NCBI GenBank assembly: GCA_039944855.1
Contig: JBDUXZ010000037.1
Location: forward strand, 1 to 64,000
From: Rhodothermales bacterium
Lineage (GTDB): Bacteria > Bacteroidota > Rhodothermia > Rhodothermales > JANQRZ01
Direction of reading: 5' to 3'
DNA length: 64,000 nt
The position numbers were made by a program, and so were the translations under genes. Below are positions 1 to 64,000 of the stretch, piece after piece. The notes under the pieces were generated by a model. The model ran no database searches. It was not told where the DNA came from and was given only the letters and a program-made list of their open reading frames with translations. The first letter of the stretch is position 1. Every line of letters starts with the position of its first letter.

Positions 1-367
1 GCGGGCGGTACGGGGAGTCGGGCGAGAGCCGCTCGTACTGGGCGAGGACGAAGAGGGCCTCGGCCTCGGCCCCGGCGCCCTCGTGGGCGACGCCGAGGTA
101 GTAGAGCGTCTTGGGGTCGTCGGCGTCGAGGGCGTAGGCGCTCTGGAGCGCCTGGCGGGCGGGGTCGAACCGCTGGAGCTGGGCGTAGGCCTCGCCGAGG
201 TCGCGGAGGGCGCCGGCGTCGGCGGGCTCGCGGAGGGTGCGGGCCTCGAGCTCGGGGAGGCGCGCGCGGAAGTCGGCGGTGGTGAGGGCGGCCTCGGGCG
301 CGCACCCGGCGAGGGCCGAGGCGAGGAGGAGGAGGCACAGCGTGGGGCACGGGCGCAGCAGTCGCAT
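1..367 (-). CDS. TPR-like lipoprotein, 3' end outside window
   Basis: The gene starts at an ATG at 367-365 and runs off the left edge, so about 122 residues are visible. The N terminus is a lipoprotein signal: MRLLRPC, a Leu-rich stretch, then the lipobox LAGC at residues 18-21. The mature part has helix-turn-helix repeats of TPR type (for example DPARQALQSAYALDADDP followed by a YLGVAHEGAGA helix). TPR lipoproteins are scaffolds anchored to a membrane. The exact role cannot be told from the fragment. It is the last visible minus-strand gene, separated from the next one by a terminator. Confidence 0.75.
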   Translation of the reverse strand, partial: MRLLRPCPTLCLLLLASALAGCAPEAALTTADFRARLPELEARTLREPADAGALRDLGEAYAQLQRFDPARQALQSAYALDADDPKTLYYLGVAHEGAGAEAEALFVLAQYERLSPDSPYRP

Positions 368-668
368 GAGCCGGTCGCGTCGGTGAGAGTTCGGAAAGAA
401 GCGGTACACATCCACTCGTGTCCTGCGCAGCGGCACGACTCGGGCGTGCCACCATCCCCCTCCTCTCGCCCCCGGCCCGGCCCCTCCCGATCGGCCGTCG
501 GCATGAGGCTGGGCTCGGCGGAGCGCACCGCGAGTCTCAGGGTGATGCCCGCCAACTTAACGGAGCCGTAATTCCCAAACAAACAAGAAAATGGCGGCCG
601 TCCAATTGCGGACGACCGCCACCGGAGAGCGCTTGCTCCCCGTCGTTCCTGTGCGCGGCGCGAGCCGG
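368..668. other. 300-bp spacer without a gene
   Basis: I see no convincing coding sequence. The part from 575 to 620 holds a terminator for the gene on its right. The remainder, 368-574, should contain the promoter of the TPR lipoprotein, but no promoter motif is clear. Confidence 0.5.
575..620 (-). terminator. Rho-independent terminator
   Basis: An 11-bp stem (593-603 with 610-620, one G-T pair) around a 6-nt loop is followed on the minus strand by a T-rich run (575-592). It ends the minus-strand transcript coming from the hemN/membrane-protein side. Confidence 0.75.
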
Positions 669-1232
669 TCACGTCAGGGCGAAGAGCAGCCAGATCGTGA
701 GGGCGAACGTGACGAGCATGAGGAGCAGCGTGCTCGCCTCACCGGCCGTCGTGACACTCTCTTCTCGTTCGTAATGCGGGATCAGGTCGAGGTTGGCCTC
801 GGCAGCCTCGCGGCGGCGGGCGGCATCTTTGGCCGCCTCGGTCCGCTCGACGTCGCGTTCGTTTTGGTAGGCCTCGACGGCGTCGTCGTGGCTGGCGACG
901 AACCGGCCGTAGCCGCTCCACGCCGCTTCGCCCGGGATGCCCTCGGCGCGGACGCGCCACACCAGCTCCGTCTCCCGCACCGGGAGGGCGCCGTAGAGCG
1001 TGAGCGCCGTCGTCTCGCCGGCGTTCACCTCCAGCACGTCGCCGGCGAAGTCAGGGCTCGCGGCCACTTGCAGCCGGTAGCCCGTCGCGCCGGGCACGCC
1101 GCGCCACGAGAACGGGACGGCCGAGGCGTCGACGACGGCTCCGTCGAGCGGGGCGAGGGGACGCGGCACCTCCGAAGAGGCCGGCGGCGCGGAGGCGGTC
1201 GGGGCGGGAGCGGTCGGGGAGTCGGTAGGCAT
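669..1232 (-). CDS. Small protein with a fibronectin-III-like domain and C-terminal membrane anchor
   Basis: This encodes 187 residues, starting MPTDSPTAPAP at the ATG at 1232. A longer frame upstream would run into hemN and has no coding character. After a Pro/Ala-rich lead, residues ~30-105 have the pattern of a fibronectin-III/Ig-like beta domain (PLDGAVV..PFSW..GATGYRLQVA..ELVWRVRAEG). A charged helical stretch follows, and the protein ends with one hydrophobic segment (LLLMLVTFALTIWLLFAL, about 168-185). The topology suggests a tail-anchored protein. It lies 16 bp after hemN, so it probably belongs to the end of the cco-hemN transcript. No function is known to me. Confidence 0.7.
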   Translation of the reverse strand: MPTDSPTAPAPTASAPPASSEVPRPLAPLDGAVVDASAVPFSWRGVPGATGYRLQVAASPDFAGDVLEVNAGETTALTLYGALPVRETELVWRVRAEGIPGEAAWSGYGRFVASHDDAVEAYQNERDVERTEAAKDAARRREAAEANLDLIPHYEREESVTTAGEASTLLLMLVTFALTIWLLFALT

Positions 1233-1248
1233 GGACGTGGAGGTTAGG

Positions 1249-2625
1249 TCAGACGGTCTGGGAGTAGCGCGGCGCGGCGGTCGCCTCGGCGCGGTCGAGG
1301 TAGGCGTCGAAGGCCATCGCGGCGTTGCGGACGAAGGGCCGCCCCCGCTCGGGCACGACGATCCGGTCCGGGCCGAGCACGACGACACCCTCGGCTTCGA
1401 GCGCCGCGAGGGCGTCGAGCGCATCCGCGAAGTGCCGGTCGAAGTCGATCCCGAAGCGGGCTTCGACGGCGCGCTTGTCAAGAGCGAAGTCGCACATCAG
1501 CCGGGTGATGACGTGGCGGCGCAGCACGTCCTCGTCGGAGAGCCTGAGGCCCCGGGCGACGGGCAGGCGGCCGGCATCGAGCGCGGCGTAGTACGCGGCG
1601 AGCCCCTTCTCATTCTGGGCGTAGACCCGGCCGAAACCGCCGATCGCGGAAGCGCCGAAGCCGAGGAGCGCGCAGTCGGCGTGCGTCGCGTAGCCCTGGA
1701 AGTTGCGGTGGAGCGTGCCGGCGTCCTGCGCCTGGCAGAGCGGGTCGCCGGGTCGCGCGAAGTGGTCCATGCCGACGTGGCGGTAGCCGCGCGCGGTGAG
1801 CGCGTCGAAGGCGAGGGCGTAGAGCCGCAGCCGGGCTTCGGCGTCGGGCAGCGCCTCCGCGTCGATGAGCCGCTGGTGCTTCTTCATCCACGGCACGTGG
1901 GCGTAGCCGAACACGCTGAGGCGGTCCGGCTCGAGCGACGCCGCGAGGTCGAGCGTCCGCGCGAACCGCTCCGGCGTCTGGTGCGGGAGCCCGTAGATGA
2001 GGTCGAACGAGAGCCCCTCGAACCCGAGCGCCCGCGCCCATTCCGTCGCCTGCCGAACCTGCTCGAACGGCTGCACGCGGCCGATCGCCTCCTGCACCAC
2101 GGGGTCGAAGCTCTGCACGCCGAAGCTGAGCCGGTTGAAGCCGGCGCGGCGGGCCGCTTCGAGGTGCGCGCGCGTGAGCGTCCGCGGGTCGGCTTCGAGC
2201 CCGACCTCGGCGTCGGCGGCGACGGTGAAGCGGCGGCGGGTGTGGGCCATCAGCCGTTCGATCCCGGCCGGGCCGAGCGTCGTCGGCGTGCCGCCGCCCC
2301 AGTGGATCTGGCGGACGAGCTGGCCCTCACCGACGCGCTCGGCGACGAGGTCGAGCTCGCGTTCGAGGTACGCGCGGTAGCGCTCGACGGGCTCGGGCCG
2401 GTCGGTCACGCGCATGTGGCAGCCGCAGTAATGGCACAGCTTCGCGCAGAACAGCACGTGGGTGTAAAGCGAGAGCGGGCGGTCGGGCTCGTCGCGCAGC
2501 CGGTCGAGCGCGGCCCCGTAGTCGTCGGGGCCGAAGCCGTCGTGGAAGTGCGGCGCAGTCGGGTAGCTCGTGTAGCGCGGGCCAGGCCGGCTCATCCGGC
2601 GGGCGAGGTCGAAGTCGAACGTCAT
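1249..2625 (-). CDS. hemN: Oxygen-independent coproporphyrinogen III oxidase HemN
   Basis: This 458-residue radical-SAM enzyme oxidatively decarboxylates coproporphyrinogen III to protoporphyrinogen IX in heme synthesis without O2. The N terminus has the family's PGPRYTSYPTAPHF motif. The [4Fe-4S]/SAM motif is C60-x3-C64-x2-C67-x-C69, followed by HWGGGTPTTL (SAM binding) and FGVQSFDP. The length is normal for HemN. It lies 3 bp after ccoS in the same operon, which fits a need for heme under low oxygen when the cbb3 oxidase is made. Confidence 0.96.
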   Translation of the reverse strand: MTFDFDLARRMSRPGPRYTSYPTAPHFHDGFGPDDYGAALDRLRDEPDRPLSLYTHVLFCAKLCHYCGCHMRVTDRPEPVERYRAYLERELDLVAERVGEGQLVRQIHWGGGTPTTLGPAGIERLMAHTRRRFTVAADAEVGLEADPRTLTRAHLEAARRAGFNRLSFGVQSFDPVVQEAIGRVQPFEQVRQATEWARALGFEGLSFDLIYGLPHQTPERFARTLDLAASLEPDRLSVFGYAHVPWMKKHQRLIDAEALPDAEARLRLYALAFDALTARGYRHVGMDHFARPGDPLCQAQDAGTLHRNFQGYATHADCALLGFGASAIGGFGRVYAQNEKGLAAYYAALDAGRLPVARGLRLSDEDVLRRHVITRLMCDFALDKRAVEARFGIDFDRHFADALDALAALEAEGVVVLGPDRIVVPERGRPFVRNAAMAFDAYLDRAEATAAPRYSQTV

Positions 2626-2628
2626 GGG

Positions 2629-2829
2629 TCAGCGGGAATCGGGGCGGGAATCGAACGGCTCGGAAGCGTCGGGGCGTCGCGGCGGCGCGGGCTCGTCGTC
2701 GAGGAGGATGCGGAGAGCGGGCGTCTCGACGTCGTCGAACTGCCCGTCGCGGACGGCCCACCGGAAGGCGAGCACGCCGGCGCCGGCGAGCAGCAGCGCG
2801 AGGGGGACGAGGACGTAGAAGACGGTCAT
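2629..2829 (-). CDS. ccoS: cbb3 oxidase maturation protein CcoS
   Basis: This encodes a 66-residue protein with one N-terminal membrane helix (FYVLVPLALLLAGAGVLAF). The FRWAVRDGQFDDVETPALRIL block after it is diagnostic of CcoS (FixS). CcoS is needed for cofactor insertion into cbb3 cytochrome oxidase. It sits between ccoI and hemN, the usual ccoGHIS context, and its short acidic/Pro-rich tail is not conserved. Confidence 0.95.
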   Translation of the reverse strand: MTVFYVLVPLALLLAGAGVLAFRWAVRDGQFDDVETPALRILLDDEPAPPRRPDASEPFDSRPDSR

Positions 2830-2830
2830 G

Positions 2831-2879
2831 GGTCCGTGGTCATTAGTCCGTAGTCATTGGTCACTGGTCCGTGGTTGCT
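2831..2879. repeat. Heptanucleotide repeat array
   Basis: Seven consecutive 7-nt units fit (A/G)GTC(A/C)NT with little deviation: GGTCCGT, GGTCATT, AGTCCGT, AGTCATT, GGTCACT, GGTCCGT and a decayed seventh. The array lies in the ccoI-ccoS spacer, and the ccoI stop codon (2861-2863) falls inside it. Confidence 0.75.
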
Positions 2880-5590
2880 CTGTCGAGCAGCGTTTCTGTG
2901 TCATCCTGAGCTTGTCGAAGGATCTCTCCCGGCACCGCGTTGCTCATCAGAGATGGGCTTCGCCGAGCCCTTCGGGGTTCCTCGGCTGCGCTCGGGATGA
3001 CACGTAGGGAGGTCTCACGGAGCTCTTCACCGGAGCCGCCGGTGGCCTGCCGTTGTTCCGGCCACGGCGGCGTGCGATTCGCGGTGAACGAGCGCTGGAG
3101 GATGGACGAGGCAACTACGACGAGCGACGAGACCGGCATCGCGACGGCGGCGACGAGCGGCGTGACGAGCCCTGCGACGGCGAGCGCGGCGCCGCCGACG
3201 TTGTAGACGAGCGAGAGCCCGAGATTGCGGCGGACGACGCCGAGCGTCCGCGCCGAGCCCCGCAGCGCGTCGGCGAGCGGGGCGAGGCCGGGCCGCGTCA
3301 TGAACACGTCGGCCGCGACGAGGCTCGCCGTGCTGCCGCCGCCGACGGCCACGCCGACATCGGCCGCCCGCAGCGCCGCCGCATCGTTGACGCCGTCGCC
3401 GACCATCAGCACCGTCCGCCCGTCGGCCTGCAGCGCTTCGACGAACGCACGCTTGCCTTCGGGCGAAACGCCGCCGTGCGCATCGCCGGGTGCGATCCCG
3501 ACCTCGGCCGCGACGGCCGCCGCGACGGCGGGGTGGTCGCCCGACGAGAGGAGCACGCGGTAGCCCCGGCGCTGCCAGCGCGCGACGGTCTCGGCGGCCT
3601 CGTCCCGCACCGCGTCGCCGACGGCGAGCACGGCGACGACGATCCCATCGACGGCCACCGCGACGGGCGTGTGGCCGCGCGCCGCGAACGCCGCTACGGC
3701 CTCGGTGAACCGAGCATCGGCCGAGACCGAGCGCTCGGCGACGCAGTCGAACCGGCCCACGGTCACGTAGCGGTCGCCGACGACGCCGCACACGCCCTGC
3801 CCGGCCGTCGCCTGGAAATCGTCGACGTGGAAGCCGTCGTCTTCCGGCCCGCCCCGTAGCCCGGCCGCGCAGCCGCGCGCCTGCACGATCGCCGTGGCGA
3901 TCGGGTGGTTGCTGTGGGCTTCGAGCGCGGCGGCGTAGTCGAGCGCGTCCTCGTCGCCGACGAAATCGACGAGGCTCATCCGGCCCTCGGTGAGCGTGCC
4001 CGTCTTGTCAAGCACGATCGTGTCGACGTCGGTGAGGCGCTGCGTGGCCTCGTCGCTCTTGATGAAGATGCCGGCGCGGGCGGCGCGGCCCGCCGCCACG
4101 GCCATCGCGAGCGGCGTCGCCATGCCGAGCGCGCACGGGCACGTGATGACGAGGAGCGCGACGACGTGCTGCGGCATCGCGCCCGGGTCGAGCCACGCCC
4201 AGAGCACGGCCGTGACAGCGGCGAGGGTGAGCACGGCGAGGGCGAAGTACCCGCTGATCCGGTCGGCGAGGAGGACGACGCGGGCCTCGCCCCCTTCCTG
4301 CTCGCGGACCCACGCGAGGAGCCGTCCGACGCGCGTGGCGTCGCCCGCCGCCTCGACGCGGACGCGGATCGGCGAGCTAAGATTGGTGGCACCGGCCTCG
4401 ACGGCGTCGCCCTCGGCGACGGGCTCGGGCCGGCTCTCGCCCGTCAGCACGGCGTTGTTGAGCCGGCTCGCGCCCCGCTCCACGATCCCGTCCACGGGCA
4501 CGACCTCACCCGCCGGGACCTCGACCACGTCGTCGGGCCGGACCTCGTCGAGCCGGACGACTTCGACGGCGTCGGCGTGGACGCGGCGGACCATCGACGG
4601 GATGAGCGCGAGGAGGCGTTCGGTGGCGTCGCCCGCGAGGCGGCGCGAGCGGAGCTGGAGCCACCGCGCCGTGAGGAGCGCGGCGATGAGGACGGTGATC
4701 GAGTCGAACCAGACCTCGCCGGTCCCCGTCACGGTCGCCCACGCGCTGTGGCCGGTGCCGACGAGGATGCCGAGCGCGATCGGCGTGTCGATGTGGAGGC
4801 GGCGCGGGTCGCGCGCACGGAAGGCGAGGCCGAGCGAGGCCCACGCCCGGCGGAAGAACGGCGCGCCGCCGTACGCGACGGCGGGGACGGCGAGGGCGAG
4901 GCTGACGTATCGCGCGGCACTCGCGAGCGCCGACGTTTCGCCGTCGAGCCCGGAGTAGAGCGCGAACGCGAGGAGCATCACGTTCCCGGCGAGCGCCCAC
5001 GTCACGCCGAGCCGGACGAGGAGCCGTCGCTCGGCGTCGGTGCGCTGCGCCGCGTGCTCGCTCCGCATCGGCCGCGCCGCGTAGCCGAACCGGCTGAGCC
5101 ACCGGCCGATGTCGGAGAGCCGGACCGTCGCGGGGTCGAACGTGAGCGCGAGGCGGGCGCGCGGGAGGTCGAGCCGCGCCGCCGTCACGCCGTCGAGTTC
5201 AAAGGGTAGCCGCTCGACGAGCCACACGCACGCCGCGCAGTGGACGCCGTCGAGGAAGAGCTCGACGGAGCGGAGCCCCTCCCCTGCCGGCTTCGTGTGC
5301 GCGTCGAGAAATGCGTCGGTGTCGAGCTCGCCGAGTTGGAGCGGGTCGGCCTCGGCGGGGCGCTCCGCCTTCCGCGTGGGTGCGAGGTCGCGGAGCTTGT
5401 AATACGTCCCGCCGAACCCGGCGGCGTCGAGCGCGGCGTAGACGACAGAGCAGCCCGTGCAACAAAACGCGACGCCGTCCTCTCTCCCCCGGATCGGGTG
5501 CGTCCCGACGGGGAGCCCACAGTGCGTGCACGGCGTCTCGGGGGCGAGGTCCGGCGCGGCGCGGCGAGAAGCTTGGAGCGTAGCGGGCAT
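2861..5590 (-). CDS. ccoI: Copper-transporting P1B-type ATPase CcoI with a repeat-derived C-terminal tail
   Basis: This 909-residue copper ATPase supports cbb3 oxidase assembly. The start chosen is MPATLQAS at 5590, because the upstream in-frame sequence is not conserved in character. Visible motifs are an N-terminal Cys-rich metal site (C21-x2-C24 and FCCTGC at 42-47), an HMA domain with HCAAC (117-121), the actuator TGES (383-386), the channel CPC (484-486), the phosphorylation site DKTGT (D528), an HP motif in SNHPIATAI, and the hinge VGDGVND. The family is usually about 800 residues. The last ~50-60 residues are encoded by a 106-bp inverted-repeat element and a heptad array (see findings), so they are probably not functional. 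It is separated from ccoGH by the phosphate operon. Confidence 0.93.
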   Translation of the reverse strand: MPATLQASRRAAPDLAPETPCTHCGLPVGTHPIRGREDGVAFCCTGCSVVYAALDAAGFGGTYYKLRDLAPTRKAERPAEADPLQLGELDTDAFLDAHTKPAGEGLRSVELFLDGVHCAACVWLVERLPFELDGVTAARLDLPRARLALTFDPATVRLSDIGRWLSRFGYAARPMRSEHAAQRTDAERRLLVRLGVTWALAGNVMLLAFALYSGLDGETSALASAARYVSLALAVPAVAYGGAPFFRRAWASLGLAFRARDPRRLHIDTPIALGILVGTGHSAWATVTGTGEVWFDSITVLIAALLTARWLQLRSRRLAGDATERLLALIPSMVRRVHADAVEVVRLDEVRPDDVVEVPAGEVVPVDGIVERGASRLNNAVLTGESRPEPVAEGDAVEAGATNLSSPIRVRVEAAGDATRVGRLLAWVREQEGGEARVVLLADRISGYFALAVLTLAAVTAVLWAWLDPGAMPQHVVALLVITCPCALGMATPLAMAVAAGRAARAGIFIKSDEATQRLTDVDTIVLDKTGTLTEGRMSLVDFVGDEDALDYAAALEAHSNHPIATAIVQARGCAAGLRGGPEDDGFHVDDFQATAGQGVCGVVGDRYVTVGRFDCVAERSVSADARFTEAVAAFAARGHTPVAVAVDGIVVAVLAVGDAVRDEAAETVARWQRRGYRVLLSSGDHPAVAAAVAAEVGIAPGDAHGGVSPEGKRAFVEALQADGRTVLMVGDGVNDAAALRAADVGVAVGGGSTASLVAADVFMTRPGLAPLADALRGSARTLGVVRRNLGLSLVYNVGGAALAVAGLVTPLVAAVAMPVSSLVVVASSILQRSFTANRTPPWPEQRQATGGSGEELRETSLRVIPSAAEEPRRARRSPSLMSNAVPGEILRQAQDDTETLLDRATTDQ
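2898..3003. repeat. 106-bp element with 9-bp terminal inverted repeats
   Basis: The ends are perfect inverted repeats, GTGTCATCC at 2898-2906 and GGATGACAC at 2995-3003. The inside has the ..CTGAGCTTGTCGAAGGAT.. and ..CGGCTGCGCTCGG.. segments seen in a widespread family of interspersed bacterial repeats. It is read in frame by ccoI and gives the protein motifs RVIPSAAEEPRR and LRQAQDDTE. No transposase is present. Confidence 0.75.
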
Positions 5591-5687
5591 GGAGCAGCGG
5601 AAAGGTCGGAGCCAAGATCCACCGCCGCGCGCACGCGACGTGACAGCCGCCCCGCGTCCTGCGAAGTGGGGCGACGGGGCGGGCGCG

Positions 5688-5706
5688 TGTAGGGGCGTTC
5701 CCCACA
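5688..5706. repeat. Short GTAGGGGC-type palindrome
   Basis: TGTAGGGGCGTTCCCCACA lies in the spacer between ccoI and the downstream PPK2 gene. It resembles the spacer palindromes at 13013 and 14690. Confidence 0.5.
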
Positions 5707-5728
5707 CGGCGCTGCCGCTGTCTTCGGC

Positions 5729-6481
5729 TTACCGCACCGGCGGCGGACCGACGGCCGGCTCCACATCGTACGCCGCGCTCAGCCCCTCTACGATCGTCCG
5801 CAGCACCTCGACACGGGCGTACCGCTTGTCGTCGCCCGCCACCACGGTCCACGACGCCTCGCGCGTATGCGTCTTCGCGAGCATGTCCGCGACGGCATCG
5901 TGATAATCGTCGCGCCGCTCGCGGTTACGCCAGTCCTCGTCGGTGAGCTTCCAGCGCTTGCGCGGGTCGGCCTCGCGCTCGCGGAAGCGGCGGAGCTGCT
6001 CGTCAGCGCTGACGTGCATCCAGAACTTGAGGACGACCGTGCCGTAGTCGACGAGCTGCCGTTCGAAGTCGCGGATCTCGTCGTAGCCCCGCTTCCACTC
6101 CTCCTTTTTGGCGAAGCCCTCGACGCGCTCGACGAGCACGCGGCCGTACCAACTCCGGTCGAAGATGGCGAGGCGGCCGGCTTCGGGGAGGCGGCGCCAG
6201 AAGCGGTGGAGGTAGTGCCGCCGCGCGTCTTCGCCCTCCGGCGGGCCGATGGGATGGACGACGTAGGCGCGCGGGTCGAGCGGGGCCGTGACGCGGCGGA
6301 TCGCCCCGCCCTTGCCCGACGCGTCCCACCCCTCGAAGACGAGGACGATGGGGCGGCGTTCGAGATACACCGGATAGCCCAGCGCCTGCAACGCGCGCTG
6401 GTAGTACGCGAGTTCGCGCTGGTAGTCGTCCTTGTCGAGCGACCGGCTCAGGTCGGCGTTGTCGAGGCGAGGCGGCTTCAT
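5729..6481 (-). CDS. Polyphosphate kinase 2 (PPK2) family protein, second of a pair
   Basis: This encodes 250 residues starting MKPPRLDN at 6481. PPK2 enzymes transfer phosphate between polyphosphate and nucleotides. Walker A is FEGWDASGKGG, Walker B is FDRSWYGRVLVERV, and a lid segment with RFREREADPRKRWKLTDEDW follows. Its ATG overlaps the stop of the upstream PPK2 gene by 4 bp (ATGA, 6478-6481), so translation is coupled. The two proteins together look like the two halves of a class II PPK2 (polyphosphate:AMP phosphotransferase). In the fused enzymes the C-terminal half, which corresponds to this gene, is the catalytic one. The nucleotide specificity cannot be read from sequence. Confidence 0.92.
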   Translation of the reverse strand: MKPPRLDNADLSRSLDKDDYQRELAYYQRALQALGYPVYLERRPIVLVFEGWDASGKGGAIRRVTAPLDPRAYVVHPIGPPEGEDARRHYLHRFWRRLPEAGRLAIFDRSWYGRVLVERVEGFAKKEEWKRGYDEIRDFERQLVDYGTVVLKFWMHVSADEQLRRFREREADPRKRWKLTDEDWRNRERRDDYHDAVADMLAKTHTREASWTVVAGDDKRYARVEVLRTIVEGLSAAYDVEPAVGPPPVR

Positions 6482-7194
6482 GCGGGGGCGAGGCGCGCTT
6501 CGAGCGCGTCGATAAGCGTGCGGTAGACGGCGTGGCGCGTCGCGTTCGGGCATGTCGCCGGGAGGACGGTCCACGGCGCGGCGTCGGTGTGGGTCCGCTC
6601 CAGCGCCTCCTCATAGACGGGCAGCCAGGCGTCGTAGCGGTGGTGATTCTGCCAGTCCTCGGGCGTGACGCGCCACGCCGTCACGGGGTCGGCCAGGAGG
6701 GCTTCGAGGCGGCGGCGCTGCTCCTCTTTGCTGATGTGGAGGAAGATTTTTACGAGGAGGTAGCCGTCATCGACGAGTGCACGCTCGAACTGGAGTATCT
6801 CGTCGTAGGCCCGCTTCCACTGCTTCTTCGTGACGTGGCGGTCGATACGCTCGACGAGGACGCGGCCGTACCAGCTCCGGTCGTAGAACGCCCACTCGCC
6901 GTGGCCGGGGATCTTCCGCCAGTAGCGCCAGAGCCACGGCCGCGCCGCCTCGAACGGACGCGGCGCGCGGATCGGGTGGACGGTGAACCCGCGCGGGTCA
7001 AGCCGTTCGGTGAGGGTGTGGATCATCGAGCCCTTGCCCGAGGCGTCCCAGCCCTCGAACGCCATCATCAGCGGGAGGCCGGCCTCGCTCGCCGCGCGGT
7101 GCAGTTCGGCGAGGCGATCGCGGAGGTCGGCCTCCTCTTCCCCGTAAGCTTCGTCCGAGAGCGTGCGCGTCAGGTCTACGGTGTCGAGCATCAT
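6478..7194 (-). CDS. Polyphosphate kinase 2 (PPK2) family protein, first of a pair
   Basis: This encodes 238 residues. It has the Walker A motif FEGWDASGKGSMIHTL, the Walker B motif YDRSWYGRVLVERI, and the lid region RRLEALLADPVTAWRVTPEDW. It corresponds to the N-terminal half of two-domain PPK2 enzymes. All nucleotide-binding motifs remain, so it may be active by itself. Its start codon shares one base with the stop of the Na/Pi transporter gene (TGATG, 7192-7196), and its stop overlaps the next PPK2 start. The three genes therefore form one translationally coupled phosphate/polyphosphate operon. Confidence 0.92.
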   Translation of the reverse strand: MMLDTVDLTRTLSDEAYGEEEADLRDRLAELHRAASEAGLPLMMAFEGWDASGKGSMIHTLTERLDPRGFTVHPIRAPRPFEAARPWLWRYWRKIPGHGEWAFYDRSWYGRVLVERIDRHVTKKQWKRAYDEILQFERALVDDGYLLVKIFLHISKEEQRRRLEALLADPVTAWRVTPEDWQNHHRYDAWLPVYEEALERTHTDAAPWTVLPATCPNATRHAVYRTLIDALEARLAPA

Positions 7195-8924
7195 CAGGAG
7201 GGGTCGAGCGTCGGCATGGTGCCGAGCGGGGCGCCGTCCGTCGGGAACGCGACGCTGCGCTGCTCGACGGCTTTGGCGATGCGCTTGGCGAAGTAGTAGA
7301 CCCGCTTGAGGTACTCGATCAGCTCGGACTCGAAGCGGTAGAGGCTGAGCCGGTCGGGGTCGTCGGCCGTCAGGCGGTGGGCGAGGTGGGACTCGGCTTC
7401 GTCGGCGAGCCGCTGGATCTCGGACTTGGCGTCGATCACCTCCGCGGCCATCGCCGGGCTGTCAGCATCGAGCGCTTGGAAGGCGAGCTGGACGGTCCAG
7501 CACACCCGCTCGTGGAGGGCTTCGAGCCGCTCGCGCGTGCCCTCGCTGACGGTCATCCCCACCCCGAGTCGTTCGAGCCCAGCCCGCACGAGGTTCGTCT
7601 CGACGAGGTCGCCGATGTTCTCCATGTTGTTGGCCGCTTCGAGGTAGTCGAAGTGCTGCTCGGTCTGGGCGCGGTCGAGGTTCTCCTGCGCGAGTTTGCC
7701 GAGGTAGCCCACGACGGCCTCGTGGAGCCTGTCCACCTCATCGTCGAGCCGTTCGAGCGCCCTCAGCTCTTCTAGTTCGCCGTCGAGCGCGACGGGGAGG
7801 GCCTCGCGAACCATCGCATACGCCCGCTCGCCGATCCGGCGGAGCTCCATCCGCACCCGGTCGAGCGCGAGCGCGGGCGTGTCGAAGAGGATCGGGTCGA
7901 GGTAGCGCGGCTGCACGACGGCGCCGTCGGCCTCGGACCGCTCCGGGACGAGGCGCCGCACCAGCCACGCGAAGGCCCCCGTGAAGGGCAGGAAGAGCAG
8001 CGTGTTGGCGACGTTGAAGAGCGTGTGCGCGTTCGCGATCTGGCGCGGCGCCTCGGCGGCCAGCCGCGCCGCCCCCACCAGCTCCGGGTGACTCGGCGAG
8101 ATGGCGCGCACGACCTCGGCGAGTTGGACCACGAGCCCGAACCAGATCACTACGCCGACCACCTTGAACACGACGTGGGCGACGGCGGCGCGCACGGCCT
8201 CGCGCGGCTTCCCGATCGCCGCCAGCATGGCCGTGGCGCACGTCCCAATATTCGCCCCGAAGACGAGGGCGATCCCCGCCTCGAGCGAGAGGAAGCCCTG
8301 GCTCGCGAGGACGATCACGACGCCCATCGTGGCCGACGACGACTGGATCACGGCGGTGAACACGGTGCCGATGAGGATCCCCACGACCACGTTATCCATC
8401 TGCTGCATCAGCGCCATGAACGGCGCGTAGCTGCGCAGCGGGTGCGTGGCCTCGCTCATCAGCTCCATCCCGAAGAAGATCAGCCCCAGCCCCAGCACCA
8501 TCGTGCCGTACTGCCGGACGCGGTCCCGCTTCGAGACGAACTGCATCACGAACCCGACGGCGACGAGCACGAGCGCGTACTGCGTCACCTTGAAAGCCAC
8601 GATCTGCGCCGTGAGCGTCGTCCCGATGCCAGCCCCGAGGATCACGCCGATCGACTGCGGCAGCGTCATCAGCCCCGCCGAGATGAACCCGACGACGAGC
8701 ACCGTCGTCACCGACGACGACTGGATCACGGCCGTGACGAGCGCGCCGGCGAGCACCCCCGTGAAGCGGTTCTTCGTCAGCCGGGCCAGCAGCGTCTTCA
8801 TGCCGCCGCCCGCGACCTGCTTGAGGGCGTCGGTCATCTGCTCCATCCCGAAGAGGAACAGAGCGAGGCCGCCTGCGAGGCCGATCACGATCGGCCCAGC
8901 GTTGATGGCATGGGTGGGATCCAT
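7194..8924 (-). CDS. Na+/phosphate cotransporter family protein with PhoU-like C-terminal domain
   Basis: This 576-residue protein is of the NptA/PNaS type. The N-terminal ~330 residues contain several hydrophobic segments and the two inverted repeats typical of the family, each with the TAVIQSSS motif followed by a GANIGT/GAGIGTT motif. The C-terminal ~220 residues are helical and PhoU-like (LERLDDEVDRLHEAVVGYLGKLAQENL). It probably moves phosphate across the cytoplasmic membrane with Na+. Coupling to two PPK2 genes suggests that phosphate uptake or export is linked to polyphosphate turnover. Confidence 0.93.
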   Translation of the reverse strand: MDPTHAINAGPIVIGLAGGLALFLFGMEQMTDALKQVAGGGMKTLLARLTKNRFTGVLAGALVTAVIQSSSVTTVLVVGFISAGLMTLPQSIGVILGAGIGTTLTAQIVAFKVTQYALVLVAVGFVMQFVSKRDRVRQYGTMVLGLGLIFFGMELMSEATHPLRSYAPFMALMQQMDNVVVGILIGTVFTAVIQSSSATMGVVIVLASQGFLSLEAGIALVFGANIGTCATAMLAAIGKPREAVRAAVAHVVFKVVGVVIWFGLVVQLAEVVRAISPSHPELVGAARLAAEAPRQIANAHTLFNVANTLLFLPFTGAFAWLVRRLVPERSEADGAVVQPRYLDPILFDTPALALDRVRMELRRIGERAYAMVREALPVALDGELEELRALERLDDEVDRLHEAVVGYLGKLAQENLDRAQTEQHFDYLEAANNMENIGDLVETNLVRAGLERLGVGMTVSEGTRERLEALHERVCWTVQLAFQALDADSPAMAAEVIDAKSEIQRLADEAESHLAHRLTADDPDRLSLYRFESELIEYLKRVYYFAKRIAKAVEQRSVAFPTDGAPLGTMPTLDPS

Positions 8925-9053
8925 GCGCGCGTGGAAAGATGCGTACGTGGGAGGAGTCCGCTGCGCCCGTCGCGGCGGAGATCACGAGGGTACGGCGGAA
9001 CCCGGTTTCCTACAACCCCTGTGGCAAATCGGAACGCGGCGGACGAGCCCGCC

Positions 9054-9659
9054 TCAGCGCGCGACGTCGCGGCGGATCTCCGTCACGAACTGCTCGTCGC
9101 CGCGGCGGGCGGTGACGGCGAAGTCCCACAGCCCGTCGGCGTTGAGAGGCACGAACTGGCGGTAGACGCCGGGCGCGTCGGACGAAGCGAGCGGGATCCG
9201 AGCGACGGTGGCGGCGGACTGCGGACGGCTTACGCGGAGCAGCCCGTTCAGCCCCTCGACCGGTGCGCCCTCGCGGTCCCGCACCACCACGTCGACGGCG
9301 CAGAGCCCGCCCTCGCACGCGCCGACCTCGACGCCCGCGCTCCAGCCGAGCGCGTTGCTCGCCGCCTGCGCCGCCTGCTCGTCGTCGAACGCGATGGCGG
9401 AGTCGTAATACGCCTCGACGACTTGGGCACCCCCGTCAGACTGGGCGGCGAAGAAGGCTTGAAAGGCGGCGAAGATCGACAGGAGCAGGAGCGCGATGAC
9501 GAAGCCGGGCCACGCGATGTGCGACGGGATGAGCGGCGGCTTGCGCGGCGGCGCGACCTCGTCGGCGGCGGCATGGCCGTCGCCGGCGAACGGGCCGGAT
9601 TCGGGAAGCGGGGTTGGGGTCACGGGAGCGGGGGCTTGGCGGGAAGGAGGCGGAGGCAT
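9054..9659 (-). CDS. ccoH: CcoH/FixH-like cbb3 oxidase assembly protein
   Basis: This encodes 201 residues starting MPPPPSRQ at 9659. After a ~50-residue Pro-rich cytoplasmic lead there is one membrane helix (WPGFVIALLLLSIFAAFQAFF). A periplasmic beta-rich FixH-type domain follows, with VVEAYYDSAIAFD near the helix and PGVYRQFVPLNADGLWDF near the end. CcoH is needed for stable cbb3 assembly. It begins 7 bp after the ccoG stop, so the two are co-transcribed. The sequence is divergent from proteobacterial FixH, and the call rests partly on position. Confidence 0.85.
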   Translation of the reverse strand: MPPPPSRQAPAPVTPTPLPESGPFAGDGHAAADEVAPPRKPPLIPSHIAWPGFVIALLLLSIFAAFQAFFAAQSDGGAQVVEAYYDSAIAFDDEQAAQAASNALGWSAGVEVGACEGGLCAVDVVVRDREGAPVEGLNGLLRVSRPQSAATVARIPLASSDAPGVYRQFVPLNADGLWDFAVTARRGDEQFVTEIRRDVAR

Positions 9660-9666
9660 GCCGGTG

Positions 9667-11118
9667 TTACTGCGACGGGCCGAGGAGGGGGAACGGGACG
9701 ATTTGCTCCGAGCCGTCGCTGAAGACGATGCGGAAGACGGCGTCACGGCGGTCGGCCCCGGCGAAGAGCGCGCGCGGGACGACGACGAACGCCTCGACCC
9801 GCTTCATCTCCGCCGACGCGAGCGGCACCGGCTGCACGCCGACGATCTTCACCTCGGCCTCGGCCGGCTCGACGGCTTCGATCTCGAACGTCGCCGCCGA
9901 CGGCGTCTGGTTACGGACGCGGAAGCGGAGCCGGTTCGCGACGGTCCCGTCGGGCAGTTCGACGAACGGCTCGCCGACGGCGCGGCCCACGTTCACGTCG
10001 AACGCCCCGCGCGAGACCACGCCAACGCCGAGCATCGTCATCACCGTGAGAAAGAGGCCGGCGTAGATCACCGTGCGCGGCCGGAGGATGCGCGTCTTCA
10101 GCCCCTCCAGTTCGTGCTCCGACGTGTAGCGGATGAGCCCCGGCGGCTTGCCGATGTTCAGCATGATCTCGTCGCAGGCGTCGATGCACTGCGTGCAGGC
10201 GATGCACTCCATCTGGAGCCCGTCGCGGATGTCGATGCCGGTGGGGCAGGTGCGGACGCACGCGAAGCAGTCGATGCAGTCGCCCTGTTTGGGGATCAGC
10301 CCGGCCTCCTCCTGCTCGATCTTCTTCTTCGAGCGGCGGGCGCGCGGCTCGCCCCGGCGCGGGTCGTAGGACACGATCATCGAGTCCTCGTCCACGAGCA
10401 CCGATTGGATGCGGGCGTAGGGGCACGCGATCGTGCACATCTGCTCGCGGAAGTAGCCGAAGTCGTAGAGCACGAGCGCCGTCGTGACGGCCATCAGCAC
10501 GAAGAAGCCCCAGTGCTCCGTCGGCGGCCCCGTCATCCACTCGATGAGCCGGTCCCACCCGACGAAGTACGACACGAAGACGTGCGCGAGGGCGAGGGAG
10601 ATCGCGAGGTAGATCCCCCACTTCGCCACCTTCCGCCACGCCTTGTCGAGCGTCCACGGCCCCTCGTCGCGCCGCTTGCGGACGTGCTCTTTCCCTTCGA
10701 TCCACCGCTCGATCGGGCGGAAGACGAACTCGAGGTAGACCGTCTGCGGGCAGCCCCACCCGCACCACACGCGGCCGAGGAGCGCCGTGAGGAGGATGAC
10801 GAAGACGAGCGCGCTGAGCCCGAGGAGCAGGAGGAGGAACGTGTCCGTCGGGTAGAACGTGATGCCGAAGAGTGCGAACTCGCGGTGGATGAAGTCGAGA
10901 AGGATCGCCGGCCGGCCGTTGATGCGGAGGATGGGGAGCGCGACGAAGAGCACGATCAGCCCCCACCCCATCACGAGGCGTTGCCGGTAGAACGGGCCCT
11001 TGCTCAGCGTCGGGTAGATCCACTTCCGGTTGCCCTCCAGGTCGAGCGTGGAGAGCACCGCGTCGGGCGATTCGAGGATGTCGACGCTGTCGGCGTCGAT
11101 GAACGAGCGTGCGGCCAT
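9667..11118 (-). CDS. ccoG: cbb3 oxidase accessory protein CcoG (ferredoxin-like)
   Basis: This 483-residue membrane iron-sulfur protein starts MAARSFIDADS at 11118. It has the CcoG hallmark GRPAILLDF, several membrane helices, GRVWCGWGCPQTVYLE, and two ferredoxin motifs (CIDCFACVRTCPTGID and CIACTQCIDACDEIM). It ends with the Ig-like IG-FixG domain (about 370-483). CcoG reduces or handles copper for the CuB centre of cbb3 oxidase. It follows ccoP after a 152-bp gap and is followed directly by ccoH. Confidence 0.97.
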   Translation of the reverse strand: MAARSFIDADSVDILESPDAVLSTLDLEGNRKWIYPTLSKGPFYRQRLVMGWGLIVLFVALPILRINGRPAILLDFIHREFALFGITFYPTDTFLLLLLGLSALVFVILLTALLGRVWCGWGCPQTVYLEFVFRPIERWIEGKEHVRKRRDEGPWTLDKAWRKVAKWGIYLAISLALAHVFVSYFVGWDRLIEWMTGPPTEHWGFFVLMAVTTALVLYDFGYFREQMCTIACPYARIQSVLVDEDSMIVSYDPRRGEPRARRSKKKIEQEEAGLIPKQGDCIDCFACVRTCPTGIDIRDGLQMECIACTQCIDACDEIMLNIGKPPGLIRYTSEHELEGLKTRILRPRTVIYAGLFLTVMTMLGVGVVSRGAFDVNVGRAVGEPFVELPDGTVANRLRFRVRNQTPSAATFEIEAVEPAEAEVKIVGVQPVPLASAEMKRVEAFVVVPRALFAGADRRDAVFRIVFSDGSEQIVPFPLLGPSQ

Positions 11119-11270
11119 GGGGGCGGGCGTTTGGGAGAGACGACCCAAGATCGCGCGGCCCCGTGCTCGCCGCCGCCGTCCGACGCCACGGCCTGCCGCA
11201 AGGCGGCCCCGTCCCCCACCGTGGGGGGATTCCTTACACGCTGCGCTGTCGCCCCGGCGCTAGCCAGGCG

Positions 11271-11909
11271 CTAGGCCCCTTCGTAGGGGTCGAGCTCGCC
11301 CTCCGGCTCTTTGGCGCCGGCGGGGTCGGTGTCGTCGATGGAGCGGATGAAGGCGAGGAGCTCGGCGCGCTCTTCGGCGGAGAGCACGTTCTCCCACGGC
11401 GGCATCCCCTTCGCCGGCACGCCGACGGCGAGGATCTCCCAGATCGCCTCGTTCGAACTGCCGTGGACCCAGTAATCGTCGGTGAGGTTGGGGCCGATGA
11501 GGCCCTGCCCCTCGTTGCCGTGGCAGGAGGCACACGTCGCCGCGTAGACCTCGGCGCCGGCCGCAGCCATCTCGGCGTCGCTCGCATAACGCATGAGGGC
11601 GCGCTCGTCGGTCTCGAAGGCGGGGCCGCTCGCGGCGTACGCATCGCGCATCTCCACGAGCTCGGCCTGCGCCTCGGCGAGGTCGTCCTCGTAGGTGTCG
11701 ACGAAGCCGAAGACCTCGATGCCGAGGAAGTACACCACGCCAAAGACGACGGTGATGACGAAGAGCCAGACCCACCAACCGGGCATCGGGTTGTCGTACT
11801 CGCGGATGCCGTCGTACTTGTGGCCGGGGATGACTTCGTCGGCGGCGCCGCCGACGAGGAGGGAGCCGGACTCGGGCGCTTTGGGAGACTCGGGAGGGGG
11901 CTGGCTCAT
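11271..11909 (-). CDS. ccoP: cbb3 oxidase subunit CcoP, monoheme form
   Basis: This 212-residue protein is the membrane-anchored cytochrome c subunit of cbb3 oxidase. The N-terminal part has HKYDGIREYDNPMPGWW, the signature of CcoP, and one membrane helix (about 44-66). It carries a single heme c site, CASCH at 126-130, with a downstream axial Met in KGMPPW. Canonical CcoP is about 300 residues with two CxxCH sites, and the second cytochrome domain is absent here. It starts 1 base after the ccoQ stop. Confidence 0.95.
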   Translation of the reverse strand: MSQPPPESPKAPESGSLLVGGAADEVIPGHKYDGIREYDNPMPGWWVWLFVITVVFGVVYFLGIEVFGFVDTYEDDLAEAQAELVEMRDAYAASGPAFETDERALMRYASDAEMAAAGAEVYAATCASCHGNEGQGLIGPNLTDDYWVHGSSNEAIWEILAVGVPAKGMPPWENVLSAEERAELLAFIRSIDDTDPAGAKEPEGELDPYEGA

Positions 11910-11910
11910 G

Positions 11911-12111
11911 TCAGGGGCGGTTGCCGTTGTCGGAGGACGCGCGCGGGAGTTCGGGCGCGTCGTCGAGGGGGAGGTTCTTGTCGTACTCGCGCTTCCGCTT
12001 CGAGAGCGTGAAGGCGTAGATCACCATGAGCACGAAGGCGACGAGGAAGGCGATGAGCCCGATCTGGGCGAGGATGCCGGTCTCCATCGCGCGGACCACT
12101 TCTTTCATCAT
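11911..12111 (-). CDS. ccoQ: cbb3 oxidase subunit CcoQ
   Basis: This encodes 66 residues starting MMKEVVRAMETG. It has one membrane helix (LIAFLVAFVLMVIYAFTL) followed by SKRKREYDKNLPLDD, a typical CcoQ tail. Its ATG overlaps the ccoO stop by 4 bp (ATGA, 12108-12111), so translation is coupled. CcoQ stabilises the CcoP-CcoNO complex. Confidence 0.92.
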   Translation of the reverse strand: MMKEVVRAMETGILAQIGLIAFLVAFVLMVIYAFTLSKRKREYDKNLPLDDAPELPRASSDNGNRP

Positions 12112-13001
12112 GGCTGGTCGGGGGCTTGAATTCCGTCGTCTGCGGGATCGTCTACGACGGTGCCGTCTTCGCTCCGGTCGAGGTCCACGTCGTCGGGCTC
12201 GGTGCCCGGCGGGAGGTCTTCGACTTCGAGGTCGGTGCCGGGGAGGTCGCCGGGCTGTTCGTCCTGCATGGTTTCGATGATCTCCTCGCGCTCGTGCTCT
12301 TCGAGGTCGTCCTCGGCGGGGGCCGCTCCGAGGAAGGTGCCGAGGCGCTGGAGGTAGGCCACGACGGCGGCGATCTCCTTGTCTTCGAGCCCGGCCGGCC
12401 CGCCCTGCTCCACGACGGAGGCGGCGACGGCGGCGGCCTGCGCGCGGGCGAGGGCGACGGCGTTCTCGACCTCCTCGTCGGAGTACGGCACGCCGACGGT
12501 GCGGAGCGCGCGGAGCTTGCCGGGGATGTCGTCGAAGTCGAGTTCGTGCGAGAGCAGCCACGGGTACGGCGGCATGATCGAGCGCGGGGACGTGGAGCGC
12601 GGGTTCTCCATGTGACGCACGTGCCACAAGTCGGGGTACTTCCCACCGACGCGGGCGAGGTCCGGCCCGGTCCGCTTCGAGCCCCAGAGGAACGGGCTCT
12701 CGTAAACGGTCTCGCCGGGCTTCGAGTAGTCGCCGTAGCGCTCGATCTCGTGGCGGAACGGGCGGACCATCTGGCTGTGGCAGCCGACGCAGCCCTCGCG
12801 GATGTAGAGGTCGCGGCCGGCGACTTCGAGCGGCGTGAACGGCTCGACCGTCGCGATGTCCTCCACCTGGTCGTCGACGAGCACGAGCGGGAGGAACTCG
12901 ACGACGCCGCCGACGAGCACGGCGACCGTGGTGAGGGCGGTGAAGACGAGGGGCCACCCTTCGAGCCGGCGGTGGAAGCCGTTGGTGTCGAGGAATTTCA
13001 T
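12108..13001 (-). CDS. ccoO: cbb3 oxidase subunit CcoO (monoheme cytochrome c)
   Basis: This 297-residue protein has an N-terminal membrane helix (about 17-40) and one heme c site, CVGCH at 71-75, inside the conserved REGCVGCHSQMVRPF block. Other conserved blocks are WGSKRTGPDLARVGGKYPD and PRSIMPPYPWLL. It carries electrons between CcoP and CcoN. The last ~65 residues form a very acidic, low-complexity tail not present in canonical CcoO, perhaps an adaptation to salt. Confidence 0.97.
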   Translation of the reverse strand: MKFLDTNGFHRRLEGWPLVFTALTTVAVLVGGVVEFLPLVLVDDQVEDIATVEPFTPLEVAGRDLYIREGCVGCHSQMVRPFRHEIERYGDYSKPGETVYESPFLWGSKRTGPDLARVGGKYPDLWHVRHMENPRSTSPRSIMPPYPWLLSHELDFDDIPGKLRALRTVGVPYSDEEVENAVALARAQAAAVAASVVEQGGPAGLEDKEIAAVVAYLQRLGTFLGAAPAEDDLEEHEREEIIETMQDEQPGDLPGTDLEVEDLPPGTEPDDVDLDRSEDGTVVDDPADDGIQAPDQP

Positions 13002-13012
13002 GGGGGATCGGG

Positions 13013-13040
13013 GTAGGGGCGCAGCATGCTGCGCCCGTAC
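13013..13040. repeat. Palindrome GTAGGGGC...GTAC in the ccoN-ccoO spacer
   Basis: The core at 13017-13036, GGGCGCAGCATGCTGCGCCC, is a perfect 20-bp palindrome, and the flanks extend it to 28 bp with one mismatch. It lies between the ccoN stop and the ccoO start, so as RNA it would form a strong intercistronic hairpin. It belongs with the related palindromes at 5688 and 14690. Confidence 0.75.
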
Positions 13041-13056
13041 GGGGAAGGCGGGAAGA

Positions 13057-14559
13057 TCAGTGGGCGGCGTCGGCGGGCTCGGCCTGGAGCGGGAGCGCGA
13101 CGGAGGGGTCGGGGAGGTCCTTCGGCGCGCGGCGGACCGTCATCCACATGTTCACCATCAGCATCATCACGCCGACGAGGTAGAGCGTCCCGCCGATGAG
13201 GCGGACCCAGTACATCGGCTTGATCTGGACGACGGTCTCCATGAAGTCGGGGTAGACGAGGCGGCCGGCTGTGTCGAACGCCCGCCACATGAGCCCCTGC
13301 GTGATGCCGGAGTTGTACATCGCGAGGACGTACATCAGAATTCCGACGGTGCCCGTCCAGAAGTGCCAGTTGGCGAGTTTCTCCGACCACAGCGGCGTCC
13401 GCCAGAGCCGGGGCAGCAGCCAGTAGATCATCCCGAACGTGAGGAACCCGTTCCAGCCGAGCGCGCCGGAGTGGACGTGCGCGATGTTCCAGTCGGTGTA
13501 GTGCGAGAGGGCGTTGACGGACTTCACCGAGAGCATCGGGCCCTCGAACGTGGACATCCCGTAGAACGTGATCCCGACAACGAACATCTTGAGCACGACC
13601 GAGTCGCGGAGCTTGTGCCACGCGCCGCGCAGCGTGAAGAGCCCGTTGATCATCCCGCCCCACGACGGCATCCAGAGCATGACGGAGAACACCATCCCGA
13701 GCGTCGCCGCCCACTCCGGCACGGCGGTGTACTGGAGGTGGTGCGGGCCGGCCCAGATGTAGATGAACACGAGCGACCAGAAGTGGATGATGCTGAGCCG
13801 GTACGAGAACACCGGCCGCTCGGCCGCCTTCGGGAGGAAGTAGTACATCAGCCCGAGGAACGGCGTCGTGAGGAAGAAGGCGACGGCGTTGTGGCCGTAC
13901 CACCACTGCACGAGCGCGTCCTGCACGCCGCGGTAGATGGGATAGCTCTTGAGGAGGTCGGCCGGGATCGCGAGGCTGTTCCCGATGTGGAGCATCGCCA
14001 CCGTGATGATGGTGGCGATGTAGAACCAGAGCGCGACGTACATGTGCTTCTCGCGGCGTCGCCACAGCGTCCCGAAGAAGTTGACGGCGAAGACGACCCA
14101 GATGAGCGTGATGGCGATGTCAATCGGCCACTCCAGCTCGGCATACTCCTTCGACGTCGTATAGCCGAGGGGGAGCGTGATGGCGGCGCTGACGATGATG
14201 GCCTGCCAGCCCCAGAAGTGCACCTTGCTCATCACGTCGTTGAACATCCGCGCCTTGCACAGCCGCTGTGTCGAGTAGTAGATCGCGGCGAAGATGGCGT
14301 TTCCGGCAAACGCGAAGATCACCGCGTTCGTGTGGAGCGGGCGGAGCCGCCCGAACGAGAGGTACTCGCCGAGGTTGGCCTCGGGGAACGGGAGCTGCAG
14401 CGCGATCAGCGCGCCGACGAGCATCCCGATGAAGCCCCACAGCACGGTGGCGTACACGAACATCCGCACGATGGCGTCGTCGTACGAGAAGACCTCGAAG
14501 CGCGAGCGGTCGCTGCGGAGGAGGGCCGCTTGGGCGGTCGAGGAGGGAGGGATAGCCAT
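13057..14559 (-). CDS. ccoN: cbb3 cytochrome c oxidase catalytic subunit CcoN
   Basis: This 500-residue protein starts MAIPPSSTAQ at 14559. It is a heme-copper oxidase subunit I of C type with about 12 membrane helices. It reduces O2 to water and pumps protons at high oxygen affinity. Visible signatures are HTNAVIFAFAGNAIFA (heme ligand helix), QWWYGHNAVAFFLT and WAGPHHLQYT (CuB histidines), and HVHSGALGWNG (heme b3 region). It is the first gene of ccoNOQPGH. No FNR or FixK box is obvious upstream. Confidence 0.98.
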   Translation of the reverse strand: MAIPPSSTAQAALLRSDRSRFEVFSYDDAIVRMFVYATVLWGFIGMLVGALIALQLPFPEANLGEYLSFGRLRPLHTNAVIFAFAGNAIFAAIYYSTQRLCKARMFNDVMSKVHFWGWQAIIVSAAITLPLGYTTSKEYAELEWPIDIAITLIWVVFAVNFFGTLWRRREKHMYVALWFYIATIITVAMLHIGNSLAIPADLLKSYPIYRGVQDALVQWWYGHNAVAFFLTTPFLGLMYYFLPKAAERPVFSYRLSIIHFWSLVFIYIWAGPHHLQYTAVPEWAATLGMVFSVMLWMPSWGGMINGLFTLRGAWHKLRDSVVLKMFVVGITFYGMSTFEGPMLSVKSVNALSHYTDWNIAHVHSGALGWNGFLTFGMIYWLLPRLWRTPLWSEKLANWHFWTGTVGILMYVLAMYNSGITQGLMWRAFDTAGRLVYPDFMETVVQIKPMYWVRLIGGTLYLVGVMMLMVNMWMTVRRAPKDLPDPSVALPLQAEPADAAH

Positions 14560-14689
14560 AGGTCGCGGAAGCAGGTGCGGAACGGGGCAGGAGCGAGGGT
14601 CGGCGTGATGCGGAAAGGACGGGGGCAAGTAACCCCGCCGCGTGGAGGCGGGCTGACGGTGCGCGGTGCGGCGCGGTGTGGGGCACCTC

Positions 14690-14718
14690 TGTAGGGGCCG
14701 GTAGGGCGTTCCCCTACA
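14690..14718. repeat. GTAGGGG...CCCCTAC inverted repeat
   Basis: TGTAGGGG (14690-14697) and CCCCTACA (14711-14718) form an 8-bp stem at the 3' end of the first universal stress gene, overlapping its stop codon. It may end that transcript. The sequence resembles the palindrome at 5688. Confidence 0.55.
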
Positions 14719-15229
14719 TCCACGCGAGCTGGATGCGCTCGCGCACGGCTTCGAGCACGCCGGTCCACGGCACCGCCTCGACGGCGAGCGGGACGACTTC
14801 GACCGGACACGGCGCCCGCGCGGCGACGGCCTCGGCCACGCTCCCGTGCAAGAGGCGCTGCACGCCCCGGCGGCCGTGCGTCCCCATCACGATGAGGTCG
14901 GCCCCGATGTCGCGGGCGCAGGCGAGGATCGACGGCGCGGGGTCGGGCGCGAGCCGCTGCTCGACGGTGAGGCGCACGTCGTCGCCCGCGTGGGCGGCGG
15001 CGAGATGCTGGAGGGCATCGCGCGCCACCGTCCGCATCCGCGCCCGCAGCGCGCGCGTCGACTCGGACTCGACGGCCTCCGGCGGGAGGTCGTGCAGGAG
15101 CGAGTCGAAGACGTGGAGGAGGTGGACGCGGGCGCCGAGCGAGCGCGCCTTCTCGACGGCGTGGTCGAGCACGGCGGCGTCCTCATCCGAGAGGTCGGTG
15201 GGGACGAGGAGTGTGGAGGGAGGCGACAT
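14714..15229 (-). CDS. Universal stress protein (UspA), single domain
   Basis: This encodes 171 residues. The N-terminal strand LLVPTDLSDED is followed by HLLHVFDS, DLIVMGTHGRRG and HGSVAEAVAARAPCPVEVV. The G-2x-G-9x-G-S/T motif (GTHGRRGVQRLLHGS) is the ATP-binding form. Single-domain Usp proteins are cytoplasmic dimers made under stress or low oxygen. It lies between the cco operon and a second Usp gene, a context also seen in microaerobic regulons. Confidence 0.93.
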   Translation of the reverse strand: MSPPSTLLVPTDLSDEDAAVLDHAVEKARSLGARVHLLHVFDSLLHDLPPEAVESESTRALRARMRTVARDALQHLAAAHAGDDVRLTVEQRLAPDPAPSILACARDIGADLIVMGTHGRRGVQRLLHGSVAEAVAARAPCPVEVVPLAVEAVPWTGVLEAVRERIQLAWM

Positions 15230-15244
15230 GGGAAGCCGTAGCGA

Positions 15245-15475
15245 TCAGGCCGGCAGGTCCGCCGAGGGCTCCCCTGCTCCCGTCGCGGTGCCCTCGTCCC
15301 CGGCCTCGTGCGCGGCAGTGCGGGAAACGCACGACCGGCAGCACGCGCCGCCCGAACTCCGGACGCACGGCCCCGCCGGGAGCGCCGAGGGGAGCAGGAA
15401 CGCGGGATCCGCCGCGCCGAGCAGCGGCAGCGTCTCCGGCGTCAAGGAGGCAGGGGGAACGAGTTCGGGAGCCAT
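15245..15475 (-). CDS. Small Cys-containing hypothetical protein
   Basis: This would encode 76 residues starting MAPELVPPASLTP. The middle has four cysteines in PCVRSSGGACCRSCVSRTAAH, a pattern that could bind metal. It fits neatly between two Usp genes (16 bp to the next, 34 bp from the previous), which supports a real gene. The composition at both ends is low complexity. No family is recognised. Confidence 0.5.
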   Translation of the reverse strand: MAPELVPPASLTPETLPLLGAADPAFLLPSALPAGPCVRSSGGACCRSCVSRTAAHEAGDEGTATGAGEPSADLPA

Positions 15476-15508
15476 AGCCGGTCGGTGAGTTGGTAGGGAA
15501 GGCAGGGT

Positions 15509-16489
15509 TCAGACGCCGACTTCCGGCTCCGGCGTCGGGCGTGCCGAGCGGTCGGCCGCGAGCGACTCGGCCTGCTGCACGTCGGCATCACTCTTCGTGA
15601 CGAGGACCGGGCAGCGGGCGAGGCGGAGCACACGCTCGGCCACGCTCCCGAGGAGGAGGTGCTTGAGGCCCGAGAGCCCGCGCGTCCCCATCACGATGAG
15701 GCCGCTCCCGAGCCGCTCGGCTTCCTTCACGATCACGTTCGGCGACTGCCCGACGCCGACGTGGACGCGGACGTCGAGCGCCGTGCCGGGCGCCGCCGCC
15801 GTCTCGTCATCGACGAGGCCATGGAGCTGTTCGAGCGCGTGCTCGGCGAACTGCGGGCCGTACTCGTAGACGATGAACCCGGTATCGTAGAACGCGGGCA
15901 CGGGAACCGTCTCGCCGACGTGGAGCAGGTCGAGCCGCGCGCCGAGGAGGCGGGCGAGGCGGACGGCCTGCCGCACGGCGGCCTTGCTCGACTCGGAGAA
16001 ATCGACAGGCACGAGGATGGACGCGATCTCCTCTACGGTCGGCCCATTCGCGCGCACGGTGAGGACCGGGCACGGCGCCCAGCGAACGACCTCTTCGGCG
16101 ACGCTGCCGAGCAGCATCCGCCGCAGCCCACTCCGCCCATGCGTCCCCATCACGATGAGGTCGATGTCATGCTCCTCGGCGTAGCGGAGGAGCGCCGGCG
16201 CGGCGGCCACATCGCGCACCACGGCGTGCTCCATCTTCACGCTGCCGGGGTCGAAGCGGACGTGCTCGTCGCGGTCGTGCTCGACGCCTTCCTTGAGCCG
16301 CTCGCGGAGCTTGTCGAGCGCGTCGGCCCCGGTGTCGGAGCGGCCGTAGGGGTCGGCGTGGAGCACGTCGGCGTGGACGACGTGGACCGTCGCCCCGGAC
16401 TGGGCGGCGAGGAAGAGCGCGGTTTCGAGGGCGCGCTCGGCGCACGGGGAGAAGTCGCGCGCGACGAGGATGCTGCGGATCGGTTTCAT
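15509..16489 (-). CDS. Tandem-domain universal stress protein
   Basis: This 326-residue protein has two UspA domains in tandem. The first (1-147) has ILVARDFSPCAERALETA and GTHGRSGLRRMLLGSVAEEV. The second (about 155-300) has ILVPVDFSESSKAAVRQA and GTRGLSGLKHLLLGSVAERV. Both keep the ATP-binding G-x2-G-x9-G-S motif. A loose Pro/Ser tail follows. It is probably co-transcribed with the two genes downstream. Confidence 0.94.
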   Translation of the reverse strand: MKPIRSILVARDFSPCAERALETALFLAAQSGATVHVVHADVLHADPYGRSDTGADALDKLRERLKEGVEHDRDEHVRFDPGSVKMEHAVVRDVAAAPALLRYAEEHDIDLIVMGTHGRSGLRRMLLGSVAEEVVRWAPCPVLTVRANGPTVEEIASILVPVDFSESSKAAVRQAVRLARLLGARLDLLHVGETVPVPAFYDTGFIVYEYGPQFAEHALEQLHGLVDDETAAAPGTALDVRVHVGVGQSPNVIVKEAERLGSGLIVMGTRGLSGLKHLLLGSVAERVLRLARCPVLVTKSDADVQQAESLAADRSARPTPEPEVGV

Positions 16490-16528
16490 GGGGGTCGGGG
16501 GAAGCGGCGGCGTTCCGGCCTGAGCGCG

Positions 16529-17374
16529 TCAGGCCGGGAGCCGCTCGATGTGGCGAAAGAGGTCGGAGTAGGCGGCGGATTCGGCGGGGCGCGTGTAGGG
16601 TGGCGTGGCGGTGCCGCCCCCGCTGAGGAGGAGGACTTGGCCGGTCACGCCGCGAGCCTCGCTGGAGGCGAGGAAGCGGGTCGTGTAAGCCGCATCGTAG
16701 AGTTGGTGCGAGCGGCGCTGCCGGTCCACGCGCACGGCCGCCGCCGAGCCCAGCGCTGCCATGTCGAGGGTGTGGTCGGCGCGGGCGGGGTCCTCCATCG
16801 CCACGCCGTTGAGCGTGACGCCGCGGTCGTGGAGCGCCGTCGCGGCGGCGTGCACGAAGGCGCCGAACGACGACACGGCGACCTTGCAGGCCGCCTCGCC
16901 GAGCCGCCCGGGCCATGCGCCCCGGAGGAGCGCCGTCAGCACGACGTTCCCCTCGGGCTGCCGCTCCAGCGCCGCCCCCGCCATACGGACGGCGGGAACG
17001 AACGAGGCGAGGTCGACGGAGAGCGCGCCGTCCCCCGCCCCGTTCCGCACCGTCACCTCGCCGTTGACCACGACGGCGTCGACGCGGCCGAAGGTGCTGA
17101 GCGCGGTGCGGATGATGAGGCGGGCGCCGGCGTCCGTCGCCGCGTCGGCCTCCACGAAGACCGGTTCCGCCTCGAGGCCGTGGAGCGCGCGGATGCGCTC
17201 GACCTCGGCCAGCACGGGCCGGGCGGCTTGGGCGTTGGCGTCGGAGAAGAGGATGCAGCGTGACTCGCCGGCGAGGCGGCGGGCGACGGCTTGGCCGATG
17301 GGGCCGGCGATGCCGGTCACGACGGCCACGGTGCCGACCATACTTGGGGTCGGCGAAAGGGACGCAGCTTCCAT
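16529..17374 (-). CDS. SDR-fold protein with a degenerate active site
   Basis: This encodes 281 residues from the ATG at 17374. A GTG 12 bp upstream and an ATG at 17341 are alternatives. The Rossmann start is VAVVTGIAGPIGQAVARRL (TGxxxGxG), with DANAQAARP at the cofactor-specificity strand and VVVNGEV at the NNAG position. At the catalytic site the expected Y-x3-K reads E-A-A-C-K (GEAACKVAV), so the Tyr is Glu, and the upstream Ser is replaced (VVLTALLRG). It is therefore probably not a normal dehydrogenase. The C-terminal TGQVLLLSGGGTA is the usual SDR end. Confidence 0.85.
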   Translation of the reverse strand: MEAASLSPTPSMVGTVAVVTGIAGPIGQAVARRLAGESRCILFSDANAQAARPVLAEVERIRALHGLEAEPVFVEADAATDAGARLIIRTALSTFGRVDAVVVNGEVTVRNGAGDGALSVDLASFVPAVRMAGAALERQPEGNVVLTALLRGAWPGRLGEAACKVAVSSFGAFVHAAATALHDRGVTLNGVAMEDPARADHTLDMAALGSAAAVRVDRQRRSHQLYDAAYTTRFLASSEARGVTGQVLLLSGGGTATPPYTRPAESAAYSDLFRHIERLPA

Positions 17375-17510
17375 GGGAGCGGGCACTGGGGGTGGACTCG
17401 GAGGTTCAGCCCCAGGCTACGCCGTCCGCTCCCGCGCCGCTGACAGGCTGCGCGCCGCCCGCATCGTGGGGTCCTTGCGCCCGCCGATGTGGGGGAAATC
17501 CTCGCACGAA

Positions 17511-17626
17511 GAGACGATGAAGGGGCGAGCGGAAGAGACGAAGCGTGGAAGAGTGCCAGCCTTCGCTCTCGGTGCTCCGTAGCTCCCCGATTCCTCGTCT
17601 CCTCGATTTTTCGTCTCCTCGTCTCC
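17511..17626. repeat. Short inverted repeat cluster (GAGACGA / TCGTCTC)
   Basis: GAGACGA occurs at 17511 and 17535. Its complement TCGTCTC occurs at 17595, 17611 and 17619, partly in 8-nt periodicity (GTCTCCTC). It fills the spacer between the response regulator and the SDR gene. No gene is supported here. Confidence 0.6.
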
Positions 17627-17631
17627 TCCGA

Positions 17632-18282
17632 TCAGTGCGCGCCTTCGCCCTCGACCCACTGCACGGCCTGCTGCAGCAGTTCTGTCCCCGTCTCGATGTT
17701 GAGCTTCTGCTTGATCCGCGCGCGGTAGCTCTCGACCGTCTTCACCGAGAGGTGCAGCCGCTCGGCGATCTCGCGCGTCGGCAGCCCACGCCCCGTCATC
17801 TCGAACACCTCCAACTCGCGGTCGGAGAGCACTTCGAGCGGGGACTGCATCGGGGCCTTCCGCCCCACGGCCGCCCCGAAGAGCAGCCGGTCCTTCAGCT
17901 CGTCGCTCATATAGATCCCGCCGCGGAGGACGTGGCGGACGGCCTGCACGATCTCGTTCCCCGCCTCCAGCTTCATCACGTAGCCCTTCGCCCCGGCGCG
18001 GACGGCGCGCTCGGCGTAGAGCGCCTCGTCGTGGCGGGAGACGACGAGCGTGAGGAGGTCGGGGTTGAGCGCGAGGAGGTGCTTCAAGAGCTCGATCCCG
18101 CTCATCCCCGGGAGGGAGATGTCGATGAGGACGAGGTCGGGCTTGAGCTTGTCCATCACCGAGAGGGCTTCCTCGGCGTCGGCGGCTTGCCCGACGACCT
18201 CGATGTCGGACTCGGCCGAGAGCGTGAGGGCGAGGCCCTTCCGCATGAGCGGGTGGTCGTCGACGATCATCAGGCGGTGCAT
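17632..18282 (-). CDS. NarL/FixJ-type response regulator
   Basis: This 216-residue protein has a receiver domain (1-120) with acidic pocket D8-D9, phospho-acceptor D54 (LVLIDISLPGM) and K104-like LEAGN after GAKGYVMK. The C-terminal LuxR-type helix-turn-helix (about 148-205) reads VLSDRELEVFEMTGRGLPTREIAERLHLSVKTVESYRARIK. It is 49 bp downstream of a PAS histidine kinase and is its likely partner. The oxidase operon next door is a plausible target, but no binding site is known. Confidence 0.95.
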   Translation of the reverse strand: MHRLMIVDDHPLMRKGLALTLSAESDIEVVGQAADAEEALSVMDKLKPDLVLIDISLPGMSGIELLKHLLALNPDLLTLVVSRHDEALYAERAVRAGAKGYVMKLEAGNEIVQAVRHVLRGGIYMSDELKDRLLFGAAVGRKAPMQSPLEVLSDRELEVFEMTGRGLPTREIAERLHLSVKTVESYRARIKQKLNIETGTELLQQAVQWVEGEGAH

Positions 18283-18331
18283 GGCGAACGGGGCTAAAGG
18301 GGGCGAAAGAAAGGGGCGGAGGATCGAGAGA

Positions 18332-19957
18332 TTACGGGCGGTGGCCGTCGAGGAGGATCGTGCAGGTTACGATCGTCCCCCCGTCGACGGCGGGGCGGAT
18401 GTCGAGGGTGCCGCCGGCGATGCGGGCGCGGTAGTGCATGATGCGGACGCCCATGCCGCGGTTGTCGTCGGGCCGGGCGGGGGCGGCGACGCTTCCGCCG
18501 TGGACCCCGGCGACAGGCGTATCGACGGCGGGCGTGTCGGCGCCGCCGGCGCGGATCGCATCGGGGAAGCCGACGCCGTCGTCGTGGACGCGGAGCCGGA
18601 CCTGCTCCTTCCCCACCGAGAGCGCGATGTCGATGCGGCTGGCGCGGCCGTGGCGGACGGCGTTGCTCACGGCCTCCTGCGCGATGCGGAAGAGGTGCAT
18701 CGGGTGCGGGACGGCGGCGACGCCGGCGTCGAGCCCGCTCGTTTCGAACGCGCACGTGACGTTGAAGAGCCGCTCGGCGTTCGAGGCGAGCCGCGTGAGC
18801 GCGGCGGCGAGCCCGTTCGCTTCGAGCTCGACGGGCACGAGTCCACGTGCGAGGCCTCGGGCGTACTCGTCGGCTTCTTTGATGAACTGCGTGATCTCGC
18901 GCGCGTCCTCGGCGACGGGCGAACCGGCGGCTTCGAGCTGCCGCGCGAGGCCGCGCGCGAGCAGGCCGATCCCGGTGAGCTGCTGGCCGAGCCCGTCGTG
19001 GAGGTCCTGCCCGATCCGGCGGCGCTCCTCGTCGGCGATGCGGAGGACCTCGAGCTCGAGCCCCCGCCGCTCGGAGATGTCGCGGACGATGCCGGTGAAG
19101 ATCTTCCGCCCCTCCAGCTTCACCTCGCTCACGGCGAGGTCGAGGGGGAACGTGCTGCCGTCCTTGCGGCGGCCCGTCACCTCGCGGCCGATCCCGATGA
19201 TGCGGCGGCGGCCGGTCTGGTGGTAGGCGTGGAGGTAGCCGTCGTGCTCCTCGTGGTAGGGCTCGGGCATGAGCACGCGGACGTTCTTCCCGATCACCTC
19301 GGCGGCGGCGTAACCGAAGATCCGCTCGGCCGCCGGGTTGAACGTCTCGATGCGCCCCTCCGCGTCGATCGTGATGATGCCGTCGACGGTCGTTTCGAGA
19401 ATCGCGCGGGCGAGGGCTTCGCTCTCGCGGAGCGCCCGCTCGGTCCGGCTCTCGCCGAGCGCCCCCGCGAGCACGTGCCCCACGGCCGCGACGAAGGCGT
19501 GCTCCTCCTCCCCCAGCACGCCGGGCGCCGGCACGCACGCGGCGAGCACGCCGAAGGGCCGCGCCTCGCCGCCGATCCGCACGCACACGCCCTCCACCAC
19601 CGTCGGCTCGGGCACGAACGGGGGTCGCGCCGTCCGCTCGCGGAGTGCGACCGGGCCGGACGTCTGCAACGCCTCGGTGAGCGGAAGCCCGGCCTCGTCG
19701 GATATCCTGCGCTCGCCCGTGCCGTTCGCCTCCGGATGAAGCAGGAGCCAATCCCCGCCCCGGACCTCGAACACGGCGACGAGGTCGGTCCCCAACGCCT
19801 CTCCCACCGTGCGGACGGCGCGCTCGACCACTTCCTGCGGCGTTGCGGCGGTTAGTGCGTACTGCCCCAGCGCGGCTACGGCGTCGTACCGCGGCGTCCC
19901 GTCGAGCCCCGCATCGGGGTCGCCGGGGAGGGATAGATGGGGGTTCGACGGGGGCAT
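18332..19957 (-). CDS. GAF-PAS histidine kinase with a FixL-like PAS domain
   Basis: This encodes 541 residues from MPPSNPHLSL at 19957. The order is GAF-like (about 30-170), PAS (183-300), HisKA_3 (about 305-375) with H320 in IGQDLHDGLGQQLTGI, and HATPase (about 425-535). The PAS domain closely follows the heme PAS of rhizobial FixL: MPEPYHEEHDGYLHAY and IIGIGREVTGRRKDGSTFP. H238 aligns with the FixL heme-ligand His and R258 with the O2-sensing Arg (family knowledge). No membrane segment is present. It is thus a candidate soluble oxygen sensor upstream of the response regulator. Confidence 0.93.
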   Translation of the reverse strand: MPPSNPHLSLPGDPDAGLDGTPRYDAVAALGQYALTAATPQEVVERAVRTVGEALGTDLVAVFEVRGGDWLLLHPEANGTGERRISDEAGLPLTEALQTSGPVALRERTARPPFVPEPTVVEGVCVRIGGEARPFGVLAACVPAPGVLGEEEHAFVAAVGHVLAGALGESRTERALRESEALARAILETTVDGIITIDAEGRIETFNPAAERIFGYAAAEVIGKNVRVLMPEPYHEEHDGYLHAYHQTGRRRIIGIGREVTGRRKDGSTFPLDLAVSEVKLEGRKIFTGIVRDISERRGLELEVLRIADEERRRIGQDLHDGLGQQLTGIGLLARGLARQLEAAGSPVAEDAREITQFIKEADEYARGLARGLVPVELEANGLAAALTRLASNAERLFNVTCAFETSGLDAGVAAVPHPMHLFRIAQEAVSNAVRHGRASRIDIALSVGKEQVRLRVHDDGVGFPDAIRAGGADTPAVDTPVAGVHGGSVAAPARPDDNRGMGVRIMHYRARIAGGTLDIRPAVDGGTIVTCTILLDGHRP

Positions 19958-20241
19958 CTCGTACTCGTTGACGGCGGGGAGAGAAGGTAACGACGGGGTC
20001 GGGAGGCGTGAATCTACGGCGCACAGACGCACCGGCGGGGCCGCCGAGCGCGATCCGACCGCCTCTCCGTCGCGGCCGTGCGAACCAGGCCGGGCCGGCA
20101 CGCATTCTGCGAGGCGGGAGCGCGCGTAGCGGCCATCCCGTGGCCTTCTCGCAGTTTTCACGCCCCCGAGCGCGAGGCGGCCCCTAGTCTCAGGAAATTT
20201 TCCTACGCCTCCCGCCGCACCCGCTAACTCCTTCCCTCCCT

Positions 20242-21879
20242 ATGTCCTCTCGTTCGCAGCGTGTCGCCTACTTCTGCATGGAGTACGGGCTCGACCTCCG
20301 ACTGAAAACCTACGCCGGCGGCCTCGGCATCCTCGCCGGTGACCACCTCAAAGGCGCACACGACCACGGATACCCCATCGTCGGCCTCGGCCTGAAGTGG
20401 AAGCAGGGCTACGGCAACCAGTCCTTCAACGAGAATGGGAAGCCGCAGACGGACTTCCGCTCGTATACCTACGCCGACGACGTGCTCGAAGACACCGGCG
20501 TCGAGGTCACTGTTAGCGTCGCCGACGAGGACGTGCACTGCAAGGTGTGGAAGACGACAGCCTTCGGCAACGTCCCGCTCTACCTCCTCGACACCGACCT
20601 CCCCGGCAACCCGGCGCCCCTCATCACGGACCGGCTCTACGGCGGGAGCCACGAGGACCGCGTCGCGCAGGAGATCGTGCTCGGGATCGGCGGCGTCCGC
20701 GCCCTCCGCGCGCTCGGGCTCGACATCGACGTGTACCACTTCAACGAGGGCCACGCCCTCCTCGCCGCCTTCGAGCTGATCCGCGAGAAGCGGGCCGCCG
20801 GCGCGAGCTACGACGACGCCCTCGCCGCCACGCGCGACGAGATCGTCTTCACGACGCACACGCCCGTCCTCGCCGGCAACGAGCAGCACCCGCTCGACCG
20901 GCTGATGGACCTCGGCGCGAACAACGGGCTCACGCGGGCCCAGCTCAAAGCGCTCGGCGGCGAGCCCTTCAACATGACCGTCGGCGGGCTCCGGCTCGCG
21001 CGGAAGGCGAACGCCGTCGCCCAGCTCCACGGCGTCACGGCGCAGCTCATGTGGCGCCACGTCGAGGACGGCGCCGAGATCGCCGCGATCACGAACGGCG
21101 TCCATCACCCCACGTGGGTCGACTCGGAGATCACCGCGGCGGCCGACGACGCCGACGCGCTCTGGGCGCAGCACCAGCAGAACAAAGAGGCCCTCCTCGA
21201 CCTCGTCGAGCGCCGCACCGGCACCCGCCTCCGCGCCGACCGCCTCCTCATCGGCTTCGCCCGCCGCGCCGTCACTTACAAGCGGCCGACGCTGATCTTC
21301 ACCGAGGAGGAGCGGATCGCGCCGCTCCTCGAGAGCGGGAAGCTCCAACTCGTCTTCTCCGGGAAGGCGCACCCGCAGGACGCCGCCGGCCAGGCCATCG
21401 TCGCCGAGCTCGCCGCGTTCAGCGAGAAGTACCCGAAGGGCGTCGTCTTCATCCCCGACTACGACATGGAGGTGGGCGCGGCGATGACGCGCGGCGCCGA
21501 CGTGTGGCTCAACAACCCGCGCCGCCCCAAAGAGGCCAGCGGGACGAGCGGGATGAAGGCGGCCATGAACGGCGTGCTCAACCTCAGCACGCTCGACGGC
21601 TGGTGGCCCGAGGCGTGCGACCACGGCGCCAACGGCTGGCAGTTCGGCGACGGCTTCGAGAGCCCGGACGAGGACCTCCTCGACGCCCACGACCTCGAAG
21701 GGCTCTACGACGTCCTCTTCGGCGAGGTGGTGCCGACCTACTACGACGACCGCGCCCGCTGGGTCGCGATGATGCAGCAGAGCATCGCCGACACGCACGA
21801 GCCCTTCTCCGTCGAGCGGATGCTGCAGGAGTACGACGAGCAGCTCTACACGGCGAGCGCGCCGGCTCCGGCCGCGTAA
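20242..21879 (+). CDS. glgP: Alpha-glucan (glycogen/maltodextrin) phosphorylase
   Basis: This 545-residue protein is of the short GT35 form (TIGR02094-like). It releases glucose-1-phosphate from alpha-1,4-glucans with PLP as cofactor. Signatures are AYFCMEYGLD at the start, YAGGLGILAGDHLK, HFNEGHA, FTTHTPVLAGNE, TNGVHHPTWV, and the PLP site EASGTSGMKAAMNG with Lys439. It is shorter than the ~800-residue E. coli enzyme because the N-terminal regulatory part is missing. It is the first plus-strand gene after the sensor kinase and ends in a strong hairpin. Confidence 0.95.
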   Translation: MSSRSQRVAYFCMEYGLDLRLKTYAGGLGILAGDHLKGAHDHGYPIVGLGLKWKQGYGNQSFNENGKPQTDFRSYTYADDVLEDTGVEVTVSVADEDVHCKVWKTTAFGNVPLYLLDTDLPGNPAPLITDRLYGGSHEDRVAQEIVLGIGGVRALRALGLDIDVYHFNEGHALLAAFELIREKRAAGASYDDALAATRDEIVFTTHTPVLAGNEQHPLDRLMDLGANNGLTRAQLKALGGEPFNMTVGGLRLARKANAVAQLHGVTAQLMWRHVEDGAEIAAITNGVHHPTWVDSEITAAADDADALWAQHQQNKEALLDLVERRTGTRLRADRLLIGFARRAVTYKRPTLIFTEEERIAPLLESGKLQLVFSGKAHPQDAAGQAIVAELAAFSEKYPKGVVFIPDYDMEVGAAMTRGADVWLNNPRRPKEASGTSGMKAAMNGVLNLSTLDGWWPEACDHGANGWQFGDGFESPDEDLLDAHDLEGLYDVLFGEVVPTYYDDRARWVAMMQQSIADTHEPFSVERMLQEYDEQLYTASAPAPAA

Positions 21880-21896
21880 CCCGTTCGAGCAACCCC

Positions 21897-21948
21897 GGCA
21901 GCGGCCGGGCCGTCCGCTCTTTGCATGAGCGGACGCCCGGCCGCTGCC
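21897..21948 (+). terminator. Long hairpin after glgP
   Basis: Arms 21897-21919 and 21927-21948 pair over 22 bp with one bulged C around a 7-nt loop. No U-run follows, so it may work as an intrinsic terminator of the no-tail type or as an RNA 3'-end protector. Confidence 0.6.
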
Positions 21949-22041
21949 GTATCCTGTCTCCCCGAACCCGGCGAAGCACCGGCCGAACCGAAAGGCCGAT
22001 CCGTTCGTTTGTCATCTCCCGTCTCGCCAAACCGCGCGTCC

Positions 22042-22401
22042 ATGCCGCTCACGCTGCTCCTCCACGACCTCGCCCTCCTCTACCTCGCCCTCGCCCACGG
22101 CGCCGACGGCGAACTCGACACCGCCGAGCAGGCCTCCATGCGGGACCAGCTCCGCGCGTGGGCCCCCGGCACCGACCCCGCCCTCTGCGACCACGCCCTC
22201 CGCGAAGCCGGGCTCTCGTACGGCAACGGCGTGGGGAAGGAGAAGATGGACGACCTCCTCCAGCGGCTCCACGACGGCCTCGACCCCGACGGGCGGGCCC
22301 GCGTCCTCGCCGACCTCATGGAACTGGCCCGCGCCGACGATGTGGTCGAACCCGGCGAAACCGCGCTGATCGACCGGGTGGCCGCCGCGTGGGCCACGTG
22401 A
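22042..22401 (+). CDS. TerB-like (tellurite resistance TerB family) protein
   Basis: This encodes 119 residues starting MPLTLLLHDLALLYL at 22042. The all-helical sequence has the duplicated acidic motif of TerB folds: ALAHGADGELDTAEQASM near the start and LMELARADDVVEPGETALI near the end. TerB-like domains bind metal or act as scaffolds. The earlier in-frame ATG lies in the glgP hairpin and is unlikely. No operon partner is evident. Confidence 0.75.
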   Translation: MPLTLLLHDLALLYLALAHGADGELDTAEQASMRDQLRAWAPGTDPALCDHALREAGLSYGNGVGKEKMDDLLQRLHDGLDPDGRARVLADLMELARADDVVEPGETALIDRVAAAWAT

Positions 22402-22432
22402 TGGCCCCGCCCGCTTAACCGGACTACGGCTC

Positions 22433-23554
22433 ATGCACGTCCCCTCCGGCCCCGACGTCCTCCGACGTGTCCAGCGCCGCCTTCGGCCCAACAAAAAGCC
22501 GCCCGGCGCCGTCCCCGGCACGCTCGTCTACGAGGGCGAAGAGCCCGAGGCCCCCGTCCGCATCCACGCCTTCGACTACGGACCCGCCCGCTTCGAAGAA
22601 CGCGAGATCGCCGACGTCGCCGCGTGCGCCTCGCTCCGCTCCTCCAGCACCGTCACGTGGATCGACGTCGACGGCGTCCACGACGTCGGCATCGTGGAAG
22701 CGATGGGTCGGCTCTTCGGGCTCCACCCGCTGACGCTCGAGGACATCGTGAGCACGGACCAGCGGCCGAAGCTCGAGGAGTACCCGGAGTACGTCTACCT
22801 CGTCCTCCAGATGATGCACTACGACCACGCGACGTGCCGGATCGAGCCGGAGCAGGTCAGCATCGTCTTCGGGCACGGCTTCCTCCTCTCCTTCCAGGAA
22901 TCCAAAGAGGGCGACGTGTTCGACCCCGTCCGGCAGCGACTCCGCGAGGGGCGCGGCCATCTCCGGCAGATGGACGCCGACTACCTCGCCTACGTCCTCC
23001 TCGACGTCGTCGTAGACTACTACATGGAGATCCTCGAAGGCCTCGGCGAGCACATCGAAAGCCTCGAAGACACCGTCACCCTCCGCACCGACACCGACGG
23101 GCTCCGCGCCATTAACGGGCTCCGCAGGCAGGTCATCGCGCTGCGCCGCTCGATCTGGCCGCTCCGCGACGTGATCGTGGCACTGGAACGGAGCGACCGC
23201 CCCTTCGTCACGGCCGCCATCGACCCCTACCTCCGCGACGTGTACGACCACACCGTCCGCACGGTCGAACTCATCGAGTCGGCGCGCGAGATCCTCTCGT
23301 CGCTCGTGGAACTCCACCTCTCGACGGTGAGCAACCGGATGAACGAGGTGATGAAGGTGCTCACGATCTTCGCGACGTTCTTCCTCCCGCTCACGTTCAT
23401 CGTCGGGATCTACGGGATGAACTTCGACCCGGCCGCCTCCCCGCTCAACATGCCCGAGTTGGCATGGCGCTGGGGCTATCCCTTCGCGTGGGCGCTGATG
23501 CTGGGCGTAGCTACCGCGATGTACTTCTTCTTCCGGCGCAAGGGCTGGCTCTGA
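22433..23554 (+). CDS. corA: CorA-type magnesium/cobalt channel
   Basis: This 373-residue protein is of the CorA family. A large cytoplasmic N-terminal domain (HPLTLEDIVSTDQRPKLEEY, FQESKEGDVFDPVRQRL) leads to a long stalk helix. Two C-terminal membrane helices follow, with the selectivity motif YGMNF (Y327-G-M-N) between them. The C terminus is basic (FFRRKGWL). It forms pentameric Mg2+ channels in the inner membrane. Confidence 0.96.
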   Translation: MHVPSGPDVLRRVQRRLRPNKKPPGAVPGTLVYEGEEPEAPVRIHAFDYGPARFEEREIADVAACASLRSSSTVTWIDVDGVHDVGIVEAMGRLFGLHPLTLEDIVSTDQRPKLEEYPEYVYLVLQMMHYDHATCRIEPEQVSIVFGHGFLLSFQESKEGDVFDPVRQRLREGRGHLRQMDADYLAYVLLDVVVDYYMEILEGLGEHIESLEDTVTLRTDTDGLRAINGLRRQVIALRRSIWPLRDVIVALERSDRPFVTAAIDPYLRDVYDHTVRTVELIESAREILSSLVELHLSTVSNRMNEVMKVLTIFATFFLPLTFIVGIYGMNFDPAASPLNMPELAWRWGYPFAWALMLGVATAMYFFFRRKGWL

Positions 23555-23563
23555 CCGCGAGGC

Positions 23564-23603
23564 AAAAAAAGAAGCCCCCGAGTCGGCGGGGACTCGGGGG
23601 CTT
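23564..23603 (-). terminator. Rho-independent terminator of tRNA-Asp
   Basis: A 13-bp stem (23572-23584 with 23591-23603) with a 6-nt loop is followed on the minus strand by seven T residues (23564-23570). It lies 13 bp after the tRNA 3' end. Confidence 0.92.
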
Positions 23604-23615
23604 AAGCTTCGATCG

Positions 23616-23692
23616 TGGCGGTCCGGACGGGACTCGAACCCGCGACCTCTGCCGTGACAGGGCAGCGTTCTAACCAACTGAACTACCGGACC
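23616..23692 (-). tRNA. tRNA-Asp (GTC)
   Basis: This is a 77-nt tRNA on the minus strand with the acceptor stem GGTCCGG/CCGGACC, discriminator G and an encoded CCA (23616-23618). The anticodon arm is CTGCC-CTGTCAC-GGCAG, giving anticodon GTC. The T-arm contains GGTTCGAGTCC. Confidence 0.97.
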
Positions 23693-23830
23693 GGGCTGCG
23701 ACCGAAGCGGGGCTATAATACCGCGCATCCGGAGCGAAGCGCAAGCGGCTCGAAAGCCTCCACAGGTTCTTTACCTGACGGGGACCCCCGAGCCGCCGCA
23801 CCGACGTGCGGCGCTACGCGGCCGGAGCGT

Positions 23831-24229
23831 TTACGCGGCCTGCGCCGCCCACGACTGGCACCAGCCAGCGGGCGATACGGGTCCGGCGAAGAGCTGGCAG
23901 CCGCCGCACGGAGAGCCGCCCTGCGGCTGGGTGTAGAACCGGCAGTTCGCACAGTTCTGCCCTTCGCGGGGCGTGGCGTCGACGTAGCCGAGCGCCTGCC
24001 GGGTTTGGAGCGCTTGCGGGTCGAGGGCGTCGTAGCCCTCGCAACTCGACGCTTCGACGACGCGAGCGCCGTCGGACGTGCCTGCGGTGGTGGCCTCATC
24101 CCCGCCGCAGGCGGCGAGGAGGGTGGACCCGCCCAGCCCGACCGCGCCGACCGCAGCGAGGCGGCCGAGGAACGAGCGGCGAGAGAGCAGAGAGGGCGTA
24201 GTTGGGGCGGGGGACGTGTGGTCTGGCAT
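23831..24229 (-). CDS. High-potential iron-sulfur protein (HiPIP), Tat-exported
   Basis: This encodes 132 residues starting MPDHTSPAPT at 24229. A Tat signal is seen (SRRSFLGRLAAVGAVG), ending in TLLAACGG, where C41 could also be a lipobox Cys. The mature part has the HiPIP pattern C93-x2-C96-x14-C111-x12-C124 (QNCANCRFYT..GGCQLF..GWCQSW). HiPIPs bind one [4Fe-4S] cluster at high potential and carry electrons in the periplasm, here perhaps to the cbb3 oxidase. It stands alone between two tRNA genes. Confidence 0.93.
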   Translation of the reverse strand: MPDHTSPAPTTPSLLSRRSFLGRLAAVGAVGLGGSTLLAACGGDEATTAGTSDGARVVEASSCEGYDALDPQALQTRQALGYVDATPREGQNCANCRFYTQPQGGSPCGGCQLFAGPVSPAGWCQSWAAQAA

Positions 24230-24404
24230 GGTCAAACGGGGTTTGGGTGAAGAGACGCGGGCCGGGCTGGCGCGGTCGGAGAGCAGCAGCGGCTCTCGCG
24301 GAATCCGTTGGATAAGCCCGGCAGGAAGGGAGATTGGACCTGTTTGCTTCCTGTCAACGACGTACTCCGCATTCCGGTCCCGTTGGAGCAAAGTCACCCG
24401 ACAC

Positions 24405-24442
24405 AAAAAGTCCCGGCCAGCGCGGGGCTGGTCCGGGACTTC
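24405..24442 (-). terminator. Rho-independent terminator of tRNA-Phe
   Basis: The stem AAGTCCCGG..CCGGGACTT (24408-24420 with 24428-24442, with small bulges) is followed by five T residues on the minus strand. It lies just after the tRNA-Phe 3' end. Confidence 0.88.
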
Positions 24443-24448
24443 GGGAGG

Positions 24449-24521
<73 letters not shown>

Positions 24522-24726
24522 GGGTGTGGAGAATATACGCGGCGCATGTGCTCGGTGACGCCGCGCCGGAGTTAGAGACTTAGTGAAGACGCTGCGGACA
24601 CTCATCGGAGGCACCCCGCGAGACCGGCCAGCCCGCCGAGCAGGATACGAATCACACCTCCTGGCTGGACGCAGAGTCAGCCGTCACGCACGGGACGGAT
24701 TAGCGAAGCGCGGGCGAGATCGTGGG

Positions 24727-26634
24727 CTACCGGTAGCCCGCCGCTTGCAACTCGAACAGTTCGGCGTAGCGGTTGCCCGCCGCGAGCAACTCCTCGTGCG
24801 TGCCGATCTCTTCGAGCCGGCCGTCGGCGAGGACGAGGATGCGGTCGGCCATGCGGACGGTCGAGAAGCGGTGCGAGATGAGGACGGCGGACTTGCCCTC
24901 GGTCAGGTCCTTGAAGCGCTGGAAGACCTCGTACTCGGCGCGGGCGTCGAGCGCGGCCGTCGGCTCGTCGAGGATGAGGAGCTGGGCGTCGCGCATGTAC
25001 GCCCGGCCGAGCGCGACCTTCTGCCACTCCCCGCCCGAGAGGTCGACGCCGGTTTTAAACCGCTTACCGACGACCTGCTCGTACCCATCGGGCAGCTTCT
25101 CGATCACCGAGTCGGCGAGGCTCCGCTGCGCGGCGCCCTCGATGCGCGGCCGGTCCTCCCGCTCACTGATCCGCCCGACGGCGATGTTCTCGGCGGCGGT
25201 GAGGTGGTAGCGGACGAAGTCCTGGAAGATGACGCCGATGTTCGCCCGCACGTCGGCGAGGTCATATGCCCTCAGATCGTGGCCGTCGAGGAGAATGCGG
25301 CCCTCGTCGGGGTCGTAGAGCCGGGCGAGGAGCTTGACGAGCGTCGTCTTCCCCGCCCCGTTCTCGCCGACGAGCGCGAGCGCTTCACCCGCCCGGAGGT
25401 GGAAGGAGAGGTCCCGGAGGATCCAGCGCTCGGCGCCGGGATAGCGGAAGCCGACGCCCTCGAACGTGAAGCCGTGGCGGATCGGCTCGGGGAACGGGAG
25501 CGGCTCAGCGGGCGACGCCACGCGGGGCGTGATCTCGAAGAACGAGAAGAGGTCGTCGAGGTAAAGCGCCTGCCCGGCCACCGTTGAGAAGCTGGCGAGG
25601 AGGCCTTCGAGGAGGGACCGGAGGCGGCCGAACGAGCCGGCGAGGAACGTGAGGTCGCCGATCGTGAAGTCGCCGCGGACGGTGCGGTAGACGATCACGG
25701 CGTAGGCGGCGTAATACCCCAGCGAGCCGACGGCGGCGAGGCCCGCACCCCACCCGGCGCGGCGGACGGCGAGGCTGCGGTTGGCCCGGTAGAACGCGTC
25801 GGCGAGGCTCCGGTAGCGCTCGGTGAGGAAGTCGTTGAGCCCGAAAATCTTGACTTCTTTGGCCGTCTCGTTGCTCGCGCCGGTGTAGCGGAGATAGTCG
25901 AGCTCGCGGCGCTCGGGCGTCCACGCATACGTCAGCGAGTACGACTGCGCGTTGAAGTGGGCCTCGCCGAGGAACGCCGGGACGAGGGCGAGCACGAGGA
26001 GCACGATGAGCCACGGCGCATACACGAGGAGCCCGACGCCGAAGGTCGCGATCGTGATGACGTTCTGCGCCTGGCTGAACACCTGGCTCATCAGCACCAT
26101 CCGGCCGGTCGTCTGGCGGCGGGCGCGTTCGAGCTTGTCGTAGAAGTCGGCGTCCTCGAAGTGGGCGAGGTCGAGCGTCGCGGCGTGGGCCATGAGGCGG
26201 ACGCTCGTCTCGTTCGTGAAGAGGTCGCCGAGGAGGCTATCGAGGAGGGCGACGGCGCGGCCGAGCGTGTCGGAGAGGATCGCGAGGCCGAACTCGGCGG
26301 CGACGAGCACGACGAGCGTCTGCAATTCCCCGCTCGCCCACCACGTATCGAGCCCGTCGAGCGCGAGCCCCGCTCCGGCGAGGCGGACGACCTCGTCGAT
26401 GATGAGCTTGCCGACGTAGAGCATCGCCACCGGGAGGACGGCCCTCACGAGCCGGAGCCCGAGGTTCGCCGCCGTCATCCACGGGCTAACGGCCCAGACG
26501 AGCCGGAAGAGCGGGCCGAGGTTGCGGAGCGCGCCGAAGCGCTCCTGCAGCGAGAGGTCGCCCTGCTCGGCCGCCGCCCGTCGCCCTCGGCGGGCGGGGC
26601 CTCCGTTGCTCGATCCACCAGAAAACAGTGCCAT
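24727..26634 (-). CDS. ABC exporter half-transporter (membrane plus ATPase domains)
   Basis: This encodes 635 residues starting MALFSGGSSN at 26634. The N-terminal ~350 residues carry about six membrane helices of the type IV exporter fold, with a conserved LAHFEDADFYDKLERAR loop. The C-terminal nucleotide-binding domain has Walker A GENGAGKTT, Q-loop VIFQDFVRYHLTAAENI, signature LSGGEWQKVALGRA, Walker B LLILDEPTAALD and an H-switch ISHRFS. The PDFxRYHLTAxENI block is shared with a subgroup of lantibiotic/peptide-like exporters. The substrate is unknown. It works as a homodimer or pairs with a partner not seen here. Confidence 0.94.
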   Translation of the reverse strand: MALFSGGSSNGGPARRGRRAAAEQGDLSLQERFGALRNLGPLFRLVWAVSPWMTAANLGLRLVRAVLPVAMLYVGKLIIDEVVRLAGAGLALDGLDTWWASGELQTLVVLVAAEFGLAILSDTLGRAVALLDSLLGDLFTNETSVRLMAHAATLDLAHFEDADFYDKLERARRQTTGRMVLMSQVFSQAQNVITIATFGVGLLVYAPWLIVLLVLALVPAFLGEAHFNAQSYSLTYAWTPERRELDYLRYTGASNETAKEVKIFGLNDFLTERYRSLADAFYRANRSLAVRRAGWGAGLAAVGSLGYYAAYAVIVYRTVRGDFTIGDLTFLAGSFGRLRSLLEGLLASFSTVAGQALYLDDLFSFFEITPRVASPAEPLPFPEPIRHGFTFEGVGFRYPGAERWILRDLSFHLRAGEALALVGENGAGKTTLVKLLARLYDPDEGRILLDGHDLRAYDLADVRANIGVIFQDFVRYHLTAAENIAVGRISEREDRPRIEGAAQRSLADSVIEKLPDGYEQVVGKRFKTGVDLSGGEWQKVALGRAYMRDAQLLILDEPTAALDARAEYEVFQRFKDLTEGKSAVLISHRFSTVRMADRILVLADGRLEEIGTHEELLAAGNRYAELFELQAAGYR

Positions 26635-26737
26635 GCCCGGCACACTCCGCACCCGGCGGGAGGTTTCGCGCGGCCCCTCAACGGAGCGGGGGTGAAGGCG
26701 CTCGGCCCCCACCCCCGCTCTCGGTGCACGAATCGCG

Positions 26738-26893
26738 CTACAGCCCCAGTATCGACCACGCTGCCGCGACGAGGGCGACGACGAGCGTACCCGCGAAGAA
26801 CCACAGCGCGTAGCGGTCTGCGGGGTTCGGCGCGCCGTTCGTGTTCGTAGGGCGCGGGGTCGATCCGGTGGGGGCGTTCAGAGAAAGAGCCAT
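26738..26893 (-). CDS. Small single-helix membrane protein (51 residues)
   Basis: An ATG at 26893 opens 51 codons to a TAG at 26738-26740. The product is MALSLNAPTGSTPRP, then a short polar part, then DRYALWFFAGTLVVALV and AAAWSILGL, which form one membrane helix to the C terminus. The coding character (third-position GC, helix ending at the stop) is good. I know no family. It lies between the ABC exporter and a putative secreted protein. Confidence 0.6.
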   Translation of the reverse strand: MALSLNAPTGSTPRPTNTNGAPNPADRYALWFFAGTLVVALVAAAWSILGL

Positions 26894-26968
26894 GGGAGTG
26901 CGTAGAAATCGGAGAGAGGACGGAGGCGCAGAGGCCTCGCTTGAGGAGCGGTCACGACCACCCCATCC

Positions 26969-27376
26969 TCACAACCGATACACGCAGAGCCTGCATAGCT
27001 CGGGCGTCGTCCGGTCTGGCCCGAAGGCGTGCACCGAGCCGAGCGTCGCCGGACGCGTTGCGCGACGGGCAGCCTCGCCGGCCCCCTGCCCACCCGCCGC
27101 CCACTCGCTGGGCGATGGGCCGCTGAGCGGACGTTCGCCGAACTCCGCCGCTCCGGTCGGGAGCGGCGCCTCCTGCCACCCGAGCGTGTTCGCGAGGGCC
27201 ACGACGTTGAGCGGGGTCGCGAACACGCTGCCCGAGACACTGCTCATCGCGGGCTGGAGCGCGGTCGCCGTCGTGCCGCGCGTCGCGCCCTGCTGCCCAG
27301 CCGCGGCTACGCTTCCGGCAGCGACGAGGATCGCTAGCAGGAGATAGAGTCCGGGATGACGACGGAGCGGTTGCAC
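26969..27376 (-). CDS. Putative secreted protein of unknown function
   Basis: This would encode 135 residues from a GTG at 27376. The start reads as a signal peptide: basic PLRRHPG, hydrophobic LYLLLAILVAAGSVAAA, then AGQQG. The rest is Ala/Gly/Pro-rich with a small C-terminal CRLCVYRL. There is no recognised domain and no ribosome site before the GTG. The alternative is that this is non-coding. Confidence 0.42.
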   Translation of the reverse strand: MQPLRRHPGLYLLLAILVAAGSVAAAGQQGATRGTTATALQPAMSSVSGSVFATPLNVVALANTLGWQEAPLPTGAAEFGERPLSGPSPSEWAAGGQGAGEAARRATRPATLGSVHAFGPDRTTPELCRLCVYRL

Positions 27377-27492
27377 GAGCGGAGGTTTAGCGATCCGCTT
27401 TGAAATCGTATCCGACGGATAGTTCCAGCGACGGCGGCGGCGCTGCTATTTTCATGCAGCGAAGCGTGGAATCCCTCCGTGCACTGGCGGAA

Positions 27493-27975
27493 TCAGCCTG
27501 CGAGCACCGGCTCCGGCAGACGGCCGGTGAGGCGCGAGACGGCGCGGATGCACCGGTGCCCCACGTCCACCGGGTCGAGGAACATCATCGGGCATGCGCC
27601 GGGGATTACGGCGATGCCGTGGGCGCGGCAGCGGGCCACAGCCGACTCGGAAACGCTACCCGGCCCGATCCCCCGGTGCATCCACAGCCGCGGGATGCCG
27701 AGTTCGACACACTCCTCGGCGATGACGGCCGTCGCGGCGGGCGATGTCACGGCCACGACGCCGTCGAGCCGGACGGGCACGGCGGCGAGGTCGGGGTAGC
27801 ACACGTCACCCTCGACTTCGACGGTGCTAGGGTTGACGGGGTAGACGTCGTAGCCGGCGTCGCGGAGCCGGCGGTAGATGGCGTTCGCGGCCTCGGCGGG
27901 GTTGCGGGAGACGCCGGCTACGGCGATGCGCCGCTGCGCGAGGAAGTCGGCGGCGGCGTGTTCGAGCGTGTTCAT
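27493..27975 (-). CDS. CoA-binding domain protein (YccU-like)
   Basis: This 160-residue protein starts MNTLEHAAADF at 27975. It is a Rossmann-like CoA-binding domain of the succinyl-CoA ligase alpha type: RRIAVAGVSRNPAEAANAIYRRLRDAGYDVYPVNP, then LDGVVAVTSPAATAVIAEECVELGIPRLWMHRG and GIAVIPGACPMMF. Single-domain proteins of this kind bind CoA, and the biological role is not settled. It stands alone. Confidence 0.9.
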   Translation of the reverse strand: MNTLEHAAADFLAQRRIAVAGVSRNPAEAANAIYRRLRDAGYDVYPVNPSTVEVEGDVCYPDLAAVPVRLDGVVAVTSPAATAVIAEECVELGIPRLWMHRGIGPGSVSESAVARCRAHGIAVIPGACPMMFLDPVDVGHRCIRAVSRLTGRLPEPVLAG

Positions 27976-28155
27976 ACGGAACCTCGGATGGTGCACCCCA
28001 CGATAGGCCGGGGCAACCGAGATCGCTGTCGGACACTCCCCGACCGCAACGTAGGCGAGTCCCTGAATCCGCCTGCGCGCTGCCCACCTGCACCCTGCTC
28101 AGCGGTAGCGCTGATCGGCATTCTCTTCAGAGGAGAATGCGAGACGTGGTGGCGC

Positions 28156-28629
28156 TTATCCGAGACCGGAACGTTGCCGGTAGCGCTCCAGCTCTTCGTC
28201 GCTGAGCTCACCCGGAGCGACGAGACGGTAATGGCTCTCGTCCACCTTGCGCACCTCATCTTTCGCTCCCGTTTCATCGACCGTGAACTCGAAGAGCGCA
28301 ATCACGTCGTCGGCCATGAACTGCGCCGCAATGGGACGGCACACGAGGTTCGGGTATTTCTCCGCGCCGAGCGCCATGTCTTGCTCGATCTGCACGACGC
28401 CGATTTCGTCGTTCCCACCCTTCGCTTGGACCGGAAAGACGTAGTGGACCCCTCGCTTATCTACGCCCACGTATAGCTCGTCTGTCTCGACTTGCCCGAT
28501 CCCCTTGACCGTCGTCCGCAGGTGATTCTGGAGCGAGTAGCAGGTGACCCGGTAAAGATGTCGATCAACCGGTTGCAGTCGAGACTGCCAGCCCCGTGCT
28601 CCAAGATGACACCGGGACGCGCTCAGTAA
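28156..28629 (-). pseudogene. Remnant of a restriction-locus endonuclease-like gene, 5' truncated
   Basis: The frame is open from a stop at 28630 to a stop at 28156 and has no ATG before the conserved part. A GTG at 28470 lies inside the conserved block. The readable protein includes HLYRVTCYSLQNHLRTTVKG, IGQVETDELYVGVDKRGVHY, VFPVQAKGGNDEIGVVQIEQ and LVCRPIAAQFMADDVIALFE. I recognise these as the C-terminal half of an endonuclease-like protein often found beside DNA methylases (from memory, not searched). Full members are about 300 residues, so the N-terminal half is missing. It follows the nuclease gene directly, overlapping by a few bases. Confidence 0.65.
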
Positions 28630-29636
28630 TCACCGGGGGGATACAGCGCGTGGTCTGGCATATCAAACGTCTCACCGTGGATCAAACCGCTCACTCGGAC
28701 TTCCTCTCCCCCGACTAGAGCGTCCAGCTTTCCTACCTGAGCCAGCACGTTATCGAAATCTATAAACTTGCACCTACCAATGATTGACTGGAATGAGGGC
28801 CGCATTAGCTGCCTCGCTACATGATCTCGCCTATAACTATTCGAGGATATGTACATTTCAATATTGTTATTTGGCTGCGACAACACCAAGTCGTTAAGGC
28901 GGAGAAGACCGCTATATATCGTAGTAGTCGACTCGATTTCGAACGCTTTCCTGACCACATTACGGTCTAGCCAGAGGACGTCAATATTTCGAATGATCCG
29001 CCGAGCAACCTCGTCAAATCCAAGACGCGGGAAGCGATCCAACGTGTAAGATTCGAAACGATGAGGCCCTACTGCGAGGTGGCGATCACCTGCAGGGACC
29101 CATACGGAATGTCCAGCGGCACGCCCTAAACGGATCAGAGCCCATTGAATCGCGACATGATCCCGGACAGTTGAGGAGACATCTCCATCAACGTCTTCGA
29201 CTTCGTCTGGATCAACGCTTTCGCCTACTCGAGGCGGATATGCGTTGAGGTAGCGGGTGACGTCCAGCTTAGTGTGACCCGTTGTCTGGAGTATATAGCG
29301 TCCCTCATCAAGGAACACGTCAAGGCGGCGCGTACTCACGCCCTCAAGCATCTGGAGTACGAACGGGTGGGGCAGTACCAGTACGTTCTCCGCCGTGCCG
29401 CAAACCAAGAGCACAAACGAACCATGCACTGTTTGGGGGAAGACCCCCTCAGAGCTCGCCACTTCCTGCGAAAGGCCGAAGAAGTATTTGTGGCCCCGGA
29501 GAAGTTTAGAGTAGTTGATAGAGCAGGCTAGATCTCCGCTGCACCGATACAAACGACTCCTGCCAAACGGCGTCGCGTTACCATATTGCTGAATCAGTAG
29601 CTTGACAACCGATTGGACAGCGGATGGAAGGCTCAT
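28623..29636 (-). CDS. Putative restriction endonuclease-like protein
   Basis: This 337-residue protein is encoded by DNA of clearly lower GC than its surroundings. The central part has VWVPAGDRHLAVG, RIIRNIDVLWLDRNVVRKAF and EIESTTTIYSGLLRLNDLVL. The D..(x)n..E-x-E spacing in IDVLWL..AFEIE fits a PD-(D/E)xK nuclease core (inference). Similar proteins sit in restriction-modification loci next to adenine/cytosine methylases. It starts 3 bp after the zinc-ribbon gene. The cut site and activity are unknown. Confidence 0.65.
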   Translation of the reverse strand: MSLPSAVQSVVKLLIQQYGNATPFGRSRLYRCSGDLACSINYSKLLRGHKYFFGLSQEVASSEGVFPQTVHGSFVLLVCGTAENVLVLPHPFVLQMLEGVSTRRLDVFLDEGRYILQTTGHTKLDVTRYLNAYPPRVGESVDPDEVEDVDGDVSSTVRDHVAIQWALIRLGRAAGHSVWVPAGDRHLAVGPHRFESYTLDRFPRLGFDEVARRIIRNIDVLWLDRNVVRKAFEIESTTTIYSGLLRLNDLVLSQPNNNIEMYISSNSYRRDHVARQLMRPSFQSIIGRCKFIDFDNVLAQVGKLDALVGGEEVRVSGLIHGETFDMPDHALYPPGDY

Positions 29637-29639
29637 GGT

Positions 29640-29846
29640 TTAGTGAGCGATTAGTTCAGGCTCTACTTCTGTACCACACTCTAAGCATTTATAGCAGTCA
29701 ACGTCGTGCCAAATTGATCGCTTGTAAGTCATATTTCCGTCCAGTAAGTTAACCGAGTAGTACATCACTTCTTCGAACCGATCCTTGTTTCCACAAGCCG
29801 GGCACTGAAGCACGAAGCTAGTACGGTTGCTATCTGATTCTCTCAT
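29640..29846 (-). CDS. Small zinc-ribbon protein
   Basis: This 68-residue protein has two CxxC knuckles: CPACGNKD near residue 15 and CYKCLECGTE near residue 51. The pairs would bind one zinc. Its ATG overlaps the methylase-fragment stop by 4 bp (ATGA, 29843-29846). The gene sits inside the low-GC restriction-locus remnant and is likely a DNA-binding accessory of that locus. Confidence 0.75.
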   Translation of the reverse strand: MRESDSNRTSFVLQCPACGNKDRFEEVMYYSVNLLDGNMTYKRSIWHDVDCYKCLECGTEVEPELIAH

Positions 29847-30139
29847 GTGGCAAGGACCATTACAGAGACACTAGTGGAGGCTACCATGTGGACGACCGGA
29901 TTCGGCTCGATCCCGACGCTCCCGATCCCGAGCTTCTTGCACTCGACGAGCGTCGTCCCCGTGCCGCAATACGGATCGAGGACCCGCATCCCCGGCTCCA
30001 CTCCGAAGCGAGCCACGTAGTCCCGAACAAGGTGCGGAGGGTACGACAGGACGAAGCGGTACCACTCGTGAATGGGGAGGTCGTCCACATAGGGTCGGTT
30101 CAACTCAACCCCTGCTTTCTTCTGCGTGACGTAGGCCAT
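29843..30139 (-). pseudogene. Truncated DNA methyltransferase (N-terminal part only)
   Basis: This encodes 98 residues. The SAM-binding motif I region is intact: GMRVLDPYCGTGTTLVE, then GIGSVGIEPNP. Methylases of this type (N4-cytosine/N6-adenine, DPxCGTGTT form) need a DPPY/SPPY catalytic motif further on and are 300 or more residues, and here the frame ends after HMVASTSVSVMVLAT. It therefore lacks the catalytic half and was probably shortened by deletion. An alternative is a split methylase whose other half lies elsewhere. Confidence 0.75.
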
Positions 30140-30215
30140 AGATGGATTTCGGTTTTCTACAATCTACGGCCTGTGCCGACCCCGTTGCGTTGCTCCTTGC
30201 GAGGAGATACCGGAG

Positions 30216-31694
30216 TCAGAGGTAGCGGGCGAGCGCGGCGGCCTCGTCGTCGGGGAGGGCGGCGCGGAAGGTCGGGCGGGCCGCTTCGGCCTCGATCCAG
30301 GCGGGGACGCCGTCGCGCTTCTTGAGCGCGGCGCTCGTCTTCCGCGGGACCCAGCCGTAGACCTCCGTCTCGCGGTACGCCTTCTTGCTGTCGCCGAAGC
30401 CCCAGCGGATGCCGCCGTACGTCGCCGCGTCGCGGCCGTCGAGGCTGAAGCGGTCGTTGAGGTAACAGGCCGTCGCGAACGCGGCCTCGGGCCCAGCGCA
30501 CCACGGGAGGATCTGCTTGACCCAGTACATGCGGAGGTTGTTGTTCATCCACCCGTCGAGGAGGAACTGCTTCTGGGCGGCGTTCCAGAACACGTCGTCG
30601 GTTTCTCCGTGGACCAGCGCGTCGAGGCTTCGGAGGTCGGGGCGCGGGTCGTCGGCGTGCGCGGCGAGCGTCTCGCGGGCCCACGTCGGGAGGCCGCGGA
30701 AGCGCGACCAGTCGGCGTCCCAACGGCAGCGGTGGTAGTAGTACTCGCGCCACGTCAGCGTCTCGTCGAGGAATTTGTAGCGCGCGGCCGGGTGGACGTC
30801 GCCCGCCTCCTCGGCCGCGACAACGGCGCGGGCCACCTCGCGCGGCGAGAGCACGCCGAAGTGCATCCACGGCGAGAGCTTCGACGTGCCGTCGGGCGTC
30901 GCCGGGTTGTTCCGCGTCCACTTGTAACGCCCGACGATCTGTTCGACGGCGACGCCGAGCCGGCCGAGCGCGGCCGACCGGTGCCCGCGGAAGTCCAGCG
31001 CGGGCGGCACCGTCATGTCGACACCGGTTTCGGCGATGAGCGCGTCGAGCCCGTCGCCGTCGAGGTCTTCGATGGCTTCGGAGTCGATGTCAAGGTCGCC
31101 GTCGAACCGCGCCACGTCGGGCTCCTGCCGCAGATCGGTGGCGAGGTGGAGCGCGCGCTGCGGCGTGTGGGCGGCGCGGAACGTCTTCGTCGCCCCGAGC
31201 CGCTGCTCGAACGCATTCATCGGCACGAGGCAGCACGCATCGACGCCGAGCACGGCGCGGTCGAGCCGGTCGGCGAGGGCGTCGGCGTACTCGCGCGTGA
31301 CGAACGTCGGCACGTCGTCGCAGACGACGGCGGCGGCGCGCTCGGCCAGGCGGGCGACGAGGTCGACCTCGCTCTCCCCTTCGCGCCGGACCCACCGCAC
31401 GAACCGCAGCCCCCGCGCCTCGACGCCCGGCCCGAGCTCCTGCGACGCTTCGAGGATGAACCGGTGGATGCGGTGCGAGGCGTACGGGTAGCGGTTCTCG
31501 AGCGCGTGCAGCACGACGACTGGCAACCCGCGCGCATTCCCGAGCGCGATCGCCGCGTCGAGCGCGGGGTTCTCGTCGGCGCGGAGCGCCTGCATCAGCC
31601 AGCACAGCACGTAGTCGCGTCCGCGCGTGATGATGCGGCGGTCGGTGAGCCGGCGTGTGCGGAGGCGGAGGAGGTCGAGCGCGTCGTCAGCCAT
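30216..31694 (-). CDS. Class II-type DNA photolyase
   Basis: This 492-residue flavoprotein is of the photolyase/cryptochrome family, closest in pattern to class II CPD photolyases. The FAD-binding C-terminal part contains FLDETLTWREYYYHRC, VFWNAAQKQFLLDGWMNNNL, RMYWVKQILPW and YLNDRFSLDGRDAATYGGIR. The N-terminal domain (about 25-170) has the antenna Rossmann fold. It would split cyclobutane pyrimidine dimers in light. Its start overlaps the end of the next photolyase-family gene by 8 bp. Confidence 0.92.
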   Translation of the reverse strand: MADDALDLLRLRTRRLTDRRIITRGRDYVLCWLMQALRADENPALDAAIALGNARGLPVVVLHALENRYPYASHRIHRFILEASQELGPGVEARGLRFVRWVRREGESEVDLVARLAERAAAVVCDDVPTFVTREYADALADRLDRAVLGVDACCLVPMNAFEQRLGATKTFRAAHTPQRALHLATDLRQEPDVARFDGDLDIDSEAIEDLDGDGLDALIAETGVDMTVPPALDFRGHRSAALGRLGVAVEQIVGRYKWTRNNPATPDGTSKLSPWMHFGVLSPREVARAVVAAEEAGDVHPAARYKFLDETLTWREYYYHRCRWDADWSRFRGLPTWARETLAAHADDPRPDLRSLDALVHGETDDVFWNAAQKQFLLDGWMNNNLRMYWVKQILPWCAGPEAAFATACYLNDRFSLDGRDAATYGGIRWGFGDSKKAYRETEVYGWVPRKTSAALKKRDGVPAWIEAEAARPTFRAALPDDEAAALARYL

Positions 31695-33267
31695 CGGTCC
31701 GGTCCTCCACGTCGAAAAGCGGCGCGGGCTTCGGGAGCTTCGCCTTTTTCGTCTTCCGTGGCGCGTTCGACGTCCACGTCCGCGCGCTCGCCGGCCGCCG
31801 CGAGCCGTGACGCTCGTACACCCGTTCCGCCAACGCTTGCGTTTCGGGCAGCCGCTTGATCGCGTAGTAGTCGTCCTTGAACGCCTTCGACGTTTCGAGC
31901 CGGTCCACGATGGGCGCGGGATAGTCCGGGAGCGGTCGGGCGTGGTGCTTCAGGATCGCCTCGGCGGGCACGTCGGCGAGTTCGGGCACCCAGCGCTTGA
32001 CGAAGACGGCCTCGGGGTCGTGGTCGGCGAGCTGCTTCTCGGGCGAGTAAACGCGGAGCTGGTTGATGCCGACGACGCCCGCCTGCATCTGCGTCTGCGC
32101 GATGTGGATGCCGGGCTCGTAGTCGGCCCAGAGCCGGGCGACGGGGTACAGCGTCTTCCGCCAGTCGATGCGGAGCGTGTGGACGGCGACGCTCGTGACG
32201 AGCGCGCGCATGCGGAAGTTGAGGAAGCCCGTCGCCGCCGCGCACCGCATGCAGGCGTCGACGAGCGGCCAGCCGGTGCGGCCCCCCAGCCACGCCTCGA
32301 CGTGTTCGTCGCCGGGCGTCGGGAGGTCGGCGTAGGCCGGGTTCAGGGGTACGAACTCCATCTGCGGTTCGGATTCCAGCCGCTGGATGAAGTGGTCGCG
32401 CCAGTGCAGCCGGCTCGTGAACGCCCGCAGCGATTTCTCCCACTGCCGGGCGTCGGGGTGGGCGATGTCTTTGAGTTCGAGCCGCCGGGCCTCGGTCGCG
32501 GCGTAGGCCTGCCGCCCGGTGAGCGTCCCCCACGCGAGGTGGACCGAGAGCCGCGAGCCACACTCGAAGGCGTCGTTCGGCGACGAGATGCCGCCGGAGT
32601 AGCAGAACCCGCGTTCGTGGAGGAACGAGCGCAGCGTCTCCTCGGCCGCCGTCTCGCTCACCGGTTGCCGGAGGTCGCGCCGCACATCGGTGAGCGGGTG
32701 GCCGAACGCGCCGGGCGTCGGCGTCGCGCCCTCGGGAGGCTGGAGGGCGCGGAGGGCGTCGGGCACGCGGACGCGGGCGAGCGCTGCGTCGTCGGGCACC
32801 GGGAGCGGGCCGTCGGCCATGAACGCTTTCCATCGGGCCGAGCGCTTATCGCGGTCGACCCCGCCGCGAAAGACGCCGGTCTGCCGGTGCTCGTGCCACG
32901 CGACGCCGTGGGCTTCGCACCACGCGGCGACGGCCTTGTCGCGCTCGAACGTGACGCTGCTGCCGACCTCTTCATGCGAATAGATCGCTTCGAACGGCGC
33001 GGCCTCGTGCAGTCGCCCGAACGCCTCGACGGCGTCGGCGTGGAGGGCGAGCACGTCACCGCCGTGGGGCCGGAGTCGGCTACGGAGATCGGCGAGCGCT
33101 TCGATCCACGCGGCGACGTGGAAGCCGCTCGTTTCTTCGGCGCGGAGCACGGTGGGCTCAAAGAGGAAGACGGGCACGACCGGAGCGCCCGTGTCGAGCG
33201 CGGCGGTGAGGGCCGGATTGTCGGCGAGGCGGACGTCTTTTTTGACCCACCAGAGAACGGGCGACAT
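31687..33267 (-). CDS. Cryptochrome/photolyase family protein
   Basis: This 526-residue protein starts with the antenna domain VLWWVKKDVRLADNPAL. The FAD domain has FECGSRLSVHLAWGTLTGRQ, RLHWRDHFIQRL, GRTGWPLVDACMRCAAATGF and NFRMRALVTSVAVH. A basic C-terminal tail (RKTKKAKLPKP) follows. It could be a repair enzyme or a blue-light receptor, and sequence alone does not decide. It is upstream of and overlaps the class II photolyase gene, so the two form a light-repair operon. Confidence 0.93.
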   Translation of the reverse strand: MSPVLWWVKKDVRLADNPALTAALDTGAPVVPVFLFEPTVLRAEETSGFHVAAWIEALADLRSRLRPHGGDVLALHADAVEAFGRLHEAAPFEAIYSHEEVGSSVTFERDKAVAAWCEAHGVAWHEHRQTGVFRGGVDRDKRSARWKAFMADGPLPVPDDAALARVRVPDALRALQPPEGATPTPGAFGHPLTDVRRDLRQPVSETAAEETLRSFLHERGFCYSGGISSPNDAFECGSRLSVHLAWGTLTGRQAYAATEARRLELKDIAHPDARQWEKSLRAFTSRLHWRDHFIQRLESEPQMEFVPLNPAYADLPTPGDEHVEAWLGGRTGWPLVDACMRCAAATGFLNFRMRALVTSVAVHTLRIDWRKTLYPVARLWADYEPGIHIAQTQMQAGVVGINQLRVYSPEKQLADHDPEAVFVKRWVPELADVPAEAILKHHARPLPDYPAPIVDRLETSKAFKDDYYAIKRLPETQALAERVYERHGSRRPASARTWTSNAPRKTKKAKLPKPAPLFDVEDRTDG

Positions 33268-33343
33268 GACGCGACGAGCGGACGGGAAGGGAGAAGGGAT
33301 CGTGCCTACGCCCCCGCCGGATGAAGGTTTGCTAACCCTCGCT

Positions 33344-35881
33344 CTACAACCCCCCGAAGAACACGGCGTTCGCGAAGAGCAACCGGCCCGCGTACCAGAA
33401 CCCCCGGAAAAGCGGGTCGTCGACGAGGTAGATCACGCGCCCCCGCCCCAACTCCTGCACGCCGAACGCGAGCGAGTCCTCCAGCCTCTTCCCCGTCTCG
33501 TAGCCCGCGAAGCCGCTCACCGGCTCGCCCGAGCGCAGCACGCCGACGTTCCACCCGTCTTTCAGAAACGGGTACGCCGCGGTGCTGCGCTTGAAGGTGT
33601 GCGTGTCGCCGTCGTAGCCGAAGGCGAGGGGGTGCGTCGCGTCGAGCGTGACGCGGAAGACGCTGCCGGGCACGTCCTCGGCGATCCGGTCCCGCTCGCG
33701 GTTGCCGTACACCGTGAGCCGCGCCTCGACGGTGTCCCCCTCTGCCTCGTCGTCCTCTCGCTCTTCGACGGCAAATCCGTCCTCGCCCGCGAGCGCGGCG
33801 ACGGCCCGCTCCAGCGCGACGAGCCGCCCGCCGTCCCGCACCCAGTCTTTCAGCGTGCTCCGCCGGCCGTCGGTGAGGAGGTCGCCGTAGGAGCCGTTCG
33901 GGAGGACGAGCACCTCGTAATCGGCGAGCGTGGCGGCGCGCAGCCCGTCGGCGGGCAGGAGCGTGACCGGGTAGCCGAGCTGGGCGTCGAAGTAGTGCCA
34001 GACCTCGCCGACGGCGCTCGACGAAAGCGCGTCGTCGACGAGGAGCGCGACGCGGGGGGCGGAGATCGCGCGCACGTCCGACGAGCCGAAGTCGGGGCCG
34101 CTCGTGACGAGGCCGCTCGCAACGGCCGTGAGTCCCTGCCCGGCGGCGGCCTCCCGCACCGCCGCGTCGAAGTCGATGCGCTCGTTGCCGCGCCGCGTGA
34201 GGACGAGCGTGCCCCGGTCGTAGCGCGCGCCGTCGATCTCGAACGGCTCGGTGGCGACACGCGGCCGGACGCCCGCGTCGAATAGCCGCGCCAGCGCACG
34301 GGCGTCGGCGAACGAGGTCCAGCGGAGGAGGTAGGCGTACGGCCGGGTCGCGGACGGCGGCGGTGCCACGGACGGCGTCCACGGACGGAGGGCGAGGTTC
34401 GGAGCCTCGGCGAGCGCCCAGCCGTCGAGGTCGTAGACGTACGGCAGCGCCCACGCCGTCGCGTCGTAGCTGAGCGAGTCCGACAGCACGGGCGACGGGT
34501 CGAAGAGCACGCTCGCGAGCACGCCCTTCGGCTGATCGGTGGTCACGACGAGATCGTCCGGCCCGAGCGCGAACCGCTCGTCTTCGCCGTCGGCGTACCG
34601 CCGGCCGCGCAGCGTCACGTCGCGGTCGGCCCGCTCGGCGCGGACGCCCTGCTCGGCGAGGTGCTCGGCGAGGGCGGCCAGTACGCCGGCGTCGCCGCGC
34701 ACGACGAACGCCCGGTACGGCCCCCGGTCGGCGTCGCGGTAGTAGGCGCGGAAGTTCGTCGTGATCGCCTCGCGCTCGCGCGCCGCCACCTCGACGGTCG
34801 AGAGGCCCGTCGCGACGTGGTGGGCGATGCGGTCCGTGAGCGTCAGCGTGTCGCCCTCCGCCGTGCGGACCGCGAGACCGCCGCGCCCGCCGCCCGCCTG
34901 CTCGTAGGTCATCCCCACGGCCCCGTTGAACATCGGCCATGAGTCGCCGTAGCCGGGATAAAGCAGGTCGAACACCTGCCCGGTGAAGTAGAGCCAGCCC
35001 TCACGGTCGAACCGGGCGGCGTGGTTGCGGCCGATTGTGGTTTGGAGGTCGCGCTGCCAGTCGGTGATGCGGGCGTGGAGCGGCTCGGCGGCGGGGGCGA
35101 AGTAGTACGGCGCGTCGATCCCCTGCTCGTGGAAGTCGACGTGGACGTGCGGCAGCCAGCGGTTGTAGAGGGCGAGACGGGCGCGCGTCTCCTGCTGCGT
35201 GCCCCACGCCCAGTCGCGGTTGAGGTCGAAGAAGTAGTGGTTCGTCCGGCCGCCGGGCCACGCCTCGTCGTGCTCCCAGCCGGCGGGATCAGCGTCGGGC
35301 CGGATGCCGAGGCGGCGGTGGAAGCCATCGACGTAGCGCTCGCGCCCGTCGGGGTTGAGGCACGGGTCGAGGACCACGACGACATCGCGCAGCCACGCCT
35401 GCGTGCGGGCGTTCGTCGGGTCGGCGAGGGCGTAGAGCGTCGCGAGCGCGGCCTCCGTGCTCGACGACTCGTTGCCGTGGACGCCGTAGCTCAACCAGAC
35501 GACGCTCGCCTCCGGTACGGCCCCGCCCGGCAGCACGCCCGCCGCGCGGAGGTTCTGCTCCCGCACCGCGTCGAGCCGACCGAGCCGCTCCGGCGTGGCG
35601 ACGTAGGCGACCCCGAGCGGGCGCCCCTCGACCGTCTCGCCGTAGGGCTCCCACCGCACGTTCGGCGAATGAGCGGCGACGTGCTGCACGTAGTCCACGA
35701 CACGGTGGTGCGGCGTGAAGCGGTCGCCGAGTTCGTACCCGAGGAACGTGGCGGGCGATTGCAGGGCGTCGGCGCGCGGCGGGACGGCTTCGCCCGCTCC
35801 CTGCGCGATGGCAGGCAGCGCGAACGTCAGCACCAGCGCGGCGAGGGCGAAGGGTCGGCGGAGCAGCAGCGGGGCGGGCAT
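33344..35881 (-). CDS. Secreted M14-family zinc carboxypeptidase
   Basis: This 845-residue protein has a signal peptide (LLLRRPFALAALVLTFALPAIAQG). The M14 peptidase domain (about 50-350) shows the zinc motif H135-x2-E138 in YGVHGNESS, NPDGR (176-180), NRDW (221-224) and the third ligand region HVDFHEQG (247-254). A beta-rich middle follows, then a C-terminal domain with class I glutamine amidotransferase-like character (VALLVDDAL.., VLVLPNGSYGDLL), a common architecture in Bacteroidota M14 enzymes. It degrades peptides outside the cytoplasm. No T9SS tail is seen. Confidence 0.93.
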   Translation of the reverse strand: MPAPLLLRRPFALAALVLTFALPAIAQGAGEAVPPRADALQSPATFLGYELGDRFTPHHRVVDYVQHVAAHSPNVRWEPYGETVEGRPLGVAYVATPERLGRLDAVREQNLRAAGVLPGGAVPEASVVWLSYGVHGNESSSTEAALATLYALADPTNARTQAWLRDVVVVLDPCLNPDGRERYVDGFHRRLGIRPDADPAGWEHDEAWPGGRTNHYFFDLNRDWAWGTQQETRARLALYNRWLPHVHVDFHEQGIDAPYYFAPAAEPLHARITDWQRDLQTTIGRNHAARFDREGWLYFTGQVFDLLYPGYGDSWPMFNGAVGMTYEQAGGGRGGLAVRTAEGDTLTLTDRIAHHVATGLSTVEVAAREREAITTNFRAYYRDADRGPYRAFVVRGDAGVLAALAEHLAEQGVRAERADRDVTLRGRRYADGEDERFALGPDDLVVTTDQPKGVLASVLFDPSPVLSDSLSYDATAWALPYVYDLDGWALAEAPNLALRPWTPSVAPPPSATRPYAYLLRWTSFADARALARLFDAGVRPRVATEPFEIDGARYDRGTLVLTRRGNERIDFDAAVREAAAGQGLTAVASGLVTSGPDFGSSDVRAISAPRVALLVDDALSSSAVGEVWHYFDAQLGYPVTLLPADGLRAATLADYEVLVLPNGSYGDLLTDGRRSTLKDWVRDGGRLVALERAVAALAGEDGFAVEEREDDEAEGDTVEARLTVYGNRERDRIAEDVPGSVFRVTLDATHPLAFGYDGDTHTFKRSTAAYPFLKDGWNVGVLRSGEPVSGFAGYETGKRLEDSLAFGVQELGRGRVIYLVDDPLFRGFWYAGRLLFANAVFFGGL

Positions 35882-36085
35882 AGAGCGGCGGAAAAGTGGG
35901 CCGCCAAAGATAGGCGGCTGCGATCTCCGATGAAGGCATCGAAAGACGGATCGGCCGCGGCGTGCGCCTCGTGCCCTCCCCGCCCGCTTGTTTCCGTTTC
36001 GTTACATGCGGCCGGTTGCATTATGCCACGGCCTGCCGTTCCTTTACCTTCCGTTCATCCCGCTGGTTTTCCGAGGCCTTCCCCG

Positions 36086-37012
36086 ATGCTCGCTCGCGTA
36101 CTCACGTTTTTGTTCGCCCTCACGCTCGCGCCCCTCGCCGTGGCGCAGAGCACGGCGACGTACCGGGTGACGTTCGAGAGCACGTGGAGCGCGGCGACGC
36201 ACCCCGACGGCTTCCCGCCGGACCCGCACTTCTCCGGCCTCATCGGCGCGGCCCACGACGCCACGGCGACGTTGTGGGAGAACGGAGGGATCGCCTCCGA
36301 CGGCATCGAGCAGATGGCCGAGACCGGCTCGAAGACGCTCCTCCGCAACGAGGTCGAAGCACTCCTTGCGCAGGACCGGGCGCTCGCCGTCGTCTCCGGC
36401 GGCGGCATCGGCCTCTCCCCCGGCGCCGTCACGCTCACCTTCGACGTCACGGAGGACCACTCGCTCGTCTCGCTCGTGACGATGCTCGCCCCGAGCCCGG
36501 ACTGGTTCGTCGGTGTAAGCGGGCTCGACCTTTTCGACGACGGGGCATGGCTGCCGGAGAGGGCCGTCGACCTCTTCGTGTACGACGCAGGCACCGATAG
36601 CGGGCCGACCTACACCTCGCCCAACCAGGACACCGATCCGCCCGAGCCCATCACGCGGATCGTCGATGCGCCGTTCGCCACGAACGGGACGGTCGGCACA
36701 TTCACGTTCACCCTCCTCAACGTCACTGGGTCCGAAGACGCCGCTCCCGCGACGGCCTTCGCCCTCGCCGCGCCGACGCCGAACCCGGCCGTAACGCGGA
36801 CCACACTCCGGCTCCAACTCGGCACGGCGCAGCCGGTCCGCGTCGAGGTGTTCGACCTCCTCGGCCGCCGCGTCGCCACGCTCCACGACGGCGTGCTCGC
36901 GCCCGGCAGCCACCCCTTCGACCTCGACGTGCGGGCGCTCCCGAGCGGGATCTACTTCGCCCGCGTGCAGGGCGCCGGCACACAGGCTACGCGCCGCTTC
37001 GTCGTGCGCTAG
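36086..37012 (+). CDS. Spondin-domain protein with T9SS C-terminal sorting signal
   Basis: This encodes 308 residues with a signal peptide (MLARVLTFLFALTLAPLAVAQ). Residues ~25-200 match a spondin N domain: YRVTFESTWSAATHPDGFPP, HFSGLIGAAHDATATLWENG, and DWFVGVSGLDLF. The last ~75 residues are a type A T9SS sorting domain: NPAVTRTTLRLQL, VRVEVFDLLGRRVATLHDG, LPSGIYFARVQG. It should be exported through the outer membrane by T9SS and anchored. Spondin domains are animal extracellular-matrix adhesion modules also found in some bacteria. Confidence 0.93.
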   Translation: MLARVLTFLFALTLAPLAVAQSTATYRVTFESTWSAATHPDGFPPDPHFSGLIGAAHDATATLWENGGIASDGIEQMAETGSKTLLRNEVEALLAQDRALAVVSGGGIGLSPGAVTLTFDVTEDHSLVSLVTMLAPSPDWFVGVSGLDLFDDGAWLPERAVDLFVYDAGTDSGPTYTSPNQDTDPPEPITRIVDAPFATNGTVGTFTFTLLNVTGSEDAAPATAFALAAPTPNPAVTRTTLRLQLGTAQPVRVEVFDLLGRRVATLHDGVLAPGSHPFDLDVRALPSGIYFARVQGAGTQATRRFVVR

Positions 37013-37072
37013 CGGTCGCCCGAGCGTAGCCCTACGTCCCCAGCGGCTTCCTCATTCTCGCCCCTTGACGCC

Positions 37073-37396
37073 GTGTGGGAAGCGATCCAAGCGTGGTTCC
37101 TCAGCCTCGGCCCGCGGTACGGCGTCGACCCCATCATCTTCGGGGCGATCTACGTCGGCGCGATCCCGTTCTTCACGCTCTCGCTGGGCTGGCTCATCCG
37201 GAATCTGAAGCAGAAGAAGCCGGTCGCGCTCCCGGCATTTCTGACAGGGTTCTTCTTCCTCTCGGCGTACCTCTACCTCCTCGTCGCGGGGCAGAACATC
37301 CCGTGGTGGGTCTACGGCGCGATCGCTGCCCTCGTCGTGTTAGGCGCTTGGTCGACGGTGCAAAAGATCCGCACGAAGGTGCGCGCTCCCGAGTAG
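37073..37396 (+). CDS. Small three-helix membrane protein
   Basis: This encodes 107 residues from a GTG at 37073. Three hydrophobic segments are seen (about 18-40, 52-72 and 76-92), separated by the basic loop RNLKQKKP, and it ends with a basic tail. It resembles uncharacterised small integral membrane proteins. No partner is clear. Confidence 0.75.
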   Translation: MWEAIQAWFLSLGPRYGVDPIIFGAIYVGAIPFFTLSLGWLIRNLKQKKPVALPAFLTGFFFLSAYLYLLVAGQNIPWWVYGAIAALVVLGAWSTVQKIRTKVRAPE

Positions 37397-37572
37397 CGAG
37401 CATGGCCGATTTGGGAGGGCGGGACAGACCGCAACGGCGCGCCCGACGCATGTTCGTTTCATATCCGGTTGTTTTGCCAGTTTTTATTTGCGCTGGATGG
37501 GCGATACTACGGACTCACCCTCCCGCTGCTCCTGAGCGAAGGGGCTCATTCCCTCCCTCATCCCGCCTCCCT

Positions 37573-38748
37573 ATGAGCGAGTTTTACAAGTCGTGTTCAA
37601 CGCTCCTGCCCTTGTTTGCCCTGATCGTCATGTCAGGGCTAACCACGAATTCCGCTGCCCACGCCCAGACCCTACACAACAACCGTGCTTCAGCACTCCC
37701 CATTTACAGCGCACCAGGCCCTTACACGTATTCCCATGTGGGAGCTACCGGGGGCACGTTTGTAGATCGCGTGGCCTCGTGCCAGTCCAACGATGGCCGG
37801 AACACCACATGGGTTGCGTTTCGTCCCGAAGCGAATGGGACGATTGATGTCACGACCGCCGGCTCCGATTTTGACACCATCTTGCTCATCACCGATACAC
37901 TGGGTAACGAACTAGCCTGCGATGACGATGGGGGCCCGAGTACGCAGTCAACGATCAGCGGCTTTCAGGTTTCGGCGGGTACGCAGTACTTCCTTCGAAT
38001 CTCCGGATGGAACGGTCAAGAAGGGAATGTGGCGGTTTCTATTCAAGGCGTCGACCTGAGGCACCCGTTCGACCGCTGGACGGAAGCGATCAGTACCCTA
38101 TCGACGAACAGCCGAATCTTTGGGTGGAACTTAAATACGGTGGGAGGGCCGGGGCTCTCCTGCTTCGTTGCGGATGCGAACACCGCCGTATGGTATGCTG
38201 TAACGAACATCGAATTCAGCCGGGTAGCTTTTGAAGTGGAGTCCCTCAGCCCCAACTTCAACCCCATGATTCATATCTATAGCGGGGACCCCACGCAGCA
38301 GGCCAACCTCATCGACTGCTCGGACGCGCCGGGTGGGGGAACCACGGACAGAGTCCAGACCGATATCCAGCCCTTACAGGTCATCTACGTTCGTGTAAGT
38401 GGCGCGACATCGGGTCCCCAAGGGAGCTACTTCCTGAACACAATCGACCTGTTGAACACCGACGCCGAGGAAGGCGGTACTCCTACGAGCGCGACGCTGA
38501 GCGCAGCTTATCCCAACCCATTTGCGGATCAGACGACGCTCGACTACGTCCTCCCCGCTGCACAGGACATCCACGTCGCCGTCTATGACGTGCTCGGCCG
38601 CGAGGTCGCTGTACTCCACGAAGGCGTACAGACGGCCGGCGAGCACGAGGCGACGTTCGACGCCGCTGGATTGCCGAGCGGGCTCTATGTCGTCCGCCTC
38701 ACGGTCGGCGATCAGACGCTCGCGCGACGCGTGACGATCGTGCGCTAA
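37573..38748 (+). CDS. T9SS-sorted secreted protein with PPC-like repeats
   Basis: This encodes 391 residues starting MSEFYKSCST at 37573, with a signal peptide ending SAAHA. Residues ~40-160 resemble the bacterial pre-peptidase C-terminal domain (TTWVAFRPEANGTIDVTTAG, SDFDTILLITDTLGNELACD, DDGG, GTQYFLRISGW). A second related module follows (about 170-295). The last ~75 residues are a T9SS type A sorting domain (AAYPNPFADQTTLDYVLP, VAVYDVLGREVAVLHEG). The body has noticeably lower GC than the sorting domain and the neighbours. Confidence 0.9.
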   Translation: MSEFYKSCSTLLPLFALIVMSGLTTNSAAHAQTLHNNRASALPIYSAPGPYTYSHVGATGGTFVDRVASCQSNDGRNTTWVAFRPEANGTIDVTTAGSDFDTILLITDTLGNELACDDDGGPSTQSTISGFQVSAGTQYFLRISGWNGQEGNVAVSIQGVDLRHPFDRWTEAISTLSTNSRIFGWNLNTVGGPGLSCFVADANTAVWYAVTNIEFSRVAFEVESLSPNFNPMIHIYSGDPTQQANLIDCSDAPGGGTTDRVQTDIQPLQVIYVRVSGATSGPQGSYFLNTIDLLNTDAEEGGTPTSATLSAAYPNPFADQTTLDYVLPAAQDIHVAVYDVLGREVAVLHEGVQTAGEHEATFDAAGLPSGLYVVRLTVGDQTLARRVTIVR

Positions 38749-38776
38749 GCCCAGCCTTCATCTGCCGTCAGCATCA

Positions 38777-38808
38777 GCCCGCCGTGGGGATCGCTCCCTG
38801 CGGCGGGC
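38777..38808. terminator. Bidirectional hairpin between convergent genes
   Basis: GCCCGCCG (38777-38784) pairs with CGGCGGGC (38801-38808), with a further 4 bp inside. It sits between two converging stop codons. No long T-run is present on either side. Confidence 0.6.
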
Positions 38809-38814
38809 CTTCCG

Positions 38815-39396
38815 TTAGCGGCTTTCAGCCGCGACTTCGATGCCGTCGACGATCTCTTCGAGCGTGGTCCGGCCCTTGTCGCGGGCGTAGAACCGGCGGA
38901 CGATCTTGTAGCGCTCCTCCGAGTCCATCTTGAGCCCCTCCTCCAGCACCCACCGCTGGAGGTCGGTCGGGCGCGGTCCCCACCAGCCCCGCTCGACGAA
39001 ATCCTCGTCGAGGAGGATGACGACGGGGATCGAGCGCGACGTGCCGTTCGTGAGGTGGGCGTCCATGAGGTCGAGGTGCGCGTCGCGGGAGAGCAGGCGG
39101 AGGTCGACGGTCGGGACGGCCTCGGCGAGGCCGGCGAGGACGGGGACGATGTTGACGGCGTCGCCGCACCAGTCTTCGGAGAGGACGAGGAGATGCCACG
39201 CGCCGGGGAGGGCGGCGGCGCGCTCGACGAGGTCGTCGGGGAGGCGGACGCGGTCCCACACGCTCTGCCAGAGTTGGGCGTTTTTCTCGGCCGTCGGGAG
39301 GAAGGTCTCGAAGGAGATGCCTTGCGCGTAGTAGGATTCGAGCGAGCCCTCGGTAGCGGCAGGATGGAGCGGGGAGATGAGCGGGGTATCGGACAT
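38815..39396 (-). CDS. Thioredoxin-fold family protein
   Basis: This 193-residue protein starts MSDTPLISPLH at 39396. The thioredoxin-like core reads WHLLVLSEDWCGDAVNIVPV, with a single Cys in WCGD instead of CxxC. Later SIPVVILLDEDF holds the cis-Pro region. This matches the thioredoxin_9-type family of Bacillota/Bacteroidota, which may act in thiol redox or as a chaperone. With one Cys it cannot form an intramolecular disulfide at the active site. Confidence 0.85.
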   Translation of the reverse strand: MSDTPLISPLHPAATEGSLESYYAQGISFETFLPTAEKNAQLWQSVWDRVRLPDDLVERAAALPGAWHLLVLSEDWCGDAVNIVPVLAGLAEAVPTVDLRLLSRDAHLDLMDAHLTNGTSRSIPVVILLDEDFVERGWWGPRPTDLQRWVLEEGLKMDSEERYKIVRRFYARDKGRTTLEEIVDGIEVAAESR

Positions 39397-39587
39397 GAGC
39401 ACGGGGTTAGATGGCGGCCCGTTGTATGCGCGAGCCGAGGCCCCGTTCTCGCTCCGAGGTCGCGCCGCGCCCGATTCCGGGGCTTTGCGGGATTTCCTCA
39501 CACGGGCGGCAGCCCCGCCCCCACGCCCTCTCGCGCGGAGCCTCTCCCCACCTCCCGCGTTCCATCTCCTCGCCCTCCCGTCTCCCC

Positions 39588-41624
39588 GTGGCCGACCCGC
39601 TCTCCCCCGTTTCGCACGCCCCTCCCCGCGCCGACGCAGTGCAGCGCCCCGCCGTCTCGAACGGCGCGCCAGAGCCTCGAAACGGCGCACTGCCCGCGCC
39701 GAGCGGCCCGCTGCCACGTCTCCGCACGTGGCTCGCCGAGACCCGCACCGAGGCCGTCTTCACCGCGCTCACGTTTGCGGGGATGATGACGGGGCTCGTC
39801 GGCGAGTGGTCGGACGCGCCCGCCGCTGTAGTGTGGACCGGCTACATCGTGGCGTACGTCTTCGGCGGGTGGTTCGGGCTCCGCGCCGGACTCGACGCGA
39901 TCCGCGATTTCAAGGTCGACATCGACTTGCTGATGATCCTCGCCGCGCTCGGGGCGCTCGCGATCGGCGCGCCGTTCGAAGGGGCGATGCTGCTGTTCCT
40001 GTTCTCGCTCTCGAACGTCCTCCAGCACTACGCGATCGGCCGCTCGCGCCAGGCGATCCAGGCGCTGATGAAGCTCCGGCCCGAGACCGCCCTCGTCCGC
40101 CGCGACGGCGCGCTCACCGAGGTGCCCGTAGGCGAAGTCGCGGTGGGCGAGGTCTTCGTCGTCGTGCCCGGCGACCGGCTCCCGCTCGACGGCGCGGTGG
40201 AGACGGGCGAGAGCAGCGTCGACCAGGCCTCGCTCACCGGCGAGTCGGTGCCCGTCACGAAGCGGCCCGGCGACGAGGTGTTCGGCGGGACGATCAACGG
40301 CGGCGGCTCACTCGACGTGCGCGTGACGAAGCCGGCGGGCGAGTCGGCGATCGCGAAGCTGATCCGGCTCGTCGAGGAGGCGCAGAGCGAGAAGGCCGAG
40401 ACGCAGCGCGTGATCGACCGGTTCGAGCAGCCGTACGCGCTCGGCGTGATCGGGCTGACGCTCGTCGCGATTGCCGTGCCCATCGTCGCGCTCGGTGAGG
40501 CGTTCGACCCGGCGTTCTACCGCGCGATGACGCTGATGGTGGCCGCGAGCCCCTGCGCCCTCGTCATCTCGACACCCGCCGCCGTGCTCTCGGCGATTGC
40601 GAACGGCGCGCGGCGCGGCATCCTCTTCAAAGGCGGCGTCTACGTCGAGGAAGCCGCGACGATCGAGGCCGTCGCCTTCGACAAAACGGGCACGCTCACC
40701 GAGGGCAAGACGAAACTGACCGACCTCCGCGTACTCGACCCTGGGCTGCAAGACGACGACCTCCTCGCCCTCGCTGCCGCCGTGCAGCGCCGCTCCGAGC
40801 ACCACCTCGCCCGCGCCACCGTCGAGGCCGCCGACGCCCGAAGCCTGACAGTATTCGACGCCACGGAATTTCAGGCCACGGTCGGCCGCGGTGTCCGCGC
40901 CCGGCTCGACGGCGCGACCGTCCACATCGGCAACCCGCGCTACTTCGAGGGGCGAACGGACGGGTTCGACGCAGCGCTCGCCGCCGTCGACGAGTTGCAA
41001 CGGGAAGGCAAAACCGCCGTGATCGTGGCGCGCGAGCGGGACGAGACACTGGAGGTGCTCGGCGCGATGGCGTTCGCGGACACGCTCCGGCCCGGTGCGG
41101 CCGAGGCCGTACGCGACCTCAAGCGGCTCGGCATCCGCGTCGTGATGCTGACGGGCGACAACCGCGTGGTGGCGGAGCAGATCGCCCGCGAAGCCGGCGT
41201 CGACGAGGTCTACGCCGACCTCCTGCCCGAGCGAAAAGTCGAGATCGTCCGCGAAATCCGCGAAACCATCGGTCCCGTCGCGATGGTCGGCGACGGCGTG
41301 AACGACGCGCCTGCACTCGCCGCCGCCACGCTTGGCATCGCGATGGGCGCCGCCGGCACCGACGTGGCGCTGGAGACGGCCGATCTCGTGCTGATGGCCG
41401 ACGACCTCGACAAGATCACGTATGCGATCGCCCTCTCGCGCAAAACGCGGCGCACGCTCATCGCGAATCTCGGCTTCTCCGTGGGCATTATCGTCGTCAT
41501 GCTCGGGTTCATCCTGACAATCGGGCTGCCGCTGCCGCTCGCCGTCGTCGGGCACGAGGGGAGCACCGTCCTCGTCTCGCTCAACGGGCTCCGCCTCCTC
41601 GGCTTCCGCGGGCACGGCGCGTAG
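39588..41624 (+). CDS. Heavy-metal (Zn/Cd/Pb-type) P1B ATPase
   Basis: This encodes 678 residues from a GTG at 39588. An ATG at 39411 would add 59 non-conserved residues. Signatures are actuator TGES in SLTGESVPV, the membrane motif SPC (321-323, ASPCALVIST), D365-KTGTLTEG, HHLARAT in place of HP, and MVGDGVNDAPAL. SPC with DKTGT fits the Zn2+/Cd2+/Pb2+ export class. No N-terminal HMA domain is seen. It is a second metal pump besides CcoI and stands apart from the copper genes. Confidence 0.92.
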   Translation: MADPLSPVSHAPPRADAVQRPAVSNGAPEPRNGALPAPSGPLPRLRTWLAETRTEAVFTALTFAGMMTGLVGEWSDAPAAVVWTGYIVAYVFGGWFGLRAGLDAIRDFKVDIDLLMILAALGALAIGAPFEGAMLLFLFSLSNVLQHYAIGRSRQAIQALMKLRPETALVRRDGALTEVPVGEVAVGEVFVVVPGDRLPLDGAVETGESSVDQASLTGESVPVTKRPGDEVFGGTINGGGSLDVRVTKPAGESAIAKLIRLVEEAQSEKAETQRVIDRFEQPYALGVIGLTLVAIAVPIVALGEAFDPAFYRAMTLMVAASPCALVISTPAAVLSAIANGARRGILFKGGVYVEEAATIEAVAFDKTGTLTEGKTKLTDLRVLDPGLQDDDLLALAAAVQRRSEHHLARATVEAADARSLTVFDATEFQATVGRGVRARLDGATVHIGNPRYFEGRTDGFDAALAAVDELQREGKTAVIVARERDETLEVLGAMAFADTLRPGAAEAVRDLKRLGIRVVMLTGDNRVVAEQIAREAGVDEVYADLLPERKVEIVREIRETIGPVAMVGDGVNDAPALAAATLGIAMGAAGTDVALETADLVLMADDLDKITYAIALSRKTRRTLIANLGFSVGIIVVMLGFILTIGLPLPLAVVGHEGSTVLVSLNGLRLLGFRGHGA

Positions 41625-41659
41625 CGGAACCGCCCCGGCACGACCGGTTTGCAGAGGCC

Positions 41660-44191
41660 ATGCCAGCCCTCCCCATCGATCCCGTCCTGCCCGAGCTGCG
41701 GGCTACGCTGCGTGCGCACGTCAGCGCCGTGCTGCAGGCCCCGCCCGGTGCGGGCAAGACGACGCGCGTCCCGCTCGCGCTGCTGGACGAGGACTGGCTC
41801 GGCGGGCAGCGAATCGTGATGCTGGAGCCGCGCCGGCTGGCGGCCCGCGCCGCCGCGCACCGGATGGCTTCGACGCTCGGCGAGCGTGTCGGGCAAACGG
41901 TCGGCTACCGCGTGCGGATGGATACGAAGGTGAGCAAGCAGACGCGCATCGAAGTCGTGACGGAGGGCGTGCTGACGCGCATGCTCCAGAGCGATCCGGC
42001 GCTCGACGGGATCGGCCTCGTGATCTTCGACGAGTTCCACGAGCGGAACCTGCCGTCGGACCTCGGGCTCGCGTTCGCGCTCGAAACGCAAGCGGCGCTG
42101 CGCGACGATCTCCGCCTGCTCGTGATGTCGGCCACGCTCGACGGCGCCCGCGTCGCGACACTCCTCGACGACGCACCGCTGTTGACGAGCGAGGGCCGCG
42201 CGTACCCTGTCGAGACGCACTACCTCGACCGGATGCCAGAGCCTCACTGGCGGATCGAGGGCCACGCCGTCGCCGCCGTTCGCCGCGCGCTCGCCGAGCA
42301 CGAAGGCGACGTGCTCGTCTTTCTGCCCGGCGCGGGCGAGATCCGCCGCACCGAGTCGATGCTGGGCGAGGGCGGGCTGCCACCGGGCGTCACCGTCGCC
42401 CCGCTCTACGGAGACTTGACGCAGGACGCGCAGGACCGCGCGATCGCGCCGAGCCCGGCGAGCACGCGAAAAGTCGTCCTCGCTACGCCGATCGCCGAGA
42501 CGAGCCTGACCATCGAGGGCGTCCGTGTCGTCATCGACGGCGGGCTCGCGCGGGCTCCGCGCTTCGACCCGAACAGCGGGATGACGCGGCTCGAAACGGT
42601 GCGCATCTCGAACGCCTCGGCCGATCAGCGGCGCGGCCGGGCGGGGCGACTCGGGCCGGGCGTCTGCTACCGGCTGTGGACGCCGCCCGTGCAGGCCCAC
42701 CTCGCCCCGCACACCCCGCCCGAAATCTTGACGACGGACCTCGCCCCGCTCGCGCTCGAACTCGCCGCGTGGGGCGTCCACGACCCGTCCGCCCTCCGCT
42801 GGCTCGACCCGCCGCCAGCCGCCGCGTTCGACGCCGCGCGCGACCTCCTCACCGATCTCGGCGCACTCGACGGCGGGACGATCACGGCCCACGGCCGGGC
42901 GATGGCAGCCCTCGGCTTCCACCCGCGTCTCGCCCACCTCGCCCTCCGGGGCCGCGACCTCGGCGTCGGCGCAACGGCGTGCGATCTCGCGGCCCTCCTC
43001 TCCGAGCGCGACCTCTTCCGCCGGCAGGGCGACACGTACCCGCCCGCCGACCTCCGCCTCCGGCTCGAACTCCTTGCCGCGCGCGACGGGCGAAGCGACA
43101 ACGGTTTCTCGCGCGGGTACGCCGTCTCGCGCGGGGCCGTCCACCGCGTGCGGAAAGAGGCGGCGCACTGGCGGCAGCGGCTCGGCGTCGGCGACAGCGA
43201 CCGGGACCGGGACATCGACGCGGCGGGCGTCCTCCTCGCCCTTGCCTACCCCGACCGCATCGCCGAGCGGCGGCCCGGCGGCGACGGGAACGACGTCCGC
43301 TTCCGCCTCCGCAACGGCCGCGCCGCTGTCCTCCGCAACGCCGGCGCGCTCGGCAGCGCGGAGTATCTCGTCGCCGCCCACCTCGACGGGCGACGCGGCG
43401 AGTCGACGATCTTCCTCGCCGCTCCGATCACGACGGCCGAGGTCGCGACGCACTTCGGCGGGCAGATCGCGTCGGAAGACGTGATCGCGTGGGACGGCGA
43501 CGCCGGGCTCGTCCGCGCGCGGCGGCAGGAGCGGCTCGGCGCCGTCGTGCTCCGCAGCGGCCCGCTCCCGAACCCCGCCCCGACCGAGGTCGCCCGCGCC
43601 CTCCTCAACGGTGTCCGCGAGCGCGGGCTCGACGCGCTCCCGTGGACGAAGGAAGCGCAGAGGCTCCGCGCACGCATCGGCTTCCTCCACCACCACGACG
43701 CCGACTGGCCCGACGTCTCCGACGACGCGCTCCTCGCGGGCCTCAACGGCTGGCTCCTCCCCCACCTCGTCGGAATGAAACGGCTCGACGATCTGCGGCG
43801 GCTCGACCTCGTCGCGCTCCTCTCCGGCCTCGCCGGGTGGAACCGTCGCGCCGACCTCGACCGGCTCGCGCCGACGCACCTCACCGTCCCGAGCGGCTCC
43901 AACATCCCGATCGACTACAGCGAGCCCGCCGCGCCCGTCCTCGCCGTCCGTTTGCAGGAGGTGTTCGGGCTGACCGAAACGCCGCGCGTGGGCCGCGGGC
44001 GGGTCCCGCTCACGCTCCACCTCCTCTCCCCGGCGCAGCGGCCCGTGCAGGTCACCCAAGACCTCGCGAGCTTCTGGCGCGACGCCTATTTCGACGTGCG
44101 GAAGGACCTGCGCGGCCGGTACCCGAAGCACCCCTGGCCGGAGGATCCGCTCGCGGCGACGCCCACGAACCGGGCCAAACGGCGCGGATAG
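41660..44191 (+). CDS. hrpB: ATP-dependent RNA helicase HrpB
   Basis: This 843-residue DEAH-family helicase has Walker A PPGAGKTT (30-34 core), motif Ia EPRRLAARAAA, Walker B variant DEFH (124-127), SAT in MSATLDG, and motif VI in QRRGRAGRLGPG. The HrpB-specific C-terminal domain contains GSNIPIDY, PVLAVRLQEVFGLTETPRVG and HLLSPAQRPVQVTQDLASFW. The full length is right for HrpB. It starts 36 bp after the metal ATPase. The molecular role is not settled in any bacterium. Confidence 0.96.
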   Translation: MPALPIDPVLPELRATLRAHVSAVLQAPPGAGKTTRVPLALLDEDWLGGQRIVMLEPRRLAARAAAHRMASTLGERVGQTVGYRVRMDTKVSKQTRIEVVTEGVLTRMLQSDPALDGIGLVIFDEFHERNLPSDLGLAFALETQAALRDDLRLLVMSATLDGARVATLLDDAPLLTSEGRAYPVETHYLDRMPEPHWRIEGHAVAAVRRALAEHEGDVLVFLPGAGEIRRTESMLGEGGLPPGVTVAPLYGDLTQDAQDRAIAPSPASTRKVVLATPIAETSLTIEGVRVVIDGGLARAPRFDPNSGMTRLETVRISNASADQRRGRAGRLGPGVCYRLWTPPVQAHLAPHTPPEILTTDLAPLALELAAWGVHDPSALRWLDPPPAAAFDAARDLLTDLGALDGGTITAHGRAMAALGFHPRLAHLALRGRDLGVGATACDLAALLSERDLFRRQGDTYPPADLRLRLELLAARDGRSDNGFSRGYAVSRGAVHRVRKEAAHWRQRLGVGDSDRDRDIDAAGVLLALAYPDRIAERRPGGDGNDVRFRLRNGRAAVLRNAGALGSAEYLVAAHLDGRRGESTIFLAAPITTAEVATHFGGQIASEDVIAWDGDAGLVRARRQERLGAVVLRSGPLPNPAPTEVARALLNGVRERGLDALPWTKEAQRLRARIGFLHHHDADWPDVSDDALLAGLNGWLLPHLVGMKRLDDLRRLDLVALLSGLAGWNRRADLDRLAPTHLTVPSGSNIPIDYSEPAAPVLAVRLQEVFGLTETPRVGRGRVPLTLHLLSPAQRPVQVTQDLASFWRDAYFDVRKDLRGRYPKHPWPEDPLAATPTNRAKRRG

Positions 44192-44287
44192 CCTATAGGG
44201 AACACACAGGTAGGGTTATGCTTTGCACATCTCAGGCCGGCTCTCGAGCGTCGGTCCCTCCACCCCGATCACCCATCCCCCAATTCT

Positions 44288-44770
44288 ATGTATCGCCTCT
44301 CAATCAACCTCCTCACCGTGTTCATGCTCTTCGCGGGCGGCCTCCTCCTGAGCGCCTGCAACGCGGAGCCCGAGCAGTCCGAAGCGATGGAGGACGCCAT
44401 GGAAGACATGGAAGGCCCCATCGAAGAGGAAATGCAGCAGGAGTTCGGCCTTTACGACACGTGGGACGCCGACCGCGACGCCCGCCTCACCTCCACCGAG
44501 TTCCGCGACGGCTACGGCACCGGCACCTACTGGAGCGAGTGGGACACCGACGGTGACACCTACCTCTCCGAAGACGAGTACAACGCCGCCTACAGCAACT
44601 ACAGCTGGTACGACGAGGCGCAGTACGGCGAGTGGGACACCGACGCCGACGGCCTCCTCACCGAGGACGAGTGGAATACCGGCCTCTTCGACACCTGGGA
44701 CACCGACCGCGACACCTACCTCTCGCGGGACGAGTACGACATGAACGACGGCATCTTCGACACGATGTAA
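44288..44770 (+). CDS. EF-hand lipoprotein
   Basis: This 160-residue protein has a lipoprotein signal (LLTVFMLFAGGLLLSAC, lipobox LSAC). After a Glu/Met-rich linker come four 12-residue calcium-binding loops of form D-x-D-x-D-x-x-L-[ST]-x-x-E: DADRDARLTSTE, DTDGDTYLSEDE, DTDADGLLTEDE and DTDRDTYLSRDE, each after an aromatic WD. It is very acidic. It likely binds Ca2+ at the cell surface or in the periplasm. A strong terminator follows. Confidence 0.9.
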   Translation: MYRLSINLLTVFMLFAGGLLLSACNAEPEQSEAMEDAMEDMEGPIEEEMQQEFGLYDTWDADRDARLTSTEFRDGYGTGTYWSEWDTDGDTYLSEDEYNAAYSNYSWYDEAQYGEWDTDADGLLTEDEWNTGLFDTWDTDRDTYLSRDEYDMNDGIFDTM

Positions 44771-44791
44771 GCCGCCGCGCCTTGCTCTTCG

Positions 44792-44826
44792 AGCCCCGCT
44801 TCCGCACGTCGGAGGCGGGGCTTTTT
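44792..44826 (+). terminator. Rho-independent terminator
   Basis: A 12-bp stem (44792-44803 with 44811-44822, one G-T pair) is followed by five T residues. It ends the EF-hand lipoprotein transcript. Confidence 0.93.
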
Positions 44827-44980
44827 CGTGTCGCGATGCGACGGGGAACGAACGGCGTGCACGGACGGCGGCGCGCCGCGAATCACATCATCGGGTGATG
44901 CGCTCCGGCGGGTTCACCCCCTAGCGTGTCACTACGGGCTCCGAGCCCGACGCCGCCCCGTCCGCTCAGCCCGTGCCGCG

Positions 44981-46321
44981 ATGCGCTCCGCCCGCCCGCT
45001 CCTCCTCGTCCTCTTCGCCGCCCTCTTCGCCGCGCAACCGGCCGACGCGCAGATCTTCGACCGACTCAAGGAAGGCGCTAAGCGCGGGGCCGAACGGGCC
45101 GCCGAGCGCGAAGCCGCCCGCCGCGCTGACGCCGCCGTGACCGACGTGTTCGAAGCCGCCGACGACGCCGTCCGCTGCGCCGTCGGCGACGATGTGTGCG
45201 TCCGACAGGCCGAGTCAGACGGCAAACCCGTCGTCTACGTCGACCGCAACGGCGAGCCGCTCCCCGCCGACCAGCAGCCGGCCGGCAGCGCAGCCGGATC
45301 GAACGGCGGCCCGGCTCCCGGCGGTGCCGCGCCGGGCGAAGGCGTGTGGGCGAACTACGACTTCGTCCCCGGCGACCGCGTGCTGTTCTACCACGATTTC
45401 GAGGGCACCCGAACCGGCAACTTCCCCTCCCGCCTCGACTACATCGCCGGCAACCTCGACGTGGTTGAACTCGGTGACAACAAGGTGCTCCGCGTCGGCG
45501 AGGGCACGAGTGAGGGCGGCCCGGGCGGCAACGGCTGCGTCACGATCCCGCTTCCCGAGACGTTGCCCGAGCGCTACACCATCGAGTTTCGGGTTCGGAC
45601 GAGTGATCCGCTCACCCGGGCCAACGTCCAACTGTTCTCCGACGGCAGCGACGACACGCCCGACACGCGCTGTACCTACCCGCCCAAACCCCACGTCTTT
45701 GTGGGCCGCCACGAGCAGGGCCTCCAGCTTCCCGGCGCGGCGAAATCGACGGGCAACGCCGGGCTCACGGTGAACGAGTGGATGGACGTCGCGATCACCG
45801 TTGACGGCGACTACTGGAAGATGTACGTCGACGGCACGCGGATCGCGAACGTGCCGAAGTACGAGTTCCCCCGCGCCCCTGCGCTCCACCTCTTCCTCAA
45901 CGTCTACCGCTACTCCCTCTTCGTCGACGACCTCCGCATCGCCGAGGGCGGCCCGCGCTCGCTCTACGACGACCTCGACGCCGACGGTTTCGTCGCCACG
46001 ACCGGCATCCTCTTCGACTTCGGGCAGGCCACGATCAAACCCGAGTCCACCCCCACGCTCAACGAAGTCGTCGGCATGCTCGAGGACCACGGCGACCTCC
46101 GCCTCCGCATCGAGGGCCACACCGACAACGTCGGCTCCGACGACGCAAACCGGGCGCTCTCGGAGCGCCGCGCCGACGCCGTCCGGCAGCACCTCGTCGC
46201 ACGCGGCGTGGACGGCGGACGGCTCACGACGGCCGGGCTCGGCGAGGACCGCCCGCGCTCGTCGAACGATACCGACGAGGGCCGCGCCGAGAACCGCCGC
46301 GTCGAGTTCCACCGGCTCTGA
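44981..46321 (+). CDS. OmpA-family outer membrane protein with LamG-like domain
   Basis: This 446-residue protein starts MRSARPLLLVLF at 44981 with a signal peptide ending ADAQ. A helical Ala/Arg-rich segment and a Pro/Gly linker follow. The middle has a concanavalin/LamG-like fold (FYHDFEGTRTGNFPSRLDYI, YTIEFRVRTSD, VTVDGDYWKMYVDGTRIANV). The C-terminal ~110 residues are an OmpA peptidoglycan-binding domain (ILFDFGQATIKPESTPTLNE, RIEGHTDNVGSDDANRALSE). It links the outer membrane to the cell wall. Confidence 0.92.
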   Translation: MRSARPLLLVLFAALFAAQPADAQIFDRLKEGAKRGAERAAEREAARRADAAVTDVFEAADDAVRCAVGDDVCVRQAESDGKPVVYVDRNGEPLPADQQPAGSAAGSNGGPAPGGAAPGEGVWANYDFVPGDRVLFYHDFEGTRTGNFPSRLDYIAGNLDVVELGDNKVLRVGEGTSEGGPGGNGCVTIPLPETLPERYTIEFRVRTSDPLTRANVQLFSDGSDDTPDTRCTYPPKPHVFVGRHEQGLQLPGAAKSTGNAGLTVNEWMDVAITVDGDYWKMYVDGTRIANVPKYEFPRAPALHLFLNVYRYSLFVDDLRIAEGGPRSLYDDLDADGFVATTGILFDFGQATIKPESTPTLNEVVGMLEDHGDLRLRIEGHTDNVGSDDANRALSERRADAVRQHLVARGVDGGRLTTAGLGEDRPRSSNDTDEGRAENRRVEFHRL

Positions 46322-46350
46322 GCGACTGTTGAGTAACGATGGAGGATTGC

Positions 46351-46482
46351 GTCCCTCCCCCTCCGAGGGGGAGGACAGGTGGGGGTCCGCGACGGTCAAT
46401 CACCCTGTGAGGCGTTACCCGAGCGTCGCAGCCCCCCCGCTCATCCCGCGTGCGGGATTCGCTGCCCCCCTCGGAGGGGGGC
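46351..46482. repeat. Spacer with several G/C palindromes
   Basis: The 293-bp spacer 46322-46614 has no supported gene. It holds three palindromes: a CCTCCCCCTC/GAGGGGGAGG type at about 46353-46374, TCCCGCGTGCGGGA at 46444-46457 and GCCCCCCTCGGAGGGGGGC at 46464-46482. The first and third share the CCCCTC..GAGGGG core, which suggests one repeat family. Confidence 0.6.
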
Positions 46483-46614
46483 GGGCGAGTATTCAGCATT
46501 CCCAAAACGGTTTCTTAGTCGCCGCGGGGCGAGCGTATGCCGCGCCGGTCCCTGTGCTTATCACCGCTGCTCACGGTATGTTAGACTAACATCTTGTTCG
46601 TCTGACTGTTATCG

Positions 46615-49600
46615 ATGCGCATCGCCTGGCTCCTGATCCTGACCGCGCTGGCCTGTCCGGCCTCCGCAAAGCCCGAGGCTCCGCTGGCGGACGCCCCGCC
46701 GCACGAGCCGGACGTCCGCTTCGAGCGCGCCCACGACGTCGAGCCCCACCTCCCGCAGTCGTCCGTCTACGAGATCCTCGAAGACCGGCGCGGCTTCCTC
46801 TGGTTCGCCACGCGCGAGGGGCTGGGCCGGTGGGACGGCTACACGATGCGGACGTGGAAGTCCGACCCGTTCAACTCCAACTCGCTCCCCGGCAACCTCG
46901 CCCGCCAACTCGTCGAGGACGGGCACGGCGACCTCTGGGTGCGCACCGAGATCAACGACTGGACCCCGTCGGGGGCCGCGCGCCTCGTCGGGCCGGAGCA
47001 CGAGCGCGTCGTACGCTACGACACCGGCGACGGCGTGCTCTTCGTCGGGCCCGATGCGGAGGTGTGGGTCGCACGGAGTGACAGCCTCTACCGCTACGAC
47101 CGGCAGCGTGACCGCTTCGTCGGGGCTGAGGCGCGGCTCGGGGACGCGCCTGCGCGGAAGGGCCTCACCCGGCGCGACGGCTCGGTGTGGATCAGCACGA
47201 CAGCCCCGTCGCTGGAGCAGTACGGCCCCGGATCGCGGCGGCGCGTGCTGGAGCCCGGCTCTGGTTGGCCCGACCCGACGCCGGGAACGGGGACCGTGCT
47301 CGGCATCCTCTTCGAAGACGTGGAGGGGACGCTGTGGGTCGGCGGCTCGCAGCTCGGCCGCGTTCGTGGCGGAGAGATCAAGCCCGCCCTCTCGCTCCCC
47401 GTGTCGATCGACAGCTACGGCCAGGGGCTCGGCGTCGGCTCCATCTTCGACGGCGACGACGGGCGGCTCTGGCTGGGTACACTCGACGGCGTCTACCGCT
47501 TCGACCCCGACGCGCCGGACGCGGCGGAGCGCTTCTCGCTCCAACTCCCCGGCGACATCTCGACGCAGAACTGGGTGACGTCGCTCTACCGCGACCGCGC
47601 GGGCACGCTCTGGGCCGGGACCGTGTGGGGGCTCCACCGCTACATGCCCTACGACGAGCCGTTCCGGCTGATGAGCCACAACCCGAGCGACCCGAACAGC
47701 CTCGGCAGCGGGCTCATCCTCTCGCTCCACGAGGACGCGCACGGCACGCTCTGGGCCGGCACGCTCGGCGGCGGCCTCAACCGGATCGACCGCGCGACGG
47801 GCACCGTCACCCGTTTTCGCCACGACACGCGCGACGAGGCAACGCTCAGCCACGACTGGGTCTGGTCGCTCGCGAGCGACGAGCGCTCGCTCTGGATCGG
47901 GACGGGCGATGGGGTGGACCGGATCGACCTCGACGCGCCGGGCACTGTCGAGCGGCTCCGGGATGCAATCCCCACCGAGCTGACCGTCGGGCCGTGGGGG
48001 CCGAGTGCGGCGGGGCTCACGGTCGGGCCCGACGGCACGTTCTGGTTCGGCTATGCCGGGGCGCTCTTCCGCCGCACGCCCGACCGACGGTTCACCCATA
48101 CGCTCCTGCCGGAGAATGTTGGGATCCAGGCAATGCTGCCCGTTCCCGGCGGCGCGTGGATCACCACGTCGCGCGGCCTCTTCCGGTTCGACGACGCGAC
48201 GAGCACGTTCCGCATCTACCGTCACGACCCCGGCGACCCGACCTCCCTCAGCCACGACGCCACGATCTCGGTTCTGCTTGACCGCGACGGCACCCTCTGG
48301 GTCGGGACGAACAGCGGGCTCAACCGCTACGACCCGAACACCGACGGCTTCCACCACTTCACCTCGGCCGACGGCCTCCCGAGCGACGTCGTCTACGCCC
48401 TCCTCGAAGACGACGACGGCCTGATCTGGCTCTCCACGAACCGCGGCCTCGCCCGCCTCGACCCCGCGACCGGCACCGTCCGCGCCTTCACCCTCGCCGA
48501 CGGCGTGGGCAACGTCGAGTTCAACCGCAACGCCGCCACGCGGGGCCGCGACGGCACGATGTACTTCGGCGGCGACCGGGGCATCACGGCGTTCGATCCC
48601 GCGCTGATCCGCGACAACCCGTACCGCCCGCCCGTCGTGCTCACCGCGCTCCACCGCGCGACGCGGACCGGGACGCAGACCGTCCGCTACCTCGGCAGCG
48701 AGGCCGTGGAGGTGGCGCCGGACGAATACACCCTCACGTTCGAGTTCGCCGCCCTCAGCTTCACGAACCCGCACCACAACGAGTACGCGGCGATGATGGT
48801 GGGCTTCGACGCGGACTGGGTGGACCTCGGGACGAGCCGCCGCGCGACGTACACGAACCTCCCGCCGGGCCGCTACACGTTCCGTGTGAAGGCGGCGAAC
48901 GAGGACGGCGTGTGGAACGAGGAGGGCACTGCGATCCCGCTCGTCGTGCGCCCGCGCTTCTTCCAGACCGCGTGGTTCCGGCTGCTGGCCGTCCTCGGTG
49001 CCGTCGCGTTCGTGGGTGCCGTCGGGTGGTCGGCGTCGCGGCGGCAGTACCGACGCGAGCTCGCCCGGCTCCAGGCCCGGCAGGCGCTCGAAGCCGAGCG
49101 CACGCGGATCTCGCGCGACATGCACGACGAGGTCGGCGCGAGTCTCACCGAGATCGCGATCCTCTCCGAGCTCGCGCAGCGCGACCTCCTCCGCACCGGC
49201 GGCGACGGCGCGCCGAGCACCGAGCGCCTCAGCCGCATCGCCGACACGAGCCGCGCCATGCTCGACGCGATGGGCGAGATCATCTGGGCCATCAACCCAC
49301 AGCACGACCGGCTCGACCGGCTCGCCGCCTACCTCCGCGAGCACGCCGCACGCACGCTCGAAGGCGTCGCGCCCGGAGGCGTGGGCCTCCACGTCCGCCT
49401 CCTCTTCCCCACGGACGTCCCGCCCCACGTCGTCTCCGCCGAGTTCCGGCGCAACGTGTTCCTCGTGCTCAAAGAGGCGCTCCACAACCTCGTCCGCCAC
49501 GCCGGGGCCCACACGGCCACCGTCCGGCTCGAACTCGACGGCGACGCCCTCGTGCTCACCGTGCAGGACGACGGCTGCGGGATGCCGGAGCACGACGCCC

Positions 49601-49755
49601 CCCGGCCGAGCGGGCGTGGCGGCAACGGGCTCGGCAACATGGCCCACCGCGCGGGGGAGATCGGCGGCACCCTCACGCTCGACGCGGCGCCGGGGCGCGG
49701 CACCCGCCTCACGCTCCGTGCGCCCCTATCTGAGCGGGTAAAGGGAGAAGGGTAA
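46615..49755 (+). CDS. Reg_prop/Y_Y_Y sensor histidine kinase
   Basis: This 1046-residue protein has a signal peptide (MRIAWLLILTALACPASA). It then has two periplasmic seven-blade propellers made of ligand-sensor repeats (ILEDRRGFLWFATREGLGRW, LYRDRAGTLWAGTVWGLHRY, LLDRDGTLWVGTNSGLNRYD) up to about residue 680, and a Y_Y_Y domain (about 705-780). One membrane helix follows (RLLAVLGAVAFVGAVGW), then HisKA_3 with H837 (ISRDMHDEVGASLTEIA) and an HATPase domain. Such kinases sense polysaccharides or other ligands. The response regulator follows downstream. Confidence 0.95.
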   Translation: MRIAWLLILTALACPASAKPEAPLADAPPHEPDVRFERAHDVEPHLPQSSVYEILEDRRGFLWFATREGLGRWDGYTMRTWKSDPFNSNSLPGNLARQLVEDGHGDLWVRTEINDWTPSGAARLVGPEHERVVRYDTGDGVLFVGPDAEVWVARSDSLYRYDRQRDRFVGAEARLGDAPARKGLTRRDGSVWISTTAPSLEQYGPGSRRRVLEPGSGWPDPTPGTGTVLGILFEDVEGTLWVGGSQLGRVRGGEIKPALSLPVSIDSYGQGLGVGSIFDGDDGRLWLGTLDGVYRFDPDAPDAAERFSLQLPGDISTQNWVTSLYRDRAGTLWAGTVWGLHRYMPYDEPFRLMSHNPSDPNSLGSGLILSLHEDAHGTLWAGTLGGGLNRIDRATGTVTRFRHDTRDEATLSHDWVWSLASDERSLWIGTGDGVDRIDLDAPGTVERLRDAIPTELTVGPWGPSAAGLTVGPDGTFWFGYAGALFRRTPDRRFTHTLLPENVGIQAMLPVPGGAWITTSRGLFRFDDATSTFRIYRHDPGDPTSLSHDATISVLLDRDGTLWVGTNSGLNRYDPNTDGFHHFTSADGLPSDVVYALLEDDDGLIWLSTNRGLARLDPATGTVRAFTLADGVGNVEFNRNAATRGRDGTMYFGGDRGITAFDPALIRDNPYRPPVVLTALHRATRTGTQTVRYLGSEAVEVAPDEYTLTFEFAALSFTNPHHNEYAAMMVGFDADWVDLGTSRRATYTNLPPGRYTFRVKAANEDGVWNEEGTAIPLVVRPRFFQTAWFRLLAVLGAVAFVGAVGWSASRRQYRRELARLQARQALEAERTRISRDMHDEVGASLTEIAILSELAQRDLLRTGGDGAPSTERLSRIADTSRAMLDAMGEIIWAINPQHDRLDRLAAYLREHAARTLEGVAPGGVGLHVRLLFPTDVPPHVVSAEFRRNVFLVLKEALHNLVRHAGAHTATVRLELDGDALVLTVQDDGCGMPEHDAPRPSGRGGNGLGNMAHRAGEIGGTLTLDAAPGRGTRLTLRAPLSERVKGEG

Positions 49756-49830
49756 AGTGTAAAAAACGGAAACGATCTATGTTGCACGGCGCTCGGTGGC
49801 TGCGGTCTCTTCACCCTTTACCCTTTAAAC
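49736..49830. repeat. Inverted heptanucleotide repeats between kinase and regulator genes
   Basis: Four heptads run from 49736 (GGGTAAA, GGGAGAA, GGGTAAA, GTGTAAA), overlapping the kinase stop. Three complementary heptads lie at 49810-49830 (TTCACCC, TTTACCC, TTTAAAC). Fifteen bases of each arm can pair with one mismatch. The organisation resembles the heptad array near ccoI. Confidence 0.7.
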
Positions 49831-49891
49831 ATCACCCCTCCATGCGATTGACGCGGAGGCCCCGGAGCGGGATGTTGGAGCGTACGTCCGC

Positions 49892-50542
49892 ATGCGCATA
49901 ACGAAGCCAGCCGAGATGATCCGCGTCGCCATCGTCGAGGACCGCACCGAGGTCCGTCAGGGGTTGGGCTACCTCATCGACGGCTCCGATGGGTTCACGT
50001 GCGTGGGCACCTACGGCGACGCCGAGCGCGCGCTCGACATGCTCACTGGCGACAATGTGGACGTCGTGCTGATGGACATCGGGCTGCCGGGGATGCAGGG
50101 GACCGAGGCCGTCAAACTGCTCAAAGCGTCCCACCCGCGCGTGCAGGTGATGATGCTCACGGTCTACGAAGACGACGACCACGTCTTCTCCTCGCTCCAG
50201 AACGGCGCGACGGGCTACGTCCTCAAGACGACGCCCCCTGCCGAGCTCCTCGAAGCCATCACGCGCCTCGCCGGCGGCGGCTCCCCGATGTCGAGCGGGA
50301 TCGCCCGCCGCATCGTCGAGACGTTCCACCGCGCCCCCCTCGTGCCTGACGACGAGGCTCCGCTCACGGTGCGGGAAGAGGAGATCCTCGCGCTCCTCGC
50401 CCAGGGCTACCGCTACCGCGAGATCGGCGAGGAGCTATTCATCTCGATCGACACGGTACGGACGCACATCCGGCACATCTACGAGAAGATGCACGTCCGC
50501 TCCCGTGCCGAGGCCACGCTGAAATACCTCGGCCGGGGCTGA
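49892..50542 (+). CDS. NarL/LuxR-type response regulator
   Basis: This 216-residue protein has a receiver domain with D62 in VVLMDIGLPGM and K in YVLKTTPP. The C-terminal LuxR HTH reads TVREEEILALLAQGYRYREI and SIDTVRTHIRHIYEKM. An alternative start is the ATG at 49916 (MIRVAIVEDRTE), more typical of the family. It is paired with the Reg_prop kinase upstream. Confidence 0.94.
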   Translation: MRITKPAEMIRVAIVEDRTEVRQGLGYLIDGSDGFTCVGTYGDAERALDMLTGDNVDVVLMDIGLPGMQGTEAVKLLKASHPRVQVMMLTVYEDDDHVFSSLQNGATGYVLKTTPPAELLEAITRLAGGGSPMSSGIARRIVETFHRAPLVPDDEAPLTVREEEILALLAQGYRYREIGEELFISIDTVRTHIRHIYEKMHVRSRAEATLKYLGRG

Positions 50543-50681
50543 GACGCCTCGCCCGCCCGTGTCCGGCCGCCAGGTTGCACCGGGATAAGCAACTGTAAAA
50601 TCACATCTACGGGTGAGGAAACCCTGGGCCAACGCGTGTCACTTTGAACACGTCGATTCCGCTCATCAGCCCGCTCCAGCC

Positions 50682-51251
50682 ATGCCTCGTTTCTTCGCTA
50701 CCCTCCTGCTTTGCTTCGTCCTCCTCCCCTTCGCCGCCTGCGACTCCAACTCCGATGGCGACGGAAACGGTAACGGTAACGGTAACGGTGGAAGCACCAT
50801 CGGCAGTTCGAATGTGACCGTGTCGGGCGCGTTCTCCGACTCCTTCTCCGGCAATGCCGCCTTCGGCGTCGGCGAGGACGGCAGCAGTTTCTCGCTCGCC
50901 CTCTTCGAAGGAAACCTCACGGCCGGCGGGACCACCTCCGGCGGGCTCGTCGGAATCGGACGCAACGAGGGTCGACCCGGCGAGGGCACGTTCCAGATCA
51001 CGGCGAGCGGCTCCGCGATGGACTTTGCTGCGGCGTACATCAGCGATTTCAGCAATACGACGGGGGGCATGTTCGTCGGATCGGCCACGGGCACGCTCAC
51101 GATCACCTCGTCGACGAGCGGCCGTGTGGCGGGCTCGTTCACCTTTACGGGGCAGGCGGCCTCCACGTCCGGCCCGTTGGGCGAGGTCACCGTCCAGGGC
51201 ACCTTCACCGCCGACCTCGCCAGCACGATCCCCTCCACCGGCTTCCCGTAA
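50682..51251 (+). CDS. Lipoprotein of unknown function with Gly-Asn repeat linker
   Basis: This 189-residue protein starts MPRFFATLLLC at 50682 with lipobox FAAC. Directly after the Cys is a low-complexity linker DSNSDGDGNGNGNGNGG coded by a repeated GGTAAC hexamer (about 50764-50791). The rest is a beta-rich domain with Gly/Ser/Thr (SGSFTFTGQAA) of no known family. It lies alone between a regulator gene and the ArsR gene. Confidence 0.8.
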   Translation: MPRFFATLLLCFVLLPFAACDSNSDGDGNGNGNGNGGSTIGSSNVTVSGAFSDSFSGNAAFGVGEDGSSFSLALFEGNLTAGGTTSGGLVGIGRNEGRPGEGTFQITASGSAMDFAAAYISDFSNTTGGMFVGSATGTLTITSSTSGRVAGSFTFTGQAASTSGPLGEVTVQGTFTADLASTIPSTGFP

Positions 51252-51347
51252 CGCCCGGGGTTTGCCTACACACGGCACGCTACTCCTGCGCGCGCCACGC
51301 TGCTTCGGTGGCGTGGCGCGTTCCATTGGGGTGCATCGCGAGCCTGC

Positions 51348-51671
51348 TCAGTTCGACGCCGCGTCGGAGACCGCGGTGCGTTGAAGCTGGCCGCAGACGA
51401 GGAGGCAAAGCCCCGGCACGCTCGGGTCCGTGACGTGGTAGTGGGCGAACGCGCCCTCGCGCCGGCACCCGACGATCTCGCCGGCGGCGAGGGCACGGAG
51501 GTGCTTCGACGTGTTCTGGTGGCTCTGCTCCGTCGCCTCGGCCAGTTCCTGCACGGTGGCTTCGCCCCGGCCGAGGAGCATGTTCAGGATGCGGAGGCGG
51601 ACCGGATCGCCGAGGAGGCGGAAGCGGGCGGCGGCCGTTTCGAGGAGGTCGTCGGGAACGGGAGGATGCAT
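51348..51671 (-). CDS. ArsR-family transcriptional repressor of the sulfur cluster
   Basis: This 107-residue protein starts MHPPVPDDLL at 51671. A GTG 12 bp upstream would lie inside the operator. The winged helix has FRLLGDPVRLRILNML, ATVQELAEATEQSHQNTSKHLRAL (recognition helix) and the wing IVGCRREGAFAHYHV. Cysteines sit in the wing (GCRR) and in the last helix (LCLLVCGQL), so it could sense persulfide, sulfide or metal through thiols. It is divergent from the YeeE genes, with palindromes at both ends of the shared promoter region. Confidence 0.9.
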   Translation of the reverse strand: MHPPVPDDLLETAAARFRLLGDPVRLRILNMLLGRGEATVQELAEATEQSHQNTSKHLRALAAGEIVGCRREGAFAHYHVTDPSVPGLCLLVCGQLQRTAVSDAASN

Positions 51672-51682
51672 GAGGCTTTGCA

Positions 51683-51696
51683 CAACCGATCGGTTG
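51683..51696. promoter_or_regulatory. Putative ArsR operator, copy 1
   Basis: CAACCGATCGGTTG is a perfect 14-bp palindrome 12 bp upstream of the repressor start. A near-identical copy lies 115 bp away before the divergent operon. Together they suggest autoregulation and control of the sulfur genes. Confidence 0.75.
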
Positions 51697-51811
51697 CCCT
51701 TGCTTATAAACAGGGAGCGATGGCCTTTCTACTTTCACAACCCTGCGTTGTTTCTAAGAATATAAACCTATCCCCTTCATCATTCCTTTGTCAAGCAGCG
51801 CCGGAACTGCG

Positions 51812-51825
51812 CAACTGATCGGTTG
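51812..51825. promoter_or_regulatory. Putative ArsR operator, copy 2
   Basis: CAACTGATCGGTTG matches copy 1 at 13 of 14 positions. It ends 40 bp before the first YeeE start, where a bound repressor could block transcription start. Confidence 0.75.
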
Positions 51826-51865
51826 TACACGACGCCACACCACCTGAACCGACCGTCCTTCCTTT

Positions 51866-52435
51866 ATGAACCTCGTTGAACCCTGGCCGTGGTACATCGC
51901 CGGCCCCCTCATCGGCCTCGTCGTGCCGGCCCTCCTGCTCTTCGGCGGGAAGGTCTTCGGCATCTCGGCGAACCTCCGACATGCCTGCGCCGCCCTCCCC
52001 GTCCCCGCCTCCCGGAAGCCGGGCTTCCTCCGCTACGACTGGAGGACAGCGGGGACGTGGAATCTCGCGTTCGTCGTCGGCGTCGTCGCCGGCGGGTTCG
52101 TCGGTATCCAGCTACTCTCCGACCCTAGCGCCCCGCTGTCGATCTCGCCCGACACCGTTGCCGCCCTCGCCGCGCTCGGCGTGACCGATCTCGCGGGCTT
52201 CGTCCCGGCACAGCTCATCTCGTGGAGCGCGCTCGCCACGCCCGCCGGCGCGCTGATGGTGATCGGCGGCGGTTTCCTCGTCGGCTTCGGGGCGCGGTGG
52301 GCCGGCGGCTGCACGTCCGGCCACGCCATCAGCGGCCTCGCCGACTTCCAGCTCCCGTCGCTCGTCGCCGTCGTCGGCTTCTTCATCGGCGGCCTCGCCG
52401 TGACGCACCTCCTGCTCCCCGCCCTCCTCGGATAA
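51866..52435 (+). CDS. YeeE/YedE-family sulfur permease, first half
   Basis: This 189-residue membrane protein has about five helices. Conserved YeeE/YedE cysteine motifs are seen: ISANLRHACAALP and FGARWAGGCTSGHAISG. YeeE proteins import thiosulfate through a path lined by Cys residues. This protein has half the usual ~350 residues and pairs with the next gene, whose start shares one base with this stop (TAATG). Together they would make a complete transporter. Confidence 0.92.
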   Translation: MNLVEPWPWYIAGPLIGLVVPALLLFGGKVFGISANLRHACAALPVPASRKPGFLRYDWRTAGTWNLAFVVGVVAGGFVGIQLLSDPSAPLSISPDTVAALAALGVTDLAGFVPAQLISWSALATPAGALMVIGGGFLVGFGARWAGGCTSGHAISGLADFQLPSLVAVVGFFIGGLAVTHLLLPALLG

Positions 52436-52998
52436 TGTCACTGCCTGCCATGCTTCCCTATACGACTCCCCTGCCCGACCTCCACGCCGTCGAGCCCGAC
52501 GAGTGCTTCGACACGGAGCAGGTCGCGCCCGAACAACGTCGCCGCGCGCTCGCTGAGGGGAACGCGCCCCTCGCCCTCGCCGCCTACGCCCTCTTCGGCG
52601 CGTACCTCGGCCTCGTGTTCACCAAGAGCCAGGTGATCTCGTGGTTCCGGATCTACGAGATGTTCCGGTTCGAGAGCTTCCACATGTACGGCATCATCGG
52701 GAGCGCCGTCGCGACGGCCGCCCTCTCGATCTGGCTCATCAAGAAGCTGAACCTCACGACGATCCACGGCGAGCCGATCCGGCTGAGCCCGAAGCTCTGG
52801 GGCCGCAGCCCTATCCCCGGCGCGCGCTACTGGATGGGCGGGATCACGTTCGGGCTCGGCTGGGCGCTCCTCGGCGCGTGCCCCGGCCCGCTCTTCGCCC
52901 TCCTCGGCGGCGGGATCTCGGTGATGGTCGCCGCGCTCGTCGCTGCGCTCGCCGGGACGTGGGCCTACGCCCTCCTCCGCGAACGCCTCCCGCACTAG
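52435..52998 (+). CDS. YeeE/YedE-family sulfur permease, second half
   Basis: This 187-residue protein starts MSLPAMLPYTT. A polar N-terminal ~45 residues precede about four or five membrane helices. The motif GITFGLGWALLGACPGPLFA carries the conserved GAC-x-G of the family. Partner of the preceding gene and translationally coupled to it. Confidence 0.92.
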   Translation: MSLPAMLPYTTPLPDLHAVEPDECFDTEQVAPEQRRRALAEGNAPLALAAYALFGAYLGLVFTKSQVISWFRIYEMFRFESFHMYGIIGSAVATAALSIWLIKKLNLTTIHGEPIRLSPKLWGRSPIPGARYWMGGITFGLGWALLGACPGPLFALLGGGISVMVAALVAALAGTWAYALLRERLPH

Positions 52999-53107
52999 CC
53001 TTACCCCACGTACAGGCGCCGCCCGGCACGCCCGGATCCGCCCGAATCGTACGCTCTCTTACCCAGAACCACCGTCGCTCCGCGACCCCACGCCAACTCC
53101 CAACGCC

Positions 53108-54571
53108 ATGCTGTTCCGCCAATATTTCGACCCCAAGCTCGCCCAGTATGCGTACCTCGTCGGCTGCCAGCAGACGGGCGAGGCGCTCCTCATCGACCCG
53201 CTCCGCGACATCGACCGCTACGTCGAGGCCGCCGAGGCTGAAGGGCTCACGATCGCGGCCGTCGCCGAGACCCACATCCACGCCGACTTCCTCTCCGGCG
53301 CCCGCGAGTTCGCCGACCGCTACGGCGCGAAGCTCTACCTCTCCGACGAAGGCGCCGACGAGGGCTGGGCCTCGAACTGGGCCAAAGACTCCGACTACGA
53401 CGTGACCTTCCTCCGCGACGGCGACACGTTCTGGATCGGGAAGATCGAGATCACCGCCGTCCACACGCCCGGCCACACGCCCGAGCACGTGAGCTACGTC
53501 GTCGTCGACAAGGGCTCCGGCGCGACGACGCCGATCGGGATCGCGACGGGCGACTTCGTGTTCGTCGGCGACCTCGGGCGGCCGGACCTGCTTGAGCAGG
53601 CCGCCGGGATGCACGGCGTGCAGGAGGACGCCGCGCGCACGCTCTTCCACTCGCTCCCCGCCTTCCGCGAACTCCAAGACTACCTCCAGGTCTGGCCCGC
53701 CCACGGCGCCGGCTCGACGTGCGGCAAGGCGCTCGGCGCCGTCCCGACGACGACGGTCGGCTACGAGAAGCTCTACAACGCCTCGCTCGCCGCGGCCGAC
53801 GAGGGCGAGGACGCCTTCGTCGACGCGATTCTCGCCGGGCAGCCCGAGCCGCAGATGTACTTCGCCCGGATGAAGCGCGACAACCGCGACGGCGTTCCGC
53901 TCCTCGGCGCGCTCCCGCAGCCTCGCAAGCTCACCGCGCGCGAGCTCGGCGAGCGCGCCACCGACGGCGCATCGCTCGTGATCGACACCCGGCTCGACCG
54001 TTCCGGCTTCACGGCGAAGCACCTCCCCGGCGCGCTCTACGCCCCGATGAACAAGAGCTTCAATACGGTCGTCGGCTCCCTCGTCGTGGACGAGACGACG
54101 CCGCTCGTGCTCGTCATCGAAGAGCAGCACGTCGAGGAGGCCGTGCGCGACCTCGTCCGCATCGGCTACGACACCATCGCTGCCTACGCCACGCCGGACA
54201 CGCTAGAAGCCTACTTCGAGTCCGGCGGCGAGGCCGCGTCCATCGAAGAGATCACGTTCGACGACGTGGCGCGGCTGAGGGACGACGCGGACACGGCGGT
54301 CGTAGACGTGCGCTTCGCGAGCGAGTTCGCCGGGGGTCACGTGCCCGGCGCGGTCAACGCCTCGTACACCCGGCTCCCGGACTATGTCGCGACGCGGATT
54401 CCCGAGGGCAAGACGCTCCTCGTCCACTGCGCGTCGGGTGCCCGCAGCGCAGCGGCCAGCGCCTTCCTCGCCCGGCTCGGCTACGACGTGAAGTACGTCA
54501 GCGACACGTTCGCGGACTACGCCGAAACGCACGACGTGGAAGCCGGCCGCCCGGCGCTCACCCACGCGTAA
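53108..54571 (+). CDS. Metallo-beta-lactamase/double-rhodanese protein (persulfide dioxygenase-like)
   Basis: This 487-residue protein has an N-terminal MBL domain (1-~240) of the ETHE1/CstB type. Metal motifs are THIHADFLSG, VHTPGHTPEH, GDFVFVGD and WPAHGAGS. Such enzymes oxidise persulfide to sulfite with an Fe(II) centre. Two rhodanese domains follow (about 270-355 and 380-475). The first lacks its loop Cys (VIEEQHVEEA), and the second has C441 in VHCASGARS. This fusion architecture is known in sulfide-detoxifying operons. It lies 109 bp after the permease genes. Confidence 0.94.
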   Translation: MLFRQYFDPKLAQYAYLVGCQQTGEALLIDPLRDIDRYVEAAEAEGLTIAAVAETHIHADFLSGAREFADRYGAKLYLSDEGADEGWASNWAKDSDYDVTFLRDGDTFWIGKIEITAVHTPGHTPEHVSYVVVDKGSGATTPIGIATGDFVFVGDLGRPDLLEQAAGMHGVQEDAARTLFHSLPAFRELQDYLQVWPAHGAGSTCGKALGAVPTTTVGYEKLYNASLAAADEGEDAFVDAILAGQPEPQMYFARMKRDNRDGVPLLGALPQPRKLTARELGERATDGASLVIDTRLDRSGFTAKHLPGALYAPMNKSFNTVVGSLVVDETTPLVLVIEEQHVEEAVRDLVRIGYDTIAAYATPDTLEAYFESGGEAASIEEITFDDVARLRDDADTAVVDVRFASEFAGGHVPGAVNASYTRLPDYVATRIPEGKTLLVHCASGARSAAASAFLARLGYDVKYVSDTFADYAETHDVEAGRPALTHA

Positions 54572-54590
54572 CGCGTGCTCACTACCTGAT

Positions 54591-54619
54591 CGCGGGCCGG
54601 GGAACGTCCTCGGCCCGCG
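54591..54619 (+). terminator. Hairpin between MBL-rhodanese and TSUP genes
   Basis: A 9-bp GC stem (54591-54599 with 54611-54619) lies in the spacer. There is no T-run, so it may attenuate or process the transcript rather than end it. Confidence 0.4.
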
Positions 54620-54640
54620 CTCCTCTCGCTACCTCCTCTG

Positions 54641-55792
54641 ATGCTTTACGCTCTCCTCGGCGCCGTCGCGATCGGGCTCGTCCTCGGCCTCCTCGGCTCC
54701 GGCGGCTCGATCCTCACCGTCCCCGTCCTCGTCTACCTCGCGGGCCAGCCCGACAAAGTCGCGATTGCCGAGAGCCTCGCGATCGTCGGCGCGATCGCGG
54801 CCGTGGGCGCGCTCCCCTACGCCCGCCAGAAGCTCGTCGACTGGCACAGCGTCCTTTACTTCGGCGTGCCCGGCATCATCGGGACGTACGGCGGCGCGGC
54901 GCTCGCGAAGTGGGTGCCCGGCCCGGTCCAGCTCGCGCTCTTCGCCGTCGTGATGCTCCTCGCGGCCGGGCTGATGTTTCGCGGCCGGAAGGAGGCCCCG
55001 GAGGGCGAGCACAAGCGGCAAGCGCTGTGGAAGATCGCGGGCGAAGGCCTCATCGTCGGCGTGCTGACGGGGCTCGTCGGCGTGGGTGGCGGGTTCCTCA
55101 TCGTCCCGGCGCTCGTGCTCCTCGGCGGGCTCTCGATGCGGCTCGCCGTGGGGACCAGCCTCCTCATCATCGCGGCGAAGAGCGCGGCCGGGTTCTGGAA
55201 ATACACCGACGTGCTCGCCGAAGCTGGGCAGCACGTCGATTGGAGCCTCATCGGGATTTTTGCAGCGATCGGCATCGTCGGCTCGTTCGCCGGGAATGCC
55301 CTCAGCCAGCGCGTGCCGCAGGCCCAGCTCAAGCGCGGCTTCGCCGTCTTCCTCGTCCTCATGGGCGTGTTCATCCTCGCGAAAGAGGGACCGAAAGCGC
55401 TCGGGATGCGGGACGCCCAGGCCGCCGCCGCTCCGGCACCGACCGAGCTAGCCGTCACCGAGATCGTCCGCCTCTCCCCTTCCGAAACGGCTGCCTACCT
55501 CGCCGCCACGCCCGACGCGGTCGTCGTCGACGTTCGGACGCCCGGCGAGGTCGCCGCGAGCGGTCGCCTCGCGGGCGCGCTCGTCCTCGACGCGATGGCG
55601 CCCGACTTCGAGGCTCGTGCGCTCGACGCCCTCGACCCGGCGCAGCCCGTCGTCCTCTACTGCCGCTCCGGCAACCGCTCGGGACAGGCCGCCGAACGCC
55701 TCTCCGCCCTCGGCTTCACCGATCTCGCGAACGCGGGCGGCTTCAACGCCCTCGCCGCCGAAGGCTTACCGACGGAACCCTACGCTCCGTAG
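54641..55792 (+). CDS. TauE/SafE (TSUP) permease fused to a rhodanese domain
   Basis: This encodes 383 residues. Residues 1-~255 are a TSUP permease with the duplicated motif [20 protein letters not shown] and [20 protein letters not shown]. The C-terminal ~110 residues are a rhodanese domain with active-site C341 ([11 protein letters not shown]). TSUP proteins move sulfite, sulfonate or thiosulfate. The fusion suggests sulfur is transferred onto or off the cargo at the membrane. It resembles the separate rhodanese two genes on. Confidence 0.93.
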
Positions 55793-55877
55793 CCCGGTTG
55801 CGAATATCCCGTTCTGCGCTCTGTTTCCGCACCAAAAATCGAGCGGCCGACTCCGCCGCGCCCAACGCCTGAACGCC

Positions 55878-56207
55878 ATGTCTTCGCCTGATTTCTTCCA
55901 GACCGAAGTGCTCGACAAGAGCCGCGAGAAGCCCGTCGTCGTCGATTTCTGGGCGCCGTGGTGCGGGCCGTGCCGCGTGCTCGGGCCAACGATCGAGCGG
56001 CTCGCGCGCGAGAGCAAGGGCGCGTGGCGCCTCGTCAAAGTCAACTCCGACTCGCACCCCGACCTCGCGCGGCGCTACGGCGTGCGCGGGATCCCCGCCG
56101 TCAAGCTGTTCGTGGACGGCACGGTCGCGGCCGAGTTCACGGGCGCGCTCCCCGAGCCCGCGATCCGGCAGTGGCTCGCCCAACACCTTCCCGCCTCCAC
56201 CTCCTGA
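55878..56207 (+). CDS. Thioredoxin
   Basis: This 109-residue cytoplasmic thioredoxin has the active site W28-C-G-P-C32 in [12 protein letters not shown] and cis-Pro in GIPAVKLF. Its place in the sulfur cluster suggests it reduces persulfides formed on the rhodaneses. Confidence 0.95.
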
Positions 56208-56218
56208 CCCCCGCTCCG

Positions 56219-56575
56219 ATGTCGTTCTTCTCCCGCTCCCAGCCCGCCGCCCCCGCCAACACGTTCGACCTCGCCCCGGCCGACTTCCGCGAGCGCCGCT
56301 CGGCCGACGACCCCGTGCTCGACGTCCGCACCCCCGCCGAGTTCAGCGACGGCCACGTCGTCGGCGCGCGCAACGTCGACATCATGGCACCGGACTTCCG
56401 CCGGCAGATCGAAGCGCTGGATCTGGACCCGGACCAGCCGGTCTACCTCTACTGCCGGAGCGGCAACCGGAGCGGGAAGGCCGCCGCGATGCTGCGCCAG
56501 ATGGGCTTCGACGACGCCCACAACATCGGCGGGCTGCACGGGCTCGCCGAGGCCGGCGTCGAGACGGAGCGGTAG
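56219..56575 (+). CDS. Single-domain rhodanese sulfurtransferase
   Basis: This 118-residue protein has PVLDVRTPAEFSDGHVVGAR and the active loop with C79 ([13 protein letters not shown]). It is similar to the rhodanese part of the TSUP fusion, suggesting duplication inside the cluster. It starts 11 bp after the thioredoxin stop. Confidence 0.94.
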   Translation: MSFFSRSQPAAPANTFDLAPADFRERRSADDPVLDVRTPAEFSDGHVVGARNVDIMAPDFRRQIEALDLDPDQPVYLYCRSGNRSGKAAAMLRQMGFDDAHNIGGLHGLAEAGVETER

Positions 56576-56578
56576 CCG

Positions 56579-57439
56579 ATGCCGGGGATTCCTCCGATCC
56601 TCGCGACGGTGCAGGCGGGCGTCGCCTTCGGCGGGCTCGTCGCGCTGCTGCTCGTCGAGAGCGCGCACCCGTTCTTCGCACTGTTCCGCGATCGGCGCGA
56701 GCGGGGCGTCCACCTGCTGCGTAACCTCGCGCTCGGGCTCGTCAACGCGGCCGTCGTCGCGCTCGTCTTCGCCGGGCTGTGGGTGCTCGCCGCCGCGTGG
56801 GCCGACGAACGCGGGCTTGGCCTGTTGAACGTGCTCCGCAACACGGTAGGCCTGCCGGGTTGGGCGCACCTCATCGGCGCCGTCCTCCTCTTCGACGTGT
56901 GGACGTACACGTGGCACCGGCTGAACCACCGCGTCCCGTTCCTGTGGCGCTTCCACCGGCTCCACCACGCCGACGCCGAGATGGACGTGACGACGGCGAG
57001 CCGCTTCCACGTCGGCGAACTCGCGCTGTCGTCGGCGCTGCGGATCCCGCTCATCGTGCTGATCGGCGCGTATGCGTGGGAGCTGCTGGTCTACGAGACG
57101 ATGATGTTCGCCGTCGTGCAGTTCCACCACGCGAACGTCGGCCTGCCGCCGGCGCTCGACCGCGCGCTGCGGGCCGTGATCGTGACGCCGGCGATGCACA
57201 AGGTCCACCACTCGCGGCTCCAGCCCGAGACCGACTCGAACTATAGTTCGCTGTTCTCGTGGTGGGACCGGCTCTTCCAGTCGTTCCGCCTCCGCGAGCG
57301 GCCCGAGGAGATCCGCTTCGGCCTCGACGCCTTCGACGGCGCCGAGCACCGGACGCTAGGCGGGCTGCTGCGGATGCCGCTCGCCCCCGTCCGCCCACCC
57401 GACCGCAAAGACGACCCCGCCCCGCCCGGCAGCTCGTGA
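56579..57439 (+). CDS. Fatty acid hydroxylase/sterol desaturase family membrane protein
   Basis: This 286-residue protein has about four membrane helices and the three His motifs of di-iron hydroxylases: WHRLNH, FHRLHHAD and MHKVHHSR. It starts 3 bp after the rhodanese stop. The family hydroxylates or desaturates lipids. A few members recur in bacterial thiosulfate/persulfide clusters, but the substrate in this setting is unknown. Confidence 0.9.
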   Translation: MPGIPPILATVQAGVAFGGLVALLLVESAHPFFALFRDRRERGVHLLRNLALGLVNAAVVALVFAGLWVLAAAWADERGLGLLNVLRNTVGLPGWAHLIGAVLLFDVWTYTWHRLNHRVPFLWRFHRLHHADAEMDVTTASRFHVGELALSSALRIPLIVLIGAYAWELLVYETMMFAVVQFHHANVGLPPALDRALRAVIVTPAMHKVHHSRLQPETDSNYSSLFSWWDRLFQSFRLRERPEEIRFGLDAFDGAEHRTLGGLLRMPLAPVRPPDRKDDPAPPGSS

Positions 57440-57465
57440 TCCTCCGACTTCATCCCCGATACGCC

Positions 57466-57915
57466 ATGCATCCCTTCCCGCATCGCTACACCTGCACTGC
57501 CACCTCAGACTCCGACGGGACCATCGGGCTGGAAAGCCCGGGGCTCCCCGTGCTCGCGACGGCCGCCCCCGAGGAGTTCGGCGGGCCCGGCGACGCGTGG
57601 TCGCCGGAGACGCTGTTCGTCGCGGCCGTGGTGAGCTGCTTCATCCTGACGTTCCGGGCCGTGGCCCAGGCCTCGAAGCTCGCGTGGCTCGACCTCACCT
57701 GCGAGGGCGACGGTGTCCTCGATCGCGTCGACCGCGTCACTCGGTTTACCGAGGTCCGCCTCCGGGCCGAGTTGCGCGTGCCGGAGGACACGGATCCCGA
57801 GCGCGCTCACGGCCTCCTCGAGCGGGCCGAGCACATCTGCCTCGTCACGAACTCCCTCACCGCTGCCGTCCACCTCGACGCCCGTGTGGTCGTGGGCGAA
57901 GCCGTCGGCGAATGA
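57466..57915 (+). CDS. OsmC/Ohr-family protein
   Basis: This 149-residue protein starts MHPFPHRYTC at 57466. It has SPETLFVAAVVSCFILTFRA (peroxidatic Cys region) and EHICLVTNSL, the second Cys of OsmC folds. OsmC proteins reduce organic peroxides or accept sulfur. It lies 26 bp after the hydroxylase gene. Confidence 0.92.
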   Translation: MHPFPHRYTCTATSDSDGTIGLESPGLPVLATAAPEEFGGPGDAWSPETLFVAAVVSCFILTFRAVAQASKLAWLDLTCEGDGVLDRVDRVTRFTEVRLRAELRVPEDTDPERAHGLLERAEHICLVTNSLTAAVHLDARVVVGEAVGE

Positions 57916-57931
57916 CAGCGCCCGATCCCCC

Positions 57932-58471
57932 ATGATCCGCCGTCTTCTCACGTCCCTCGCCGTGCTCCTCGGCCTCGGCCACACCGGCTGCGCGCAGTCG
58001 GGCGACGGCTCGCTGTCGTGGCGGGCGGTCGACGCCCTCATCGAGCGCGAGTTTCCCGCCGTCGCGTCGGTCTCGACCGATTCCCTCGCGGCGTGGCTCG
58101 ACGACTCGACGCGCGTGCCGCCGCTGCTCCTCGACGCGCGAGAGTCGGAGGAGTACGCCGTGAGCCATCTCCCCGGCGCACTCCGCGTCGACCCCGACGC
58201 CTCGGCCGAAGCACTCGCCGCCGCCCTCCCGGGGGACTTCGACCCGGCGCGCCCCGTCGTCGTCTACTGCTCGGTGGGCTACCGATCCGCCCGCATCGCC
58301 GACCGGCTCGAAACAGCAGGCGCGCGGGACGTACGCAACCTCGACGGCTCGATCTTCAAATGGGCGAACGAGGGTCGCCCCGTCGTCCGCGACGGCGCGA
58401 CGGTCCGGGAAGTCCACCCCTACGATGCTACGTGGGGCCGCCTGCTGAACCGCGACCTCCGCGCCGAGTAA
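57932..58471 (+). CDS. Exported rhodanese
   Basis: This 179-residue protein has a signal sequence MIRRLLTSLAVLLGLGHTGC, with C at 20 as a possible lipobox Cys. The rhodanese domain has LLDARESEEYAVSHLPGALR and C113 in VYCSVGYRSARI. It is the periplasmic counterpart of the cytoplasmic sulfurtransferases of the cluster. Confidence 0.92.
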   Translation: MIRRLLTSLAVLLGLGHTGCAQSGDGSLSWRAVDALIEREFPAVASVSTDSLAAWLDDSTRVPPLLLDARESEEYAVSHLPGALRVDPDASAEALAAALPGDFDPARPVVVYCSVGYRSARIADRLETAGARDVRNLDGSIFKWANEGRPVVRDGATVREVHPYDATWGRLLNRDLRAE

Positions 58472-58511
58472 CCCTCCCTCCACGTCTCTCCTCTCTCTTC
58501 CCTATTCCGCC

Positions 58512-58754
58512 ATGGATTTCGCCAGCACGCCCTTCGCCCGCTTCATCGTCAGCCCCGCCGGCCGCGCTACGCGCATCGGGGCCGGCCTCGCGCTCCTCAT
58601 CGGCGGCCTCGCCCGGCGCGACACGGCCGGCGGCAAGACCGCAGCCGTGCTCAGCCTCGTCCCGCTCGCGGCCGGGGCGCTCGACCTCTGCGTGCTCGCG
58701 CCGCTCTTCGGCGCCCCGCTCGACGGCGAGGCCGTCCGCCGCGCCGGAAGCTGA
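58512..58754 (+). CDS. YgaP-like small membrane protein (DUF2892)
   Basis: This 80-residue protein has the pattern RFIVSPAGRATRIGAGLALLIGG and LSLVPLAAGALDLCVLAPLFG, with two helices of the YgaP membrane module that is often fused to rhodanese. Here it stands at the end of the cluster as a separate gene. Confidence 0.88.
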   Translation: MDFASTPFARFIVSPAGRATRIGAGLALLIGGLARRDTAGGKTAAVLSLVPLAAGALDLCVLAPLFGAPLDGEAVRRAGS

Positions 58755-58757
58755 TCG

Positions 58758-60449
58758 CTACGGGACCGCGACGGGTTCGGCCACTTCTTCGATCCCGATC
58801 GGTGCGCGCGCCTGTGCCCCCGGCTTCGGCGGAATCCGGCTCATCGCTAGTTCGGCCATCGCCGTGATCGTCAGGCTCGGGTTGACGCCGGGGTTCGCTG
58901 GCAGCATCGAGCCGTCGACGGCGTAGAGGCCGGGGTAGCCGTGCACCTGCGCGTCCACGCCGATCACGCCCTCCTCGGCGTCGCGGCCGTAGGGGCAGCC
59001 GCCGAGGATGTGCGCCGTCATCGGCATGTCGAGCAGACCCTCGTTGACCGTGCCGTTGGCGATGCCGTTCGTCTTCTCCGCGAAGCGGCGCGTGACCTCG
59101 TGCGCGATCGGGAGGTGGACGGGGATCGTCCGCTCGTCGTCGGGCTCCGAGATGAGGTCGCGGCGCCCGCCGGTCCAGCGGCTCCGGCCGAAGCGGAGGC
59201 GGATGCGGTTGTCGACGGTCTGCATCACGAGGAGGATCGTCGCGCGGTCGGCCCAGCCGGGGAGGACGTGCGTGCGGAGGAAGTCCTTCGGGCGACGGGC
59301 GATGTCCACGATGGACTTGGCGAGCCGCGCGGGGAAGCTATCGGCGATGATCGGCGGCCCCGAGAGGTAGCGCATCAGCCCCGAGCCCGAGGGGTAGCGA
59401 ACGGGCTCGACCGTCGTCACGTCGTCGGCGTAGAAAATCGACGTGATGGCGACGCCCTTCGAGTAGTCCGGCTCGGGCGTGCGGCTGACCGAGCCCATGA
59501 GTGCCTCGCTGTTCGTGCGGACGCGCTCGCCGAGGCGGGGCGACACGTCGGGGAGCGAGCCGGTGACGTCGCGGCAGCGGAAGAGGAGCCGCTGCGTGCC
59601 CAGCGCGCCGGCCGAAAGGATCACGTTCCGGGCGCGGACGCGCTGCGTATCGCGGCGGAGCGGGCGCGTCGAGCGGCGGTGGACGACCTCGTAGCGCGCG
59701 CCGTCGTCGCCGGTGATCGGGCGGATATCCTGCACGAGCCGTTCGGCCCACACCTCGGCGCCGCCCTGCTCCGCGAGGTAGAGGTAGTTCTTGACGAGCG
59801 TGTTCTTCGCGTCGTAGCGGCAGCCGACCATGCAGCCGCCGCAGTGGATGCAGCCCGTCCGCGCCGGCCCCGTGCCGCCGAAGAACGGGTCCGGCACTGT
59901 CTCCCCCTCCTCACCGAAGTAGACGCCGACCGGGGTGGGCTCGAACGTGTCGCCTCGGCCGAGTTCGTCGGCGATCTCGCGCATCACGTGGTCGGCGGGC
60001 CAGAGGCGGGGGTTGCGGGCGACGCCGAGCATCCGCCGAGCCGTGTCGTAGTGCGGGCGGAGCGCATCGCCCCACGGGATCGGATCGTTCCATGCCGGCG
60101 TCTCGAACGTCTCGTCGTAGGGCTGCATCAGCACGCCCGCGTAGCCGAGACTGCCGCCGCCGACGCCCGCGCCGTGGAGGACGAGCACGTCTTTGAACGG
60201 GCTGATCTGCAGAATCCCGAAGCACCGGAGCGCGGGGGCCCAGAGGTAGCGCCGCGCGTTCCACGTCGACCGGGCGAAGTCCTCGTCGCGGAACCGCTTG
60301 CCGCGCTCCAACACGAGCACGCGGTAGCCCTTCTCCGCGAGGCGGAGCGCCGCCACGCTCCCGCCGAAACCGGAGCCGACGATGACATAGTCGTAGGTCT
60401 CGCTGGAGGGAGACGAGCGGTGGCCGGAGCGCGCACGCGGGAGTTCCAT
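58758..60449 (-). CDS. GMC-family FAD oxidoreductase
   Basis: This 563-residue protein starts MELPRARSG at 60449. The FAD motif is YVIVGSGFGGSVAALRLAEKG. The GMC C-terminal part has HILGGCPYGRD and GLYAVDGSMLPANPGVNPSL. A cluster of cysteines, GCIHCGGCMVGCRYDAKNTL, marks the cholesterol oxidase-like subgroup with a possible Fe-S or structural site. It oxidises an alcohol of unknown identity. It is convergent with the sulfur cluster with only 3 bp between stops. Confidence 0.92.
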   Translation of the reverse strand: MELPRARSGHRSSPSSETYDYVIVGSGFGGSVAALRLAEKGYRVLVLERGKRFRDEDFARSTWNARRYLWAPALRCFGILQISPFKDVLVLHGAGVGGGSLGYAGVLMQPYDETFETPAWNDPIPWGDALRPHYDTARRMLGVARNPRLWPADHVMREIADELGRGDTFEPTPVGVYFGEEGETVPDPFFGGTGPARTGCIHCGGCMVGCRYDAKNTLVKNYLYLAEQGGAEVWAERLVQDIRPITGDDGARYEVVHRRSTRPLRRDTQRVRARNVILSAGALGTQRLLFRCRDVTGSLPDVSPRLGERVRTNSEALMGSVSRTPEPDYSKGVAITSIFYADDVTTVEPVRYPSGSGLMRYLSGPPIIADSFPARLAKSIVDIARRPKDFLRTHVLPGWADRATILLVMQTVDNRIRLRFGRSRWTGGRRDLISEPDDERTIPVHLPIAHEVTRRFAEKTNGIANGTVNEGLLDMPMTAHILGGCPYGRDAEEGVIGVDAQVHGYPGLYAVDGSMLPANPGVNPSLTITAMAELAMSRIPPKPGAQARAPIGIEEVAEPVAVP

Positions 60450-60598
60450 CACGCCGGGGGTTTCCCGAGCGGCGGGGATTCGCCACCGGGGGTAGGGCAA
60501 GTTCGAGCGCGCCGGGCGACGGGGCGAGAGCCGAGGGCCGCACGCGCCGTAGGCCATCGTCCCGCCGTCGTGTGGGGGCGCGGCTGATATCCCCAGCG

Positions 60599-61711
60599 CT
60601 ACGCCGCGGTCTTCCGGTAGCGCGCGAGGGCGAGCGGGAGCGTAACGACGGCGAAGAGCGCCATCGCCCCGATGCCGCCGGCCACCTCGCGGAGCCCGGC
60701 CCCCTTCATCAGCACGGCCCGCAGCAGCGCCGCGAAATGCTTGATCGGGTTCAGCTCGGCGAGCGCCTGCGCCCACCCCGGCATCGACTGCACGGGGGTG
60801 AAGATGCCGCCGAGGAAGAAGAACGTCACGAGCACGAAGAACGTCACGAACATCGCCTGCTGCTGCGTCGCCGCAACCGTCGAGACGAGGAGGCCGAGGC
60901 TGAGCGCGGCGAGGAGGTAGACCGCCGCGCCTGCGTAGACCACGGCGACCGAGCCCACGAACGGAATCCCGAAGACGAACCGGATAAGCGCGAGCCCGAG
61001 CGTGAGTTCGAGCAGGCCGAGCGCCCAGAACGGGATCAGCTTGCCGGCGATGAACTGCCCCCGCGTGATCGGCGTGACGTTGAGCTGCTCCAGCGTCCCG
61101 ATCTCTTTCTCGCGCGCGATGTTCTGCGCCGTCAGCAGAATGCCGACGAGCGTCACCAGCGACGCGAGCAGCCCGATCGCCATGTACGCGAGGTAGCCGC
61201 GCTCCGGGTTGTAGAGCGTCCGCGTCTGCACCGCCACGCCCCGCATCGACGAGGCAGAGCGAGCAGGCGCTAGCTCAGCGCGCGAGAACGCAGCGAGGAT
61301 CTGCGCGGCGTACGACTGCACGACGCCCGCCGCCGCGCCGTCCTCCGCGTTGAGCACGAGTTGGACCGTCGGTGCCGCGCCCCGGCCGAGGTCGCGCGCG
61401 AACCCGGCGGGGATGCGGAGCACGGCCCCTGCCTCGCGCTCCAACAGGGCGTCGTCGGCCTGGTCGCCCGACGCCGTGTACAGTGCGACGTCGAACCGGC
61501 CGCTCGCCGTGAACCGCTCGACGAGCCGCTCCGACGCCGGGCTTCGGTCGAGATCGACGAGCGCGAGGTCGGTGTGCTTCACCTCGAACGTCATCGCCTG
61601 CGAGAGGATGAGGAGTTGGAGGATCGGCGGGACGAAGATCTGCACGAGCATGATCCGGTCGCGGAGGACCTGGAGGATCTCTTTCCGAACAATGGCAAGA
61701 ATCGTACGCAT
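60599..61711 (-). CDS. ABC-2 type exporter permease (YhhJ/YbhR-like), downstream copy
   Basis: This 370-residue permease has one N-terminal helix, a large periplasmic domain (about 40-165) and five C-terminal helices. Typical blocks are VRKEILQVLRDRIMLVQIFV and NIAREKEIGTLEQLNVTPIT. It pairs with the next permease and the two ATPases. Confidence 0.94.
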   Translation of the reverse strand: MRTILAIVRKEILQVLRDRIMLVQIFVPPILQLLILSQAMTFEVKHTDLALVDLDRSPASERLVERFTASGRFDVALYTASGDQADDALLEREAGAVLRIPAGFARDLGRGAAPTVQLVLNAEDGAAAGVVQSYAAQILAAFSRAELAPARSASSMRGVAVQTRTLYNPERGYLAYMAIGLLASLVTLVGILLTAQNIAREKEIGTLEQLNVTPITRGQFIAGKLIPFWALGLLELTLGLALIRFVFGIPFVGSVAVVYAGAAVYLLAALSLGLLVSTVAATQQQAMFVTFFVLVTFFFLGGIFTPVQSMPGWAQALAELNPIKHFAALLRAVLMKGAGLREVAGGIGAMALFAVVTLPLALARYRKTAA

Positions 61712-61720
61712 GGCGGCAGC

Positions 61721-62815
61721 CTACCCGATCCGGTCGTTGAACGAGCGCGCGCCGGCGGCGAGGAGCACGACGGCGAACACGCAGATCACGAGCACCTCCT
61801 TCCACAGCACGGCGAGGCCGACGCCTTTCAGCATCACCCCACGCGCGATGATGATGAACCACGTCGCCGGAACGATGTTGGTCACCGGCTGCAACCACCC
61901 CGGCATCGAGGCAATCGGGAAGATGAAGCCGGAGAGGGCGAGCGTCGGGAGCAGCAGGCCGAGGAGCGCGCCCATCATCGCCGTCCGCTGGTCCGGCGTC
62001 CGTGACGAGATGACGACGCCGAGCGCGAGCGAGACGAGGACGTAGACGAGCGCGGCGGCGAGGAGCAGTCCGATGCTCCCATGCACCGGCACCCCGAAGA
62101 CGAGCCACGCCACGCCGAGCGCCGACACCGCGTTGACGAACGCGAGCACGAGGTACGGCACCACCTTCCCGACGACGATCTGGAACGGGCGCAGGGGCGA
62201 GACGAGCAGCACTTCGAGCGTCCCCGTCTCTTTCTCTTTGGCGAGCGAGATCGCCGTCATGAGTGCAGAAACGAGCGTGAGCACGAATGCGAGCAGGCCG
62301 GGCACGAAGAGGTTTTCGCTCGCGAGCGTCGGGTTGAACCGCATCCGCGTCGCCGTGCGCACGACCGCCGCGCCGCCGCCCCTCTCGCTCGACCACGCCT
62401 GCACGACGGTCCGCACGTAGCCCTCGGCCGTCGCGGCGAAGTTCGCATTCGTCCCGTCGCTAACGACGAGCACCTCGGCCGTCCCGCGCCCGACGCCTCG
62501 CGCGAAACCGATCGGGAGCACGAGGGCGACGTCGGCCTCGCCTGCCCGGAGCATGGGCTCGACGGAGTCGACGCTCGCGACCACGCCGACGAGCCGGAGC
62601 GCCGTCGTCGAGGCCACGGCGCGCGTCAGTTCGAGGCTCCGCGCGTCGCGCGAGGGGTCGACGACGACGACGCGGACGCCTTCGACGTCGGTGCGGATCG
62701 CGAAGCCGAAGAGGAGGACCATCGCGACGGGCATCAGCAGGAGCACGGCGAGGGTCTGCCGGTCGCGCAAGATGTGGCGCGTCTCCTTGACGACGAAGCT
62801 GCGGAAGGCACTCAT
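61721..62815 (-). CDS. ABC-2 type exporter permease, upstream copy
   Basis: This 364-residue protein has the same architecture (FVVKETRHILRDRQTLAVLL, SLAKEKETGTLEVLLVSPLR). It lies 9 bp from the other permease and is a divergent paralogue. Together they form the membrane half of a YbhFSR-type drug or lipid exporter. Confidence 0.94.
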   Translation of the reverse strand: MSAFRSFVVKETRHILRDRQTLAVLLLMPVAMVLLFGFAIRTDVEGVRVVVVDPSRDARSLELTRAVASTTALRLVGVVASVDSVEPMLRAGEADVALVLPIGFARGVGRGTAEVLVVSDGTNANFAATAEGYVRTVVQAWSSERGGGAAVVRTATRMRFNPTLASENLFVPGLLAFVLTLVSALMTAISLAKEKETGTLEVLLVSPLRPFQIVVGKVVPYLVLAFVNAVSALGVAWLVFGVPVHGSIGLLLAAALVYVLVSLALGVVISSRTPDQRTAMMGALLGLLLPTLALSGFIFPIASMPGWLQPVTNIVPATWFIIIARGVMLKGVGLAVLWKEVLVICVFAVVLLAAGARSFNDRIG

Positions 62816-62827
62816 GGCGGTGGCGGA

Positions 62828-63583
62828 TTACGAGGGGCGAGCGAGACGGACAAACACGCCTTCGATGGAAGTAGCGCCGAACTGCGCCTTCAGCTCGGCG
62901 GGTGTCCCGAGCGCAGCGATCCGGCCGTCGACCATGATCGAGACACGGTCGCAATACTCCGCCTCGTCCATGTAGTGCGTCGTGACGAAGACCGTCGTGC
63001 CGCGCGCGGCGGCGGCGTAGATCATCTCCCAGAACTGCCGGCGCGTGACGGGGTCGACGCCGCCCGTGGGCTCGTCGAGGAAGACGACGTCGGGCTCGTG
63101 GAGGAGCGCGACGGAGAACGCGAGTTTCTGCTTCCATCCGAGCGGGAGCCGGCCGACGCGCTCGTTCGCGGTATGCTCGAAGCCGAGTTGCTGGAGGAGC
63201 GTCGCCATCCGCTCGTCGATCACGCGGTCGACGAGCCCGTAGACCCGACCGTAGAAGCGGACGTTCTCGCGCACGGTGAGGTCGTCGTAGAGCGCGAAGC
63301 GCTGGCTCATGTAGCCGATCCGGCGCTTGACCGCCTCGGGCTCCGTCGCCACGTCGAAGCCAGCCGTGTGCGCTTCGCCGCCGGAGGGCGCGAGAAGGCC
63401 CGTGAGCATCTTCATCGCCGTCGTCTTCCCCGCGCCGTTCGCGCCGAGGAAGCCGAATACCTCGCCCTTCGCCACGGAAAACGTGATGGCGTCTACGGCC
63501 GTGAAGTCGCCGAACGTCCGTGTGAGGTCGCGCGCCCACACGGCCGCGTCGTCCTTTGCAATCATGGGCTCGCGGTCAGACAT
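62828..63583 (-). CDS. ABC exporter ATPase (second of two)
   Basis: This 251-residue ATPase starts MSDREPMIA at 63583. It has Walker A GANGAGKTT, Q-loop GYMSQRFALYDD, Walker B VVFLDEPTGGVDP and H-switch VTTHYMDEAEYC. The start overlaps the upstream ATPase stop by 8 bp (63576-63583). In E. coli YbhF the two ATPase domains are one protein, and here they are separate genes. Confidence 0.94.
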   Translation of the reverse strand: MSDREPMIAKDDAAVWARDLTRTFGDFTAVDAITFSVAKGEVFGFLGANGAGKTTAMKMLTGLLAPSGGEAHTAGFDVATEPEAVKRRIGYMSQRFALYDDLTVRENVRFYGRVYGLVDRVIDERMATLLQQLGFEHTANERVGRLPLGWKQKLAFSVALLHEPDVVFLDEPTGGVDPVTRRQFWEMIYAAAARGTTVFVTTHYMDEAEYCDRVSIMVDGRIAALGTPAELKAQFGATSIEGVFVRLARPS

Positions 63584-64000
63584 GACGAACCTCGGCGGCG
63601 GCATCGAGATCGTCCATTAGCGCCATGAACACGTCCTCGACTGAGGGCTCGGCGGGCTCGGCGACGACGCCGGTCCACCCTTCGGCGTCGAGCGTGCGGC
63701 GGGCGGACGCGGCGAGGGCGGCGGCGTGCTCCCGGCTCGCCGCGCCGGTGCCGGTGATGTGGACCCACTCGCCGAACACGTCGGCGCGAGCGACGCCGTT
63801 GGTGGCGCGGAGCGTGCGGAGGAGCGCGGCGCGATCGCCCTCGGCGCGAACGCGAGCGAGGGGCGCGGCGAACGCGCGGGCGACGGCTTCGGGCGTGTCG
63901 GGCGCGCGGAGCAGCCGGCCGTTCTGGAGGAGCGCGATCCGGTCGCAGCGCGCGGCCTCGTCCATGTATGGCGTCGAGACGAGCGTCGTGATCCCGCCCG
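63576..64000 (-). CDS. ABC exporter ATPase (first of two), 5' end outside window
   Basis: Only the last 141 residues are inside the window. They begin at the H-switch region (GGITTLVSTPYMDEAARCDR) and carry the C-terminal domain ending DVFMALMDDLDAAAEV. The rest lies to the right. It is the partner of the ATPase downstream. Confidence 0.92.
   Translation of the reverse strand, partial: GGITTLVSTPYMDEAARCDRIALLQNGRLLRAPDTPEAVARAFAAPLARVRAEGDRAALLRTLRATNGVARADVFGEWVHITGTGAASREHAAALAASARRTLDAEGWTGVVAEPAEPSVEDVFMALMDDLDAAAEVRHV

Follow-up and report, generated by a model that had tools for sequence, protein, structure and literature searches.

A FixL-Type PAS Domain in a HisKA_3 Kinase Paired with a DevR/NarL-Type Regulator and Linked to cbb3 Oxidase in Rhodothermales

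Introduction

What does the soluble histidine kinase encoded near the cbb3 oxidase genes of a Rhodothermales bacterium sense, and which genes does it command? The question arises from a window of 64,000 nucleotides, which is the whole stretch of DNA analyzed here (positions 1 to 64,000 of contig JBDUXZ010000037.1). For this window, the original prediction proposed a FixL-like haem PAS domain in a HisKA_3 kinase, a FixJ-like response regulator and a nearby cbb3 operon, and regarded an oxygen sensor of this type outside Proteobacteria as notable. The last point holds in part. Haem-PAS domains outside Proteobacteria have already been predicted in bulk, as the FixL/DosP PAS cluster has more than 9,700 His-containing members and haem is predicted in thousands of them (PMC10468136). 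What is new, and what remains notable, is the combination of input and output and the regulon, together with the operator. A literature search for a FixL-like haem PAS combined with HisKA_3 found nothing specific, and a search on O2 control in Rhodothermales and Salinibacter found nothing specific either, including no O2-responsive regulator of the lineage.

Results

Domain make-up of the kinase

The kinase, regulator, SDR, Usp and cco genes of the window, with the domains and codons given for them below, are on the minus strand. The open reading frame at 18332..19957 encodes a soluble sensor histidine kinase of 541 amino acids, in which the domain search located GAF (residues 40-167), PAS (184-296), HisKA_3 (311-377) and HATPase_c (419-536) domains. 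Orthologs of the kinase occur in 74 of the 114 genomes of the order Rhodothermales. The expectation of a HisKA_3 core rather than the HisKA core of FixL was borne out, where the E value in the window kinase is 3e-12 and all 28 orthologs checked have HisKA_3, the FixL-type HisKA core being absent from them. The N-termini of the orthologs differ, with a GAF domain, a receiver-like domain, an apparent membrane helix or none of these, and therefore the PAS domain and the kinase form the conserved unit.

The predicted phosphorylated histidine of HisKA_3 is H320 (18998..19000) in the DLHDGLG motif, which is invariant in 68 of 68 sequences. In 67 of 67 sequences, H320 lies 27 residues after D293, the end of the PAS domain, and this constancy is consistent with a rigid helical transmitter. 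The GAF domain (19457..19840) is weak in the window kinase (Pfam GAF E 2e-4) and is not conserved, as its model is matched by only 8-11 of 28 orthologs. It was rejected as the haem site, because it is weak here and missing from most orthologs and the haem residues are found in the PAS domain; it could also sense something.

FixL-type PAS domain

The PAS domain is encoded at 19070..19408 and has a predicted haem b site. When its sequence was compared against all solved structures, the top matches were FixL chains with E values of 3e-38 to 2e-30, led by FixL of S. meliloti (1d06, 3.3e-38), followed by E. coli DosP at 4e-17 and other PAS proteins at 3e-10 or worse. The proposed closeness to FixL is thus confirmed at a level well above chance, and the motifs quoted for it are present. 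The NCBIfam FixL equivalog model matches the PAS domain only, giving 155 bits, which is below its cut-off of 850. In the AF2 model of the domain (pLDDT 85), the first 20 PDB matches are all FixL haem domains, and the superposition on oxy-FixL (1dp6) gives a TM score of 0.92 and an rmsd of 1.2 Å.

The alignment of the PAS domain to FixL runs without gaps through the haem site and places H238 (19244..19246) on the ligand histidine and R258 (19184..19186) on the distal arginine, as had been proposed. In the numbering of B. japonicum FixL, we take these to be H200, the haem-ligand histidine, and R220, the O2-contacting arginine; the two pairs have an equal separation of 20 residues. H238, which is the predicted proximal ligand, is placed in the helix 234-248 of the full AF2 model, and R258 is the predicted distal residue in contact with O2. 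As for conservation, H238, Y241 and R258 are each the same in every one of 65 distinct PAS domains taken from orthologs in 14 Rhodothermales families. The histidine and the distal arginine are also retained in relatives of the same class outside the order (f18) and, where the PAS domain can be aligned, in relatives belonging to Verrucomicrobia, Planctomycetes and Proteobacteria.

Response regulator

The response regulator gene (17632..18282) lies approximately 50 bp downstream of the kinase gene and encodes a REC-GerE protein of the DevR/NarL type. A regulator gene is the co-directional neighbor of the kinase gene in 62 loci, with a median gap of approximately 19 bp. The best solved match of the window regulator is DevR of M. 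tuberculosis (3c3w, 4e-31) and FixJ is found at 2e-11. VraR and NarL follow closely behind DevR in the structure matches, where DevR is at the top for two orthologs, and the NCBIfam FixJ model ranks far down for the regulator, under its cut-off. The description of the regulator as FixJ-like therefore applies only in the broad sense of the NarL/FixJ family. Since the regulator is of the DevR/NarL type and not of the FixJ type, the pair is not FixLJ.

In three genomes (G018, G080 and G095), an extra DevR-type regulator copy without a kinase lies beside ccoN in divergent orientation (L120:11572-12195, L123:2174-2806 and L125:6378-7019), and the pair is located elsewhere.

Gene neighborhood and linkage with cbb3

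The cbb3 genes ccoN, ccoO, ccoP and ccoG are found at 9667-14628, in agreement with the cbb3 operon of the original prediction; the correction is that two universal stress protein (Usp) genes and a short-chain dehydrogenase (SDR) gene intervene between the pair and ccoN. The domain search identified these as the SDR gene at 16529..17386, a tandem Usp gene at 15509..16489 and a second Usp gene at 14714..15229. In 35 genomes, which represent 9 families, Usp genes lie close to the kinase and its regulator.

The cbb3 genes begin with ccoN for oxidase subunit I (13057..14559; COX1 E 4e-124), for which the start MAIPPSS was assigned by inspection, followed by ccoO (FixO, 12108..13001; E 7e-89). A small membrane protein of 66 amino acids (11911..12111; MMKEVVRAMETGILAQIGLIAFLVAFVLMVIYAF) is putatively assigned as ccoQ-like from its position and sequence. 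ccoP (FixP, 11271..11909) was identified by the domain search, ccoG (FixG, 9667..11148) by FixG_C (5e-13) and Fer4_18 (8e-44), and ccoI (FixI, 2861..5707), which encodes a copper P-type ATPase, by E1-E2 ATPase (3e-45), ATPase-cat_bd and HMA. Between ccoG and ccoI, at 6478-8924, the window also encodes a polyphosphate kinase of the PPK2 type together with a Na/Pi cotransporter-PhoU protein.

Across the order, the kinase is present in 39 of the 41 genomes with full-length FixO and in 35 of the 73 without it (Fisher 8e-8, with kinship ignored). The distance between the kinase and cbb3 genes is within about 11 kb in 15 of the 39 genomes with both, which belong to 7 families and are not phylogenetically independent. 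The linked loci differ in orientation and spacing.

Predicted operator palindrome

The palindrome TGTRGGG-N5-CCCYACA was found upstream of ccoN, where at least 12 of its 14 positions are matched in 21 of 23 cases and 11 in the other two, against a random-window background of 3.4% for at least 12 of 14. In the window, the operator-like site before ccoNOQP (14700..14718) has the exact core. Three further sites are found: one before the SDR-Usp genes at a distance of 102 bp (17488..17506; 12 of 14), one before ccoG (11220..11238; 12 of 14) and one at the 5' end of ccoI (5688..5706; exact match), where the true start of ccoI is probably downstream of the site. Each of the four sites precedes one unit of the stretch from the regulator to ccoI, namely SDR-Usp, ccoN, ccoG or ccoI. 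The ccoN site was used in the definition of the motif and the other three were not. The four window sites with two or fewer mismatches compare with an expectation of 0.16, and four were reached in 0 of 100 shuffles.

In 1.33 Mb of loci, 107 sites with at least 12 of 14 matches were found, 71 of which precede a handful of gene families; the value for background windows is 1.1%. A site is located upstream of 91% of ccoN genes, 36% of nitroreductase genes, 29% of kinase genes, 27% of YceI genes, 23% of ccoG genes and 21% of Usp genes. A strong site precedes 21 of 73 kinase genes, the window kinase being among those without one, and in several families the motif lies before the gene for the kinase or for the regulator.

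In the genome of the window, some matches to GTRGG-N7-CCYAC were set aside, as they resemble tRNA T-arms by eye (GGTTCGAATCC), and a stricter core, GTRGGG-N5-CCCYAC, was used from then on. The 4.6-Mb genome of the window (G000, 41 contigs) has only three exact cores, located before ccoN, ccoI and the pyruvate phosphate dikinase gene, the last at approximately 96 bp upstream (G000:C24:215087-215103; L147:4088-4104). The dikinase was rejected as an order-wide target, since an exact site precedes it in 1 of 19 kinase-bearing genomes, which is that of the window itself. The mean number of exact cores per genome is 2.0 in the 74 genomes with the kinase versus 0.53 in the 40 without it (p 1.5e-8, with kinship ignored), and a reversed control motif gave no significant association with the presence of the kinase.

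In the genomes of genus g24, where the kinase is present and FixO was not found, perfect palindromes precede a nitroreductase gene, a Usp gene and one Rrf2 regulator gene. In other genomes, operator-like palindromes precede ccoI, a glutamate dehydrogenase gene and, in two families, hemA for glutamyl-tRNA reductase (L229:3694-5094 and L234:2494-3024), which suggests that haem synthesis belongs to the same regulon. The occurrence of palindromic operator-like sites before Usp, nitroreductase and regulatory genes fits the definition of a DosR/OsdR-like regulon (PMC5069765).

One further contig, which has two exact operator-like sites, carries a short C-terminal remnant of the regulator (G043:C136:8416-8523; 69% identical over 36 amino acids), possibly a decayed or broken gene.

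Discussion

The sequence, the fold, the invariant ligands, the conserved linkage and the shared operator all support the original prediction, in which a soluble HisKA_3 kinase with a FixL-like haem PAS is tied to cbb3. The analysis extends it to the view that a FixL-like haem-PAS O2 sensor with a DevR-like output probably controls cbb3 and a DosR/OsdR-like hypoxia regulon directly. From the homology, the linkage and the motif, we infer haem binding, O2 as the signal, the direction of regulation and the binding of the regulator to the palindrome. In the proposed mechanism, haem b would be bound in the FixL-type PAS domain through H238, and O2 on the iron, contacted by R258, would shift the PAS core. 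This shift, transmitted via the helix of fixed length (295-343), would keep the HisKA_3 kinase off under O2. As O2 falls, the kinase would autophosphorylate at H320 and phosphorylate the adjoining DevR-type regulator, which would then bind the TGTRGGG-N5-CCCYACA palindromes and directly activate ccoNOQP, ccoG and ccoI. Across the order, the regulator may further act on Usp, nitroreductase, YceI and hemA genes as well as on the gene of its own kinase, and the net output would be a programme of low-O2 survival and high-affinity respiration.

The first alternative concerns the signal. In the window kinase, the proximal Arg206 of FixL, located at the haem edge, is not kept and is replaced by A244; among the orthologs, this position is N, S, A or R and mostly one of the first three. 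The R206A variant of FixL shows weaker O2 binding and less complete switching, so that the O2 affinity may be lower, or the coupling weaker, than in FixL. This replacement would also suit a sensor that keeps the fold and haem of FixL and responds to NO, CO or the haem redox state instead of O2 binding, as would the combination of HisKA_3 with a DevR-type output, which recalls DevS/DosT, where the regulon is also induced by NO and CO (PMC5069765). Such a signal is considered unlikely, given that the O2-contacting R258 is invariant and that the linked and operator-bearing genes serve low-O2 respiration.

The second alternative concerns the protein that binds the palindrome. Each genome has many NarL-type paralogs, and in one draft genome (G044, 88% complete) exact sites are found near cbb3, where both the kinase and the regulator were not found. 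It is conceivable that another regulator, such as FNR/CRP, Rrf2 or a NarL-type paralog, controls cbb3 through the palindrome and that the pair adjoins it by history. This reading is also improbable, as the motif tracks the kinase and precedes genes of the pair itself, and as an FNR/FixK box, which was sought upstream of ccoN, is not above background there. The lack of enrichment of an FNR/FixK-type box before ccoN also favors direct control.

That the PAS domain is now without haem, serving another ligand or dimerization only and keeping its FixL-like residues for the fold, is very unlikely: approximately 40% of the FixL/DosP cluster is without the histidine (PMC10468136), which indicates that the subfamily does lose haem, and 24 of 113 PAS columns, beyond the histidine and arginine alone, are at least 98% conserved, but both residues are unvarying in the 65 orthologs and both are lost in a second, diverged PAS domain located upstream in tandem in two orthologs (His to Leu/Met, Arg to Tyr/Gln), which indicates that the fold tolerates their loss.

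Direct control by a haem-PAS O2 sensor may extend to the class. It appears reasonably likely that Rhodothermia share a class-wide O2 system, where the place of the haem GAF known from DosR-like systems is taken by a haem PAS of the FixL type. Through one previously undescribed operator, this system would directly command high-affinity respiration by cbb3 with the genes for its assembly, a dormancy-like programme of Usp and nitroreductase, and haem synthesis. If this is true, the rhizobial FixL input and the mycobacterial DosR-type output are joined in a third phylum, which would be evidence for the exchange of O2-sensing input and output modules with the target set kept. The sensor, regulator, DNA site and targets are all named, and thus each step is directly testable.

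The kinase resembles FixL of S. meliloti and B. japonicum in the haem PAS fold, the proximal histidine, the distal arginine and the hydrophobic distal Ile/Leu, and differs from it in the HisKA_3 core and the alanine for Arg206. NreB-NreC of Staphylococcus is also an O2-responsive pair of a PAS and HisKA_3 kinase with a NarL-type regulator; however, NreB senses with a Cys-bound Fe-S cluster, whereas the Rhodothermales PAS has the haem residues of FixL. The pair shares with DevS/DosT-DevR of Mycobacterium and OsdK-OsdR of Streptomyces the HisKA_3-type kinase, a regulator of the DevR/NarL type and a GGG..CCC palindrome. In DevS/DosT and OsdK, the haem is located in a GAF domain, whereas in the Rhodothermales kinase it is predicted in the FixL-type PAS. 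The DevR/OsdR hypoxia regulons, with their GGG..CCC palindrome, include Usp, nitroreductase and pyruvate phosphate dikinase, the last an OsdR target in Streptomyces (PMC5069765); Usp and nitroreductase are predicted targets in common, and the dikinase is so in the genome of the window only. The present palindrome departs from the DosR/OsdR operators in its GTR/YAC ends and its 5-bp center, and cbb3 is a main predicted target in Rhodothermales.

As in FixLJ, a kinase-regulator pair is tied to cbb3. In rhizobial FixLJ, fixK is the only conserved known direct target (PMC4999443), whereas here the partner is of the DevR/NarL type, operators are predicted directly on the cco genes and a FixK step was not found. 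E. coli DosP and the FixL/DosP haem-PAS cluster (PMC10468136) represent the same PAS subfamily (E 4e-17), and the output of DosP differs, being a c-di-GMP phosphodiesterase. On a Planctomycetes contig (L045:6043-8376), a FixL-type PAS is repeated six times in tandem; every repeat keeps the haem histidine and the distal arginine, and one of the six has an in-frame stop.
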